Source of the DNA: Enterobacter sp. 10-1
GTDB lineage: Bacteria; Pseudomonadota; Gammaproteobacteria; Enterobacterales; Enterobacteriaceae
Reading direction: 5' to 3'
Assembly (NCBI GenBank): GCA_002270295.1
Contig: NISF01000001.1
Coordinates: 62,001 to 126,000 of the forward strand
DNA: 64,000 nucleotides
Made by a program: the position numbers and the translations under genes
Shown: in pieces, positions 1 to 64,000 of the stretch
Layout: the number at the start of each line of letters is the position of its first letter
Position numbering within the stretch: position 1 is the first letter of the stretch
Notes under the pieces: generated by a model
Database searches by the model: none
What the model saw: the letters and a program-made list of their open reading frames with translations, nothing else
What the model was told of the DNA's origin: nothing

Positions 1-891
1 GATTTAGGCGGCACGAAAACGGAAGTCATTGCCCTGAGCGATAAGGGAGAGCAGCTATTTCGCCACCGTTTGCCGACTCCGCGGGATGATTACCGGCAAA
101 CGATAGAGAATATTGCCACCCTGGTCGATATGGCAGAGCAGGCGACCGGAGAGCGCGGCAGCGTTGGAATGGGGATCCCCGGTTCGATTTCGCCGTATAC
201 CGGCGTGGTAAAAAATGCCAATTCCACCTGGCTCAACGGCCAGCCGTTTGATAAAGACCTGAGCCAGAGGCTGAATCGCGAAGTGCGGCTGGCGAATGAT
301 GCCAACTGTCTGGCGGTTTCGGAAGCGGTGGACGGCGCCGCGGCGGGCGCTCAGACCGTATTTGCGGTCATTATCGGCACCGGCTGCGGCGCCGGAGTAG
401 CGTTTAACGGTCGTTCGCACATTGGCGGCAACGGCGCCGCCGGCGAGTGGGGACATAACCCGCTGCCGTGGATGGACGAGGATGAGCTGCGCTATCGCGC
501 GGAGGTTCCGTGCTACTGCGCAAAGCAGGGATGTATCGAAACCTTTATCTCCGGCACCGGCTTTGCCACCGACTATCGGCGACTGGGCGGTCAGCCGTTA
601 AAAGGCAGTGAGATCGTGCAGCGCGTTAGCGAGCAGGACCCGCTGGCGGAACTGGCGCTGAGCCGCTATGAGATGCGGCTGGCGAAGTCGTTGGCTCATG
701 TGGTGAATATCCTCGACCCGGACGTGATCGTGCTCGGCGGCGGAATGAGCAACGTCGAGCGCCTGTACCAGACGGTGCCCGCGCTGGTTAAACCGTGGGT
801 GTTTGGCGGCGAGTGCGAAACGCCGATCCGCAAAGCGCTGCACGGTGATTCCAGCGGCGTGCGCGGCGCGGCCTGGCTGTGGCCGCTGTAG
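1..891 (+). CDS. mak: Fructokinase Mak (5' end outside window)
   Basis: ROK-family sugar kinase that phosphorylates fructose with ATP in the cytoplasm. The reading frame is open from base 1 and begins with DLGGTKTE, the ROK phosphate-binding motif. By comparison with E. coli Mak (about 302 residues, start MRIGI) only about five N-terminal residues are missing. Visible family signatures are IGTGCGAGV, the GEWGHNPLP segment with the catalytic histidine region, and the ROK zinc-binding cluster around [10 protein letters not shown]. The C terminus ([11 protein letters not shown]) is complete. It is convergent with sbcC, as in E. coli. The start codon and promoter lie upstream of the window. Confidence 0.96.
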
Positions 892-914
892 ACGGCTGAG
901 GAGAGGCTCGTCGT

Positions 915-953
915 CCCGGTCTCCCGGCGGCGCCGCGCTGCCGGGAAGCCGGG
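915..953. terminator. Stem-loop between mak and sbcC
   Basis: A long GC-rich imperfect hairpin, CCCGGTCTCCCGGC pairing with GCCGGGAAGCCGGG around a short loop, fills the gap between the convergent genes. It has no clear T-tract on either strand, so it could be a weak terminator or a REP-like palindrome. Confidence 0.4.
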
Positions 954-960
954 TGGACCT

Positions 961-3900
961 TTACTCCACCGCGTAGGCCTTATCGAGACGGCTGTATCCC
1001 AGCCCGTTGATTTTCTTCACCTTGATCTGCACAGGGATGCGCTCTTTCATCGCTTCGACGTGGCTAATCACGCCGATCGCCTTACCGCTGGCGTTGAGGG
1101 CATCCAGCGCATCCAGCGCGGTATCCAGCGTTTCGCTATCGAGAGTGCCGAACCCTTCGTCAAGGAACAGCGAATCAATGCGCGTTTTATGACTCACCAG
1201 ATCGGATAGCGCCAGCGCCAGCGCAAGGCTGACGAGGAAGCTTTCGCCGCCGGAGAGGGTGCGGGTATCGCGCACCGCATCTGCCTGCCAGGTATCGACC
1301 ACCTCCAGCTCCAGCGCTTCGCTGGCTTTTCGCTGCAGCTGATAGCGGCCGTGCAGGCGGTTGAGCTGATGGTTCGCCAGCCAGACAAGGTTATCCAGCG
1401 TCAGCCCCTGGGCAAATTTACGGAATTTATCGCCTTCTTTGGAGCCAATTAGCGAATTGAGCCACGCCCAGTCCTCCAGCTGCCGCGCGGCGAGCGCGAT
1501 CTCCTGCTGCAGCGCCTGCTGGCGCTGCTGATTCTCGGCATTCTGCTTCAGCTGCTGGCGGATCTCCCCCTGACGGGCGCTATTTTCCCGCAGCAGCAGG
1601 GCCAGCTGCCGCAAGCGGGCCTCAATCTCTTCTACCGGCTGGGTGATGTCGGCATCCGCCGGCGGCTGCTGCCGATGCTGCGCCAGCGCTTCGCGGGCCC
1701 GCAGGGCGAGCGCGCTATTTTGCTGGAGCGTATTTTCCAGCGTTTGCCTGAACTGCTCCAGGCGCTGACGGGTCTCCTCATCGAGCAGGGCGTCGAGAAA
1801 CGCCTGCTGGTCGGCAAACGGGCTGGCGGCGAGGGCGGCGGCGAACTGGCCCTGCGTTTCTGTCAGCAGCCGCAGCTGCTGGCTCTCCTGCTGGCCAAGA
1901 GTGCGCCACTGGCTCTGCAGCGCCAGGCAGTCGTCGTGCACCTGGCGCCAGCCCTCAAGCGGCGCGGGCGCTACCGCCTCTTCCGTCTCCGGCAGCGTCT
2001 CCAGCAGGGGGATCAGCTGCTGCAGGCGCTCCTGCAGGGTGACGGATTCATCGTGTTTGGCCTGCCAGCTGCGGGTTTCCTCCTCGCGCTGGGCCAGCCA
2101 GACCGCCGCCTGTTCAGCCTCCGGTGCGCTGAGGGTAAACGCCGCGAGCTCGCCGTTCAGGGCGCTATGACGCTGCGTCAGCTCCTGGCGCAGCTGCTGT
2201 AGCTGCAGCTCGCACTCCTGCTGCTGGGTCTGCCAGGCCAGCCGCTGCTGATGCTGATACAGCTGCTGCTCCAGCTCCTGCTGGGCCTCCAGCCAGCCGG
2301 AAATATCCTCCTCTGGCTGCAGGTCAATGCGCAGTTCGCCGGTGACGGCCTGCCACTGAGAGGTAAGCGCTTGCTCCTGCTGGAGCAGCGATTCTCGCTC
2401 CTCTTTTTGTTTAAGTTGTTGTTTCAACAGCGCATCCAGCTCGCCGCGCAGCTGGGCGCCTTCTTCCGCCAGCTGTTTAACCTCGCGCTCCAGGGCTTCG
2501 CGGCGGGCCTGATTAACGCCGGGCGTCAGCGCCCGATATTCGGCGACTGCCGGGTGTTCGCAGGAGCCGCAGAGCGGGCAAGGCGCGCCGGGCTGCAGGC
2601 GCGCGCGCTCCTCTTCCAGTCCGGCAATCCGCGCTTCCAGCTCGCAAATGGCTTTTACATCGCTGAACTGCTGGTTTTTATCTTTATAAGCCTGGCGCCG
2701 CTGGGTCAGCGTCGTTTCCAGCTTCTCCCGCTCCTCGCGGCCGGCCTGCTCTGTCGCCTGCAGCTGGCTGAGGCGCTGGCGCAGGGGCAGCAGACGGCTG
2801 TGCAGGGCTGCCAGCTGCTGACGCTGCGGGCGGGCGGCGGCGTGGCGGGCAAGGTCGTCGCGAACCCGATCGGCATCCAGCGCCAGCGTCGCCGGCGGCA
2901 GTTCGCCGAGCCGACGGCGGGTTTCCGCCAGCCGCTGCTCCAGCCCGGCCTGCTGCTGCGCGTCGCGCGCCTGCTGCTGGAACGCCGCCCGCCAGCCTGC
3001 CAGGGCATTGCCCCACTGACGATAGCGGTCGTTGGCCTGCAGCCATTCGGCGAGCGACTGGTGGGTCTGCTGCAGCTGGCTCGTTTGCTGTCGCGCCGCG
3101 AGACGAATACCTGCCCGCAGACGCAGCCGTTCGTGTAAGCGAGTATTTACTTCTTCCACCTGGCGGCGGGTCTGCGCCAGCGCGGCGGCCTGCTCCTGCT
3201 GTCGGGTCCACAGCGGACGCAGCTGGTCGGCAGGCTGGGCCTGCTCCAGCGCCGCAAGCTGCGGCCGGGCCTGCTCCAGCGCCTGCTGCGCCTCGCGCAG
3301 TCGCGCCTCGGTCTGGATCTGGTCGCGGCTTAGCTCCTGCTGGCGCAGCAGCCATTGCCGCGTATTTTGCTCGCGGGCCTGCTCGGCGAGCCGCTGCTGT
3401 TCTTCAGCAGTAAGTACTTGCAAACTTTGCTGCAGCACCTGCTGCTGCTCATCGCTTAACAGCACAACGCCGGAGGCCTGGGCCTGCAGTTTTTCCAGCT
3501 CGCTGCGGGCGAGCTTGTGCTTTTCAAACACCTGGGCGGAGATCTGACCGTAAATTTCGGTGCCGGTGAGCTCTTCCAGCAGCTCCGCGCGCTCTTTGGG
3601 TTTGGCGTTAAGAAAGGCGGCGAACTGGCCCTGGGAGAGGAGCATCGAGCGGGTAAAGCGGCCGTAATCGAGGCCGGTGAGCGAGGCGGTCATCTCCAGC
3701 TTGTCTTTGACTTTGTCGGCAAGGATTTGCCCATCGTCGCAGCGGGCCAGCTCGACACGGGGCGCCTGCAGGTTGCCGTCGGGCTGGTTGCGCGCGCGGT
3801 TCTGGCTCCAGAAGGCGCGGTAGGCGGTGCCTTTTACCTCAAATTCAACTTCTGCCAGGCATTCGGCGGTATTGCGGGTCATCAGATCGTTTTGCGATTG

Positions 3901-4095
3901 CGACACGCTGCTCAGGCGCGGCGTTTCGTGGTACAGCGCGAGGCAGATAGCGTCCAGCAGCGTCGTTTTTCCGGCGCCCGTCGGCCCGACGATCGCAAAC
4001 AGCCCGTTGCTGGCGAACGGTTCGGCGGTGAAGTCGATTTTCCACTCGCCTTTCAATGAGTTAAGGTTTTTCAGGCGCAGACTCAGAATTTTCAC
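961..4095 (-). CDS. sbcC: SbcC, ATPase subunit of the SbcCD nuclease
   Basis: SMC/Rad50-like ATPase that works with SbcD to cleave DNA hairpins and protein-blocked ends. At 1044 residues it has near the E. coli length. The order is classical: N-terminal Walker A (GPTGAGKTT, near residue 37), a very long Gln/Leu/Glu-rich coiled coil, a zinc hook CPLCG at about residue 506, a second coiled coil, then the ABC signature LSGGESF and Walker B ([12 protein letters not shown]). The start overlaps the sbcD stop by 4 bp (ATGA), so the two are translationally coupled. Many long frames on the opposite strand here are artefacts of repetitive high-GC coiled-coil codons. Confidence 0.98.
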
Positions 4096-5294
4096 AGGTG
4101 CTCCTCACCGTTCAGGCTGTGCAGCGTTTCGTTAAACAGCTGTTCGAGGCGCTGCTGCTGCTGCTCTTCGAGACTCTCCAGGGCCAGGCGACGGGCAAAA
4201 ACGTCCTCAACCCGCAGTTCGCTGAGGGTTTCCCGCCGCTCTCCGGCCAGGATGCGCTCGCGCTGGGCGCGGCTGCGGCGCACCAGCAGCACTTCGACCG
4301 GCAGCTCTTCGCAGCGGGTCTGAATCTGGCGCTGAATATCGTGCAGGTATTCGTCGCTGGTGATTTCAATATCCAGCCAGGTGGCGGGCAGCCCCGCGCT
4401 ATCCTGCCACTGGTCAAGCTGTTCGCTGATGCTGGCAAAATCGCCTTTTAGCACCGCCAGCGGCTGGACTATCGGCACCGTCAGCGGGCTAACGTCCGTC
4501 AGGCGGCCGTCGGTAAAGGTCACCAGATTGACGCTTTTATTTTTCCCGGTCTCATCAAAGCTCAGGGAGATTGGTGAACCGCTGTAGCGTATATGCTCGC
4601 AGCCGCCGACGATCTGCGCCCGGTGGATATGACCCAGCGCGATATAGTCTGCAGGAGGGAAATGGCTGGCCGGGAAGGCATCGAGGGTGCCGATATAGAT
4701 CTCGCGCACCGCATCGCTTTTGCTGGCGCCGACGGTGGTCAGGTGGCCGCTGGCGATAATCGGCAGCGTTCGGTCGCCGCGCAGGGCGCAGGCCTGCTGG
4801 TACTGCTGCTGATAATAGTCGCTGATGGCGGTGAGCAGCAGCTGCTGCTTTTCACCGCTGGAGTGCCCGGCCTGGCTGGTGACCAGCTCGCGCGGGCGCA
4901 GGAAGGGGACCGGGCAGAATATTGCGCCCGGCGCGCCGTCGCGCAGCGGCAGAACGAAGGGAGCGTGGCCGGCGTTAGCCACGACCGTGGTTTTTAAAAA
5001 GGCCAGGATGTCGCGCGATTCATTCAGCGTGGCGACCGAATCATGGTTGCCCGCCAGCACCACCAGCCGACAGCCGGTTTGCTGAAGCTGAACCACGAAG
5101 TGGTTATACAGCTCGCGGGCGTAGCTCGGCGGCGAGCCGGTATCAAAGATATCGCCGGCGACAATAATGGCATCGACCTCGTGCTCCTGCGCGCTGGCCA
5201 GCAGCCAGTCGAGAAAGGCCGCATGCTCAGCGGCGCGGCTTTTGCTGTAAAAGTTTTGCCCGAGATGCCAGTCAGAGGTGTGAATGATGCGCAT
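4092..5294 (-). CDS. sbcD: SbcD, nuclease subunit of SbcCD
   Basis: Mre11-like Mn-dependent exo/endonuclease partner of SbcC, 400 residues. Metallophosphoesterase motifs are visible in order: DWHLGQ (residues 8-13), [19 protein letters not shown] and GHIHRAQ. The frame is open 11 codons further upstream, but the ATG at 5294 starting [10 protein letters not shown] matches the known protein and places the first catalytic Asp near residue 8. It is the first gene of the sbcDC operon and divergent from phoB. Confidence 0.97.
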
Positions 5295-5325
5295 AAATAT
5301 TCCGTAGCCTAAGAGCGTTGCCGCC

Positions 5326-5331
5326 ATTATA
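5326..5331 (-). promoter_or_regulatory. Candidate -10 of the sbcDC promoter
   Basis: On the minus strand this reads TATAAT, about 32 bp before the sbcD ATG. The -35 region at normal spacing is poor (CTTAAC), which fits a weak promoter for a repair nuclease. Confidence 0.4.
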
Positions 5332-5409
5332 CCATCGACGGAAGGGGAGTTAAGTGCGTGTCACAATTCAAAATCCTCGATCGTCATACGGCCATTTTTT
5401 TTCATAAAT

Positions 5410-5427
5410 CTGTCACAAAACTGACGC
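5410..5427 (+). promoter_or_regulatory. Pho box upstream of phoB
   Basis: CTGTCACAAAACTGACGC matches the 18-bp Pho box (two CTGTCA-like 7-mers separated by an AT-rich 4-mer). A further TTCATAAAT element lies directly upstream, as in the E. coli phoB promoter. A -10 hexamer TATACT follows at 5445-5450. PhoB-P would bind here and autoactivate phoBR under phosphate starvation. Confidence 0.85.
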
Positions 5428-5476
5428 ATAATGGCGCCGCACTCTATACTGATGGCTAAAAAATACAGGGTAAATA

Positions 5477-6166
5477 ATGGCGAGAAGAATTCTGGTCGTT
5501 GAAGATGAAGCTCCAATCCGCGAAATGGTCTGCTTTGTTCTGGAGCAAAACGGCTTTCAGCCCGTCGAGGCGGAAGATTATGACAGCGCGGTGAACCAAC
5601 TCAATGAACCCTGGCCTGATCTGATTCTCCTTGACTGGATGCTGCCAGGCGGATCGGGTCTGCAGTTTATTAAACTGCTCAAGCGTGAGGCGATGACCCG
5701 CGATATTCCGGTGGTCATGCTAACCGCTCGCGGCGAAGAGGAAGATCGCGTTCGTGGCCTGGAGACCGGCGCCGATGATTACATCACCAAGCCTTTCTCG
5801 CCGAAAGAGCTGGTGGCGCGAATCAAAGCCGTGATGCGGCGAATCTCACCGATGGCGGTGGAAGAGGTGATTGAAATGCAGGGGCTGAGTCTCGATCCTT
5901 CCTCCCATCGCGTGATGACCGGTGAAAACCCGCTGGACATGGGGCCGACCGAGTTTAAGTTATTACACTTCTTTATGACCCACCCGGAACGCGTATACAG
6001 CCGCGAGCAGCTGCTGAATCACGTCTGGGGGACCAACGTGTATGTAGAAGACCGAACGGTAGACGTGCATATTCGCCGTCTGCGTAAAGCGCTGGAACAG
6101 AGTGGCCATGACCGGATGGTACAAACGGTTCGCGGCACGGGATATCGTTTCTCCGCCCGTTTCTGA
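5477..6166 (+). CDS. phoB: PhoB, phosphate-regulon response regulator
   Basis: OmpR-family transcription factor of 229 residues, the standard length. The receiver domain shows the acidic pocket (VVEDE, residues 7-11), the phosphoacceptor Asp in LLDWMLPG at about residue 54, and the conserved Lys in TKPFSP. The winged helix-turn-helix C terminus includes the [13 protein letters not shown] recognition region. It is followed 21 bp later by phoR, forming the phoBR operon, and a Pho box sits in the promoter, so it is autoregulated. Confidence 0.99.
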
Positions 6167-6187
6167 ATGTCGACAGGAGTGTGAACC

Positions 6188-7483
6188 GTGCTGGAACGGC
6201 TGTCATGGAAAAGGCTGGCGCTTGAGCTTTTCTTATGTTGTATCCCGGCCCTGATTCTCGGGGCGGTATTTGGTCATTTGCCGTGGTTTTTACTGGCGGC
6301 GGTGACCGGACTTCTTATCTGGCATTTCTGGAATTTGTTACGCCTCTCATGGTGGCTGTGGGTGGACCGCAGCATGACGCCACCGCCGGGAAGCGGCAGC
6401 TGGGAACCGCTGCTGTACGGCCTCCACCAGATGCAGATGCGTAATAAAAAACGCCGACGCGAGCTGGGCAGCCTGATCAAACGCTTTCGCAGCGGGGCGG
6501 AATCGCTGCCCGATGCGGTGGTGCTGACCACGGAGGAGGGGGCGATCTTCTGGTGTAACGGCCTTGCACAGCAGATCCTCAATCTGCGCTGGCCGGACGA
6601 TAGCGGACAAAACATCCTTAACCTCCTGCGCTACCCTGAATTTGCCAACTACCTAAAAAACAAGGATTTCAGTAAACCGCTCAATCTGATCCTTAATAAC
6701 TCCCGTCATCTGGAAATTCGCGTGATGCCCTACAGCGACAAGCAGATGCTGATGGTGGCGCGCGACGTGACGCAGATGCACCAGCTTGAAGGGGCGCGGC
6801 GCAACTTTTTTGCTAACGTCAGCCACGAGCTGCGCACGCCGCTAACGGTGCTGCAGGGGTATCTGGAGATGATGCAGGAGCAGGTGCTGGAAGGGGTGAC
6901 GCGGGAAAAAGCCCTGCATACCATGCGTGAGCAAACCCAGCGTATGGAGGGGTTAGTTAAACAGCTGCTGACGCTATCGCGCATTGAGGCGGCCCCGGTT
7001 CTGGCGATGAACGACAAAATCGACGTACCGATGATGCTGCGGGTTGTCGAGCGGGAGGCGCAAACTCTCAGCCAGAAAAAGCATACGCTGCACTTTGTGG
7101 TCGATGAGTCGCTGCAGGTTCTCGGTAATGATGAGCAGCTGCGCAGCGCGATCTCGAATCTGGTGTATAACGCGATCAACCATACTCCGGAGGGCACGGA
7201 GATTACCGTCAGCTGGCAGAAAGCGCCGCACGGCGCGCTGTTTAGCGTTGAGGATAACGGCCCGGGGATTGCGCCCGAGCACATTCCGCGGCTCACCGAG
7301 CGCTTCTATCGCGTGGATAAAGCGCGCTCGCGGCAAACCGGAGGCAGCGGTCTGGGGCTGGCGATCGTGAAACATGCGGTTAATCATCACGACAGCCGGC
7401 TGGATATTGAGAGCACGCCCGGCAAGGGAACGCGGTTTAGCTTCCTGCTGCCGGAACGTTTGATTGCCAAAAAAAGCGACTAA
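6188..7483 (+). CDS. phoR: PhoR, phosphate-regulon sensor kinase
   Basis: Inner-membrane histidine kinase of 431 residues that phosphorylates or dephosphorylates PhoB according to the state of the Pst transporter. A GTG start at 6188 gives [10 protein letters not shown], matching the known N terminus. Two close membrane segments lie in residues 10-60, then a positively charged linker, a PAS domain (around 95-190), the H box NVSHELRTP with the phosphorylated His, an N box ([14 protein letters not shown]), and G boxes DNGPGIAP and GGSGLGLAI. It is cotranscribed with phoB. Confidence 0.98.
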
Positions 7484-7509
7484 CCGCCGCTCTGTCAACA
7501 TAACTTGTC

Positions 7510-7533
7510 AATGACCAGCTTAGGCTGGTCATT
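7510..7533 (+). terminator. phoBR terminator
   Basis: Perfect stem ATGACCAGC / GCTGGTCAT with a TTAG loop, followed by TTTTCG, 27 bp after the phoR stop. Confidence 0.75.
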
Positions 7534-7563
7534 TTCGTTTGCAGTCAATTTTCAGCTGCGTAA

Positions 7564-7722
7564 TTAACGAACGTCCGCTGCTTTTTTGTTCGCATGATTA
7601 GCCATATGTTTTCCTTCATCATGGTTAATAAAGCCAGGTATTAATGCAGACTTAGCATAATCATCTGCTTTTACGATCCCGCCTTGCTTTAAAACGTTAT
7701 AAGCGTTTAAATTGCGCCCCAT
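7564..7722 (-). pseudogene. Small unrecognised ORF, possibly a gene remnant
   Basis: A 52-codon minus-strand frame starting MGRNLNAYNVLKQGG and ending ANKKAADVR. Its composition looks protein-like (mixed polar and hydrophobic residues, Lys/Asn rich) and its GC content is clearly lower than the neighbours, which suggests foreign origin. The frame stays open upstream of this ATG through about 12 codons (ITTQKQSVYDC...) to a TGA beside a T6 run, so it may be the 3' end of a larger decayed or frameshifted gene. No ribosome-binding site is obvious before the ATG. I do not recognise the family. It sits in the 409-bp gap between phoR and brnQ and is absent from the E. coli arrangement as I know it. 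Confidence 0.35.
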
Positions 7723-7892
7723 GCAGTCGTAGACAGACTGTTTTTGCGTGGTAATTCAAAAAACAATTCTTTCCCACGCCGCTTCGGGAGCATATCTCGC
7801 TGAGTTTCCGGCAATAGCCGCTGTATCATCCCTAAGGGAAGGCACGGTATTTTTCCGTTTAACACCACCACATCCACAGGCAGTATGAATTT

Positions 7893-9212
7893 ATGACCCA
7901 TCAGTTAAAATCTCGCGACATCATAGCGTTGGGCTTTATGACCTTCGCGCTGTTCGTCGGTGCAGGCAACATCATCTTCCCCCCAATGGTTGGTTTACAG
8001 GCTGGTGAACACGTCTGGACCGCCGCTATCGGCTTTCTGATCACCGCCGTGGGTTTACCGGTGCTGACGGTCGTGGCGCTGGCGAAAGTCGGCGGCGGCG
8101 TTGAAAGCCTGAGCACCCCGATTGGTAAAGTGGCGGGGATCCTGCTGGCCGTGGTCTGCTATCTGGCGGTGGGGCCGCTGTTCGCGACTCCGCGTACCGC
8201 GACGGTCTCCTTTGAGGTGGGTATTGCCCCGCTGACCGGCGATGGCGCGATGCCGCTGATGATTTACAGCGTCATCTATTTTGCCTTGGTGATCCTCGTT
8301 TCGTTATATCCCGGCAAGCTGCTGGATACCGTCGGGAACTTCCTCGCGCCGCTGAAAATCATTGCGCTGATTATTCTCTCCGTCGCGGCGATTATTTGGC
8401 CCGCCGGCCCGATCAGCAACGCGCTGGAAGCCTACCGCACCGCGCCGTTCTCAAACGGCTTCGTCAACGGCTATCTGACTATGGATACCCTCGGCGCGAT
8501 GGTCTTCGGGATCGTGATTGTTAACGCCGCGCGCTCTCGCGGCGTCAGCGAAGCGCGCCTGCTGACCCGCTATACCGTGTGGGCTGGCCTGATGGCGGGC
8601 GTCGGCCTGACGTTACTGTATCTGGCGTTGTTCCGCCTCGGCTCCGACAGCGCGACCCTGGTCGATCAGTCGGCTAACGGCGCGGCCATTCTGCACTCGT
8701 ATGTCCAGCACACCTTTGGCGGCGCGGGGAGCTTTATGCTGGCGGCGCTGATTTTCATTGCCTGCCTGGTTACCGCGGTTGGCCTGACCTGCGCCTGCGC
8801 GGAGTTTTTCGCCCAGTACCTGCCGCTCTCCTACCGCTCGCTGGTGTTTATTCTCGGCATCTTCTCGATGGCGGTCTCCAACCTGGGGCTGAGCCACCTG
8901 ATTCAGATTTCGATCCCGGTGCTGACGGCTATCTATCCGCCGTGTATCGCACTGGTGGTATTAAGCTTTACCCGCAACTGGTGGCATAATTCGTCCCGCG
9001 TTATTGCGCCGGCCATGTTTATCAGCCTGATGTTTGGTATTATTGACGGCATTAAAACGTCGGCGTTTGCCGATATGCTGCCAGCGTGGACCGCGCGTCT
9101 GCCTTTGGCAGAGCAGGGGCTGGCCTGGCTGATGCCGACCGCCGTGATGGTGGTTCTGGCGGTGGTCTGGGATCGCGCCGTAGGGCGTCAGGTGACATCC
9201 AGCGCGCACTAG
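7893..9212 (+). CDS. brnQ: BrnQ, branched-chain amino acid carrier (LIV-II)
   Basis: Cation-coupled symporter for leucine, isoleucine and valine, with about 12 membrane segments over 439 residues, the same length as in E. coli. Family hallmarks include the N-terminal [18 protein letters not shown] loop-helix and [16 protein letters not shown]. The ATG start ([14 protein letters not shown]) agrees with the orthologue. The 170-bp leader contains small inverted repeats that I cannot assign to a regulator. A strong terminator follows. Confidence 0.98.
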
Positions 9213-9234
9213 CCGGCGTTTAAAATCAGTGTTA

Positions 9235-9266
9235 AACCACGGGACTTCAGGTCCCGTGGTTTTTTG
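9235..9266 (+). terminator. brnQ rho-independent terminator
   Basis: Perfect 11-bp stem AACCACGGGAC / GTCCCGTGGTT with loop TTCAG and a following T-tract. Confidence 0.92.
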
Positions 9267-9335
9267 TTTTTCAGGTAATCCTCTTTTGATCTTCGTCCGG
9301 CGAAGGCTAAAGGAGAAAAAACGGCATGGAATACG

Positions 9336-10709
9336 ATGGAAAGTAGTAACAAACTTAAGCGCGGGCTAAGTACTCGGCATATCCGCTTTATGGCGCTGGG
9401 TTCGGCAATTGGCACCGGTCTGTTCTATGGTTCGGCAGATGCGATTAAGATGGCCGGCCCGAGCGTGCTGCTGGCCTATATTATAGGCGGCGTGGCGGCG
9501 TACATTATTATGCGCGCGCTGGGCGAGATGTCGGTGCATAACCCCGCCGCCAGCTCATTTTCACGCTATGCGCAGGACTACCTCGGCCCGCTGGCGGGCT
9601 ATATCACCGGCTGGACCTACTGCTTTGAAATCCTGATTGTTGCCATCGCCGACGTGACGGCCTTCGGCATCTATATGGGCGTCTGGTTCCCGACGGTCCC
9701 GCACTGGATCTGGGTGCTTAGCGTGGTGCTGATTATCTGCGCCGTCAACCTGATGAGCGTGAAGGTGTTTGGCGAGCTGGAGTTCTGGTTCTCCTTCTTT
9801 AAAGTCGCCACCATTATCATCATGATTCTGGCCGGTTTCGGCATCATTATCTGGGGGATCGGCAACGGCGGTCAGCCGACCGGCATCCATAATCTGTGGA
9901 GCAACGGCGGCTTCTTCAGCAACGGCTGGCTGGGGATGGTGATGTCGCTCCAGATGGTGATGTTCGCCTACGGCGGAATTGAAATCATCGGTATTACCGC
10001 CGGTGAAGCGGAAGACCCGGAGAAATCCATCCCGCGCGCCATTAACTCGGTCCCGATGCGTATTCTGGTGTTCTACGTGGGCACGCTGTTCGTGATTATG
10101 TCCATTTATCCGTGGAACCAGGTCGGGACTAACGGTAGCCCGTTCGTCTTAACCTTCCAGCATATGGGCATCGCTTTTGCCGCCAGCATCCTTAACTTCG
10201 TGGTGCTGACCGCCTCGCTTTCGGCCATCAACAGCGACGTATTCGGCGTCGGGCGCATGCTGCACGGCATGGCGGAGCAGGGCAGTGCGCCTAAAATGTT
10301 CGCCAAAACGTCGCGCCGCGGCGTGCCGTGGGTGACGGTGATGGTGATGACCATCGCGCTGCTGTTCGCGGTCTACCTGAACTACATCATGCCGGAAAAC
10401 GTCTTCCTGGTGATCGCCTCCCTGGCGACCTTTGCGACGGTGTGGGTGTGGATTATGATCCTGCTGTCGCAGATTGCCTTCCGCCGTCGTCTGCCGCCGG
10501 AAGAGGCCAAAGCGCTGAAGTTTAAAGTGCCGGGCGGCGTGGCGACCACGGCGGTGGGCCTGGCGTTCCTCGTCTTTATCATTGCGCTGATTGGCTACCA
10601 TCCGGATACGCGTATTTCCCTGTACGTCGGCTTTGCGTGGATAGCGCTGCTGCTGGTTGGCTGGAAGCTGAAAACCCGCCGTGACCGCCAGCTGGCGCAG
10701 GCGCGCTAA
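9336..10709 (+). CDS. proY: ProY, APC-family amino acid permease
   Basis: Putative proline/aromatic-type amino acid:H+ symporter of the APC superfamily, 457 residues and about 12 membrane segments. The N-terminal [22 protein letters not shown] and the [18 protein letters not shown] region are typical of the AAT subfamily (ProY, LysP, AroP). An in-frame ATG about 11 bp earlier is not in the same frame; the ATG at 9336 gives [12 protein letters not shown], as in E. coli. In E. coli the native gene is poorly expressed; whether that holds here cannot be read from the sequence. Confidence 0.95.
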
Positions 10710-10721
10710 GCGGGCCGCTCT

Positions 10722-10752
10722 CCCGCCGGCTATGTTCGCGCTAGCCGGCGGG
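10722..10752 (+). terminator. proY terminator-like hairpin
   Basis: Perfect 11-bp stem CCCGCCGGCTA / TAGCCGGCGGG around a 9-nt loop, followed by ATATTTTC. It lies 12 bp after the proY stop. Confidence 0.75.
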
Positions 10753-10771
10753 ATATTTTCGCTTGAGCGAT

Positions 10772-10794
10772 ATCCTCCTCCGCTCTCCTCCCCC
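10772..10794 (-). promoter_or_regulatory. Two MalT-box-like sites before malZ
   Basis: On the minus strand this stretch contains two GGAGGA-type cores (GGGGGAGGAG and GGAGGAGG), close to the MalT consensus GGGGA(T/G)GAGG and about 12 bp apart in the same orientation. MalT activates malZ in E. coli, so a MalT-dependent promoter is expected here. Binding is inferred from motif and position. Confidence 0.6.
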
Positions 10795-10871
10795 AATAAT
10801 TCTGCCGATGATGAGTCATACGCATACGCGCTGTGGCAAGGTGTGCCCATTCTGTAAAGAGAGGAATAACG

Positions 10872-12695
10872 ATGTTGAAGGCATGGCACCTGCCTGTTGC
10901 CCCGTTTATCAAGGAGCAGCAGGGACGACTCTTTATCACCCTGTGGGTCAGCGGCGATGAGTTGCCGCAGCGCGTTACGCTGCGCGCGGAAGAAGACAAC
11001 GAAGAGCTTTCGCTGCCGATGCACCGTCTGCGCCAGGAGCCGCGGCCGGGCGTCGTCGCGTGGCGCGGAGAGATTAATCTTGCCAGCGGCCAGCCGCGTC
11101 GGCGCTATAGCTTCAAGCTGCTGTGGGCCGACCGGCAGCGCTGGTTTACCCCGCAGGGCTTTAACCGCTTCCCGCCGGCGCGGCTGGAGCAGTTTGCGGT
11201 CGATCTGCCGGACAGCGGCCCGCAGTGGGTTGCCGATCAGGTCTTTTATCAAATCTTTCCTGACCGCTTTGCGCGCAGCGAACCGCGCGCAGCCGATCAG
11301 GACCGGCCCTACCATCACCACGCTGCCGGACAGGATATTGTTCAGAAACAGTGGGATGAACCGTTAACCGGCGAGGCGGGCGGCTCAACCTTCTACGGCG
11401 GGGATCTGGACGGTATCAGCGAGAAGCTGCCGTATCTCAAGCAGCTCGGCGTCACGGCGCTGTACCTGAATCCGGTGTTTGTCGCGCCGAGCGTGCATAA
11501 ATACGACACTGAAGATTATCGTCGCGTTGATCCGCAGTTCGGCGGTGACGCCGCGCTGCTGCGCCTGCGGCACAATACGCAGCGGGAAGGGATGCGCCTG
11601 ATCCTCGACGGCGTTTTCAACCACACCGGAGATTCACACGTCTGGTTTGACCGCCACCAGCGCGGCAGCGGCGGCGCCTGCCACAGCACGGATTCACCGT
11701 GGCGCGACTGGTTCACCTTTTCCCCAGAGGGCGAAGCGCACAGCTGGCTGGGCTACGCCAGCCTGCCGAAGCTGGATTATCAATCCACCAGCCTGATCAA
11801 TGAAATCTACGCCGGTGAAGACAGCATCGTGCGCCACTGGCTGAAAGCGCCGTGGAGCATGGACGGCTGGCGTCTGGACGTGGTGCATATGCTGGGGGAA
11901 GGCGGCGGGGCGCGTAATAACCTGCGCCATATCGCCGGTATAACCCAGGCGGCGAAGGAGACGCAGCCGGAATCCTTTGTTTTTGGAGAACATTTTGGCG
12001 ACGCGCGCCAGTGGCTGCAGGCCGATGCCGAAGATGCGGCGATGAACTATCGCGGGTTTACCTTCCCGCTGTGGGGCTTCCTGGCGAATACCGATATCTC
12101 TTACGATCCGCAGAAGATAGATGCGCAAACCTGCGTGGCGTGGATGGATAACTACCGCGCCGGGCTGTCGCACCAGCAGCAGCTGCGGATGTTTAACCAG
12201 CTTGATAGCCACGATACGGCGCGCTTTAAGTCGCTGCTGGGTAAGGACGTCGCGCGTCTGCCGCTGGCGGTGGTCTGGCTGTTCTGCTGGCCGGGGGTGC
12301 CGTGCATTTACTACGGTGACGAAGTGGGCGTTGATGGCAATAACGATCCTTTCTGCCGCAAGCCCTTCCCGTGGGACCCGGCTTTGCAGGATGCGACGCT
12401 GCTGGGGCTGTATAAACGCATGGCGAAGCTGCGTAAGGCGAACCAGGCGCTGCGCTACGGCGGGTGTCAGGTGATTTATGCCGAAGAAAACGTGGTGGTG
12501 TTTGCCCGGGTTTATAAAAATCAGCGCGTGCTGGTGGCTATCAACCGCGGTGAAGCCTGTGAGGTGGTGGTTGAGGATTCACCGCTGCTGGACGTGGGCG
12601 AATGGCAGCTCAAAGAGGGCAGCGGCGCGCTGCACGACGGCGTGCTGACGCTTCCGGCCATCGCCGCCAGCGTGTGGTTCAGCCGTCAGGGATAA
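10872..12695 (+). CDS. malZ: MalZ, maltodextrin glucosidase
   Basis: GH13 alpha-amylase-superfamily enzyme that removes glucose from the reducing end of maltodextrins in the cytoplasm, 607 residues. The N-terminal beta domain is followed by the (beta/alpha)8 barrel: [33 protein letters not shown] (nucleophile Asp), VFGEHFGDA (acid/base Glu) and LDSHDTARF (third Asp). The frame is open 13 codons earlier, but the ATG at 10872 has a GAGAGAGG ribosome-binding site and matches the E. coli start. Its 3' end overlaps the convergent LysR gene by 10 bp. Confidence 0.97.
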
Positions 12696-13606
12696 AGCTG
12701 GTGTAGAAACGGTTCTTCGAGAATGGCTTCCCGCCACCAGCGCTGGGCCAGGCCGTCGTTATCCGTGCGCCAGGCCATGTAGGCGATATCCTTTTCGCGA
12801 AAAGAGATCACGGTTTTCTCCACCAGCTCGCCGCTCGCCAGCCACGGCTGGGCGACGTGGCGGGGGAGAAAACCGCAGCCGAGTCCGGCCCGCAGCAGCG
12901 CCACTTTACTGGCAAAATCATCGACGCGAATTTGTGACTGCTCGGTCAGAAGGTTGCTGTTGAGCGGGTGACAGTAGCGGGCGCTATCGCTAATCACCAC
13001 CGCGCGATGCAGGCTGAGCTGCTTGTTGGTCAGCGGCTGTACCGTTTCCGCCAGCGGGTGGCCGGGGGCGACAACAAATACGTTATCCAGCGTTCCGAGC
13101 ATTTTCCACGACCATTCGGCGGAGGTTGGCGGTTCGTTAATCGCGCCAAGAATGATATCCGCCCCGTTGCGGGTCAGCTCTTCCCAGGCGCCCGCCAGCG
13201 TGTGGTGGGTAAAATTGAGGCGGGTTTGCGGATTTTGCGCGTAAAACGCGTCGATAAGCGGGAGCAAACGATCGAAAGGGAAGGAGGCATCCAGGGCGAT
13301 GGCGAGATCCCGCTCCCAGCCGGCATTCAGCTGAACCGCCTGCTTTTCCAGATCCTTTGCCGCATTGAGCAGCAGCCGGCCCTTTTCCAGCACCATTGTA
13401 CCGGTATCGGTAAACTTCGCCCGATGTCCGCTGCGATCCAGCAGGGTGATGCCGAGATCGCTTTCCAGCTTTTGGATCATGTAGCTCAGGGCGGCGGGCG
13501 TTTTATAGAGCGATTCCGCGGCGGTGGCGAAAGAGCCGTGGGTCTCCAGGGCATCGAGGATCAGCAGTACATCAAGATTCAGGCGCATCGGCGGCTTACC
13601 GGTCAT
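12686..13606 (-). CDS. LysR-family transcriptional regulator
   Basis: 306 residues: winged helix-turn-helix at residues 8-66 ([23 protein letters not shown]...SYMIQKLE pattern) and a periplasmic-binding-protein-like effector domain from about residue 92. The ATG at 13606 has an AGAGGG ribosome-binding site 8 bp upstream. It is divergent from the YcaC-like gene across a 274-bp AT-rich region, the usual arrangement for a LysR protein that controls the neighbouring operon. Its effector is unknown. It resembles E. coli AllS-type and related regulators only in general form, so no symbol is given. Confidence 0.9.
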
Positions 13607-13880
13607 AAATAATCCCTCTGTTTTACCGAAGCCGGATGCTCAATACCAGTGAATAATTTAGAACTCTTACCCGCAAATTTTTGATAAACATCATTATCAC
13701 CCTATTCACTAATAGCGGGTTTTTTATTTATTGCCTTTTATTTTTAAAATAAGTCAGAAAAATTTCTTTAATAACTCGTTAGAAATTACTGACTATACTC
13801 ACCATGCTTTATCCGTCACGATCCAGACCCACAGCAGCGTTTATCGTCTCTTTTTAACTCATTGATTAAGAAGGTATGTT
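13607..13880. promoter_or_regulatory. Divergent AT-rich regulatory region
   Basis: The 274 bp between the LysR gene and the hydrolase operon are far richer in A+T than the surrounding genes. A -10-like TATACT lies at 13794-13799 for the rightward operon, and a GAAGG ribosome-binding site precedes the ATG at 13881. Several T-N11-A pairs are compatible with LysR binding, but none stands out. A loose inverted pair ACCCGC / GCGGGT near 13669-13727 is followed by TTTTTTA. Confidence 0.5.
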
Positions 13881-14522
13881 ATGTCTATTCGGGAACTGAT
13901 CGATCCAACTAACTCAACTCTTATCTTTATTGACCACCAGCCCCAGATGTCTTTTGGTGTCGCCAATATTGATCGCCAGACGCTTAAAAATAATACCGTT
14001 GCGCTAGCTAAAGCGGGCAAGATTTTTAATGTTCCGGTGATTTATACCTCCGTGGAAACAAAAAGCTTTAGCGGCTATATCTGGCCGGAATTGCTGGCCG
14101 TGCATCCGCAGGTTAAACCGATAGAACGTACCTCAATGAACTCATGGGAAGATGCGGGTTTTGTTAAGGCGGTACAGGCCGCCGGGCGTAAGAAACTGAT
14201 TATCTCCGCGCTGTGGACCGAAGTCTGCCTGACTTTCCCGGCGCTGATGGCGCTGGAAGAGGGATATGAAGTGTACGTTGTGACCGACGCTTCCGGCGGA
14301 ACCTCCGTCGATGCGCATGAACGCTCGATTGACCGGATGGTGCAGGCCGGCGCGGTGCCGGTGACCTGGCAGCAGGTGCTGCTTGAGTACCAGCGCGACT
14401 GGTCGCGCAAAGAGACCTACGATGCGGTCATGGATCTGGTTCGCGAACATAGCGGCGCGTACGGCATGGGGGTGGATTACGCGTACACCATGGTGCACGG
14501 CGCGCCGGAGCGCCAGGCCTAA
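13881..14522 (+). CDS. YcaC-like isochorismatase-fold hydrolase
   Basis: Cysteine-hydrolase (isochorismatase-like) fold, 213 residues. The Asp-Lys-Cys catalytic pattern is suggested by LIFIDHQPQMSF (Asp near residue 19), a central Lys-containing strand, and ALWTEVCLTFPALMA with the nucleophilic Cys at about residue 118. This motif set and the C-terminal extension are those of the YcaC subgroup, octameric enzymes of uncertain physiological substrate. It is the first gene of a likely three-gene operon (hydrolase, ABM-domain protein, amidohydrolase) divergent from a LysR regulator, hinting at breakdown of an amide or related organic nitrogen compound. Confidence 0.88.
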   Translation: MSIRELIDPTNSTLIFIDHQPQMSFGVANIDRQTLKNNTVALAKAGKIFNVPVIYTSVETKSFSGYIWPELLAVHPQVKPIERTSMNSWEDAGFVKAVQAAGRKKLIISALWTEVCLTFPALMALEEGYEVYVVTDASGGTSVDAHERSIDRMVQAGAVPVTWQQVLLEYQRDWSRKETYDAVMDLVREHSGAYGMGVDYAYTMVHGAPERQA

Positions 14523-14681
14523 ATACACTTCATCCTTCAAGCTGCCTCTTTGTTGGCTTCGTTTGCCCGCCTCGATGCAGCATGAATGATTTTGTGTATT
14601 GTCATCGTCCTTCAAGCTGCCTCTTTGCTGGCTTCGTTTGCCCGCCCCGGCGCAGCTTGAATGATTTTGTGTATTGTCATT
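14523..14681. repeat. Two tandem 75-bp hairpin repeats
   Basis: Copies at 14532-14606 and 14607-14681 are nearly identical, with an exact period of 75 bp (CCTTCAAGCTGC begins at 14535 and again at 14610). Each ends ...GATTTTGTGTATTGTCAT. Copy 1 with its flank forms a long imperfect hairpin, 14523-14546 pairing with 14578-14601 at about 19 of 24 positions. The left end and right end resemble the termini of the 320-bp element at 22732-23051, so these look like short, internally deleted members of the same family. They sit between the hydrolase and the ABM gene and may affect operon mRNA. Confidence 0.85.
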
Positions 14682-14733
14682 TATGGCTGCTGGCGGGGAA
14701 ATCCCGTCACTCACCTGCAGCAAGGAACTCCCA

Positions 14734-15279
14734 ATGGCGCAACAGAAATCGGTAACGCTGGTCATCAGTCATATGCTCGATCCTGAACACGGTAAGCGCT
14801 ATGAAGAGTGGCTCGGAAAAATTATGCCCGTGGCGGCGGAGTTTCCCGGGCACCTTGGCGCTAACGTCATCCGCCCGGGCGCCGGGCAGAATCTATGGAG
14901 CGTGATTATTCGCTTCGACACCATTGAGCATCTCTATGCCTGGACGCAGTCAGAAACGCGCCGCGAGCTGGTTGCTGAAATCGCGCCCCTGCTCAATGAA
15001 GGCGATCGTACGGAAGTCCGTACCGAACCGGCGTTCTGGTTTACCCCTCCGGCGGTCAACGTGCGCCAGCCGCTGCGCTGGAAGCAGTTCCTGATGACCT
15101 TGCTGGTTATCTTCCCCAGCACCAACCTGGTGCCCTGGCTGACCGGCATGCTGCTGCCCTCAATGCGGGGAAGCCTGCTGCTGCATTTGATAAATGATGC
15201 CTGCGTGGTCGCGCTGGTGGTCTGGTTCTGGATGCCCATCGTGACCGGCCTGTTTGCTGGCTGGTTAAAGAAAAACTGA
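14734..15279 (+). CDS. ABM-domain protein with C-terminal membrane segments
   Basis: 181 residues. Residues 1-95 look like an antibiotic-biosynthesis-monooxygenase (ABM, dimeric alpha/beta barrel) domain: a strand with VTLVISHML, then GHLGANVIRP and WSVIIRFDTIEHLYAW. After residue 110 (RQPLRWKQFLMTLLVIFP) two hydrophobic segments follow, typical of a known ABM-plus-membrane architecture. A start 20 codons earlier is open, but the ATG at 14734 has AAGGA 8 bp upstream. It is cotranscribed with the preceding hydrolase and following amidohydrolase. The reaction is unknown; ABM proteins include small monooxygenases and non-catalytic proteins. Confidence 0.8.
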   Translation: MAQQKSVTLVISHMLDPEHGKRYEEWLGKIMPVAAEFPGHLGANVIRPGAGQNLWSVIIRFDTIEHLYAWTQSETRRELVAEIAPLLNEGDRTEVRTEPAFWFTPPAVNVRQPLRWKQFLMTLLVIFPSTNLVPWLTGMLLPSMRGSLLLHLINDACVVALVVWFWMPIVTGLFAGWLKKN

Positions 15280-15303
15280 GTCAGCCTCCTTAAGGAGAGC
15301 GTT

Positions 15304-17172
15304 ATGTCACAAACTGCCACACTGATCCTGACTCATGGTCGGATCCACACCCTCGATCGCAGCAACCCGCTGGCCGACGCGGTAGCGATCGCCGACGGTA
15401 AGATCCTCGCGGCCGGTAGCCACGATCGGATCATGAGTTTTGCCGCCGAAGGCACGCAGATCATCGATCTGCAGGGCCATACGGCGATCCCCGGCCTGAA
15501 TGATTCCCACCTGCACCTGATCCGCGGGGGGCTGAACTACAACCTTGAGCTGCGCTGGGAAGGCGTTCCGTCGCTGGCGGACGCGCTGCGGATGCTTAAA
15601 GATCAGGCCGATCGCACGCCTGCGCCGCAGTGGGTGCGGGTGGTCGGCGGATGGAGCGAATTCCAGTTTGCCGAGCGGCGCATGCCGACGCTGGAAGAGC
15701 TAAACCAGGCGGCGCCGGATACGCCGGTATTCGTGCTGCATCTCTACGATCGCGCGCTGCTTAACCGCGCGGCGCTGAAGGCCGTCGGCTATAGCAAAGA
15801 GACGCCGGATCCGGCGGGCGGCGAAATTGTTCGGGATGGCAACGGCAACCCGACCGGGATGCTGATAGCGAAACCTAATGCCATGATCCTCTACGCGACG
15901 CTGGCGAAGGGGCCGAAGCTGCCGCTGGAGCTGCAGGTGAACTCGACGCGCCAGTTTATGCGCGAACTGAATCGTCTCGGGTTGACCAGCGCGATTGACG
16001 CCGGCGGCGGCTTCCAGAACTACCCGGAAGATTATGAAATTATTGAGCAGCTGCACGCTAACCGGCAGATGACCGTGCGCATTGCCTATAACCTGTTTAC
16101 CCAGCGTCCGAAGCAGGAGCTGGATGATTTCGAACGCTGGACCGATATGCTGAAGCCGGGGCAGGGGACCGACTTTTTTCGCGCCAACGGCGCCGGCGAG
16201 ATGCTGGTTTTTTCGGCGGCGGATTTTGAGGATTTCCTGCAGCCGCGTCCGGATCTGCCGGCCGGAATGGAGGATGAACTGGAGCGGGTGGTCCACCACC
16301 TGGTTGAACACCGCTGGCCGTTCCGCCTGCACGCCACCTATGACGAATCGATCGGCCGGATGCTGGACGTCTTTGAAAAGGTGAACCGCGAAATCCCGTT
16401 TAACGGTCTGCACTGGTTCTTTGACCATGCGGAAACCATCACCGAGCGCAATATTGAGCGGGTGAAGGCGCTGGGCGGCGGGATTGCGGTGCAGCACCGG
16501 ATGGCCTTCCAGGGCGAATATTTTGTCGACCGCTACGGTATCGATGCGGTGAAACACACGCCGCCGGTGGCGAAAATGCTGGAAATGGAGGTGCCGGTTG
16601 GTCTCGGCACCGACGCCACCCGCGTGGCGAGCTACAACCCGTGGACCGCGCTCTACTGGCTGGTTTCCGGGCGTACCGTCGGCGGTATGACGATGTACGA
16701 CGAGAGCAACCGCCTGCCGCGCGACGTGGCGCTGGAGCTGTGGACGGCAGGCAGCGCCTGGTTCTCCAGCGAGCAGGGTAAAAAAGGGCGTATTGAGCAG
16801 GATCAGCTTGCCGATCTGGTGGTGCTGTCGAAGGACTATTTCAGCGTGCCGGAAGAGGAGATAAAAGGCATAGAATCGGTGCTGACGGTGGTTGATGGCA
16901 AAGTGGTTTATGCCGCCGGACACTTCTCGCCGCTGGCGCCGCCGCCCATCCCGGTGCTGCCGGAGTGGTCTCCGGTGGTCAAGGTTCCGGGGCACTACCG
17001 CTCGGCGCCGCCCGCTGCGGCAAAAATCGGGGCCATCGCGCAGATGCACCAGTGCTGCGGCAGCTGCGGCGTCCACGGGCACCAGCATGATATCGCGCGC
17101 AGGTCGGCGATTCCGGTTGCCGATGAGCAGGCGTTCTGGGGCGTGCTAGGCTGTTCCTGCTTCGCGTTTTAA
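15304..17172 (+). CDS. YtcJ-like metal-dependent amidohydrolase with Cys/His tail
   Basis: 622-residue amidohydrolase-3 family enzyme (imidazolonepropionase/urease superfamily). The N-terminal beta-sandwich strand ends in the metal motif GLNDSHLHL (residues 67-75, HxH). Later metal-region motifs are HATYDES, WFFDHAETI and GLGTDATRV (final Asp). Substrates of this subfamily vary (amides, cyclic ureas, formamides). Unusually, the last 45 residues carry MHQCCGSCGVHGHQHD and end CSCFAF, a run of six Cys and several His that looks like a metal-binding or membrane-proximal tail. GGAG precedes the ATG. The gene is last in the LysR-linked operon and is followed by a terminator. Confidence 0.87.
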   Translation: MSQTATLILTHGRIHTLDRSNPLADAVAIADGKILAAGSHDRIMSFAAEGTQIIDLQGHTAIPGLNDSHLHLIRGGLNYNLELRWEGVPSLADALRMLKDQADRTPAPQWVRVVGGWSEFQFAERRMPTLEELNQAAPDTPVFVLHLYDRALLNRAALKAVGYSKETPDPAGGEIVRDGNGNPTGMLIAKPNAMILYATLAKGPKLPLELQVNSTRQFMRELNRLGLTSAIDAGGGFQNYPEDYEIIEQLHANRQMTVRIAYNLFTQRPKQELDDFERWTDMLKPGQGTDFFRANGAGEMLVFSAADFEDFLQPRPDLPAGMEDELERVVHHLVEHRWPFRLHATYDESIGRMLDVFEKVNREIPFNGLHWFFDHAETITERNIERVKALGGGIAVQHRMAFQGEYFVDRYGIDAVKHTPPVAKMLEMEVPVGLGTDATRVASYNPWTALYWLVSGRTVGGMTMYDESNRLPRDVALELWTAGSAWFSSEQGKKGRIEQDQLADLVVLSKDYFSVPEEEIKGIESVLTVVDGKVVYAAGHFSPLAPPPIPVLPEWSPVVKVPGHYRSAPPAAAKIGAIAQMHQCCGSCGVHGHQHDIARRSAIPVADEQAFWGVLGCSCFAF

Positions 17173-17183
17173 CGTTTAAGCGC

Positions 17184-17216
17184 AGCCCTTACCCGCGAGT
17201 AAGGGCTCGCTGTTTT
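17184..17216 (+). terminator. Terminator after the amidohydrolase gene
   Basis: Perfect 9-bp stem AGCCCTTAC / GTAAGGGCT with a 6-nt loop, then CGCTGTTTT. Confidence 0.75.
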
Positions 17217-17305
17217 CTGAAATGTCGCTCACTTTCGCTACAGGGCAGCACAAATGCAATAATTTGTGTCAATCTACCCGCTTCTGAATCAGTGAAGGTG
17301 AAAAC

Positions 17306-19933
17306 ATGGATGAGCTGCTGATCCTTGGCTGTATTGCTCTGTTCTTCGCGCTGGTGGTGGTTCCCGTTCTGGCCATTGTCGCATTTAATCGCAGTTCGGC
17401 GGTCCGCTCCGAACTGGAAACCTTGCGTCGTCGGATCGCGGAGCTTGAGCTGCGCGGTGGCGCAGAAACGCCCGTGGCGCCGGCCGTTGCGCGTCCCACG
17501 ATGCCTGCGGTTTCTCATGCTCCAGCGGAGCCGGTAAGGGGGACGGTACCTCAACCCGTCAATCCGCAGCGTCCGCCGCCAAAAGCGCAGACGGCAGAGA
17601 AGAGCGTCTCTTCACCGAAAAGCGCGCGACCTTCCGCATTGGGGGGGATGGTTTCGTCGCTGGTATGCTGGTTTATGCAGGGTAACCCGCTGGCGAAACT
17701 CGGGATCCTGCTGCTGTTTTTCGGCCTCTCTTTCCTGCTGCGCTATACCGTTGAACACTCACTTTTCCCGCTGGAGCTGCGCCTGGTGGCCGCGGCGCTG
17801 TTTGCGATCGTTCTGCTGGCGGTGGGCTGGCGGCTACGGCATAAGCAGCCGGTCTATGCGTTAATACTGCAGGGCGGGGCGACGGGGGCGCTCTATCTCA
17901 CCGTGTTTGGCGCGTTCCGCTTGTGGCAAATGCTGCCGATGACCCTGGCGTTTGCTCTGCTGGTGGTGATTTGTGCGGCCAGCGTTGGGCTGGCTATCCT
18001 GCAAAAAGCGCTCAGCCTGGCGATGCTGGCGAGCCTCGGCGGCTATCTGGCGCCGCTGCTGCTCTCAACCGGCGGCGGCAGCCACGTGGCGCTGTTTTCG
18101 TTCTACCTTTTGCTGTCGGTGGGCATTCTCACCATCAGCATCTGGCAACAGTGGCGCGAGCTGAATCTGCTCGGCCTGCTGTTTACCTTTGGCGTCGGGG
18201 GATTCTGGGGGCTGGACGGCTATCGCCCGGAGTATTACCTCAGCTGCCAGCTGTTCCTGATTGCCAATATCCTCATTTTTGGCGTGCTGAGCGTGGCGCT
18301 GTCGCTGCGGGCGCAGGGCAAAGGCCAGCAGATTATTGACGGCGTGCTGCTGTTTGCGCCGCCGCTAATCGGCTTTGGCATGCAGTACGCCATGACCCAA
18401 CATATGGCGTACGGCCCGGCGCTCAGCGCGCTGGGCTACGGGGGAGCCTATCTGGCGCTCGCCTGGCTTGTGCTTCGCCGCTATCCCGCTTTCGGCAGGC
18501 CGCTGGTGCTGGCCGCCCTGGCGCTGGGGGGCGCGTTTACCACTCTCGCCATTCCGCTGGCGCTTTCAGCGCGCTGGACGGCGATGGCCTGGTCGCTGGA
18601 AGGGCTCGGCATCCTCTGGCTGGGCGTGCAGCAGCGGCAGCAGCGGATGAGCTACAGCGGCACCGGGCTGCTGGTTCTGGCGGTGTGCAGCGCGCTGTGG
18701 GCGCTGGTCAATGGCACAACGGCGCTCTCTTTGCTGCCGATCTTCACGGTGCTCAGCCTCAGCTGGCTGGCCGCGGCCTGGCTGTGGCGCGGTATTAAAC
18801 GGCAGGTAAGCTGGGCGCTGCTGGCGGGCGGACTGCTGTTGTGGATAGCCGCGCTCGTTGCCGTATCGCAGCTGGGGCTGAAGAAGGATTCGCTGGTTGT
18901 CTTTGGCGTACTGGCGCTGCTGGCGGCATCGGCGTGGGGCTGGCGCACGTTCGCCGCGCGTCTGCGGTGGCGAGAGCTGGATATCAGCAAATGGCTGCTC
19001 TGGCCAATGATGCTGGTGGTGCTGATTTATCAAATATCTCAGCAGCAAATCGCGGCGGCCGGCTGGCCAAATCTGGCCTGGTGCCTTGCGCTACCCGCAG
19101 CGGTAGCTCTGCTCTGGCGTGACGGAAATTCATTGCCGCCGCGCGTATCCATGCTGGTTCATCTGTCGTTGTTCTGGATGATTTTGCTGGCGCTGGCGTG
19201 CGAACTGTTTTGGTTTACGCAGGATCTGCCCTGGGGAATGGCGGCCTGGGCCAGCGGTTTGCTGATGGCGGCCGGCGGTTTGCTTATCTTCCTCGTTGCC
19301 GAGGCCACCCGTCGCCAAATCTGGCCGTTCCGGGTCTGGCCTGCGCTGTACAGCTCTCTGGCGACGATCCCGGTGGCGGCGACTCTGGCGTATCTGCTGG
19401 CGCTGACCAATTTCCAGGACGGCGTGGTCTATCGTCAGACCTATCTGCCGCTGATGAATCCGCTGGAAGAGGGGGCCGCCTTTGCGCTGCTGGGGCTGGT
19501 GATTTTTTATCGCGTTTCGCTGCGCTATTTCCCCGAGACGCTGTCGCGGTGCCGCTCCTGGCCGGTGATTGCCCTGGCGGCGCTTAGCTTCTGGTGGCTG
19601 AACGGCGCGCTGCTGCGTGCGCTAGCCTGGTACGGCGAGGTGGCCTGGAACCTGGAGTCGCTATGGCATTCACGACTGATTCAGACCTGCTTTGCCCTGT
19701 TCTGGATGCTGGCAGCGCTGGTGGCGATGCTGAACGCGACCCGACGCCTTTCTCGCCGCGAATGGCTCTGCGGGGCGGCGCTGTTAGGGATTGTCATTGT
19801 CAAACTGATGCTGGTGGATAGCGCGCGCGGCGGCGGGCTGGCGCGCGCGGTCGCCTTTATTGGCGTCGCTATTCTGGTATTAATCATCGGCTATTTCTCA
19901 CCGTTACCGCCGAAAGCTGGAGCAGAAAAATGA
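17306..19933 (+). CDS. DUF2339 polytopic membrane protein
   Basis: 875 residues of unknown function. An N-terminal membrane helix (LLILGCIALFFALVVVPVLAIVA) leads to a short coiled coil (ETLRRRIAELEL), then a Pro/Ala-rich linker to about residue 110, then more than 20 hydrophobic segments to the end. The stretch GNPLAKLGILLLFFGLSFLL is the recognisable DUF2339 signature. The stop overlaps the next gene by 4 bp (ATGA), so the two are translationally coupled. The DUF2339/DUF3999 pair recurs together in proteobacteria, but I know of no biochemical assignment. Confidence 0.88.
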   Translation: MDELLILGCIALFFALVVVPVLAIVAFNRSSAVRSELETLRRRIAELELRGGAETPVAPAVARPTMPAVSHAPAEPVRGTVPQPVNPQRPPPKAQTAEKSVSSPKSARPSALGGMVSSLVCWFMQGNPLAKLGILLLFFGLSFLLRYTVEHSLFPLELRLVAAALFAIVLLAVGWRLRHKQPVYALILQGGATGALYLTVFGAFRLWQMLPMTLAFALLVVICAASVGLAILQKALSLAMLASLGGYLAPLLLSTGGGSHVALFSFYLLLSVGILTISIWQQWRELNLLGLLFTFGVGGFWGLDGYRPEYYLSCQLFLIANILIFGVLSVALSLRAQGKGQQIIDGVLLFAPPLIGFGMQYAMTQHMAYGPALSALGYGGAYLALAWLVLRRYPAFGRPLVLAALALGGAFTTLAIPLALSARWTAMAWSLEGLGILWLGVQQRQQRMSYSGTGLLVLAVCSALWALVNGTTALSLLPIFTVLSLSWLAAAWLWRGIKRQVSWALLAGGLLLWIAALVAVSQLGLKKDSLVVFGVLALLAASAWGWRTFAARLRWRELDISKWLLWPMMLVVLIYQISQQQIAAAGWPNLAWCLALPAAVALLWRDGNSLPPRVSMLVHLSLFWMILLALACELFWFTQDLPWGMAAWASGLLMAAGGLLIFLVAEATRRQIWPFRVWPALYSSLATIPVAATLAYLLALTNFQDGVVYRQTYLPLMNPLEEGAAFALLGLVIFYRVSLRYFPETLSRCRSWPVIALAALSFWWLNGALLRALAWYGEVAWNLESLWHSRLIQTCFALFWMLAALVAMLNATRRLSRREWLCGAALLGIVIVKLMLVDSARGGGLARAVAFIGVAILVLIIGYFSPLPPKAGAEK

Positions 19934-21327
19934 AATGGATAAAAGCGGTGTTATGCAGCGTCCTGCTGGGTGCGACAGGAGCGGCACTGAGCAGCGAGAG
20001 CGAGCGGGAAGCGCCTGTGGACTACGCGACGGGGATCATGCTGGAAACTCCGGGCACATCGCCCTGGTATCGCATTAAGCTTCCTCAGGCCGTCTACCAG
20101 AGTACGGCCTGGCCAGATTTACGCGATGTGCGGGTATTCAATCATCAGGGCGATACGGTACCGTTCGCCCTCGAAGCGCAGAAAGCTCAGCCCGCGATGC
20201 CACAGACCATGACGCTTCGACTTTTCCCTCTGGATGTTTCGCCGGTTACGCCAAAGGATGAGGGGCGTCGCGGCGTAAAATCGTGGGTCTTACGTTCAAC
20301 GGCGGGCGTTGAGATCCAGCTGGAAAGCGACGATATCAACGCCGTCGGGCAGAGCTATTTGCTGACCTTGCCGGAAACCAGCACCGACGCCTTCTCGCTG
20401 GCCCAGCTGCGCCTGAACTGGCACATTCCTGAGGGGAGCTGGCAGGGGAAAGCCTCCGTTTACGCCAGCCGTGATTTAACCTCCTGGAGCACGGTACAGG
20501 AAAATGCTCCGCTGATGGACCTGAAGCGTGATAACGATCGGCTGAAGCTGGACGCTATTAGCGCCAGGCTGACGCTCTCCGCGCAGGGTAATCGCTATCT
20601 GCTGGTGATTCTGGACTCGCAAAGCCCGGCGCTGGCGCTGGAGAGCGTCAGCGCGGTCGCCGGGAGCGCTGAGCCGGAGCCTGAACGCATCGTGCTTGAC
20701 GCGCGTGCGGACAAGCTCTCGGATCGGCAAGCCGTCTGGCGCTGGAGCCAGCCGCAGCCGCTGAGCTCGCTGAGGATCGATCTGCCAGGCGAAGGGGTGT
20801 TGCCGGTAGAACTGGCGTGGCGCAGCGGCGACAAGGAGCCGTGGCGGCCGCTGACGCAAACCGTGCTTTACCATCTCGACGGGAAACGCTCGGAAGATAT
20901 TCACCTTGCCGGGCAGCTGGTTGAAGCGGTTCGCATGACCACAATTAACGCCAGGCTGCCTGAGACGCTGCCAGCCCTGAGCGGCGCGCGCGATAGCTAT
21001 CAGCTGGTGTTTAACACCCAGGGAAAAGGCCCCTATATGCTGGCCTGGGGAAACCGGGCGGCGGCAAGGGCCGATATCGGGCTGGATATGCTGATCCCGG
21101 CGTCGCTGCGTAAAACTCAGCAGGTGAATTACCTGCCGTGGGCCATTATTACGCAGGAGAGCGTCACCCTGGGCGGAGAGGCGCGGCTGAGCGCAACTTC
21201 GGCTGCCGATCGGCAAGGCTACTGGAAAATAGTGCTGGTATGGGGGGCGCTGATCCTCGGCGTGGCCGTTCTGCTCATGATGGCATGGCGGATCTGGCGC
21301 GAGGTGAAAAAGGGCGGCGCGGCGTGA
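19930..21327 (+). CDS. DUF3999 exported, membrane-anchored protein
   Basis: 465 residues. There is an N-terminal signal peptide (KAVLCSVLLGATGAALSSES, cleavage near residue 22), then a large beta-rich periplasmic region, and one C-terminal membrane helix (about residues 436-454) followed by the basic tail RIWREVKKGGAA. This predicts a periplasmic domain tethered to the inner membrane. It overlaps the DUF2339 gene by 4 bp and probably forms a complex with that protein. It could sense or bind a cell-envelope ligand, which is inference from topology only. Confidence 0.85.
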   Translation: MKWIKAVLCSVLLGATGAALSSESEREAPVDYATGIMLETPGTSPWYRIKLPQAVYQSTAWPDLRDVRVFNHQGDTVPFALEAQKAQPAMPQTMTLRLFPLDVSPVTPKDEGRRGVKSWVLRSTAGVEIQLESDDINAVGQSYLLTLPETSTDAFSLAQLRLNWHIPEGSWQGKASVYASRDLTSWSTVQENAPLMDLKRDNDRLKLDAISARLTLSAQGNRYLLVILDSQSPALALESVSAVAGSAEPEPERIVLDARADKLSDRQAVWRWSQPQPLSSLRIDLPGEGVLPVELAWRSGDKEPWRPLTQTVLYHLDGKRSEDIHLAGQLVEAVRMTTINARLPETLPALSGARDSYQLVFNTQGKGPYMLAWGNRAAARADIGLDMLIPASLRKTQQVNYLPWAIITQESVTLGGEARLSATSAADRQGYWKIVLVWGALILGVAVLLMMAWRIWREVKKGGAA

Positions 21328-21334
21328 AGCAACA

Positions 21335-21363
21335 AAAAAGGCTCGCGGGTGCGAGCCTTTTTA
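21335..21363. terminator. Bidirectional terminator, DUF3999 / peroxiredoxin
   Basis: Symmetric hairpin AAAAAGGCTCGC / GCGAGCCTTTTT with a GGGT loop, between convergent genes. It has a T-tract on both strands. Confidence 0.93.
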
Positions 21364-21377
21364 TGAACGGCAGCCGA

Positions 21378-21980
21378 TTACAGGCTGGAAACGTTCTCGG
21401 TCAGGTATTTAGCCACGCCTTCCGGAGAAGCGGCCATCCCTTCTTTACCTTTTTCCCACTGTGCCGGGCACACTTCGCCGTGCTCTTCGTGGAACTGCAG
21501 CGCGTCAACCATACGCAGCATTTCGTCGATGTTACGTCCCAGCGGCAGGTCGTTCACAACCTGGTGGCGAACAACGCCGTTAGCGTCGATCAGGAAGGAG
21601 CCGCGCAGCGCAACGCCTTCGTCCGGATGTTCGATACCGTAGGCTTTCTGGATTTCACGCTTGATGTCAGCAACCATCGCGTATTTAACCGGACCGATGC
21701 CGCCCTGGTCTACCGGGGTGTTACGCCATGCGTTGTGGACGAATTCGGAGTCGAAGGAAACGCCAACAACTTCTACGCCACGCTTCTGGAATTCTTCATA
21801 ACGTTTGTCAAAAGCAATCAGCTCAGACGGGCAAACGAAGGTGAAGTCCATCGGCCAGAAGAACAGTACGGTTGCTTTACCGTTGGTGTGCTGTTTGAAG
21901 TTGAATTTCTCAACGATTTCGCCGTTACCTAAAACTGCTGCCGCGGTAAAATCCGGAGCCTGACGAGTTACCAGAACCAT
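21378..21980 (-). CDS. Typical 2-Cys peroxiredoxin (AhpC/TSA, Prx1 class)
   Basis: 200 residues. Reduces hydrogen peroxide and organic peroxides using a thiol cycle. The peroxidatic Cys is C50 in DFTFVCPSE; the resolving Cys is C171 in GEVCPAQW. The GGIG loop and C-terminal YLTENV-type helix resemble the flexible GGLG/YF motifs of Prx1-class enzymes. An orthologue at this locus is known in Salmonella and Klebsiella (annotated tsaA-like or peroxiredoxin C) and absent from E. coli K-12. AGGAG precedes the ATG. The promoter carries an OxyR-like operator, so induction by peroxide is likely. Confidence 0.94.
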   Translation of the reverse strand: MVLVTRQAPDFTAAAVLGNGEIVEKFNFKQHTNGKATVLFFWPMDFTFVCPSELIAFDKRYEEFQKRGVEVVGVSFDSEFVHNAWRNTPVDQGGIGPVKYAMVADIKREIQKAYGIEHPDEGVALRGSFLIDANGVVRHQVVNDLPLGRNIDEMLRMVDALQFHEEHGEVCPAQWEKGKEGMAASPEGVAKYLTENVSSL

Positions 21981-22027
21981 ATGATTCTCCTGTTAATACT
22001 AAGGTTAATTGAAACGCAACGCGGGCA

Positions 22028-22056
22028 AGTATAGGGGCAGGGACTGACGAACTCAA
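22028..22056 (-). promoter_or_regulatory. Promoter of the peroxiredoxin gene
   Basis: On the minus strand: -35 TTGAGT (22051-22056), 17-bp spacer, -10 TATACT (22028-22033). The predicted transcript starts near 22021, about 40 bp before the ATG. Confidence 0.65.
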
Positions 22057-22067
22057 CGTGAGGCTGA

Positions 22068-22094
22068 CAATCGATGAGATAGGTTTTGCCTATC
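22068..22094 (-). promoter_or_regulatory. OxyR-like operator
   Basis: ATAG-N7-CTAT at 22079-22093 forms the palindrome GATAGG-N5-CCTATC. A third quarter-site CAAT (for CTAT) lies at the required 7-bp spacing on the left; the fourth quarter is poor. It is centred about 65 bp upstream of the predicted start and just behind the -35, the normal activating position for OxyR. Confidence 0.6.
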
Positions 22095-22149
22095 AATTTA
22101 TGTCGAGATGTGACCTTCAGAATAGTCTTTTTGTCAGCAAACGCAACCA

Positions 22150-22731
22150 CTAGAGTTCGCGATTTTTAGCCTGCGCCATCATGCGCGGGTAAAAAAGCCA
22201 GAACTGCTGCTCCAGTTTGTCATAGTGGGTATCAAGGTCCTGCCACGAGTCGCGCAGGGCGTCGAGGCGCGGGCGACGGCTGGCCATTCCGTTGAGGACG
22301 CGCTGGATAAACTCCATATCCTCATAGCGCTCGAGCCAGCGCTCGGACCACATGTATGCATTGAGATTGACGAAGCGCGGCGGCGAATCCGGCAAAATGG
22401 TTGCCACCTGGGCGCGGGCATAGCGGACGAACTCGCTGAGCGGCATATCGGGGGAGATGCGGTCCCAGTGGTGCGAGAGGAAGTGATCCCACATGACGTC
22501 GAGCGTAATCGGCGCCACGCGCCGGGTCTGCGGACGAAACCACTCCCGGGCGGCCTTAACTTCCGCCAGATTATCGGTCATGACGTCGATTCGCCGATGC
22601 ATAAAGATGCCGTCCACGATCTCGCTCGGATAGTCCGACTGCGGATTACCGCGGACGAAATCCGCCAGCAGGTTGCCCGGCAGCGAGCTGTCGGCAAGGT
22701 GGGCTAAGTGCAGGTGTGCGAGAAAATTCAT
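22150..22731 (-). CDS. acpH: AcpH, acyl-carrier-protein phosphodiesterase
   Basis: 193 residues, the length of E. coli AcpH (YajB). It removes the 4'-phosphopantetheine group from holo-ACP in a metal-dependent reaction; the HD-like fold is indicated by [16 protein letters not shown], the first Asp in LLADFVRG, and [10 protein letters not shown]. Its ATG (22729-22731) directly abuts the end of a 320-bp repeat element, so the ribosome-binding site (a weak ACGAG) lies within the repeat. It is tandem with the peroxiredoxin gene and divergent from queA, as in E. coli. Confidence 0.95.
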
Positions 22732-23051
22732 AATACTCGTTATACTTCAAGTTGCATGTGCGTTGGCTTCCTTACTCGGCCCATCCGTGGGTCTCGCCCT
22801 TCCAGGGCCGCTGCAAGCAGCGTTCAAATCTGCTCCCGGCAGATTTGTCGTTCTTCCCGGTCACCTGGTTGACTAAGTGATCGGGATGTCCCTCACCGGA
22901 GGCCTGCCTTCGGCAGGTCAAATTCGTTCCTGACGAATTTGTCTCTCAGTTGCCGCGTTACCCGGCCTACGGCCTCGCCCCTACGGGGCCAGCGCAAGCG
23001 CTGTTCAAGGCACAAGCGCCTTGTCCTGCGACCCGAATTATTTAGAGTATT
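22732..23051. repeat. 320-bp MITE-like intergenic element
   Basis: The element is bounded by imperfect terminal inverted repeats of about 25 bp: AATACTC... at the left and ...GAGTATT at the right, matching at roughly 18 of 25 positions. The interior has many stem-loops, for example CAAATCTGC / GCAGATTTG, CCTGCC / GGCAGG and AAATTCGT / ACGAATTT, and no plausible coding frame. The left end (CTTCAAGTTGC...GTTGGCTTC) is related to the 75-bp repeats near 14.5 kb. Similar intergenic repeats occur in Enterobacteriaceae. It fills most of the gap between acpH and queA. Confidence 0.8.
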
Positions 23052-23135
23052 ATAACTGTGCTGCGGGGTAAAGGTTGCAGGGAGAACGCCCCCGCACTAG
23101 ACTACCCGCCTCTTTATTTAGTCTGAGTCACCGTC

Positions 23136-24200
23136 ATGCGCGTTACCGATTTTTCCTTTGAACTTCCTGAATCCCTGATTGCCCACTACCCGCAGCCCGA
23201 GCGCAGTAGCTGCCGCTTGCTGTCGTTAGACGGGCCGACGGGCGCGCTGACGCACGGCACTTTCACCGATCTGCTCGATAAGCTCAATCCCGGCGATCTG
23301 CTGGTCTTTAACAATACCCGGGTGATCCCGGCGCGTCTGTTCGGGCGTAAAGCCAGCGGCGGTAAGATTGAAGTGCTGGTCGAGCGCATGCTTGATGACA
23401 AACGTATTCTGGCGCACATCCGCGCCTCAAAAGCGCCGAAGCCGGGCGCCGAGCTGCTGCTGGGCGATGATGAAAGCATCCAGGCCACGATGGTGGCGCG
23501 CCACGACGCGCTGTTTGAAGTGGAGTTTAACGACCCACGTCCGGTGCTGGATATTCTCAACAGCATCGGCCATATGCCGCTACCGCCCTATATCGACCGC
23601 CCGGATGAAGACGCCGACCGCGAGCTGTATCAGACCGTTTATAGCGCCAGGCCGGGCGCGGTAGCCGCGCCGACCGCGGGCCTGCACTTTGACGAGCCGC
23701 TGCTGGAGAAGCTGCGCGAGAAGGGCATTGAAATGGCGTTCGTGACGCTGCACGTTGGCGCGGGGACGTTCCAGCCGGTGCGCGTGGACAGCATTGAAGA
23801 TCACATCATGCACGCCGAATACGCCGAAGTCCCGCAGGATGTGGTTGATGCGGTGCTGGCCGCCAAAGCGCGCGGCAGCCGCGTTATCGCCGTGGGAACG
23901 ACCTCGGTACGTTCGCTGGAGAGCGCGGCCCAGGCGGCAAAAAACGATCTGATCGAACCCTTCTTCGGCGACACGAAGATTTTTATCTATCCGGGATATC
24001 AGTACAAAGCGGTAGATGCGCTGGTCACTAATTTCCATCTGCCTGAATCCACTCTGATTATGCTGGTTTCGGCGTTTGCCGGCTATCAGCACACCATGAA
24101 CGCCTATAAGGCTGCGGTAGAACAAAAATATCGCTTTTTTAGCTACGGGGACGCGATGTTTATCACGTACAATCCGCGGGCTATTTTTGAGCGTCCGTAA
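23136..24200 (+). CDS. queA: QueA, S-adenosylmethionine:tRNA ribosyltransferase-isomerase
   Basis: 354 residues. Transfers and isomerises the ribosyl part of SAM onto preQ1-modified tRNA to give epoxyqueuosine. Family motifs visible: the N-terminal [50 protein letters not shown] and [17 protein letters not shown]. It starts the queA-tgt-yajC-secD-secF run. A short AT-rich stretch before the ATG (CTCTTTATTTAGTCT) is the only promoter candidate visible. Confidence 0.97.
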
Positions 24201-25523
<1,323 letters not shown>

Positions 25524-25545
25524 TTTTAATAATGAGGGAATTTCA

Positions 25546-25878
25546 ATGAGCTTTTTCATTTCTGATGCGGCAGCAGCAACCGGTGGCGCAGCGCAGAGCA
25601 GCCCGATGTCTCTGATCCTGATGCTGGTGGTGTTTGGTCTGATTTTTTACTTCATGATCCTGCGCCCACAGCAGAAACGCACCAAAGAGCATAAAAATCT
25701 GATGAGCTCCATCGCCAAAGGTGATGAAGTGCTGACGAATGGTGGCCTGGTTGGTCGCGTCACTAAAGTTGCCGAAAGCGGATACATTGCTATCGCACTG
25801 AACGACACCACTGAAGTGGTTATCAAACGTGACTTCGTAGCCGCCGTTCTGCCGAAAGGCACCATGAAGGCGCTGTAA
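25546..25878 (+). CDS. yajC: YajC, SecDF-associated membrane protein
   Basis: 110 residues with one N-terminal membrane helix ([17 protein letters not shown]), a basic stretch [12 protein letters not shown] and a small cytoplasmic domain. It joins SecD and SecF in the holo-translocon. The frame is open ten codons upstream; the ATG at 25546 ([10 protein letters not shown]) matches E. coli and follows a GAGGGAA ribosome-binding site. Confidence 0.97.
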
Positions 25879-25903
25879 TCCACTTTTCCCTAAGGGAACT
25901 GCC

Positions 25904-27751
25904 GTGTTAAACCGTTATCCTTTGTGGAAGTACATCATGCTGGTCGTCGTCATTATCGTCGGCCTGATGTATGCGCTCCCCAACCTGTATGGTGAGGATC
26001 CGGCCGTTCAAATCACTGGCGCGCGCGGTGTCGCCGCCAGTGAGCAAACGCTGATCCAGGTCCAGAAAACGTTACAAGAAGAAAAAATTACCGCTAAGTC
26101 TGTGGCACTGGAAGAGGGCGCAATTCTTGCGCGCTTCGACACCACCGATGTCCAGCTCCGCGCACGCGAAGTGCTGGTGGACGTGTTGGGTGATAAATAC
26201 GTCGTGGCGCTGAACCTTGCTCCGGCAACCCCGCGCTGGTTAGCGGCTATCCATGCCGAGCCGATGAAGCTGGGTCTTGACCTGCGCGGCGGCGTCCACT
26301 TCCTGATGGAAGTGGATATGGACACTGCGCTGGGCAAGCTGCAGGAACAAAATATCGATAGCCTGCGCAGCGAGCTGCGTGATAAAGGCATTCCTTACTC
26401 CACCGTGCGTAAAGAAGACAATTTTGGTCTGAGCATCGCTTTCCGTGACGGTACCGCGCGCGATCAGGCCATCTCTTATCTTAGCCCTCGTCACCGCGAC
26501 CTGGTTATCTCTACTCAGGGCAGCACCGGCCTGAAGGCGGTGATGACCGATGAGCGCCTGAAAGAAGCCCGCGAATACGCCGTGCAGCAGAACATCAACA
26601 TTCTGCGTAACCGTGTAAACCAGCTGGGCGTTGCCGAGCCGCTGGTACAGCGTCAGGGCGCCGACCGTATCGTGGTTGAACTGCCGGGTATTCAGGACAC
26701 CGCGCGCGCGAAAGAAATTCTTGGCGCCACCGCTACCCTGGAATTCCGTCTGGTCAACAGCAACGTTGACAGCGCCGCAGCCGCTTCCGGCCGCGTCCCT
26801 GGCGACTCTGAAGTGAAAGATACGCGTGAAGGTCGGCCGGTTGTGCTGTACAAGCGCGTGATTCTGACCGGTGACCATATCACCGACTCCACTTCCAGCA
26901 TGGACGAGTTCAACCAGCCGCAGGTTAACATCTCGCTGGACAGCGCGGGTGGTAACATCATGTCTAACTTCACCAAGGACAACATCGGTAAACCGATGGC
27001 GACCCTGTTTGTGGAGTACAAAGACAGCGGTAAGAAAGATGCCAACGGTCGTGCCATTCTGGCGAAAGAGGAAGAGGTGATTAACATCGCCAACATCCAG
27101 TCTCGCCTGGGTAACAGCTTCCGTATTACCGGTATCAGCAACCCGAACGAAGCGCGTCAGCTCTCTCTGCTGCTGCGTGCGGGTGCGCTGATCGCGCCGA
27201 TTCAGATCGTTGAAGAACGTACTATCGGCCCGACCTTGGGTATGCAGAACATTAAGCAGGGCCTGGAAGCGTGTCTGGCCGGTCTGGTGGTGTCTATCCT
27301 GTTCATGATTTTCTTCTATAAGAAATTCGGTCTGATCGCGACCTCCGCGCTGGTGGCTAACCTGGTGCTGATCGTCGGTATCATGTCCCTGCTGCCTGGG
27401 GCGACGCTGAGTATGCCGGGGATTGCGGGTATCGTGTTAACCCTTGCGGTGGCGGTCGATGCTAACGTACTGATCAACGAACGTATTAAAGAAGAGTTGA
27501 GCAACGGGCGTTCCGTTCAGCAGGCGATTGATGAAGGTTACCGGGGCGCATTCAGCTCGATCTTCGATGCGAACATTACGACGTTGATCAAAGTTATCAT
27601 CCTGTACGCGGTCGGTACCGGTGCAATTAAAGGGTTTGCTATTACCACCGGTATCGGTGTGGCAACCTCGATGTTTACCGCTATCGTCGGCACCCGTGCC
27701 ATCGTGAACCTGCTGTACGGCGGCAAGCGCGTTAAAAAGCTGTCTATCTGA
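25904..27751 (+). CDS. secD: SecD, protein-export membrane subunit
   Basis: 615 residues, GTG start ([15 protein letters not shown]). RND-superfamily subunit that uses the proton gradient to pull preproteins through SecYEG. Residues 8-28 form the first membrane helix, then a large periplasmic P1 domain to about residue 450 with the family motif [15 protein letters not shown], then five membrane helices including [17 protein letters not shown], which carries the functionally important Asp. It is ten bases upstream of secF. Confidence 0.98.
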
Positions 27752-27761
27752 GGAGTGCGTT

Positions 27762-28733
27762 GTGGCACAGGAATATACTGTTGAACAATTGAACCACGGC
27801 CGTAAAGTCTATGACTTTATGCGCTGGGACTACTGGGCTTTCGGCATTTCCGGTTTTCTGCTGATTGCTGCCATCGTGGTGATGGGCGTGCGCGGGTTTA
27901 ACTGGGGTCTGGATTTCACCGGCGGTACGGTGATTGAAATAACCCTCGAAAAACCAGCCGAACTGGACCAGATGCGCGAAGCGCTGCAGAAGGCGGGCTT
28001 TGAAGAGCCGCAGCTGCAGAACTTCGGCAGCAGCCGCGACATCATGGTGCGTATGCCGCCGGTGCATGATACCAACGTCAGCCAGGAGCTGGGCAGCAAG
28101 GTCGTTAGCGTGATTAACGAATCGACCAGCCAGGACGCGACGGTTAAACGAATCGAGTTCGTGGGGCCGAGCGTCGGGGCTGACCTTGCACAAAGCGGCG
28201 CAATGGCGCTGCTGGCAGCGCTGATCTGTATCCTGGTGTACGTCGGTTTCCGTTTCGAGTGGCGTCTTGCCGCCGGGGTGGTTATCGCGCTGGCGCACGA
28301 TGTGGTCATTACGATGGGCATCCTCTCGCTGTTCCATATCGAGATTGATCTGACCATCGTCGCCTCGCTGATGTCGGTTATCGGCTACTCGCTGAACGAC
28401 AGCATCGTGGTATCCGACCGTATTCGTGAAAACTTCCGTAAGATCCGCCGCGGTACGCCGTACGAGATCTTCAACGTGTCGTTGACCCAGACGCTGCATC
28501 GTACGTTGATCACTTCCGGGACCACGTTGGTGGTGATCCTGATGCTGTACCTCTTTGGTGGTCCGGTTCTCGAAGGCTTCTCGCTGACGATGCTGATCGG
28601 TGTCTCCATCGGTACGGCCTCTTCTATCTACGTTGCGTCCGCGCTGGCGCTGAAGCTGGGCATGAAGCGCGAGCATATGCTGCAGCAGAAAGTCGAGAAG
28701 GAAGGGGCGGATCAGCCGTCAATTCTGCCGTAA
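27762..28733 (+). CDS. secF: SecF, protein-export membrane subunit
   Basis: 323 residues, GTG start preceded by GAGGAG. Partner of SecD, with six membrane helices and a short periplasmic domain. Family motifs are [14 protein letters not shown] and [17 protein letters not shown] in the fourth and fifth helix region. It closes the queA-secF operon and is followed by a strong terminator. Confidence 0.98.
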
Positions 28734-28755
28734 GGCAGTCCCGTTCTGATAACGC

Positions 28756-28786
28756 AATCCCGGTCGCAAGGCCGGGATTTTTTTAT
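28756..28786 (+). terminator. secF terminator
   Basis: Stem AATCCCGG / CCGGGATT with an 8-nt loop, followed by seven T residues. Confidence 0.92.
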
Positions 28787-28848
28787 TACAGCTTCGCCAA
28801 TTTTGGTTACTCTCCATTATCCGCATTTTATGACATGGAGTAACGCCA

Positions 28849-30240
28849 ATGGCCGTCGTAACCCTCTCCGCAGTCCCCCAACCGACCCTCTGGCACGACG
28901 TGCCCAGCGTGACGCTCAGCGATGAAACCTTACGCCTGCGCAAAGCAAAGGTGCTGACGCAGATGCGCCAGTGCGGATTTGATTCGCTGATTGTGTATGC
29001 CGACAAAGAGCACGGCGGCAACTTTGAATATCTCACCGGGTTTATTCCGCGTTTTGAAGAGGCGCTGCTGGTGCTGCACGGCGATGGCGAAGCGGTGCTG
29101 GTGCTGGGCAATGAAAACCTCAAGCTGGCGGCCAGCGCTCGCCTGGCGAATCGGGCGCTCCATGCGCCGTGGTTCTCGCTGCCGAATCAGCCGATGACCG
29201 GCGATAAAACGCTGCCGCAGCTGCTGCAGGAGGCCGCAGTGGGGGCCGGGAAAAGCATCGGTCTTGCGGGCTGGAAGCTGTTTACCGGCAGCGCTGACGA
29301 CACGGCGCAGATGTTCGATATCCCGGCCTTTATCGTCGATGCGATTCGCCTTGCCGCCGGGCCGCAGACGACATTACGCAACGCTACGGGGATATTTATC
29401 GCCCCGGACGGCGGAGCACGAACGGTCAACTGCGCCAATGAGCTGGCGCACTACGAATATGGCGCTAACCTGGCGTCGACGGCGATCCTCACGGCGTTGA
29501 ATGCCATCGAGCCGGGAAAAACGGAAAAACAGATCGGCGCGCTGCTGGCGGCGGAAGGCCAGCCCAACAACGTGGTGATGATTGCCGCCACCGGCGATCG
29601 CTTCACTTACGCTAATCTTTATCCCGGCGATAAAGTCATTCAGCGCGGGGATAAATTCTCGCTAACCACCAGCTTTAAAGGGGGGCTGAGCAGCCGTGCG
29701 GCGTACGTGGTGCGCGACGACGCCGAGCTGGCGCCGGAGGTGGCGGATTATCTGCAGGTGGTGGCGAAACCCTATTTTTGCGCGGTGGTCAGCTGGCTGG
29801 AGAATCTGCATATCGGCATGCGCGGCGGCGACATGTACGATCTTATCGAGCGGGTCCTGCCGAAGACGGAGTACCGTTGGCATCTTAATCCGGGGCATCT
29901 GGTGGCCGATGAAGAGTGGCTCTGTTCGCCCATCGGGCCGAACTCCGACGCCTGCTTGCAGAGCGGTATGATCCTGCAAATCGACATTATTCCTTCGCGA
30001 GCGGGCTACGCCGGCGCCAGCATTGAAGACACCGTGGCGCTGGCGGACGAGTCTCTGCGCCACGAGCTGGCGCAGGCGTATCCGGATCTCTGGCAGCGTA
30101 TCGTCACCCGACGCCGCTATATTCGGGAACGGCTGGGGATTGCGCTACCGGAGGCGGTGCTGCCGTTTTCGAACACCGTGGGCTATCTCCGCCCCTGGCT
30201 GCTTGATAAGCAGCGGGCCCTGGTTTGCACGGCGGGTTAA
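28849..30240 (+). CDS. M24 (creatinase/prolidase)-fold protein, metal site degenerate
   Basis: 463 residues. The N-terminal creatinase-like domain (residues 25-180: LIVYADKEHGGNFEYLTGF) and C-terminal pita-bread domain are recognisable. In active aminopeptidases the first two metal ligands lie in a DxGxxxxGYxSDxTR pattern; here the equivalent GDKFSLTTSFKGGLSSRAAY (about residues 267-286) lacks both Asp. The His in HLNPGHLV and the Glu in ASIEDT remain, while the usual EPG-type Glu is replaced in QIDIIPS. It may be a pseudoenzyme or use another chemistry. It sits alone after the sec operon terminator, with GGAG before the ATG. Confidence 0.8.
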   Translation: MAVVTLSAVPQPTLWHDVPSVTLSDETLRLRKAKVLTQMRQCGFDSLIVYADKEHGGNFEYLTGFIPRFEEALLVLHGDGEAVLVLGNENLKLAASARLANRALHAPWFSLPNQPMTGDKTLPQLLQEAAVGAGKSIGLAGWKLFTGSADDTAQMFDIPAFIVDAIRLAAGPQTTLRNATGIFIAPDGGARTVNCANELAHYEYGANLASTAILTALNAIEPGKTEKQIGALLAAEGQPNNVVMIAATGDRFTYANLYPGDKVIQRGDKFSLTTSFKGGLSSRAAYVVRDDAELAPEVADYLQVVAKPYFCAVVSWLENLHIGMRGGDMYDLIERVLPKTEYRWHLNPGHLVADEEWLCSPIGPNSDACLQSGMILQIDIIPSRAGYAGASIEDTVALADESLRHELAQAYPDLWQRIVTRRRYIRERLGIALPEAVLPFSNTVGYLRPWLLDKQRALVCTAG

Positions 30241-30280
30241 CCGCCGGCGGCAAACCGCGTGGCGGCAGGGACGCCGATCG

Positions 30281-30304
30281 CTACTGACAGTACGCTGTCA
30301 GTAG
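30281..30304. promoter_or_regulatory. Perfect palindromic operator candidate
   Basis: CTACTGACAG-TACG-CTGTCAGTAG: two perfect 10-bp arms around a 4-bp spacer, about 48 bp before the start of the VOC gene and inside its presumed promoter region. The obvious candidate binder is the WYL-domain regulator encoded two genes down. Confidence 0.7.
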
Positions 30305-30351
30305 CCCTGCCATACACTCCTCCTGAACCCAAACAATGGACAGGAGGATGT

Positions 30352-30729
30352 ATGAACAACGTAATTAACTGGTTTGAAATTCCGGTCGCCGACATGGATC
30401 GCGCGGTGGCGTTTTACGAGCCGGTGCTGCAGGTGACGCTGCGTCGGGAAAATATGGATTGTGCCGAAATGGCCGTGTTCCCGTACCAGGAACCGGCTCC
30501 CGGCGGTGCGCTGGCAAAGTTTGACGGGGTTAAACCTGCTGCTCAGGGATGTATTATCTATCTGCATACCGACAATCTGTCCGCGACGCTCGACCGCGTA
30601 AGCTCTGCCGGCGGCAGCTGCGTCTTTGGCCCGCTTGAGCTGTCGAACGATATTGGCGCCATCGCGCTGTTTATTGACAGCGAAGGTAATCGGATTGGCC
30701 TGCATCAGCCGAAGAACCTGTCCCAGTGA
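30352..30729 (+). CDS. VOC-family (glyoxalase-like) protein
   Basis: 125 residues, one glyoxalase/bleomycin-resistance domain. The usual beta-alpha-beta-beta-beta start is seen in NWFEIPVADMDRAVAFYEPVL, and the domain closes with LFIDSEGNRIGLHQP (metal ligand Glu/His region). The frame is open 31 codons upstream, but that extension covers the palindromic operator; the ATG at 30352 has a perfect AGGAGG. Substrate unknown. It forms a two-gene operon with the following regulator. Confidence 0.88.
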   Translation: MNNVINWFEIPVADMDRAVAFYEPVLQVTLRRENMDCAEMAVFPYQEPAPGGALAKFDGVKPAAQGCIIYLHTDNLSATLDRVSSAGGSCVFGPLELSNDIGAIALFIDSEGNRIGLHQPKNLSQ

Positions 30730-30778
30730 TGCTCAGTGAGGCCTGCGGGACAGGCCCTAAACAATAAGAGAAAAGAGA

Positions 30779-31474
30779 ATGAGCCGACGCGCCGACCGCC
30801 TTTTTCAAATCGTTCAGATCCTGCGGGGAAGAAGATTAACCACCGCCGGACTGCTGGCGGAGCGGCTCGGCGTATCGGAGCGCACCATCTACCGGGATAT
30901 CCGCGACCTGTCGCTCTCCGGCGTGCCGGTGGAGGGCGAGGCCGGAAGCGGATATCGCCTGCTGGCAGGCTACAGCTTACCGCCTCTGATGCTGACGACC
31001 CAGGAGTCGGAAGCGCTGGTGGCCGCGATTCGGCTGCTGCAAACCTGGGGAGGCGAATCGCTGTCCCAGGCGCTGGAGTCGGCTCGGGAAAAGGTGCTCG
31101 CGATTTTACCTGAAGAGAGTCGGCGTAAGGCCGAGCAATCGCGGCTGTTTGCGCCGGATTTTGGCGCCCAGGGCCACAGCAAGGCGCAGTTTGATCTGGT
31201 GCATCGGGCGGTTTCCGGCCAGCGGGTGCTGGCGCTGCACTACCGCGATGAAGCGGGAAAGGCGTCGCAGCGCGAAGTGCTGCCGCTGGGGCTCTTTTTC
31301 TGGGGCGAACGCTGGCTGCTGGTGAGCTGGTGCGAGCTCCGCGACGATTACCGCTGCTTTCGTCTCGATCGCTGCCTGGACGTGGCTGCCACCGGGCGCC
31401 TTTTCAGCGAGCGGGCCGACCGTTCATTGAGTGATTTTCTGCGTAAGGTGAGGTGCGAGGAGCGTGAGCCATAA
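30779..31474 (+). CDS. YafY-like HTH/WYL transcriptional regulator
   Basis: 231 residues. A DeoR-like helix-turn-helix occupies residues 1-60 (RLFQIVQILRGRRLTTAGLLAERLGVSERTIYRDI). A WYL-type ligand-sensing domain follows, with VLALHYRDEAG and the SW(C)ELRDDYRCFRLDRC signature. It lies 49 bp downstream of the VOC gene on the same strand. It probably autoregulates through the palindrome at 30281-30304. The ligand is unknown; WYL domains can bind nucleic acids or nucleotides. Confidence 0.87.
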   Translation: MSRRADRLFQIVQILRGRRLTTAGLLAERLGVSERTIYRDIRDLSLSGVPVEGEAGSGYRLLAGYSLPPLMLTTQESEALVAAIRLLQTWGGESLSQALESAREKVLAILPEESRRKAEQSRLFAPDFGAQGHSKAQFDLVHRAVSGQRVLALHYRDEAGKASQREVLPLGLFFWGERWLLVSWCELRDDYRCFRLDRCLDVAATGRLFSERADRSLSDFLRKVRCEEREP

Positions 31475-31490
31475 TGCGGGTCAATCGATA

Positions 31491-31512
31491 TCCCCGGCGC
31501 AGAGGCCGGGGA
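31491..31512. terminator. Hairpin between WYL regulator and tsx
   Basis: Stem TCCCCGGC / GCCGGGGA with a 6-nt loop between convergent genes. There is no T-tract on either side, so terminator function is uncertain. Confidence 0.45.
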
Positions 31513-31525
31513 CCATCAGGCAGGA

Positions 31526-32410
31526 TTAGAAGTTGTAACCCACCACGAAGTAACCACCCCAGCCGGTAGAGCGAACGTTGAAGTCGCCGTCACCGAAGTT
31601 CAGATTCGCGTCATTCGCCCACTGACCGCCGTTATGGAAGTAACGAGCCACTACCGAGTAGTGCCAGTGCGCGTAGTTCAGCGCCAGGATGTGGCTGGAA
31701 GCGATGGAGTTGCTGGTGCGCGCGTGTTTGCCGTTCTGGTCGTAGAAGCTGTCATCGCCCAGATCGGAGCCCCAGTCAAAGTTGGTGAAGCCGATGTAGC
31801 TCAGCGAGCCGCCCCACAGGTCGGTCAGCGGAACAAAGTATTTCACCTTGAAGCGGTAGCCATCCCACTCGTTTTCGTTGGATGCGCCGTAGTTCTGCCA
31901 CTGATATTTTGCATAGACGTTCAGGGACAGGCTCATCGGCAGACCGGTATCGATGTCGGTACCCAGACCCATATACCAGGTGCTCTGACGACCGGACGCG
32001 TTGCGGCCCATATCGTAGATGTAGTTGTTGGCGAAATACCACTCTTTGAACGGACCGAAGCTCAGGTCGGTATTGGTCAGCTTGTCGATAGAGAAACGCG
32101 GCTCAATTTCCATAAACAGTGGGGAACCGTGGTTCCAGATACCCTTGGCCGTGGTGTTACCGCCGAAGAATACCGGTGCATCCATGTAACCGTAGAAATC
32201 AAACCAGTCTTTCTTGGCAAACGCTTCGTATTCGAGATAGGTATCGTTGCGGATTTGTGGCCCAAAACGGGTGTGGTAGCTACCCACCACGTTTACACTC
32301 TGGTGCCACCAATCAGACAGGTACTGCGGTTTGTCGTTTTCTGCCGCGCCGGCAGTGAAAGATGCGGAGAGCGCCACGACGGCGCTTGCTGCCAGTAATG
32401 TTTTTTTCAT
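31526..32410 (-). CDS. tsx: Tsx, nucleoside-specific outer-membrane channel
   Basis: 294 residues: a 22-residue signal peptide ([20 protein letters not shown] then GAAENDKPQ), then a 12-stranded beta barrel ending in the outer-membrane Phe (VVGYNF). It carries nucleosides and deoxynucleosides across the outer membrane and acts as a phage and colicin K receptor in E. coli. The barrel is almost identical to E. coli except one loop ([15 protein letters not shown]), an exposed segment of the type that varies among phage receptors. The upstream region carries two CRP-like sites. Confidence 0.98.
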
Positions 32411-32495
32411 ATGGATGCCACTGTTTAAATTAAGCCAAAAGGCGTGAAGAAAGTTGCCGAAGCGTTTCTAAATATTTCGTATTTCTGTGGCGTCT

Positions 32496-32571
32496 ATTAT
32501 AGAAATCATTGCTCACAAAAATACGTGTTGTTTCACAGATCGAAAGCATACGTAATCGATTGCGTTCACGA
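32496..32571 (-). promoter_or_regulatory. tsx promoter with tandem CRP-like sites
   Basis: On the minus strand a consensus -10 TATAAT lies at 32496-32501, predicting a start near 32489. TGTGA half-sites are centred near 32529.5 (about -40) and a weaker CGTGA site near 32562.5 (about -74). This is the spacing known for CRP/CytR control of E. coli tsx. The second halves of both sites are degenerate. A DeoR-controlled second promoter was not resolved. Confidence 0.55.
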
Positions 32572-32671
32572 TTCTAAGCATTTCTTGACAGAATGCCACT
32601 GAAATTCATCACGGAGGTCAATTTTTACTGAACTGTTGTGAAAAGTTGTAAATGGATTTTCCGCGAGGGAA

Positions 32672-32694
32672 GCCGGGTGTCACAAACACCCGGC
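32672..32694. terminator. Hairpin downstream of yajI
   Basis: Perfect 9-bp stem GCCGGGTGT / ACACCCGGC with a CACAA loop, 9 bp after the yajI stop. On the yajI strand it is followed by TTCCCTC rather than a T-run. Confidence 0.6.
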
Positions 32695-32702
32695 GGGGGA
32701 GT

Positions 32703-33245
32703 TTACTGCGCGTCTGCGGGCTGAATATCGTGGATGCGTACGAAGCCTAACTGTTCCGGAGTGATGCCGCTGAGGCGCAGCGGAATATCGACGTCGCTCG
32801 GCGCCAGGATGCTGGCTGGCGCGCTAATCAGCTGGTCGTGAACGTTGACCTCCCGGTAGCTCTCGGTAGTGCCGCTGATCTGCCCGTTGGCGACGGTTGC
32901 GCTAAACGCCGGCAGCGGATCGTTTGATTCGCCCTGGATACGCAGCGTCAGGCGGGTGCCGTCGCCGTCGGGGGCAATATCACGCAGCGACATCCGCAGG
33001 GTGCCTATCTGGCTGTTCAGCCGCGCGGGAGTTTTCGCCCCGGGCAGCAGATAAACGCCGCTGCTGGACTTCGCATTCAGGGCGTTTTGCTGGGTAATTT
33101 TCACCGTTTGCTGATTGAGCTGGGTCATCTCCTTGCTCAACGCGCTCACGCTCTGATTCATCTGGCGGACTTCGCTTTGCTGGGCGCAGGCGCTGAGCGT
33201 AAAAAGGCTACCCACAATCGCCAGCTTCAAATAACGTCTTGTCAT
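32703..33245 (-). CDS. yajI: YajI, outer-membrane-type lipoprotein
   Basis: 180 residues. Signal peptide ends in the lipobox LSAC (Cys near residue 19). A short coiled region (REVRQMNQSVSALSKEMTQLNQ-like) and a beta-rich domain (DUF3251 type) follow. The residue after Cys is Ala, which favours outer-membrane sorting. The frame extends 19 codons upstream; the ATG at 33245 leaves a normal signal peptide. The function is unknown. It is divergent from nrdR, as in E. coli. Confidence 0.92.
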   Translation of the reverse strand: MTRRYLKLAIVGSLFTLSACAQQSEVRQMNQSVSALSKEMTQLNQQTVKITQQNALNAKSSSGVYLLPGAKTPARLNSQIGTLRMSLRDIAPDGDGTRLTLRIQGESNDPLPAFSATVANGQISGTTESYREVNVHDQLISAPASILAPSDVDIPLRLSGITPEQLGFVRIHDIQPADAQ

Positions 33246-33357
33246 GGTCGGGATTCCGTTAACAGAGGGATGATTAATGGTAGATCGTTTGCATAAGCGC
33301 ACTATAGATCCTTTGTCTCAAAAGCTCTTTCTTTGTAGTCGGGTCACTTCGCGGTAA

Positions 33358-33843
<486 letters not shown>

Positions 33844-33846
33844 GCC

Positions 33847-34950
33847 ATGCATGACGAAATATACATGGCACGCGCGCTCAGGCTCGCCGCGCGCGGTCGC
33901 TTCACGACCCACCCAAACCCGAACGTCGGCTGCGTCATTGTTAAAGACGGCGAAATTGTTGGCGAAGGTTTCCACTACCGCGCCGGCGAGCCGCATGCCG
34001 AAGTGCACGCGCTGCGCATGGCCGGCGAAAGGGCCAAAGGCGCCACAGCCTACGTCACGCTGGAGCCCTGCAGCCATCACGGACGCACGCCGCCGTGCTG
34101 CGATGCGCTGATTGCCGCAGGCGTTGTGCGGGTGGTGGCCGCGATGCAGGACCCCAATCCGCAGGTGGCCGGGCGCGGTCTGTATCGCCTGCAGCAGGAG
34201 GGCATCGACGTAAGCCACGGCCTGATGATTGGCGAGGCCGAAGCGTTAAATAAAGGCTTCCTGAAGCGGATGCGCACCGGCTTCCCCTATATTCAGCTAA
34301 AAATGGGCGCCTCGCTCGACGGCCGTACGGCAATGGCCAGCGGCGAAAGTCAGTGGATCACTTCGCCGCAGGCGCGACGCGACGTACAGCGCCTGCGCGC
34401 GCAAAGCCATGCGATCCTCACCAGCAGCGCCACCGTCCTCGCGGATGACCCGGCGCTTACCGTGCGCTGGCACGAGCTCGCTCCTGATATTCAGGCGCGC
34501 TATCCGCAGGAGAATCTGCGCCAGCCGCTGCGCATTGTCATCGATAGCCAAAACCGCGTTACGCCGCAGCACCGCATCGTACAGCAGGCGGGAGAAACGC
34601 TGTTTGCCCGCACCCGTCAGGACTCTCGCGAGTGGCCTGAGAACGTGCGTACTCTGCAGATCCCGGAGCATAAAGGCCATCTCGATCTGGTGGTGCTGAT
34701 GATGCAGTTGGGCAAGCAGCAGGTTAACAGCATCTGGGTGGAGGCCGGTCCTGCTCTGGCCGGCGCGCTGCTGCAGGCGGGGCTGGTGGACGAGCTTATA
34801 GTCTACATTGCGCCTAAACTGTTAGGAAGCGATGCGCGCGGGCTCTGCGCGCTGCCGGGGCTTGAGAAACTGGCCGACGCGCCCCATTTCAAATTCAATG
34901 AGATACGTCATGTAGGCCCGGACGTTTGCCTGCACTTAGTGAGCGCATGA
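33847..34950 (+). CDS. ribD: RibD, riboflavin-specific deaminase/reductase
   Basis: 367 residues, bifunctional. The N-terminal deaminase has the zinc motifs HAEVHAL (about residue 50) and LEPCSHHGRTPPC. The C-terminal reductase starts near residue 146 (IQLKMGASLDGRTAM) and uses NADPH. It catalyses the second and third steps of riboflavin synthesis from GTP. It is tightly linked to nrdR and sits 197 bp before ribH. Confidence 0.97.
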   Translation: MHDEIYMARALRLAARGRFTTHPNPNVGCVIVKDGEIVGEGFHYRAGEPHAEVHALRMAGERAKGATAYVTLEPCSHHGRTPPCCDALIAAGVVRVVAAMQDPNPQVAGRGLYRLQQEGIDVSHGLMIGEAEALNKGFLKRMRTGFPYIQLKMGASLDGRTAMASGESQWITSPQARRDVQRLRAQSHAILTSSATVLADDPALTVRWHELAPDIQARYPQENLRQPLRIVIDSQNRVTPQHRIVQQAGETLFARTRQDSREWPENVRTLQIPEHKGHLDLVVLMMQLGKQQVNSIWVEAGPALAGALLQAGLVDELIVYIAPKLLGSDARGLCALPGLEKLADAPHFKFNEIRHVGPDVCLHLVSA

Positions 34951-35071
34951 TCTCCCTGCCCGACGGGGAAGCCGCGCCGATACGCCTGGTTATTCAGAAT
35001 GCGACGAGACGGTAAGCGAGAGGCGAAGCCTGAAGAGCGGCCGGGTCAGCCGCAGCTAACGCCAGGGCAGT

Positions 35072-35099
35072 TTGCAGGATGAAGTGTATAAAATATTAT
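35072..35099 (+). promoter_or_regulatory. Candidate promoter before ribH
   Basis: TTGCAG (35072-35077), 16-bp spacer, TATTAT (35094-35099). It lies in the 197-bp ribD-ribH spacer, which is longer than in E. coli. No FMN-riboswitch-like structure was recognised here. Confidence 0.35.
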
Positions 35100-35147
35100 G
35101 GTAGAATCCGCCCCCCTTGCGGGGCCAAATGAACCCGAAGGAAGAGT

Positions 35148-35618
35148 ATGAACATTATTGAAGCTAACGTTGCTACCCCGGACGCTCGCGTCGCCATCAC
35201 CATTGCGCGTTTCAACAACTTTATCAATGACAGCCTGCTGGAAGGTGCGATTGACGCCCTGAAGCGCATCGGTCAGGTAAAAGATGAAAATATTACCGTT
35301 GTTTGGGTTCCAGGCGCGTATGAGCTGCCGCTGGCGGCTGGCGCACTGGCAAAAACCGGTAAATATGACGCGATAATTGCGCTGGGTACGGTGATCCGTG
35401 GGGGTACTGCGCACTTTGAATATGTGGCTGGCGGAGCAAGCAATGGCCTGGCGCACGTCGCTCAGGAAAGCGAAATTCCGGTAGCCTTTGGTGTTCTGAC
35501 CACCGAAAGCATTGAGCAAGCCATCGAACGCGCTGGCACCAAAGCCGGTAACAAAGGCGCAGAAGCTGCGCTGACCGCGCTGGAAATGATTAACGTATTG
35601 AGAGCCATCAAGGCCTGA
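35148..35618 (+). CDS. ribH: RibH (RibE), lumazine synthase
   Basis: 156 residues, the E. coli length. Condenses the pyrimidine intermediate with 3,4-dihydroxy-2-butanone 4-phosphate to 6,7-dimethyl-8-ribityllumazine; assembles as a 60-mer capsid. Motifs visible: [36 protein letters not shown] (catalytic His region) and [11 protein letters not shown]. It has an AAGGAAG ribosome-binding site and is followed 22 bp later by nusB. Confidence 0.98.
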
Positions 35619-35640
35619 TTTTTTTTGTAAGGGGAATTCC

Positions 35641-36060
35641 GTGAAACCTGCTGCTCGTCGCCGCGCCCGTGAGTGTGCTGTCCAGGCGCTTTACTCCTGG
35701 CAGTTATCGAAAAACGACATCTCTGATGTTGAATACCAGTTCCTGGCGGAACAGGACGTTAAAGATGTCGACGTTCCGTATTTTCGCGAACTGCTGTCCG
35801 GAGTGGCGACTAACAGCGCATACCTCGACGGCCTGATGAAGCCGTACCTGTCCCGTCTGCTTGAAGAGCTGGGCCAGGTGGAAAAAGCGGTACTGCGTAT
35901 CGCCTTGTTCGAGCTGTCAAAGCGTGACGACGTGCCGTACAAAGTCGCCATCAACGAAGCTATCGAGCTGGCGAAAACCTTCGGCGCCGAAGATAGCCAT
36001 AAGTTTGTTAACGGCGTGCTGGACAAGGCAGCCCCGGCAATTCGTCCCAACAAAAAGTAA
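35641..36060 (+). CDS. nusB: NusB, transcription antitermination factor
   Basis: 139 residues, GTG start preceded by AAGGGGAA. All-helical RNA-binding protein which, with NusE (S10), binds boxA in rRNA leaders. The Arg-rich N terminus ([19 protein letters not shown]) is the RNA-contacting segment. Gene order ribH-nusB-thiL is as in E. coli. Confidence 0.98.
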
Positions 36061-36065
36061 ACTCC

Positions 36066-36120
36066 AGGCCGGGTCTCGCGGGATGTCATCCACGCAAGGC
36101 CCGGCCTTATTCTTTTCTTT
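36066..36120 (+). terminator. Hairpin and T-rich tract between nusB and thiL
   Basis: AGGCCGGG pairs with CCCGGCCT (36066-36073 / 36100-36107) across a 26-nt loop, followed by TATTCTTTTCTTTT. It could partly terminate transcripts before thiL. Confidence 0.5.
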
Positions 36121-36136
36121 TGCTGAGGCATAACGT

Positions 36137-37114
36137 ATGGCATGCGGCGAATTTTCCCTGATTGCCCGTTATTTTGATCGCGTAAAAAGCATGCGTCTCG
36201 ATGTGGAAACCGGCATTGGCGACGACTGCGCACTCCTGAATATTCCCGAGAAAAAAACGCTGGCAATCAGCACCGACACCCTGGTGGCGGGCAACCATTT
36301 CTTACCTGATATCGATCCTGCCGATCTGGCCTATAAAGCGCTGGCCGTCAATCTGAGCGACCTTGCGGCGATGGGCGCGGAACCGGCGTGGCTAACGCTG
36401 GCGCTGACGCTGCCGGAGGTGGACGAAGCGTGGCTGGAGTCCTTCAGCGATAGCCTGTTTATGCTGCTCAACTATTACGATATGCAGCTGATTGGCGGTG
36501 ATACCACCCGCGGTCCGCTGTCGATGACGCTGGGAATCCACGGCTTTGTGCCGCCGGGACGCGCCCTGAAGCGCTCCGGGGCGAAGCCCGGCGACTGGAT
36601 TTACGTTACCGGTACGCCCGGCGACAGCGCCGCCGGGCTGGCGATACTGCAGGAGCGGCTGGCGGTAGATGACGCCGCTGACGCCGACTATCTGCTGGCG
36701 CGCCATCTGCGCCCGATGCCGCGCGTGCTGCAGGGGCAGGCGCTGCGCGATCTGGCGAGCTCGGCTATCGATCTTTCCGACGGCCTGGTCTCCGATCTGG
36801 GCCATATCCTTAAAGCCAGCGGCTGCGGGGCGCGCATCGATCTTGACGCGATGCCGCTATCCGAGGCGATGCGGCGTCAGGTTGCGCCGGAGACGGCCCT
36901 GCGCTGGGCGCTTTCCGGCGGCGAAGATTATGAGCTGTGCTTTACCGTACCGGAGCTAAATCGCGGCGCGCTCGATGTGGCTATCGGCCAGCTCGGGGCG
37001 CGATTTACCTGCATCGGGCAGGTTTGCGCCGAGGCTGACGGCCTGCAGTTTCTGCAGGGGGGCAAGCCGGTGAAGCTTGATTTAAAGGGGTACGATCATT
37101 TTGGCGCGCAGTAA
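36137..37114 (+). CDS. thiL: ThiL, thiamine-monophosphate kinase
   Basis: 325 residues. Uses ATP to convert thiamine monophosphate to the active diphosphate. PurM-like fold with GIGDDCALL (residues 28-36), [30 protein letters not shown] and [12 protein letters not shown]. It ends 14 bp inside pgpA, so the two genes overlap and are probably coupled. Confidence 0.97.
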
Positions 37115-37607
37115 AGATATCGCAAAAAGTCGGCTAAACCTGCTTAACCCCTGGCATCTGCTGGCGACCGGCTTCGGCAGCGGGTTAAGCCCCATCGTCC
37201 CCGGGACTATGGGGTCGCTGGCGTCGATTCCGTTTTGGTACCTGATGACGTTTCTGCCCTGGCAGCTCTATTCGCTGGTGGTGATGATGAGCATCTGTAT
37301 TGGGGTCTATATCTGCCACCGCACGGCCAAAGATATGGGCACCCACGATCACGGCAGCATCGTCTGGGATGAGTTTGTCGGAATGTGGATAACCCTGATG
37401 GCGCTGCCGACTCTCGACTGGCAGTGGGTTGCCGCCGGATTCGTCATTTTCCGCATTTTCGATATGTGGAAGCCGTGGCCGATTCGCTGGTTCGACCGTA
37501 ATATTCACGGCGGAATGGGGATCATGGTCGATGATATCGTCGCCGGCGTGATTTCGGCGGGCGTGCTGTACGTCATAGGCCATCACTGGCCGATTGGCCT
37601 TATCTGA
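37101..37607 (+). CDS. pgpA: PgpA, phosphatidylglycerophosphatase A
   Basis: 168 residues from a TTG start. Inner-membrane phosphatase acting on phosphatidylglycerol phosphate. The catalytic region [21 protein letters not shown] and the downstream [15 protein letters not shown] match the family, with about four membrane segments. There is no nearby in-frame ATG; the E. coli start (MTILPRH) corresponds here to ACG ATC ATT TTG. TTG at 37101 has AAAGGGG 10 bp upstream, and ATT at 37098 is an alternative. It overlaps thiL by 14 bp. Confidence 0.94.
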
Positions 37608-37610
37608 CGC

Positions 37611-37644
37611 AGAGCCCCGGTAGCGCTTTGCTTGCCGGGGCTCT
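37611..37644 (+). terminator. Hairpin after pgpA
   Basis: Perfect 10-bp stem AGAGCCCCGG / CCGGGGCTCT with a 14-nt loop, directly after the pgpA stop. It lacks a T-tract and separates pgpA from the convergent yajO. Confidence 0.6.
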
Positions 37645-37664
37645 GGGTTAACGCCGCCGGCGGG

Positions 37665-38639
37665 CTATTTGAATCCGACAACCGGATGCGGCCTGTACGG
37701 TGCTTCCAGCTTTTCCACCTGCTCCGGCGTCAGGGTTAAATCAACCGCATTCAGCAGCTCGTCCAGCTGATCCTGACGCGAGGCGCCGATAATCGGCGCG
37801 GCCACGCCGGGTTTGCTCAGCAGCCACGCCAGCGCCACCTGCGCCCGCCCGACGCCCAGCTCCTCTGCAACTTCGGCGAGATTCGCCGCGATCAGCTCAT
37901 CGTTGCTATCGGTGGCGCTGTACAGCGACTGGCCAAACTCGTCGGAAACCAGCCGCGCGGTGGTTTCCCCCCACGGGCGGGTCAGCCGGCCGCGCGCCAG
38001 CGGACTCCAGGGAATAACCGATACCCCTGCGCGGTTGCACAGCGGCAGCATCTCGTTCTCTTCTTCGCGGTAAATCAGGTTGTAATGATCCTGCATGGTG
38101 ACGAAGCGCGCCCAGCCGTTACGCTCCTGCAGCTCCAGCGCCTGGGCAAACTGGCGGGCATGCATCGACGAGGCGCCGATATAGCGCGCTTTACCCGCCT
38201 TCACCACCTCGTTCAACGCCTCGAGGGTCTCCTCAATGGGCGTGGCGTAATCCCAGCGGTGGATTTGCAGCAGGTCAACATACTCCATGCCCAGGCGCCG
38301 CAGGCTGTCGTCGATAGAGCGGAGAATTTGCGCGCGGGAGAGGCCTTCCGGCAGGTCCCCCACCTGGTGGTAAACCTTGGTGGCGACCACGACTTCGTCG
38401 CGGCGGGCAAAGTCGCGCAGGGCGCGGCCTACGATCTCTTCGCTGCTGCCCTCGGAGTAGCTGTTGGCGGTATCAAAAAAGTTGATGCCGCCTTCCAGAG
38501 CGCGCTGGATCAGCGGGCGGCTGCTCTCTTCCGGTAGCGTCCAGGCGTGTTTGCCCCGATCCGGCTCGCCGAAGGTCATGCAGCCGAGGCAAAGTCGGGA
38601 AACCCGGAGGTCGGTCGCTTCTGGGGTGATGTATTGCAT
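37665..38639 (-). CDS. yajO: YajO, aldo/keto reductase
   Basis: 324-residue AKR TIM barrel using NADPH. Catalytic tetrad regions visible: FFDTANSYSEGSSE (Asp and Tyr), VVATKVYH (Lys) and LLQIHRWDY (His). Close to E. coli YajO. In E. coli, YajO has been linked to formation of a thiamine-pathway or DXP-related product, and here too it is next to dxs, on the same strand and upstream of nothing else. Physiological substrate uncertain. Confidence 0.93.
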   Translation of the reverse strand: MQYITPEATDLRVSRLCLGCMTFGEPDRGKHAWTLPEESSRPLIQRALEGGINFFDTANSYSEGSSEEIVGRALRDFARRDEVVVATKVYHQVGDLPEGLSRAQILRSIDDSLRRLGMEYVDLLQIHRWDYATPIEETLEALNEVVKAGKARYIGASSMHARQFAQALELQERNGWARFVTMQDHYNLIYREEENEMLPLCNRAGVSVIPWSPLARGRLTRPWGETTARLVSDEFGQSLYSATDSNDELIAANLAEVAEELGVGRAQVALAWLLSKPGVAAPIIGASRQDQLDELLNAVDLTLTPEQVEKLEAPYRPHPVVGFK

Positions 38640-38707
38640 AGCTGCGCTCCTGCTCTTTGCTTAATGGAATTCCTTTAAGCATAGCAGGAGCGTTATCGAG
38701 GGAGGGA

Positions 38708-40570
38708 TCAGGCCAGCCAGGCGATGATTTTGGCTTCAATACCTGCGGCATCGAGACCGAGGTCAACGTGAACTTCTTCCTGGGTTCCCTGGGGGATAAA
38801 GAAGTCCGGCAGACCGATATTCAGCACCGGCACCGCGCGACGATGCGCCATCAGCAGCTCATTAACGCCGCTGCCCGCGCCGCCCATGATCGCATTCTCT
38901 TCCAGCGTGACCAGCGCCTCGTGCCCGGCGGCCAGCTGCAAAATCAGCGCGTTATCAAGCGGTTTCACAAAGCGCATATCCACCAGCGTGGCGTTGAGCT
39001 TTTCCGCCACCTGAGCGGCTTCCGGCAGCATGGTACCGAAGTTAAGGATCGCAATTTTCTCGCCTTCGCGCTTAACGACGCCCTTGCCGATCGGCAGCAA
39101 AGCCAGCGGCTCCAGCGTTGCCCCGGTACCCGTTCCGCGCGGATAGCGCACCGCGCTAGGGCCGTCGCCGTAGTGATAGCCGGTATACAGCATCTGGCGG
39201 CATTCGTTCTCGTCGCTCGGCGTCATGATGACCATCTCCGGAATACAGCGCAGGAAGGAGAGGTCGAAGGCGCCCTGGTGCGTCTGACCGTCGGCGCCGA
39301 CGATGCCGGCACGGTCGATGGCAAACAGCACCGGCAGCTTCTGGATAGCGACATCGTGGATCACCTGATCGTAGGCGCGCTGCAGGAAGGTGGAGTAAAT
39401 GGCCACCACCGGCTTGTAGTCGCCGATCGCCAGGCCGGCGGCGAACGTCACCGCGTGCTGTTCCGCAATCGCCACATCGAAATACTGGTCAGGGTATTTT
39501 CTGGAAAACTCGACCATCCCCGAGCCTTCGCGCATCGCCGGGGTCACGGCCATCAGCTTGCTATCTTTCGCCGCGGTTTCGCACAGCCAGTCGCCGAAAA
39601 TTTTCGAATAAGAGGGCAGGCCGCCGCTGCTTTTTGGCAGCACTCCGCTGGTATGGTCAAACTTAGGCACCGCGTGGAAAGTGATCGGGTCCTTTTCCGC
39701 CGGCTCATAGCCGCGACCTTTTTTGGTCATAATATGCAGGAACTGCGGTCCTTTCAGATCGCGCATGTTCTTCAGCGTATTGACCAGCCCGAGCACGTCG
39801 TGACCGTCCACCGGGCCGATGTAGTTAAAGCCCAGCTCTTCAAACAGGGTCCCGGGAACCACCATGCCTTTGATATGTTCTTCGGTGCGTTTGAGCAGCT
39901 CTTTAATCGGCGGTACGCCTGAGAAGACCTTCTTGCCGCCTTCGCGCAGGGTAGAGTACAGCTTGCCGGAAAGCAGCTGCGCGAGATGATTATTCAGCGC
40001 GCCGACGTTCTCAGAAATCGACATTTCGTTGTCGTTCAGCACGACCAGCAGATCGGGTTTGATATCACCCGCGTGGTTCATGGCCTCAAACGCCATCCCG
40101 GCGGTGATCGCCCCGTCGCCAATGACGCAGACCGCACGCCGCTGCTTGTCTTCTTTCGCTGCGGCAATAGCGACCCCAATGCCCGCAGAAATGGAGGTCG
40201 ATGAGTGTCCGACGCTCAGCACGTCATATTCGCTTTCGCCGCGCCACGGGAACGGGTGCAGCCCGCCTTTCTGCCGAATCGTGCCGATTTTGTCACGACG
40301 GCCGGTCAGAATTTTATGCGGGTAGGCCTGGTGGCCGACGTCCCAAATCAGGCGATCGAAAGGGGTGTTATAGACGTAGTGAAGCGCCACGGTCAGTTCG
40401 ACCGTGCCGAGGCCGGAGGCAAAATGCCCGCTGGAACGGCTGACGCTGTCCAGCAGGTAGCGCCGCAGTTCGTCGCACAGCTTCGGCAGGCTATCTTTCG
40501 GCAACAAACGCAGCTCCTGGGTGGAATCTACCAGCGCCAGGGTCGGGTATTTGGCAATATCAAAACTCAT
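38708..40570 (-). CDS. dxs: Dxs, 1-deoxy-D-xylulose-5-phosphate synthase
   Basis: 620 residues, standard length. Condenses pyruvate and glyceraldehyde 3-phosphate, feeding the MEP isoprenoid, thiamine and pyridoxal pathways. The thiamine-diphosphate motif [18 protein letters not shown]...NDN is present, as are [13 protein letters not shown] and, in the transketolase-like middle domain, [13 protein letters not shown] (catalytic Glu). It is 18 bp downstream of ispA in the xseB-ispA-dxs operon. Confidence 0.98.
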
Positions 40571-40588
40571 CAGAGACTCATTTATTGT

Positions 40589-41488
40589 TTATTTATCGCG
40601 CTGAATTATGTAATTCGCGAGCGCTTCCAGTGCCGTTGTATCCAGAGATTGCGCGGCCAGCTCATTTAGCGACTGACGGGCGTCTTCAATCAGGCCATGC
40701 GCTTTGTTCCGGGCTTGCTCAAGTCCCAGAAGCGCGGGGTAGGTACTTTTGCCCAACTGCTGATCGGCTCCCTGACGTTTGCCAAGGGTCGCAGTATCCC
40801 CTACCACGTCAAGAATGTCATCCTGGACCTGGAAGGCGAGGCCGATATTTTCCGCATAGCGATCGAGCGCCGGCAGCGCCGCACGGCCGCGTTCTCCGGC
40901 GCTCAGGGCGCCCATGCGCACCGCCGCGCGAATCAGCGCCCCGGTCTTATGGCGATGAATGCGCTTGAGCGCTTCGAGGTCAACCTGATGGCCTTCGGCT
41001 TCGAGATCCAGCGCCTGGCCGCCGCACATTCCGGCAACGCCGCTGGCCTGCGCCAGCTCGGAGACCATAGCCAGCCGGTCCCGATCCGGTACTTCCGGCA
41101 TCGTCGCATCACTTAGTATAGAAAACGCCAGCGTTTGCAGGGCGTCTCCGGCAAGAATTGCGTTCGCTTCGCCAAATTTAATATGGCAGGTAGGCAGGCC
41201 GCGACGCAGATCGTCGTTGTCCATCGCCGGCAGATCGTCGTGCATCAGCGAATAGGCGTGGATGCATTCAACGGCCGCGGCCGGCGCGTCCAGGGTCGCG
41301 CGGCTGACGCCAAACATGTCGCCGGTGGCGTATACCAGGAAGGGGCGCAGGCGTTTGCCGCCTAATAATGCGCCGTACTGCATGGCCTCAACCAGCGGAG
41401 TGTTCTGAAACGGCAGCGGCGCAAGAAAACGGCGCAGCGCGTCGTTGGCCTGCGCAACGCAGGCCTGTAGCTGTTGTGGGAAATCCAT
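40589..41488 (-). CDS. ispA: IspA, farnesyl diphosphate synthase
   Basis: 299 residues. Adds isopentenyl diphosphate to DMAPP and GPP to make FPP. Both Asp-rich motifs are visible: DDLPAMDND (first, DDxxxxD form) and DDILDVVGD (second), together with GGKRLRPFL. Its ATG immediately follows the xseB stop (TAGATG), so translation is coupled. Confidence 0.98.
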   Translation of the reverse strand: MDFPQQLQACVAQANDALRRFLAPLPFQNTPLVEAMQYGALLGGKRLRPFLVYATGDMFGVSRATLDAPAAAVECIHAYSLMHDDLPAMDNDDLRRGLPTCHIKFGEANAILAGDALQTLAFSILSDATMPEVPDRDRLAMVSELAQASGVAGMCGGQALDLEAEGHQVDLEALKRIHRHKTGALIRAAVRMGALSAGERGRAALPALDRYAENIGLAFQVQDDILDVVGDTATLGKRQGADQQLGKSTYPALLGLEQARNKAHGLIEDARQSLNELAAQSLDTTALEALANYIIQRDK

Positions 41489-41731
41489 CTATTCAGCGTC
41501 CGGCGTAAAAGGCGTCAGCGGCGTATCTTCGCTCTCTGCCAGCAGAATTTGTACGCGCTGCTCGGCCTGCTGCAGCCTGACCTGTCCCTGACGCGCCAGC
41601 TGCACGCCGCGCTCAAACTCGCCGAGCGCTTCTTCTAACGGCAGAGCGCCGCTTTCCAGACGATTGACGATCTGCTCCAGCTCGCTCAGGGCGGTTTCAA
41701 AGCTGGCCGGGGCCTCATTTTTCTTTGGCAT
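41489..41731 (-). CDS. xseB: XseB, exonuclease VII small subunit
   Basis: 80 residues, the typical size. Small helical subunit that binds several-fold to XseA to form ExoVII, a single-strand-specific nuclease. The family pattern [26 protein letters not shown] is evident. It is first in the xseB-ispA-dxs operon and divergent from thiI. Confidence 0.97.
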
Positions 41732-42013
41732 AGTGAATATAGACTCTTGTTATGTCGCGACAGCAGTATGGTAACGAAGTCACGTGGTTAAGCAAATATG
41801 CGCCTTATCCGGCAAGCGGCCCTGGCCTAAGCCCGATGCGCTCCCGGCGAACCTGTCGTCCCGGCTGCGGATGATTTAGCGTAAAACACGCAATGCCAGG
41901 TGAAAAGCTTCCATTAGTGGTATACTTCGCGCCCTGGATGCAGGCACCGCGGTGCACTGCAGTACATCTTTTGCTTAAAGCCCTGTCGGGCTTGCCAACG
42001 AACTATTGTCGCC
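41732..42013. other. xseB-thiI divergent intergenic region
   Basis: 282 bp without a gene. Near 41800-41865 it has REP-like sequence (GCGCCTTATCCGGC and GC-rich partners). The thiI side has a TATACTT element at 41921-41927. No TPP-riboswitch-like thi box is visible, in line with ThiI serving mainly 4-thiouridine formation. Confidence 0.5.
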
Positions 42014-43462
42014 ATGAAGTTTATCATTAAATTGTTCCCGGAAATCACCATCAAAAGCCAATCTGTGCGATTGCGCTTCATTAAAATCTTAACCGGGAAC
42101 ATTCGTAACGTTCTCAAAAACTATGATGAGACGCTCGCCGTCGTTCGTCATTGGGATCATATCGAAGTTCGCGCGAAAGACGAAAATCAGCGTCCGGCTA
42201 TTCGCGATGCGCTGACCCGAATTCCCGGTATTCACCATATCCTGGAAGTCGAAGACGTTCCCTTCACTTCGCTGCACGATATTTTCGAGCAAACGCTGCC
42301 GCTGTGGCGCGAGACGCTGGAAGGCAAAACCTTCTGCGTGCGCGTAAAGCGTCGCGGTAAGCATGAGTTTACCTCTATCGAAGTGGAACGCTACGTCGGC
42401 GGCGGTCTGAACCAGCATATCGAAACGGCCCGCGTTAAGCTGACCAACCCGGATATCACCGTCAATCTGGAGATCGAAAACGATCGCCTGCTGCTGGTGA
42501 AAGGGCGCTATGAAGGCATCGGCGGTTTCCCCATCGGCACCCAGGAAGACGTGCTGTCGCTGATCTCCGGCGGCTTCGATTCCGGCGTTTCCAGCTACAT
42601 GCTGATGCGTCGCGGCTGCCGCGTGCACTACTGCTTCTTTAACCTCGGCGGCGCGGCGCACGAAATCGGCGTCCGTCAGGTCGCGCACTACCTGTGGAAC
42701 CGCTTTGGCAGCTCCCACCGCGTGCGGTTTGTGGCGATTAACTTCGAGCCGGTGGTCGGTGAGATCCTCGAAAAAGTTGACGATGGTCAGATGGGCGTCG
42801 TGCTTAAGCGCATGATGGTTCGCGCCGCCTCTCAGGTGGCTGAACGCTACGGCGTGCAGGCGCTGGTGACCGGCGAAGCGCTGGGCCAGGTATCCAGCCA
42901 GACGCTGACCAACCTGCGGCTGATCGATAACGTCTCCGATACGCTGATCCTGCGTCCGCTGATCTCTCACGATAAAGAGCACATCATTAACCTGGCGCGC
43001 GAAATCGGCACCGAAGACTTTGCCCGCACCATGCCGGAATACTGCGGCGTGATCTCGAAGAGCCCGACCGTGAAGGCGGTGAAGGCGAAGATTGAAGCGG
43101 AAGAGCAGAACTTCGATTTCAGCATCCTTGAGAAGGTGGTGGCGGAAGCCAATAACGTCGATATTCGCGATATCGCCCAGCAGACTCAGCAGGAAGTGGT
43201 TGAAGTTGAAACCGTCAGCGGTTTTGGCCCCAACGACGTGATTCTGGATATTCGCTCGGTTGATGAGCAGGATGACAGACCGCTGAAGGTTGACGGTGTC
43301 GACGTGGTTTCGCTACCGTTTTACAAGCTGAGCACCCAGTTCGGCAACCTCGACCAGAGCAAAACCTGGCTGCTGTGGTGCGAGCGTGGCGTAATGAGCC
43401 GCCTGCAGGCGTTGTATCTGCGCGAGCAGGGCTTTGAGAACGTGAAGGTCTATCGCCCGTAA
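42014..43462 (+). CDS. thiI: ThiI, tRNA 4-thiouridine / thiazole sulfurtransferase
   Basis: 482 residues, the E. coli length. Order: ferredoxin-like and THUMP domain (residues 1-165), PP-loop adenylation domain with [11 protein letters not shown] at about 190, and a C-terminal rhodanese domain with the persulfide Cys in [10 protein letters not shown] (about residue 456). It makes s4U8 in tRNA and passes sulfur to the thiazole of thiamine. The presence of the rhodanese extension marks the gamma-proteobacterial form. Confidence 0.98.
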
Positions 43463-43518
43463 CCTGCGGATAGCGACGGTCACCCCGTGAGGCGCCGCCC
43501 GGCGCGATCGGGGGAAGT

Positions 43519-43549
43519 CCCGGATAGCGGCAGCCATGCCTTATCCGGG
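43519..43549. repeat. REP-like palindrome after thiI
   Basis: CCCGGATA ... TATCCGGG with inner GGCA/TGCC pairing, between the convergent thiI and yajL genes. It is typical in sequence and position of enterobacterial REP units. Confidence 0.65.
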
Positions 43550-43572
43550 CGACCGATCCTGCCCGTATCGGA

Positions 43573-44166
43573 TCAGGCTTCGTAGTAGTTATATATTCCC
43601 GCCGCCATCACCAGCTGTGAAGCGACCTCGTGCGCTTTTTCACGACTGACCAGCAGATCGATCATCTTGAGCGCAAAATCAATCGCCGTTCCTGGCCCCT
43701 GGCTGGTGAGCAGGTTAACCCGCGGGTCCCAGACCACGCGCTTATCCTGCCACTGCCCGGCGGGGATCTGCTCCTTCAGCGCCGGAAAGCCGGTCATGTT
43801 GCCGATCGGGAAAAGATTGTGCGGGACCAGCACCGTGGCGGCAGCGGCGCAGATGGCGGCGACGATCCGCCCGGAGAGATGAAACTGCCTGACCGTCTCC
43901 ACCAGCAGCGGGCTATCGCGGAAGCATTCCGCGCCTTTGATGCCGCCGGGAAGAACGATAATGTCATAATCGCCGTCGGCAACTTCCACCAGCGGCGCAT
44001 CGGCCAGCAGCTTAACGCCGCGCGAGCAGACAATGGTCAGGCTGCCGTCGCCGGCGACGCTGGCGGTAGTGACCTGCACCCCGCCGCGTACTAGTAAATC
44101 GATAGCGGTGACCGCTTCCGTCTCTTCGCTACCAGGGGCGAGGCAAATCAGTGCCGACGCGCTCAT
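43573..44166 (-). CDS. yajL: YajL, DJ-1/PfpI-family chaperone-like protein
   Basis: 197 residues from the ATG at 44166, which has AAGGAG 7 bp upstream; an ATG two codons earlier is too close to that site. Closest to human DJ-1, proposed to protect thiol proteins during oxidative stress and to act on glyoxal adducts. The reactive Cys lies in [13 protein letters not shown] (about residue 106), with the supporting Glu in PGSEETEA. E. coli has CAAP at this nucleophile elbow; here the Pro is Ala. It overlaps the 3' end of panE. Confidence 0.95.
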
Positions 44167-45040
44167 ATTCATTCTCCTTACGCTTTACCTGTTCAAACAT
44201 GCGGGCGTTTTCCGGTACGGCAAGGCCGTGGGCGCGGGCGCGCTTGAGCAGAAAACCGGTGATATAGTCGATTTCCGTATGACGCTGAGCGCGGATATCC
44301 TGCAGCATCGAAGAGATATTTTCTGCCGTACTTTCAATTATCTGATGGACATAAAATAGCAGGTTTTCCGGCGATGTATGTATTCCTTCGCGCTCCATCA
44401 CGGCGGCGACTTCCCGGCAGATAGTCTCCACTTCCATCGCCGCGTCGCGTAAATCGCCGTTTTTGCAGTTGCGTAGCGCCGTCAGCGGATTAATCACGCA
44501 GTTGACCGCCAGCTTGCTCCAGAGCGCCGGCTGGATATTATTGTGCCAGGCCACGTCCGGCAGGACGTTTTGCAGCGTATCGGCAAGCGTGCTGTAGTCC
44601 TGCGGATACGCCCTCGCCGGGCCAATATGGGTGGTGCCGTTAGCCACGTGGACGATAACGTTGCCGTCGCGCCGCGCGGCCTGAGTGGTTGAAGCCAGCA
44701 GCAGGGGCTGCCTGACGCCTTTAAGCTCGTCGACGGTACCCATTCCGTTATGGATAAGCAGTATCGGTGATGAGGCCGGCAGGCGTTCGGCGAGGTTCTT
44801 TACCGCCGTAGAGACCTGCCAGGCCTTCAGGGTGACCAGCAGCAGATCGCTGCTGGCGAGAAAATCGGGATCGTTAGCGGTTAACGACTCATTAAAAATG
44901 CTGCCGTCAGTCTCGATCAGATTGACGCTGCAGAAAGGTTGTGGGACGCGTAACCACCCCTGGACATCATGTCCATGTTTACACAGCGCGGTCAGCCATA
45001 GCTGTCCAAGCGCACCGCATCCGAGTACGGTTACCTTCAT
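44129..45040 (-). CDS. panE: PanE, 2-dehydropantoate 2-reductase
   Basis: 303 residues. NADPH-dependent reduction of ketopantoate to pantoate in coenzyme A synthesis. Rossmann motif [10 protein letters not shown] at residues 5-14; the catalytic Lys is in [17 protein letters not shown] and the Glu/Ser region in the C-terminal helix bundle. Its 3' end overlaps the yajL start by about 38 bp, as in E. coli, so the two are cotranscribed. Confidence 0.97.
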
Positions 45041-45238
45041 TAATCCTCCTCACCTGCGACAATCCCAGGCACTCATAGCTAAAGTATATACTCGTTGTCC
45101 TTCCGGCTGCAGCCAATGCCGCTGCGGCTGGAGAAACCTGGAGCATAGCGCCGTCAGCTATGCTTGCGGGATAACCAGTTGAGTTATGCCGTGTTGCAGG
45201 TATTATGCAACGCAAAAGAAACGAAAGGAGAGGAAAAG

Positions 45239-45730
45239 ATGCCATCTTTCGATATTGTCTCTGAAGTCGATCTTCAGGAAGTTCGAAACGCCGTAGAGAA
45301 TGCGACCCGTGAAGTTGAATCGCGTTTTGATTTTCGCAACGTGGAAGCCAGTTTTGAGCTGAACGAAAAAAATGAGACCATCAAGGTTCTCAGCGAGTCT
45401 GATTTCCAGATTAACCAGCTGCTGGATATTCTCCGCGCTAAGCTGTTGAAGCGCGGCATTGAGGGCAGCTCTCTCGAGGTGCCGGAAGAGTTCGTGCACA
45501 GCGGCAAAACCTGGTTTGTCGATGCCAAACTGAAGCAGGGCATTGAGAGCACGATGCAGAAAAAAATCGTTAAGCTCATCAAGGACAGCAAGCTGAAGGT
45601 GCAGGCGCAGATTCAGGGCGAAGAGATCCGCGTGACCGGCAAGGCGCGTGACGATCTGCAGGCGGTGATGGCGCTGGTGCGCGGCGGCGATTTAGGCCAG
45701 CCGTTCCAGTTCAAGAACTTCCGCGACTAA
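45239..45730 (+). CDS. yajQ: YajQ, nucleotide-binding protein
   Basis: 163 residues. Two ferredoxin-like domains (UPF0234); binds nucleotides, and homologues in other bacteria bind cyclic di-GMP. The frame extends 25 codons upstream, but the ATG at 45239 ([11 protein letters not shown]) matches E. coli and follows AAAGGAGAGG. It is divergent from panE and followed by a bidirectional terminator. Confidence 0.97.
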
Positions 45731-45731
45731 T

Positions 45732-45760
45732 AAAAAAGCGGGTTATCCCCGCTTTTTTTT
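45732..45760. terminator. Bidirectional terminator, yajQ / yajR
   Basis: AAAAAAGCGGG / CCCGCTTTTTT with loop TTATC and a T-run on both strands. Confidence 0.94.
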
Positions 45761-47123
45761 AACTCCCTTTTATCGCCTGCTCAACCTCGAAGCGATTGGT
45801 CAGCTTGCTGTCGATTTTGACGTAGACCGAACGCTCTTCGGCCACCACCAGCGCCTGTTTTACCCCGTCGAGGGTCAGCAGACGCGTCTGCAGGGTATCA
45901 TCCACGGCCACATCGCCCGGGATTTCAATTCTCAGACTGCTGACGTACGGCGGTTCGCTCATCGTTCCGGCAACCAGCAGCCACAGCATCGCCAGCAGCG
46001 CGCCGAGCAGGAACACGGTCTGCGAATCGAAGAAGCCGTCAACCCAGCCGCCGAGCGCGCCGCCAATCGCCACGCCGAGAAACTGGCTGGTTGAGTAGAT
46101 GCCCATCGCGGTGCCTTTGTATCCGGCCGGCGACTCCTTGCTAATCAACGACGGCAGCAGCGCTTCCAGCAGGTTAAAGGCAAGGAAGAACAGCTGAACC
46201 CCCGCGACCAGCTCCCAGAAGTATCCGCCCGCGCCCCACAGGACGATTTCGGCCACCAGCAGCAGCGCGACGCAGAACAGAAAGACGTGCTTCATCTTGC
46301 GCTTCACTTCGGCATAGATGATAAACGGCACGACCGAGACAAAAGAGATAAGCATGGTCACCAGATAAATCTTCCAGTGCTCAGCGGCGGGGAAACCTGC
46401 GGCCTCCAGCTGGCCGGGAAGGGCGACGAACGTCGACATCAGCATGATGTGCAGGCACATAATGCCGAAATTGAGCTTCAGCAGCTTTGGCTCGGCGAGG
46501 ACTTTGCTAAAGCAGTCTTTTACCATGCCTGATTCGCGGTTCAGGACGTGATTATGGCTGTTGGGCACCACCCACAGGGTGAGCAGAATGCCGATCGACG
46601 CGAGTCCGGCGATCATCCAGAACAGGGCGTGAAGGCCCAGCTGGTGGGTGACTATCGGCCCCAGCACCATAGCGATAGCAAAGGTCACGCCGAAGCTGAC
46701 GCCAATAAAGGCCATCGCTTTCGTGCGGTTCTGTTCGCGGGTTAAATCGGAAAGGAGCGCCATGACCGCGGCGGCAATCGCCCCGGAGCCCTGCAGCGCC
46801 CGGCCGAGAATAATGCCCCAGATGGAGTCGCTGAGCGCGGCGATAATGCTGCCGATAACGAAGATCAGCAGGCCGCCAACGATCAGCGGTTTACGCCCGA
46901 TACGGTCGGAAAGCAGGCCAAAGGGGATCTGAAACAGGGCCTGGGCCAGCCCATAGATCCCAATTGCGAGGCCGATAAGCGCCTCGCTGGCGCCCTGTAA
47001 AGCCATACCATAGGTGGTCAGAACCGGCAGAACCATAAACATGCCGAGCATACGCAGCGAGAATACGGTCCCCAAACCCCAGGTCGCGCGCAGTTCGCCT
47101 GGCGTCATTTTATTATCGTTCAT
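45759..47123 (-). CDS. yajR: YajR, major facilitator transporter
   Basis: 454 residues. Proton-driven MFS exporter with 12 membrane helices and a C-terminal cytoplasmic ferredoxin-like YAM domain (from about residue 388, SSLRIEIPGDVAVDDTL...). The motif A GLLSDRIGRKPLIVGG lies between helices 2 and 3. The frame runs 52 codons upstream, but MNDNKMTPGELRATWG at 47123 matches the E. coli start. Natural substrate not established. Confidence 0.96.
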   Translation of the reverse strand: MNDNKMTPGELRATWGLGTVFSLRMLGMFMVLPVLTTYGMALQGASEALIGLAIGIYGLAQALFQIPFGLLSDRIGRKPLIVGGLLIFVIGSIIAALSDSIWGIILGRALQGSGAIAAAVMALLSDLTREQNRTKAMAFIGVSFGVTFAIAMVLGPIVTHQLGLHALFWMIAGLASIGILLTLWVVPNSHNHVLNRESGMVKDCFSKVLAEPKLLKLNFGIMCLHIMLMSTFVALPGQLEAAGFPAAEHWKIYLVTMLISFVSVVPFIIYAEVKRKMKHVFLFCVALLLVAEIVLWGAGGYFWELVAGVQLFFLAFNLLEALLPSLISKESPAGYKGTAMGIYSTSQFLGVAIGGALGGWVDGFFDSQTVFLLGALLAMLWLLVAGTMSEPPYVSSLRIEIPGDVAVDDTLQTRLLTLDGVKQALVVAEERSVYVKIDSKLTNRFEVEQAIKGS

Positions 47124-47279
47124 TACCACCTCAATCGAAAAACTGCGCCTAGTGTAGTGGGGGGAGCCGAAAGCGTAAATAAATGTTTGTTTAACAGATA
47201 TTACGGGTGTGTAGCGTGGTGAGGTAAGTGCGGTAGAAATAAAGAAACCGGTGGAGGAGGCCCCACCGGGATGCAGCAT

Positions 47280-48458
47280 TTATTGTAAATTAAAGTCAAC
47301 CCATTGGCCGCCGGCGTCGGCGGATTTGACGCATTGTTCAACCCAGTAGACGCCGTGTAATCCTGCTTCCACATTTGGGTACCAGAAGTCTGCCAGCAGC
47401 TGAGCGTCGCCGCGATCCGTCGCATCAATGGCGATAGCGAAGCGGCGGTAGAGGTTTGCCCAGGCTTCGAACAGCCCCTCCGGATGACCGCCGCCGATGC
47501 GATCGTCCGCCAGCGCCTCGCGGCTGAGATAGGGCATTCCGCGTTCGAGGAGCCGGGCCGGTTCGCCCTGTACCTCATAGCTGAGCTGATTGGGCCGCTC
47601 ATCCCACCATTCGATGCTGGCCTTTTCCCCGACCACGCGCACCTTTTGCGAGTGCATTGCGCCGCTGTTGATCGCGCTGGTCCACATCGAACCGACGGCA
47701 CCGTTGTCGTACTCCATCAGCACGAAGGCGTTATCTTCCAGCGGCGCTCGGGACTTAACGAAGCTCTGGCGGGAGCACATCAGGCGCTTAATGTTGAGCT
47801 GCGGCACCATGGTTTCGGCGATAAACAGCGGGTGCGTTGCGAGGTCGCCCAGTACGTAGCTTGGGCCCGCGTACTCCGGCGTCACCCGCCAGCGGGTGGA
47901 CTCTGCCTGCAGTTCGACCGCCTCGTTATGAAAGCCGTGGGCGAACTGCATGGTGATCACCCGAATCTGGCCGAGCAGCCCTTCGGCGATCATCTGCCGC
48001 GCCTGCTGAACCATCTGATATCCGGCGTAGCCGTAGGTGACGCCTACGATCTTGTTGTGCCGGCGGCTCAGCGTCAGCAGTTCGTTGGCTTCGGCGGCGG
48101 TGAAGCATAGCGGCTTTTCGCAGATAACGTGCAGCCCGGCTTCCAGCGCGGCTTTAGCGATCGCGAAGTGGGTATTGTTTGGCGTGGTGACCGACACCGC
48201 CTCGACGCCATCGGGACGCCGCGCCTCCTCGCGAAACAGGGTTTGATAATCGGCGTAGCAGCGCTCTGGCGCGATGCCGAGCTGCTGGCCAAACTGGCGT
48301 CCGCGTTCGGCATCGATATCGAGTGCGCCCGCCAGCAGGGTAAAGACGTTGTCGCGCAGCGCCGCAGAGCGGTGGCTGTAGCCAATCTGGCTGGTGCCGC
48401 CGCCGCCGATCATGCCCCAGCGCAGGGAACGGGACAGGGGGTTCATGCCGTTTAACAT
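47280..48458 (-). CDS. Gfo/Idh/MocA-family oxidoreductase
   Basis: 392 residues. N-terminal NAD(P)-binding domain starts WGMIGGGGTSQIG (residues 14-26) and includes the EKPL motif with the catalytic Lys (about 115). The C-terminal substrate domain has GGHPEGLFEAWANLY with the His often used in catalysis. The family oxidises cyclic polyols, inositols and sugars. It is on the same strand as the flavoprotein operon but 314 bp away with a hairpin between them, so it is probably a separate unit. AAAGGAGAG precedes the ATG. Confidence 0.88.
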   Translation of the reverse strand: MLNGMNPLSRSLRWGMIGGGGTSQIGYSHRSAALRDNVFTLLAGALDIDAERGRQFGQQLGIAPERCYADYQTLFREEARRPDGVEAVSVTTPNNTHFAIAKAALEAGLHVICEKPLCFTAAEANELLTLSRRHNKIVGVTYGYAGYQMVQQARQMIAEGLLGQIRVITMQFAHGFHNEAVELQAESTRWRVTPEYAGPSYVLGDLATHPLFIAETMVPQLNIKRLMCSRQSFVKSRAPLEDNAFVLMEYDNGAVGSMWTSAINSGAMHSQKVRVVGEKASIEWWDERPNQLSYEVQGEPARLLERGMPYLSREALADDRIGGGHPEGLFEAWANLYRRFAIAIDATDRGDAQLLADFWYPNVEAGLHGVYWVEQCVKSADAGGQWVDFNLQ

Positions 48459-48772
48459 GGAGCTCTCCTTTCAAAAAACACGGGTGTCAGGGGGAACGTT
48501 GGGTGATTCCTGCCGCTTGTGCCGTCGACGGGGCATATTTCGGCATCCACATTATGGAATCGTTTATTTCATTTTATTATTATTTTGGAATTTATTTTTC
48601 GTTTGTGAGAGGGCGATCGAAAAATGGCCGTAGCGAGGAGGAAATGAAGGCGCGGCGCAGCTTTCTGCTGCGCCGCCTGCTTCTCAGATCGTACGTGAGG
48701 TGGGGCGAGGTGGTGCCGCAATATGCCTGGAGGCAGCCTCTCCGGCGGTAATAGCGGCAGGAGGTATATTAT
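48459..48772. other. Spacer between the transporter gene and the Gfo/Idh gene
   Basis: 314 bp with no credible gene. It has a strongly AT-rich tract (48555-48600) that probably holds the Gfo/Idh promoter, and a strong GC hairpin at 48652-48676. No copy of the ATCGCAC operator unit seen at 55661-55689 is present. Confidence 0.5.
48652..48676 (-). terminator. Hairpin at the end of the catabolic operon
   Basis: Perfect 10-bp stem GCGGCGCAGC / GCTGCGCCGC with loop TTTCT, about 97 bp after the transporter stop. No T-run follows on the minus strand, so it may be an mRNA 3' stabiliser or a weak terminator. Confidence 0.5.
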
Positions 48773-50137
48773 TCACGACGCGCTCCTGGCTGCGGCGGAT
48801 GAGGCGGTATCGTTCGCGTGGGAGCCATCGGCAAACAGCTCTTTTGCAATAAGCCCTGCTACGGTCAGGGCCGCCGGAATACCGAGGATCAAAAAGACGC
48901 TTTCAAAGCTGAGGTTTAGCGCCATCATTTCGGCGCCGGCAAAGGCGCTGATAATAGCCCCGACGCGGCCGATGCCGTGCATCCAGCTGGAGCCGGTGGC
49001 TCGCGCCTGGGTCGGATAAAAGCGCGCAGAGAGCGCGTTCATCCCGGTATTGCCGCCGTTCAGACAGGCTCCGCTAATAAAGGCCAGAAGGCACAGAAGG
49101 GTAAAGCTGGCCGCGGCGTAGCCCATTGCCATCGTGAAAATCCCGCCAATGGCAAAAATGACCGCCAGCGCACGGTGCGGGTTAATGCGGTCCATCAGCC
49201 AGCCGGCAAACAGCGAGCCCAGGGTTCCGCCGGCCTGATATATGGCGGTCATGATTGCCGCCTGGCTTACCGTCATGCCGACCTCTTTAACCAGCGTCGG
49301 CAGCCAGCTGCCCAGCAGATAGACCAGAAAGAGCCCCATAAAATAGACCAGCCACAGCATCAGCGAGCCGAAGCGATACCGGCGGGAGAGCACGATGCGC
49401 ATTGCGCTGCCGCTGACGGGCTGCGCTGGCAGGGTAAACTCCGCGTCATCGGCGATTTGTCCGGGATAAAGCCGCCGTAAAATCGTGCGGACCCGCGCCG
49501 CCGGAGCGCCCTTAATCACCAGAAAACGTACTGATTCCGGTAGCTTCCAGATAAGCAGCGGCGCAAACAAAATAGGCAGCACGCCACCTAAGGCCATTAA
49601 GGAGTGCCAGCCAAACCGCGGGATCAGCCACGAGGCGGAAAATCCTCCCGCCGCCGCGCCGAAGGTGAAGCCGCAAAAGATAATCGTAATAATGAAAGAT
49701 CGCCGTCGCTCCGGGGCATATTCTGAGACCAGGGTCCCCATGTTCGGCATCGCGGCCCCCAGTCCGAGTCCGGTCATAAAGCGAAAGAAGATCATCTGAT
49801 CGATATTTTGTGAAAATGCGGTGGCGATGGTCCAGAAGCCAAAAAAGAAGACGCTGTTAACGATGATTTTTTTCCGTCCCAGCCAGTCGGCAAGCGGGCC
49901 GGAAAAAATCGCTCCCAGCGCGAGGCCAATCAGCGCGGCGCTAATGACAAAGCCGAGCTCATGGTTGGTGACCCCCCACTCCTGTTTCAAGGTGGGGGCG
50001 ATAAAACCCATAATCGCGATATCAAAACCGTCCAGCGCAATCACGCAGAAACCTAAGAAAACCACCAGCTTCTGATAGCGGCTCAAGGGGTTATGGTTAA
50101 TTAACTCTCTGACATCCAGGCGTTGAGTCTGTGTCAT
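48773..50137 (-). CDS. MFS transporter, aromatic acid:H+ symporter type
   Basis: 454 residues, 12 membrane helices. The start LVVFLGFCVIALDGFDIAIMGFIAPTL carries the DGFD motif in helix 1, a hallmark of the AAHS group (PcaK, BenK, MhpT-like), followed by GPLADWLGRKK between helices 2 and 3 and PNMGTLVSEYAPERRR between 4 and 5. This predicts uptake of an aromatic or hydroaromatic carboxylate with protons. The ATG at 50137 has GGAGG upstream; the open frame beyond it is not used. It is last in the six-gene operon, 10 bp after the TIM-barrel gene. Confidence 0.92.
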   Translation of the reverse strand: MTQTQRLDVRELINHNPLSRYQKLVVFLGFCVIALDGFDIAIMGFIAPTLKQEWGVTNHELGFVISAALIGLALGAIFSGPLADWLGRKKIIVNSVFFFGFWTIATAFSQNIDQMIFFRFMTGLGLGAAMPNMGTLVSEYAPERRRSFIITIIFCGFTFGAAAGGFSASWLIPRFGWHSLMALGGVLPILFAPLLIWKLPESVRFLVIKGAPAARVRTILRRLYPGQIADDAEFTLPAQPVSGSAMRIVLSRRYRFGSLMLWLVYFMGLFLVYLLGSWLPTLVKEVGMTVSQAAIMTAIYQAGGTLGSLFAGWLMDRINPHRALAVIFAIGGIFTMAMGYAAASFTLLCLLAFISGACLNGGNTGMNALSARFYPTQARATGSSWMHGIGRVGAIISAFAGAEMMALNLSFESVFLILGIPAALTVAGLIAKELFADGSHANDTASSAAARSAS

Positions 50138-50147
50138 AGTGCCTCCC

Positions 50148-50966
50148 TCAGGCGGATGGCTGCAGATAGGTCTGCGCGGCCTTGAACAGCAGCTGCGCGC
50201 GCTCAAGCGCGGGCAGGGCGCCCCGGTCGCCGCTTAACGGCACCTCGAGAGAGACGGCGAGAGTCGCCGGAAGGGCGGCCATCAGGCCCGGTAGATCGAG
50301 CCCGCCCTCGCCGGGAATGTTACGCGCGGCGCGGGCCTGATGGATAAGCTCCTGCTCATCGCTCGGGATAGCTGACGGAGCGTCACACAGCTGCATATAG
50401 TTCAGGTAATGGTGCGGGAGGCGGGAGAGCGCTTCGAGCGATTCGCCCCCTCGCCAGAAATGGATGGCGTCGATCAGAATACCAACATCCGATCTGCCGC
50501 TGGCGTCAATCAAGCTGCGGGCAGCGGCAATAGTGCGCAGGCAGGTCCACGGCATGGGTTCGAGATTCATCGTTAAACCATACTCTTGACCTGCCTGCGC
50601 CAGCGCCGCGAGGTTATCCGCGCTACGGTTGAGATGGCTATCGTTGCCGGCGACCAGCACCTGTTTCGCCCCCAGCCGCTCGGCGGTTTGCATAAACAGA
50701 CGCAGTCGCGCATCCAGCGCAAAGTCTGGCGTCAGGCGAACAATTTCAACATCGGAGACGCGAATGCCGGTATCGCGCAGCGCCGCTAAGGTTTCGCGAA
50801 CGGTGGCGGTATCGCCGAGCATGTCGTAGTTCGGGTCGGATGGCGTGGCGGGAAGTAGCCGCAGTCCGACGTGGGTAAAGCCGGTTTGGGCGGCAATCCG
50901 CACCTGTTCCGGCGGCGAAACATCCAGCAGGGTCAGTGCGGCGAGTGATAGGGTACGCATGTTCAT
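50148..50966 (-). CDS. Xylose-isomerase-like TIM barrel protein
   Basis: 272 residues, sugar phosphate isomerase/epimerase (AP endonuclease 2) superfamily. Likely metal ligands follow the family pattern: Glu in SDVEIVRL, Glu in NLEPMPW (about 135), Asp and His in ILIDAIHFW, Gln in YMQLCDAP and Glu in VSLEVPL. The ATG at 50966 follows GGAG. Members include isomerases, epimerases and 3-dehydroshikimate dehydratases (AsbF/QuiC class). In an operon with a shikimate-dehydrogenase-like protein and an aromatic-acid transporter, a dehydratase or isomerase acting on a ring compound is the more likely role; this is inference. Confidence 0.85.
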   Translation of the reverse strand: MNMRTLSLAALTLLDVSPPEQVRIAAQTGFTHVGLRLLPATPSDPNYDMLGDTATVRETLAALRDTGIRVSDVEIVRLTPDFALDARLRLFMQTAERLGAKQVLVAGNDSHLNRSADNLAALAQAGQEYGLTMNLEPMPWTCLRTIAAARSLIDASGRSDVGILIDAIHFWRGGESLEALSRLPHHYLNYMQLCDAPSAIPSDEQELIHQARAARNIPGEGGLDLPGLMAALPATLAVSLEVPLSGDRGALPALERAQLLFKAAQTYLQPSA

Positions 50967-51030
50967 AAGGACTCCGGTACAGTGGCAGATGGTTGTTGTT
51001 ATGTGTACTACCGTCCCTGGCGGGTGTGAC

Positions 51031-52734
51031 TTACTTCATTGTTTTATTTATGTTTTCTGTCAGATTTTTACCAACAAGATAACCAAAGGTCATCGCCGGG
51101 CCGAGCGTAATACCGCCGCTGGGATAGTATCCCCGCATCACGCTCGACATATCGTTACCGATGGCATAGAGGCCGGCGATGGGCTGCTGCTGCGCATCCA
51201 GCACGCGGGCCTGTTCATCGGTTTTCAAGCCGCTAAACGATCCGAGCGAACCCGGCAGAATGCGTACCGCATAGAAAGGGGGTTGGCTCAGCGCGCCTAA
51301 GGTCGGGTGGTGAGGATTGGCGGCGTCGCCCTGGGCCTGGTTATAGGCCGAGGCTCCGCGCTGGAACTCATCGTCCCTGCCGCGGGCGGCGAAGGTATTA
51401 AAGCGGCTGATGGTCTCCTTCAACCGGACGCTATCAATAGCGCATTTTTCCGCCAGCGCCTCCAGCGTCTCGCCGGACTGCAGATAGCCGGTGCGAAGCC
51501 ATGCCCTGGTCGAGAAAGGGGCCGGACGAGCATGGCCCAGACCATAGCGGCGCAGCGCCCGGCTGTCGGCAAGCAGCCACGCCTGCGGAGTTTCTCCGGG
51601 CGGCGTGGCCTCCAGCAGCGCGGCAATAAAGTCGTGATAGGAGTCGGCTTCGTTGGTGAAGCGCCTGCCGTTGGGCAGCACGGCGACAAACCCGGGCTTA
51701 GCGCGTTCCACCAGGTGCGGGAACGGCAGCTGCAGGCCGCTGGCGAGGGTGACGCGGGAAACCGGCGCCCAGGCCATCGCGTGTCTGAGAGAGTCGTCAA
51801 ACTGACCGCCGACCGACTCTCCCAGGCGGATCCCGTCCCCCGCGTTGCCCGGCGGGGCGGCAGAGAAGTGGCCGTAGCCGTTTGCGGCGTGGGCGACATG
51901 CTGAGCCAGGCGCTGCTTATCGTGGGGGAAGCCGCCGCAGGCGAGAATAACCGCATTTGCGCTGACCTGAACTGGACCCTCATCGCCGCGTAATACCGCG
52001 CCGGTCACGCCGGCTGATGACGTTAAGAGACGTTCTACCGGCGCATTCAGCCGGAAGTTGACGCCGGCATCCAGCGCCGCGCGCAGCAGGCGCGCCATCA
52101 GCGCGTTGCCGTTGACCAGATGCCGTCCGCGACCGTGGCGTAAGCGCTGCCAGCCGTGGCGCAGCAGGCGCCGCGCGGCATACAGCGCGGAGCGCGGAGA
52201 GCGAGTGGCGTTAAAGAAATGCGTCATGTCGGCGCCGCCAGCAATCCCCATTCCCGCAAGGCTGATTGTCTCCAGCGGCGGTCTCAGTCGATGCAGCCAG
52301 TCGCCGAGCAGGCGGCCATCGAACGGCCGGGCGGTGACGGAACGTCCGCCCTGCGCGTAGCCTGGCGAGTTGTGAAAATCAGGCATCCGGCTGCCGGAAA
52401 TAAACTGCACCGCCGTGTTATGGCGAAAGAAATCAATCATTTCCGGGCCGTAGCGAAGAAAAGTGAGCAGGCGGGCATCGGCGGATTGCCCCGCCATCTC
52501 GTGTTGAAGATAGGTGAGCGGCACGCTGGCGTCCTCTTCAATGCCTTCCTCGCGGGCCAGCGGATTGCGGGGGATCCACAGCCAGCCGCCGGACCAGGCG
52601 CTGGTGCCGCCAATCACCGACTCCTTTTCCGCCACCAGCACGCTGGCGCCGTTGAGGGCGGCGGTGACGGCGGCTGAGAGACCCGCCGCTCCGGAACCGA
52701 CAATCAGCACATCTACTTTCACATGCCCGCTCAT
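51031..52734 (-). CDS. FAD-dependent oxidoreductase, KstD/fumarate-reductase fold (copy 1)
   Basis: 567 residues. FAD-binding motif DVLIVGSGAAGLSAAV at residues 8-23, GGTSAWSGGWLWIP, and the closing LYAIGNDMSSVM and YYPSGGITLGPA. The last keeps Tyr537 and Gly541 in the position where 3-ketosteroid delta-1-dehydrogenase (KstD) holds its enolisation pair, and EADSYHDF matches a second active-site Tyr. The N-terminal Tyr pair of KstD is replaced by Phe-His (MPDFHNSPG, 118-126). It probably desaturates a cyclic ketone or reduces an enone, with a substrate unlike that of copy 2. AAGGAG precedes the ATG. No signal peptide or heme motif. Confidence 0.88.
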   Translation of the reverse strand: MSGHVKVDVLIVGSGAAGLSAAVTAALNGASVLVAEKESVIGGTSAWSGGWLWIPRNPLAREEGIEEDASVPLTYLQHEMAGQSADARLLTFLRYGPEMIDFFRHNTAVQFISGSRMPDFHNSPGYAQGGRSVTARPFDGRLLGDWLHRLRPPLETISLAGMGIAGGADMTHFFNATRSPRSALYAARRLLRHGWQRLRHGRGRHLVNGNALMARLLRAALDAGVNFRLNAPVERLLTSSAGVTGAVLRGDEGPVQVSANAVILACGGFPHDKQRLAQHVAHAANGYGHFSAAPPGNAGDGIRLGESVGGQFDDSLRHAMAWAPVSRVTLASGLQLPFPHLVERAKPGFVAVLPNGRRFTNEADSYHDFIAALLEATPPGETPQAWLLADSRALRRYGLGHARPAPFSTRAWLRTGYLQSGETLEALAEKCAIDSVRLKETISRFNTFAARGRDDEFQRGASAYNQAQGDAANPHHPTLGALSQPPFYAVRILPGSLGSFSGLKTDEQARVLDAQQQPIAGLYAIGNDMSSVMRGYYPSGGITLGPAMTFGYLVGKNLTENINKTMK

Positions 52735-52744
52735 CTATGGCTCC

Positions 52745-53065
52745 TTATTGCAGCGGTGAAAAATCGGTAGGGCGCAGCAGAACGGACTCCAGGCGCTCGA
52801 CGGCCGCCAGTTCGCGGTTTTTACGAGAGAAGGTGAGCCAGCGTTCGTCCTGCGCCATGCGCGCGCGGCGCACCAGACGATCGTCAAGGCTTTTATAAGC
52901 CCAGATATGCACGACCTGATTAACGACGCCAATCTCGGTAAAGAAAAAGCCAATCAGCTTGCCGAGGTGCTCGGTTTGCACGGCGTAGGCATCGCTTTTG
53001 TAGAGCGCCAGCCAGTCGGCCATTTTTAATGGGCTGATGGTGTAGGTACGTTTTTCGTAGATCAT
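52745..53065 (-). CDS. NIPSNAP-domain protein
   Basis: 106 residues, a single NIPSNAP (dimeric alpha/beta barrel) domain: MIYEKRTYTISPLKMADWLALY at the start and a central HIWAYKSLDDRLVRRARMAQD, both typical. The family is often found beside flavin oxidoreductases and ring-degrading enzymes in bacteria, but the molecular role is not established; binding of a hydrophobic product or intermediate is plausible. It is packed between the two flavoprotein genes with 10- and 13-bp gaps and has a good AGGAG site. Confidence 0.88.
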   Translation of the reverse strand: MIYEKRTYTISPLKMADWLALYKSDAYAVQTEHLGKLIGFFFTEIGVVNQVVHIWAYKSLDDRLVRRARMAQDERWLTFSRKNRELAAVERLESVLLRPTDFSPLQ

Positions 53066-53078
53066 GAAACTCTCCTGA

Positions 53079-54755
53079 TTAAAGTGCGGGTTGTTGCGCC
53101 AGGTGCGTGGCGCAGAGATAGCCGAAGGTGAGCGCCGGGCCGAGAGTGATTCCGGGACCGGGATAGGTCCCGGCCATCAGTGAATCCATATCATTGCCCA
53201 CGGCATACAGCCCTCTAATGGGCTGACCTTGTTGATTAATGACCTGAGCATCGGCGGTGGTGACCAGCCCGCGTGAGGTGCCCAAATCACCGGTGTAGAG
53301 CGTGATGGCGTAAAAGGGGGCCGCGGCGAGCGGGGCGTTACAGGCGTTAGGCTGGTGGCCGGGATCGCCCATCACACGGTTATAGCTGTTGCCTCCTTTG
53401 GTAAATTCCGTATCGCTGCCGCTGGCGGCATCTCGGTTGTAGCGGCTAACGGTAGCGGTCAGGGTTTGTCCATCGATCCCCAGCGCTTGCGCGAGCTGAG
53501 CGAGAGAATCCGCTTTGTGCAGATAGCCGGCCTTTATCAGCGCGTCGTTATTAACCGGAGCCGGGCGCGCCAGCCCCAGGCCGTAGCGCTTCATGGCCAG
53601 CGCATCGCAAATCAGATAGCAGGGCGCATTTTCCTCCTGGCTTTGCATGGCGCTGGCGAAATGGTGGTAGGAGTTAGATTCATTCACGAAACGCACGGCG
53701 CGCTGGTTAACGGCAATGACGCCGGGCTTGGCGCGATCGGTGACGAGGTGCGGGAAACGCTCTTCGCTGCCATCCGCATGGCGTAAGACGGAGACCGGCG
53801 CCCAGAAAAAGTTTGACGGTAAATCGGCTCCTTGCCTGGCGTTAAGCGTCGCCGTCAGGCGAAAAGCCGCGCCGTCATTGGCGTCGGGTGACATGGTGTA
53901 GTGTTCGCGCGTTTTCGGCCGGTACCGCGCCGCCAGCTGGCCAGCGGCAAATCCCCCGGCGGCCAGCACCACGCCCTGGCGCGCATGCAGCACGCTTCTC
54001 TGGCCGGCATGCTCAATCTCGACGCCGGTGACTTCACCGTTGCTTTCGATTAGCGACGTAACGTTTACGTTCAGCTGCAGGCTCATGCCCTTGCGAAAGG
54101 CGAGGGCGGCCATCCGCGCAATTAAGGCATTACCCATCGCCAGCCGGGTTCCGCGAGGATATTTCAGGCGATCGCGGCCATAGCGCAGCAGTAGCTTTGT
54201 GCAGTGGGTAAATGAGCGGAGCGAGCGGCGCATATCGAGAAAATGCTGAATATCGACGCGGTTGACCATCATGCCGCCGAATAGCAGCATCCCCGGCGGA
54301 GGCGATCGCAGTTCGCGAAATCGTGAGCCAAGCCTGCGGCCGTCGTATTCGACGACTTCAAGCGCGCGGCCAACGTCAACGGCGCCGGGTTCATCCGGGT
54401 AATAGTCGGGAGATAGCGGGCGCAGGCTGTATTTCACCGCGCCCTCTTTTTCCAGAAAGGCCAGCGCTTCACGGCCTGAACTGACGAAGGCATCCACCAT
54501 CTCCGGGCGGTAGTGCCGTTCGCCGATAATCGTCTTCAGGTAGGTTTTTATCGCGTGTTCCGGGCCGCTTTTTCCCTGCCTGCGCGCCTGGTCGGTATCG
54601 TTGATCCATACGGCTCCGCCTGAAATGGCCGAGGTGCCGCCAAACTGAGCGGCTTTCTCCAGCATCAGTACCGAGAGCCCTTTACAGCACGCCGTCACCG
54701 CTGCGGCAAAACCGGCGGCGCCGCTGCCGATAACAATAACGTCCCAGCTTTTCAT
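53079..54755 (-). CDS. FAD-dependent oxidoreductase, KstD-like (copy 2)
   Basis: 558 residues. FAD motif DVIVIGSGAAGFAAAV (residues 5-20) and ending LYAVGNDMDSLMAGTYPGPGITLGPA. It keeps the full KstD pattern: PDYYPDEPG with Tyr118-Tyr119, ESNSYHHF with Tyr363, and YPGPG with Tyr531 and Gly535. KstD enzymes remove two hydrogens alpha,beta to a ring ketone, passing electrons through FAD to a quinone or other acceptor. It overlaps the AroE-like gene by 4 bp (ATGA), so that enzyme may supply its ketone substrate. The true substrate is unknown; steroid use is unlikely from context. Confidence 0.9.
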   Translation of the reverse strand: MKSWDVIVIGSGAAGFAAAVTACCKGLSVLMLEKAAQFGGTSAISGGAVWINDTDQARRQGKSGPEHAIKTYLKTIIGERHYRPEMVDAFVSSGREALAFLEKEGAVKYSLRPLSPDYYPDEPGAVDVGRALEVVEYDGRRLGSRFRELRSPPPGMLLFGGMMVNRVDIQHFLDMRRSLRSFTHCTKLLLRYGRDRLKYPRGTRLAMGNALIARMAALAFRKGMSLQLNVNVTSLIESNGEVTGVEIEHAGQRSVLHARQGVVLAAGGFAAGQLAARYRPKTREHYTMSPDANDGAAFRLTATLNARQGADLPSNFFWAPVSVLRHADGSEERFPHLVTDRAKPGVIAVNQRAVRFVNESNSYHHFASAMQSQEENAPCYLICDALAMKRYGLGLARPAPVNNDALIKAGYLHKADSLAQLAQALGIDGQTLTATVSRYNRDAASGSDTEFTKGGNSYNRVMGDPGHQPNACNAPLAAAPFYAITLYTGDLGTSRGLVTTADAQVINQQGQPIRGLYAVGNDMDSLMAGTYPGPGITLGPALTFGYLCATHLAQQPAL

Positions 54756-55573
54756 GCGATGGCCCCTTCTTCATGAGCGATGGCGCCAATGAACTGCCCC
54801 ATCAGCTTCATCTGCGCTAACGCCATTTCAGGCCCGGTTTGCACCACGCAGCCCCGGGCTTGAGCGAAGGTCAGCAGGGGAGTCATCACCGGCGCGGTGA
54901 CGACATCGGCGACATAAGTGGCGGCTTCCAGAGTATCCAGCAGGGTCTGCGGCAGCGGCAGCGCGTCAAAGCCGCTCATTCCGGCGGGGGAGCCGTTGAC
55001 CAGCAAATCAATACCGTCCAGGGTGTCCGGCAGCGTGGCGAGGTGCAGCTCAGGAAAGCGAGTGGCCAGGCGGTTGTGCAGCAGCTGCAGAGTGGCCGAA
55101 TTCTGGTCGTGGAGAGTCAGGTGGGTGATGCCCGCTTCGCATAAACCCCACGCGATGGCGCTCCCTACGCCGCCGCAGCCTGACAGCAGCGCTTTTTTTC
55201 CGCTGGCCTGAAAACCCCGCGTTTTTGCGGCAAGAAGAAAGCCGACGCCGTCCAGCATATCGCCCTCTAAGCGGCCGTCCGGCAGCTTACGCACCACGTT
55301 TACCGCGTTGAGGTGGCGCGCTCGCGGAGTGAGTTCATCGACCAGGGCGGCGACGCGCTGTTTGTGCGGAACGGTAACCAGCACGCCGCTCATATTCTGC
55401 CATCCACGTAACGCGTTCAGGTAATCAGCCACCGCCTCTGGCACGATATCAACCGGGATCATCACGCTGTCCTGGCTTTGCTCTGCAAAGTGACGGTTGA
55501 AATTCTCCGGTGATTTAACCTGGGTAATAGGGTGGCCGATGACGGCAACAACCTGAGTGGATCCACTGACCAT
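54752..55573 (-). CDS. Shikimate/quinate dehydrogenase-like protein (AroE paralogue)
   Basis: 273 residues from the ATG at 55573, which has GAGG 6 bp upstream; a GTG four codons earlier is open but less well placed. The substrate domain has VKSP (residues 19-22) and VTVPHK, whose Lys is catalytic; the Asp partner is in GDMLDGVGF. The NAD(P) domain has SGCGGVGSAIA. In AroE/YdiB the first motif is SxSP, with both Ser holding the carboxylate; here the first Ser is Val, so the substrate probably differs. It is first in the operon, next to the regulator. It is likely to oxidise a ring alcohol to a ketone. Confidence 0.88.
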   Translation of the reverse strand: MVSGSTQVVAVIGHPITQVKSPENFNRHFAEQSQDSVMIPVDIVPEAVADYLNALRGWQNMSGVLVTVPHKQRVAALVDELTPRARHLNAVNVVRKLPDGRLEGDMLDGVGFLLAAKTRGFQASGKKALLSGCGGVGSAIAWGLCEAGITHLTLHDQNSATLQLLHNRLATRFPELHLATLPDTLDGIDLLVNGSPAGMSGFDALPLPQTLLDTLEAATYVADVVTAPVMTPLLTFAQARGCVVQTGPEMALAQMKLMGQFIGAIAHEEGAIA

Positions 55574-55659
55574 TTCAAACCTCACTTGTTAAATGAATGT
55601 TGTGAAAGTATTTCAGTGGACGCTGGGAGCGGCAACGCAGAATTCGGACGTGTTGGTTG

Positions 55660-55690
55660 TTAATCGCACCATCACTGCGATAATCGCACT
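55660..55690. promoter_or_regulatory. Three-unit operator of the IclR-type regulator
   Basis: TAATCGCAC occurs at 55661-55669 and again at 55681-55689, exactly 20 bp apart, and an inverted copy (TGCGAT, 55676-55681) lies between, so ATCGCA-N7-TGCGAT forms a palindrome. A palindrome plus a direct repeat is the layout described for PcaU/PobR-type IclR proteins. It sits in the 152-bp region between the regulator and the operon it probably controls. Confidence 0.7.
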
Positions 55691-55725
55691 AAACTGATAG
55701 TCTTGTTGCAAAAGTGTGAACAACT

Positions 55726-56484
55726 ATGCAAAACCAAATACATCCACGCGATTTGATCGTCGGGCTGCAAAAAGGGCTGGCGCTGATCCAGCTTTTTTCA
55801 CGAGAGTATCCCCGTCTCTCCGTACCGCAGGCGGCAAAAATGAGCGGGCTGACGCAAAGCGCGGCGCGGCGATTCTTTCTCACGCTGCTGCATGAGCGCT
55901 ACCTGCAGACCGACGGGCGCTACTACTGGCTTACGCCAAAAGCGCTGCGTCTGGGGCAGGCCTATGTTGATTCGGCCCAGTTCCCGCGGATGGTGCGGCC
56001 GATTGTCGAGTACATTGCCAGCCGCACGGAGGAGCACGCCTCGGTTGGGGTGATTGATGATGACGAGCTGGTTTATATCGCCCGCAGCAAACACACGCCG
56101 TTTAACTCCACCTCGGTTCGGCTGGGGGAGAGGGTACCGATTCACTGCACCGCCGGCGGACGTTTGTGGCTGGCATCGTTGCCGGAGGCAGAGTGCGAAA
56201 CGGTCCTGCAGCGCATCAGGCGCGAACAGCGCACCCCTTATACGGTGACCGATATTGCGCCGCTGATGGAAAAGATCGCCCAAATCCGTCGCCAGGGATA
56301 TGCCGCGATCGAGCAGGAGTTTGAAATTGGGATGTTAGTGCTGGCGGTGCCGCTGGCCGACAGGGAAGGGGTGTACTGGGGAGCGCTGAGCTTAACCAGC
56401 CATCTGTCGCGGACTTCGCTTGATGCCTTATGCCGCGATCATCTTGATTTACTCTACAGCGCGCAGGCGATGCTGATTAGCTAA
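55726..56484 (+). CDS. IclR-family regulator, PcaU/PobR-like
   Basis: 252 residues. N-terminal winged helix at residues 9-70 (LIVGLQKGLALIQLFSREYPRLSVPQAAKMSGLTQSAARRFFLTL) and the IclR effector domain from about residue 80, with ASVGVIDDDELVYIAR, IHCTAGGRLWLA and GYAAIEQEFEIGMLVLAVPL. The sequence style (GLQKGLALI...SQARRFLLTL-like) is that of PcaR/PcaU regulators of protocatechuate and hydroaromatic catabolism. It is divergent from the six-gene operon. The ribosome-binding site is weak (AAAAGTGTG). Confidence 0.9.
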   Translation: MQNQIHPRDLIVGLQKGLALIQLFSREYPRLSVPQAAKMSGLTQSAARRFFLTLLHERYLQTDGRYYWLTPKALRLGQAYVDSAQFPRMVRPIVEYIASRTEEHASVGVIDDDELVYIARSKHTPFNSTSVRLGERVPIHCTAGGRLWLASLPEAECETVLQRIRREQRTPYTVTDIAPLMEKIAQIRRQGYAAIEQEFEIGMLVLAVPLADREGVYWGALSLTSHLSRTSLDALCRDHLDLLYSAQAMLIS

Positions 56485-56495
56485 GCGAGACAAAT

Positions 56496-56520
56496 AAAAA
56501 ACCCCGCCGGAGCGGGGTTT
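56496..56520. terminator. Bidirectional terminator, IclR gene / cyoE
   Basis: AAAAAACCCCGC / GCGGGGTTT with loop CGGA, between convergent genes. Confidence 0.9.
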
Positions 56521-56537
56521 GTCAGAGAGCGACAATC

Positions 56538-57425
56538 TTATCCGACGTAGGCCAGCAGATTGTGCGAATTCGGCACCATAAAGTCGACGGACATCATCAC
56601 CGACAGCGCGGTAATGGCGACGATGGAAAAGACGAACAGCTTACGCGCCCAGACTTTATCATCGGCCACTTTGTAACCGCGCAGCGCCATTCCTAGCCAC
56701 CAGACGCTCACCGCGGCCGCCACGACCAGGTATTTGTACCCGGCATAGCCGCCCAGGGAGAGCATCAGCGTCGCGACGGCGAAAGCAATGATGTATACGG
56801 TGATATGGTTCTTGGCAACCGAGATACCTTTCACTACCGGCAGAACCGGAATGTTTGCCGCCTGATAATCCTTGAAGCGGAAAATCGCGATGGCATAGGA
56901 GTGAGGCATCTGCCACAGGCTAAAGATAGCCAGCAGAATGGCGGCACCGCTATCAAAATCGCCGGTAACTGCACAGTAGCCAATCACCGGCGGCGCAGCG
57001 CCGGAGAGAGAACCAATCAGCGTGCCGTAGACGGAGTGGCGTTTCATGTACAGGCTGTAGACGCCGACATAAACCACGAACCCCATCACCCCCAGCCAGC
57101 AGGCCAGGGGATTAGCGCCAAACCACAGGAGCATGAAGCCAGCAATACCCAGCAAGGTGGCGTATACCAGCGAAGCTCCTGGCGAGATCAGCCCTTTGAC
57201 CAGCACCCGGTTTTTCGTCCGTTCCATCTTACGATCGATATCACGGTCGATGTAGTTGTTGAATACACAACCCGAGGCGACCACCAGGGACACGCCAAGG
57301 AGCGTCCAGGCGAACAGCGGATAGTCGATGTGGCCTTTAGAGGCCAGCAGGAAACCGCCGATCACCGAGATCAGGTTGCCGAAAATGATGCCAGGTTTCG
57401 TTACTTGCAGGTATTGCTTAAACAT
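56538..57425 (-). CDS. cyoE: CyoE, protoheme IX farnesyltransferase (heme O synthase)
   Basis: 295 residues, UbiA-family membrane prenyltransferase with about nine helices. Farnesylates heme B to heme O for the bo3 oxidase. The first Asp-rich motif is [33 protein letters not shown] corresponds to the second conserved loop. The frame is open 39 codons upstream inside cyoD; the ATG at 57425 ([12 protein letters not shown]) fits the orthologue. It is last in the cyoABCDE operon. Confidence 0.97.
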
Positions 57426-57436
57426 ACTCGCCGCTC

Positions 57437-57765
57437 TTAGTGCATCATCATGTTGTAGTTCAGGTTCCACATAATCCAGATGGAGCCGATAACAACGATA
57501 GCAATGATGATTACGGTGAAGATAAACGCGGTCAGGTTCCAACCTTCGTCAGATTTGCTGTTCATGTGCAGGAAGTACACCAGGTGTACCACAATCTGCA
57601 CAACAGCAGTGACCAGGATAGTTCCCAGAATAGCCGCATGCGATGCGGAGCCACTCATAACCATAGCAAACGGAATGACCGTCAGAATGATCGACAGGAT
57701 AAAACCTGTCATGTAGCTCTTAACGCTGCCGTGAGAAGCGCCGTTATGATCGGTAGAATGACTCA

Positions 57766-57766
<1 letters not shown>
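57437..57766 (-). CDS. cyoD: CyoD, cytochrome bo3 oxidase subunit IV
   Basis: 109 residues, three membrane helices ([60 protein letters not shown]). Assembly and copper-site stabilising subunit. The ATG shares one base with the cyoC stop (TAATG), giving tight coupling. Confidence 0.97.
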
Positions 57767-61334
<3,568 letters not shown>

Positions 61335-61374
61335 TCAATTCCACGGAATCTGGTGGCGCTTAAAGTGTGCGGGC

Positions 61375-61403
61375 ATTTTACGGGAAGGTTGCATTACTGT
61401 AAA
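61375..61403 (-). promoter_or_regulatory. cyoABCDE promoter
   Basis: On the minus strand: TTTACA (61398-61403), 17-bp spacer, TAAAAT (61375-61380), with a predicted start near 61368 and a 43-nt leader to the cyoA ATG. In E. coli ArcA, FNR and others control cyo; I could not assign those sites here with confidence. Confidence 0.7.
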
Positions 61404-61746
61404 CATGATTGGAGCTGTGTCAGTTCCGTGTTAGTGGGTTCTGCTTGCTTTGTCACATATGTAACCGAGTGTGACGCTGTCGCTTGCAAAGCCTGATTTG
61501 CGCTGGATCTATAACGAAAGGGATAAGAATGAAGTTACTTATGGGGGAATGAGTATAAACGTCGAGAAAATAGAACAACTAATTAACAATTAATTATCAA
61601 ATAAAAGACATCGCCGGCGAGGCGAAATAAACGGCCTTTGCTGAATCGTTTAAATTATTTAATGAATTGAATAAAAGTTGTCAATAATTTCCCAAAATGT
61701 AAAACGCACAAAACAACAAATGAAAAAAGGAAAATATAAAATCGTT

Positions 61747-61789
61747 AATAAGCCGTTATAATTACGTTTAGTGATTAAAACGGCTTATT
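61747..61789. repeat. Perfect 11-bp inverted repeat in AT-rich spacer
   Basis: AATAAGCCGTT at 61747-61757 and AACGGCTTATT at 61779-61789, separated by 21 AT-rich bases. It may be a terminator or protein-binding site between the cyo and ampG transcription units. Confidence 0.6.
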
Positions 61790-61845
61790 CCCTCCGCCGG
61801 GGTATCCCGGACCAGCCGCGCCGCGCTCCGCAGGGCGCGGCTACC

Positions 61846-63321
61846 CTAAACCAGCTCCGTTTTGCGCAGCGCCAGATAGTCCAGAAGGCTGCCGAGCAAA
61901 ATACCGCCAACGGCGGTCAGCGCCGCAATCTCCAGCAGGCCGGATAAGAAGGAGAACGAGGTGTAATCGAGGGCATTCAGCACCAGCAGCAGCAGCCATA
62001 TCGCGAGCATGACGCAGCCGATAGCCAGCACGATCAGGGCCAGCGAATAGGCCTGCGGATAATGCGTTCGCGGCATAAACCTCTCCGTGCGCTGGGTATG
62101 TTCCAGCGTGCGCCTGCAGATAAGCAGCAGCACGATGCCGGGAACGGCCGCCACGACCGAGAAGAGATAAAACGTCGGCCAGCCGTGGGCTTCAACAAAC
62201 CAGCCGGCAATCGGCCCGACGTACACGCGCCCGACGGCGGAGAGCGCCGACAGCAGCGCAAACTGGGTGGCGGAGAACGATTTATTGCACAGCGTCATTA
62301 ACAGCGCGACAAACGCCGCGGTACCCATCCCGCCGCACAGATTTTCGAAAAATACCGCCGTGGCCATCGAGTAAATATGCTTATCGGTAATCGACAGCAG
62401 CCAGTAGCCGGCGTTGGAGACCCCCTGCAGCAGACCGAAAATAAGCAGAGCGCGGAACAGGGTCAGGCGCTGCATTAACACGCCGCCGTACAGGGCGCCG
62501 ATGATAGTGGCAAACAGCCCCAGCGTTTTATTCACCATCCCGACCTCACCGGCGTCAAAACCGACGCCGCGGATCAAAAAGGTGGTCGTCAGGCTCATTG
62601 CAAAAGCATCGCCGAGCTTATAAAGGACGATTAACAGCAGGATCAGCCAGGCGTTGTTGCGGCCGAAGAAATCGCGGAGCGGTTCCGCGACGGCCTGCTC
62701 AAGGCTTTTCGGTACCGGGATCGCGTCGTCAGGCTCCGGCGCCAGCAGGGTGGCGATGATGCACGGGATCAGCAGCGCGGCCATCAGCCAGTACATGCCC
62801 TGCCAGCCCAGCCAGCGGTCGGCCAGCCATAGCGCCAGGCCGCCGGAAACCAGCATGCCCAGACGGTAGCCCAGCACGCTAACCGCGGCGCCGGCTCCGC
62901 GCTCTTCGGCGGCCAGAATGTCGGTTTTCCACGCGTCGAAGACGATATCCTGCGAGGCGGAACAGAAGGCAATAACTACCGCCAGCGCCGCCATCCAGCG
63001 CAGCTGCGTCGAGGGTTCAAGGAAACCCATAGCCGCGATGGCGATGAGCAGCAGAAACTGGGTCGTCAGCAGCCAGCCGCGGCGTCTGCCGAGAAACGGC
63101 GGCGTGTAGCGGTCCATCACCGGCGACCAAAGGAACTTAAAGACGTAGGCCTGGCCGACGAGCGAAAAGAAACCGATGGTTTTCAGATCGATATTCTCGA
63201 CGGTCATCCACGCCTGCAGCGTGCCGGAGGTGAGGGCGAGAGGCAAACCGGAAGCAAAGCCAAGGATCAGCAAAATAGCTGATTTAGGCTGCTGAAAAAT
63301 ACGTAAGTAGTGACTGGACAT
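61846..63321 (-). CDS. ampG: AmpG, muropeptide permease
   Basis: 491 residues, the E. coli length, MFS-type protein with about 14 membrane helices. Imports GlcNAc-anhydroMurNAc peptides for peptidoglycan recycling; where an inducible AmpC is present it supplies the inducing signal. Typical segments are FASGLPLALTSGTLQAWMT near the start and SASQDIVFDAWKTDIL, which includes the conserved acidic residues. It is 45 bp downstream of yajG and probably cotranscribed with it. Confidence 0.97.
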   Translation of the reverse strand: MSSHYLRIFQQPKSAILLILGFASGLPLALTSGTLQAWMTVENIDLKTIGFFSLVGQAYVFKFLWSPVMDRYTPPFLGRRRGWLLTTQFLLLIAIAAMGFLEPSTQLRWMAALAVVIAFCSASQDIVFDAWKTDILAAEERGAGAAVSVLGYRLGMLVSGGLALWLADRWLGWQGMYWLMAALLIPCIIATLLAPEPDDAIPVPKSLEQAVAEPLRDFFGRNNAWLILLLIVLYKLGDAFAMSLTTTFLIRGVGFDAGEVGMVNKTLGLFATIIGALYGGVLMQRLTLFRALLIFGLLQGVSNAGYWLLSITDKHIYSMATAVFFENLCGGMGTAAFVALLMTLCNKSFSATQFALLSALSAVGRVYVGPIAGWFVEAHGWPTFYLFSVVAAVPGIVLLLICRRTLEHTQRTERFMPRTHYPQAYSLALIVLAIGCVMLAIWLLLLVLNALDYTSFSFLSGLLEIAALTAVGGILLGSLLDYLALRKTELV

Positions 63322-63332
63322 GGGCCTGTAGC

Positions 63333-63361
63333 ACGGACCCGGCCAGCGGCCGGGTCCGTGA
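63333..63361. repeat. Hairpin between yajG and ampG
   Basis: CACGGACCCGGCC / GGCCGGGTCCGTG, a perfect 13-bp stem with a 3-nt loop. A T-rich stretch follows only on the plus strand, opposite to the genes, so it is more likely an mRNA-stabilising or REP-like structure than a terminator of yajG. Confidence 0.6.
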
Positions 63362-63366
63362 TTTTA

Positions 63367-63945
63367 TTAACGCGCGTTTTGCTTGATGAAGTCGTGGATG
63401 CTGGTGTCCTGCGCCATGTCGGCGATAGTGTCGGTCAGAACGCTGTTAACAGCATTGGCAATATTCTGGTTGGAGGCCTGGAATGCACCTTCCACGGAAT
63501 AGCTTGCGCGATAGTTTTTGGTCATCTTCGTGCCGTTCGCCGCGGTGGCGATGATGGCGATATCCGCTTTCGTGGCGATGTTGTAACGCACGTTGCCCTG
63601 GGAAACGTCGGCGTACAGTTTATTCACGATGATTTGCAGATCGACGGCGCCGTTCGGCCCAATCATATAGCCGCGCGCGGTCATCTGTTTCTCCAGCACT
63701 TCCTGCAGCAGGAAGCGGAGATCGCGGGAGGCCGTCAGCGTCACCTGCTGGTTATCGCGGGTCACTTTGGCCAGGGCCTGATCCGGACGCTGATCCGCGC
63801 CGTTGATGCTGACGGTCACGCCCATCAGGCTCGGGTCCTGCTGCGGCAGGGACATTTTCGGCGATACATCAATAGTGGTCGGCGGTGTGGCGCATCCTGC
63901 CAGCATAAACATTGCGACCAGCGGGAAAAGAATTTTCTTAAACAT
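63367..63945 (-). CDS. yajG: YajG, lipoprotein
   Basis: 192 residues. Lipobox LAGC gives an acylated Cys near residue 17 followed by Ala, predicting outer-membrane sorting. The domain (DUF/YajG type) has FLLQEVLEKQMTARGYMIGPNG and a repeated beta/alpha pattern; function unknown. The frame is open 17 codons upstream; the ATG at 63945 (MFKKILFPLVAMFML) gives a normal signal peptide. The gene is upstream of ampG, the order seen in E. coli, where bolA lies divergently just beyond. Confidence 0.95.
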   Translation of the reverse strand: MFKKILFPLVAMFMLAGCATPPTTIDVSPKMSLPQQDPSLMGVTVSINGADQRPDQALAKVTRDNQQVTLTASRDLRFLLQEVLEKQMTARGYMIGPNGAVDLQIIVNKLYADVSQGNVRYNIATKADIAIIATAANGTKMTKNYRASYSVEGAFQASNQNIANAVNSVLTDTIADMAQDTSIHDFIKQNAR

Positions 63946-64000
63946 GTTCAGGGGTCTCAAGGCATGGTGTTGTGATGAGGAAATTGCCGTCATCATAACA

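Follow-up and report, generated by a model that had tools for sequence, protein, structure and literature searches.

A candidate operon for hydroaromatic acid oxidation beside cyoE in Klebsiella, Raoultella and related bacteria

In the 64-kb window (the whole stretch of DNA analysed, 64,000 nucleotides), we detected six genes packed on one strand and a divergent IclR gene, which on balance probably form a peripheral catabolic pathway that oxidises a hydroaromatic carboxylic acid, distinct from ordinary quinate and shikimate, to protocatechuate. Reduced ring acids are released by plants and fermenting bacteria, and bacteria form both dihydroshikimate and dihydroxycyclohexanecarboxylate. Among the papers found by literature searches, none describes this gene set in its title or abstract opening.

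A seven-gene block beside cyoE

All seven genes are long ORFs with the expected Pfam families, scoring above the Pfam cut-offs (MFS_1, AP_endonuc_2, FAD_binding_2 twice, NIPSNAP, Shikimate_dh_N, and IclR_C with HTH_IclR). On the minus strand they run from an AroE-like NAD-type dehydrogenase of class II with an altered substrate pocket (54752..55573), through KSTD1, a KstD-like flavoprotein of the 'c' type (53079..54755), a single-domain NIPSNAP protein of 106 aa (52745..53065), KSTD2, a KstD-like flavoprotein of the 'a' type (51031..52734), and a xylose-isomerase-like TIM barrel of 272 aa, assigned by Pfam, alignment and structure prediction (50148..50966), to an AAHS-type (PcaK-like) aromatic/hydroaromatic acid:H+ symporter of 454 aa (48773..50137). 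The AroE-like gene and KSTD1 overlap by 4 bp, and the following gaps are 13, 10, 64 and 10 bp. The divergent gene, on the plus strand (55726..56484), encodes an IclR-family regulator of the PcaR/PcaU/PobR type. The first-pass annotation had proposed this layout of six packed genes and a PcaU-like regulator, and the ORFs, protein families and spacing are as it stated.

The AroE-like protein most likely starts at ATG 55573 and not at GTG 55585, because a GAGG lies upstream and the 4k28 homologue has the same start residue; the transporter starts at ATG 50137, not at TTG 50206. A terminator-like hairpin of 10 pairs, 9 of them G-C, found by hairpin search 3' of the transporter (48676-48652, minus strand), probably marks the end of the operon; since the search gave 15 such matches where shuffled sequence gave a mean of 8.1, the hairpin is weak evidence alone. 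The Gfo/Idh gene at 47280-48458 was rejected as a member of the operon, a 314-bp gap and the hairpin lying in between, and the Kluyvera and Pseudocitrobacter stretches contain no match to it. In K. grimontii, an extra ORF, by eye an MFS transporter, separates the Gfo/Idh gene from the operon.

The same seven genes stand in the same order beside cyoE in all 20 named enteric loci, and in the 7 loci compared every one of the seven genes has a dN/dS within 0.016-0.197, the NIPSNAP gene having the lowest value in five of the seven comparisons. This conservation of order, place and sequence argues that the block is more than a chance assembly. All seven genes are approximately full length in 18 of the 20 loci; the AAHS gene is split in L032, and L047 (CP022114) has six incomplete genes out of seven, the breaks there being likely assembly errors because cyoE and yajR are also split. 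With these two loci left out, the operon tree repeats all 6 supported cyoE splits, and the GC content of the block (0.57-0.63) resembles that of the neighbouring kilobases (0.52-0.62, one at 0.46). A recent acquisition was therefore rejected and, as read from the trees and base composition, the block is an insertion of old date that six enteric genera have kept by vertical descent. In E. coli, a gap of 148 bp separates cyoE from yajR in the single genome read, and the two KstD genes have no match in 5426 genomes. The earlier description of the block as an island thus holds as to its absence from E. coli, but not in the sense of a recent island. Klebsiella and Raoultella are among the bacteria that carry the block, along with their relatives.

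Upstream of the AroE-like gene lies a candidate three-box operator (55655..55688, minus strand), identified by conservation and motif comparison, which consists of the palindrome TGCGATTATCGCA (55676-55688) and the external direct half-site GTGCGATTA. All 21 enteric sequences share the three boxes without change, and the palindrome also occurs upstream of an AroE relative in B. multivorans; the CGATWATCG operator was absent upstream of all eight non-enteric double-KstD clusters checked. The whole genome contains one perfect copy of the palindrome. Sites with one mismatch were about as many in the genome as in the reversed control, and matches with two mismatches were no commoner in the window than expected by chance, so the support for this operator comes from its conservation. 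A palindrome with an external direct half-site is reported for PcaU and PobR in PMC8222616. The three-box PcaU-like operator proposed here from sequence is new.

Enzymes and proposed reactions

The genes and their arrangement, the operator, the conservation, the recurrence of the gene sets, the catalytic residues and the host context are observations; in the following scheme we infer each reaction, the step order, the substrate and the effector. The AAHS symporter would import a hydroaromatic acid, of which the AroE-like enzyme, using NAD+, would oxidise a ring hydroxyl to give an alpha-hydroxyketone. The metal-dependent TIM barrel would then shift or epimerise this ketone in the manner of IolI, and the two KstD-like flavoproteins would desaturate the ring beside the ketone, each introducing one double bond, perhaps assisted by the NIPSNAP protein as tautomerase or partner. 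The ring would be aromatised by oxidation and not by loss of water, giving most likely protocatechuate, for cleavage by a PcaHG encoded elsewhere. The starting acid may resemble dihydroxycyclohexanecarboxylate, from which three two-electron oxidations and one isomerisation would yield protocatechuate; the three oxidoreductases match the three such oxidations that separate 3,4-dihydroxycyclohexanecarboxylate from protocatechuate. The PcaU-type IclR protein would bind the conserved three-box site and respond to the substrate or the product.

Most of the operon proteins score under the cut-offs of curated equivalogs. The transporter has PcaK NF053517 as its best match (503.3 bits, below the cut-off of 770) and falls narrowly below the cut-off of AAHS TIGR00895 (417.1 against 418.55). 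The AroE-like protein, whose closest solved sequence is 4k28 of the shikimate dehydrogenase family, reaches at best 150.4 of 252 against the curated shikimate/quinate dehydrogenases (AroE/YdiB/QDH). In AroE, Lys65 and Asp102 are catalytic, and S14, N59 and Y215 contact the substrate. The alignment shows that the catalytic Lys and Asp, the NAD-type Asp, N86 and Q244 are kept, and that S14 is replaced by V, N59 by L, T101 by L and Y215 by T; all four residues are kept in the 10 class I AroEs from related clusters. The NIPSNAP protein matches PF07978 with 111.1 bits, above the gathering score of 22.3. A Caballeronia NIPSNAP (61%) was rejected as pointing to a donor cluster, since only SDR probes, and no other operon gene, matched nearby.

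Equivalents of the KstD residues Tyr318, Tyr487 and Gly491, whose catalytic roles are taken from PMC5348764, are kept in all 32 aligned KstD proteins, KSTD1 and KSTD2 included; at Tyr119, KSTD1 has Tyr and KSTD2 Phe. This fits the desaturation beside a ring ketone that the first-pass annotation had suggested. Among NCBIfam models, KSTD2 is best matched by PRK06134, an FAD-dependent oxidoreductase subfamily (750.6, above the cut-off of 747; KSTD1 611.5, below), and KSTD1 by PRK12843 (648.9 of 758, below). Scores on the 3-ketosteroid 1-dehydrogenase models PRK07843, PRK12844 and PRK12845 do not exceed 427 bits, below the cut-offs of 788-793.

ChcC1 and ChcC2 are the 4-oxocyclohexanecarboxylate desaturases in the aromatisation of cyclohexanecarboxylate. 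Since KSTD2 and KSTD1 both match the ChcC1 (NF053676) and ChcC2 (NF053677) models, the operon could instead be a functional parallel of this pair and convert 4-hydroxy- or 4-oxocyclohexanecarboxylate to 4-hydroxybenzoate, with which the PcaK-like transporter and the presence of pobA near two double-KstD clusters (L077, L090) would agree. We give this reading little credence, as the scores are far under the cut-offs (338 for KSTD2 and 324 for KSTD1 of 1000 for ChcC1; 488 and 437 of 900 for ChcC2) and it leaves a TIM-barrel enzyme for alpha-hydroxyketones without a task.

KstD relatives elsewhere accompany SDR, acyl-CoA, TRAP or sugar-isomerase genes, and an annotated AroE, NIPSNAP or pca gene was absent in all three further neighbourhoods. 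Such company of same-type KstDs, together with the modelled sugar-isomerase-like fold of the TIM barrel, would suit another substrate, such as a steroid fragment, a terpenoid or a cyclitol. Several related clusters lie among pca or quinate genes, and this, with the PcaU-type regulator, its operator and the AAHS transporter, makes such a substrate improbable.

The TIM barrel has a putative metal site (E136, D166, Q192 and E241, plus H169, R212 and R215), and the metal ligands and catalytic His of the QuiC/AroZ TIM domain are present. E136, D166 and E241 are common to all 29 TIM rows and all 10 QuiC rows of the alignment; among TIM rows, H169 occurs in 28 and Q192 in 23 (His in 6). R36, D72, E74, D109 and R172 in 29 of 29 TIM rows, and C194 in 28, stand where the QuiC residues differ. 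Identity with IolI and the QuiC TIM domain is 18-20%, and on the QuiC/AroZ model the TIM barrel scores 34 bits, below the cut-off of 1200, as does the genome's C32 QuiC with 761. The predicted fold does not discriminate, since it resembles IolI, the QuiC TIM domain and Lmo2234 equally closely. QuiC shares a stretch with the TIM gene in 10 of 27 fetched loci, and a fragment of it in one more. Considering this co-occurrence, the separate genomic QuiC, the six differing residues and the low score, we rejected the simple reading of the TIM barrel as a QuiC-type 3-dehydroshikimate dehydratase, a role earlier thought possible. IolI-type enzymes (inosose isomerase) act by shift or epimerisation on an alpha-hydroxyketone of a six-membered ring.

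Host context and related loci

Outside the operon, the host genome encodes a pcaHG above cut-off, QuiC, a PQQ dehydrogenase belonging to the glucose/quinate/shikimate family, and another AroE paralogue. It is therefore probable that the operon is for a different hydroaromatic acid. A backup or variant quinate/shikimate pathway, with the AroE-like enzyme acting on quinate or shikimate and the other genes on by-products or epimers, would accord with membership of the AroE family, with 4k28 as closest solved sequence and with relatives clustered with dehydroquinase and QuiC. It seems quite unlikely to us, given these host genes, the altered pocket and the fact that neither quinate nor shikimate requires two ring desaturases.

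In a family sample, pcaH was present in all eight genomes with the operon AroE as marker against 23 of 198 overall, a co-occurrence confounded by kinship. The broader claim of the first-pass annotation, hydroaromatic oxidation feeding a ring-cleavage pathway, is favoured by this, the pca and quinate neighbours and the PcaU-type regulator, and is not supported as to dehydration by the operon TIM barrel. Of the 20 named genomes with the operon, 19 have a strong QuiC, although the gene is split in one of them, so dehydroshikimate may be the endpoint; a good QuiC is absent only in Intestinirhabdus alba, where both the operon and pcaH occur.

Other proteobacteria have comparable sets of genes. Among 28 TIM-bearing loci, window included, which are not phylogenetically independent and of which 10 plasmid loci were hand-chosen, some for nearby KstD or AroE hits, nine combine a class II AroE, KstD a, KstD c and NIPSNAP with the TIM barrel (double type), nine have a class I (canonical) AroE and KstD a only, without NIPSNAP (single type), and 10 are of neither type. 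The 17 fetched genome stretches comprise 6 single, 2 double and 9 of neither type (6 of these without any KstD). QuiC accompanies the single type in seven of nine loci (two run off the stretch), with a fragment in one and unseen in one; it accompanies the double type in two of nine, with none in the fetched stretch of the other seven. Such rarity beside two KstDs would be expected if the second desaturase replaces the dehydratase. Some related clusters adjoin pcaGHCD with pobA, a pca operon or quinate genes.

A class II-like AroE adjoins QuiC in L053 and in the window's own genome (L083) and lies in the QuiC cluster in L077, where its product may be dehydroshikimate. Accordingly, one could imagine that the operon AroE oxidises dihydroshikimate, one KstD yields 3-dehydroshikimate and the chromosomal QuiC forms protocatechuate, the second KstD and NIPSNAP serving a side substrate. 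The near-universal QuiC of operon genomes and its usual company with AroE in single-KstD clusters speak for this route, which we nevertheless hold to be unlikely, as the fetched stretches of seven of nine double-KstD clusters are devoid of QuiC, I. alba combines the operon with pcaH in the absence of a good QuiC, and the second KstD is left unexplained.

Oxidation to protocatechuate without dehydration thus remains our preferred reading. We propose only tentatively, and with some doubt, that class II AroE, KstD a, KstD c, NIPSNAP and TIM barrel constitute an undescribed, widespread proteobacterial pathway, converting polyhydroxycyclohexane acids to protocatechuate by three oxidations without dehydration, with NIPSNAP as a dedicated catalytic part; its likelihood, like that of the preferred reading, is slightly lowered because the loci were partly hand-picked and the only trace of the operator outside enterics is the B. 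multivorans palindrome.

Comparison with known systems

If the reading is true, Klebsiella, Raoultella and their relatives gain a second entry to the beta-ketoadipate pathway for reduced ring acids, apart from the quinate/shikimate route. A catabolic role would follow for a NIPSNAP protein and for two families known in NCBIfam by no name but 'FAD-dependent oxidoreductase', and the operon would be a source of enzymes with which hydroaromatic acids may be aromatised in the absence of a dehydratase. With this gene set and operator, the reading is directly testable.

The operon resembles quinate/shikimate catabolism (QuiA/QDH, dehydroquinase, QuiC, pca) in its AroE-family dehydrogenase, hydroaromatic context, shared clusters and protocatechuate as the likely sink. 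It differs in having no dehydroquinase or QuiC of its own, host QuiC and pcaHG being encoded outside it, and in its two desaturases and altered AroE pocket. The TIM barrel has the same metal site as the QuiC TIM domain, but several conserved pocket residues are not shared.

The regulator is like PcaU, PobR and PcaR in its TIGR02431 match, its divergent gene and its palindrome with an external direct half-site; it scores just under the subfamily cut-off (266.1 bits against 284.75), and the operator bases flanking the CGATTATCG core depart from the PcaR/PcaU consensus.

By analogy with the ChcC1/ChcC2 system, the operon also appears to combine two serial KstD-like desaturases, both matching both ChcC models, with a ring-alcohol dehydrogenase, but its scores lie far below the equivalog cut-offs and it adds a TIM barrel, a NIPSNAP protein and PcaU-type regulation. 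The dehydrogenase of the ChcC pathway is of the SDR type, whereas that of the window is of the AroE type.

Layout and conservation of the operon

The block at 48773-56484 agrees with its description in the first-pass annotation, i.e., a divergent IclR-family gene and six tightly packed genes on the minus strand, with the start of the AroE-like gene now revised to 55573 and that of the transporter gene to 50137. The operon may be closed by a hairpin at 48676-48652. A single scan of named genomes yielded 22 loci, 20 of which hold the complete seven-gene set in unchanged order adjoining cyoE (with yajR within reach in 18 of the 20 stretches), and 18 of the 20 keep every one of the seven genes at roughly full length. 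These loci span Raoultella, Klebsiella, Kluyvera, Pseudocitrobacter, Intestinirhabdus, and one Enterobacter strain, and the window genome is close to Raoultella terrigena (AroE 95%). The dN/dS values ranged from 0.016 to 0.197 (seven loci compared, of 20 possible), and the operon tree reproduces each of the six splits that are well supported in the cyoE tree. In the one E. coli genome read, the corresponding site is a 148-bp gap, and no DNA similar to either KstD gene was found in 5426 E. coli genomes.

The remaining two loci are incomplete, with L046 holding an AroE relative only and L049:1243-9482, from a Candidatus Acinetobacter avistercoris MAG, holding an AAHS transporter, a class II AroE (i.e., with a changed substrate pocket, as in the window), and a partial TIM barrel (its start, 57%, truncated at the contig end), as well as PQQ dehydrogenase, TonB-receptor-like, and IclR-like ORFs (read by eye). 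In Klebsiella grimontii, an additional ORF, apparently an MFS transporter (L031:17112-18623), lies between the operon and a Gfo/Idh gene, and the corresponding gap is of similar size in L029, L032, and L033.

Proposed pathway and its genomic context

In the proposed pathway, the substrate would be imported, a ring hydroxyl would be oxidised in an NAD-linked step, and a carbonyl shift or epimerisation would be followed by two desaturations and a tautomerisation to protocatechuate. Converting C7H12O4 to C7H6O4 removes six H in three two-electron steps, which would correspond to the three oxidoreductases of the operon.

In a family sample of 198 genomes, with AroE alone scored as the operon marker (E at or below 1e-120), operon AroE was detected in 8, pcaH in 23, and the 3-dehydroshikimate dehydratase QuiC in 32 genomes at the thresholds used. 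All eight genomes with operon AroE had pcaH and seven had QuiC, only partial in two of those seven. The naive chance values for co-occurrence (1e-8 for pcaH, 1e-5 for QuiC) are inflated by kinship among the genomes. Intestinirhabdus alba (L036/G938) carries the operon with only a weak QuiC match (33%), and pcaH was found in its matching genome G042. This species thus offers a naturally occurring case in which to test a route that needs no dehydratase.

Outside the operon, the host genome encodes pcaHG (scores above cut-off), a PQQ membrane dehydrogenase of the glucose/quinate/shikimate family (L109:4952-10126, near a LysR-like gene and pcaHG), and, at L083:5547-10499, a TetR-like gene, a QuiC-type dehydratase fusion, an MFS transporter, and an AroE paralogue whose pocket is unusual in having F, A, L, and M at the S14, S16, N59, and Y215 positions. 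Considering QuiC, pcaHG, and the PQQ dehydrogenase, the host thus seems already equipped for ordinary quinate and shikimate. The genome also contains, at C34:137569-138891 (stretches L003 and L004), a distant KstD/fumarate-reductase-like flavoprotein (27-33% identity) within a 935-aa open frame.

Several observations count against the proposed pathway. QuiC is strong in 19 of the 20 genomes that carry the operon (in one of the 19 it is split), a class II-like AroE adjoins QuiC in L083 and in another fetched stretch, L053, and both genes are found within the L077 cluster. Besides, KstD relatives occur in other settings with no annotated AroE, NIPSNAP, or pca genes (three of three examined), one of which, L124, includes a gene for a sugar phosphate isomerase/epimerase.

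Two cluster architectures outside the enterics

A search for the TIM barrel gave matches in 2 of 369 genomes at class level and in 19 of 398 at phylum level (own genome counted), and also in 398 plasmid records. Architectures were counted in the window and 27 fetched stretches (n=28), 17 from genomes and 10 from plasmids, the latter hand-chosen, some for KstD or AroE hits close to the TIM hit. Nine of the 28 (window, L077, L078, L079, L080, L081, L086, L090, L103) combine class II AroE, KstD types a and c, NIPSNAP, and TIM; nine others (L082, L084, L085, L087, L088, L093, L096, L101, L104) have the canonical class I AroE and KstD a alone, without NIPSNAP; and ten (L089, L091, L092, L094, L095, L097, L098, L099, L100, L102) match neither. 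The 17 genome stretches alone comprise six single-KstD, two double-KstD, and nine of neither kind. Since the two architectures require two changes on the TIM tree, the cluster counts are not independent.

QuiC is present in seven of the nine single-KstD loci (the L082 and L088 copies run off the stretch), with a fragment in L104 and none seen in the L096 stretch. The single-KstD clusters with QuiC would fit a conversion of dihydroshikimate to protocatechuate by two oxidations and one dehydration. The double-KstD locus L077 adjoins pcaGHCD and pobA, and the single-KstD locus L085 adjoins PcaB/D/C-like genes and three further genes resembling pcaIJF (the latter by eye). The best model for KSTD1 is PRK12843, as for all five c-type proteins tested, and for KSTD2 it is PRK06134, as for all four a/b-type proteins tested; in the KstD tree, KSTD1 lies on a long branch outside the a/b group.

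Putative operator in the IclR-AroE intergenic stretch

The 152-bp intergenic stretch holds a putative operator, GCGATTATCGCA-N6-GTGCGATTAACAACC, which is identical in 21 of 21 sequences except for the six spacer bases, and the perfect palindrome occurs a single time in the whole own genome. For eight of eight further double-KstD clusters, which have more distant regulators, the upstream stretches that were checked did not show the palindrome. An identical palindrome, without an identical third box, lies between the IclR (55%) and class II AroE (49%) genes of a Burkholderia multivorans relative (L050:4686-7866), which has an adjacent MFS transporter and no KstD, NIPSNAP, or TIM match within the stretch. 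The sites reported for PcaU and PobR have the same layout as the putative operator, a palindrome with an external half-site, and the core CGATTATCG of the putative operator agrees with the PcaR/PcaU consensus (PMC8222616).
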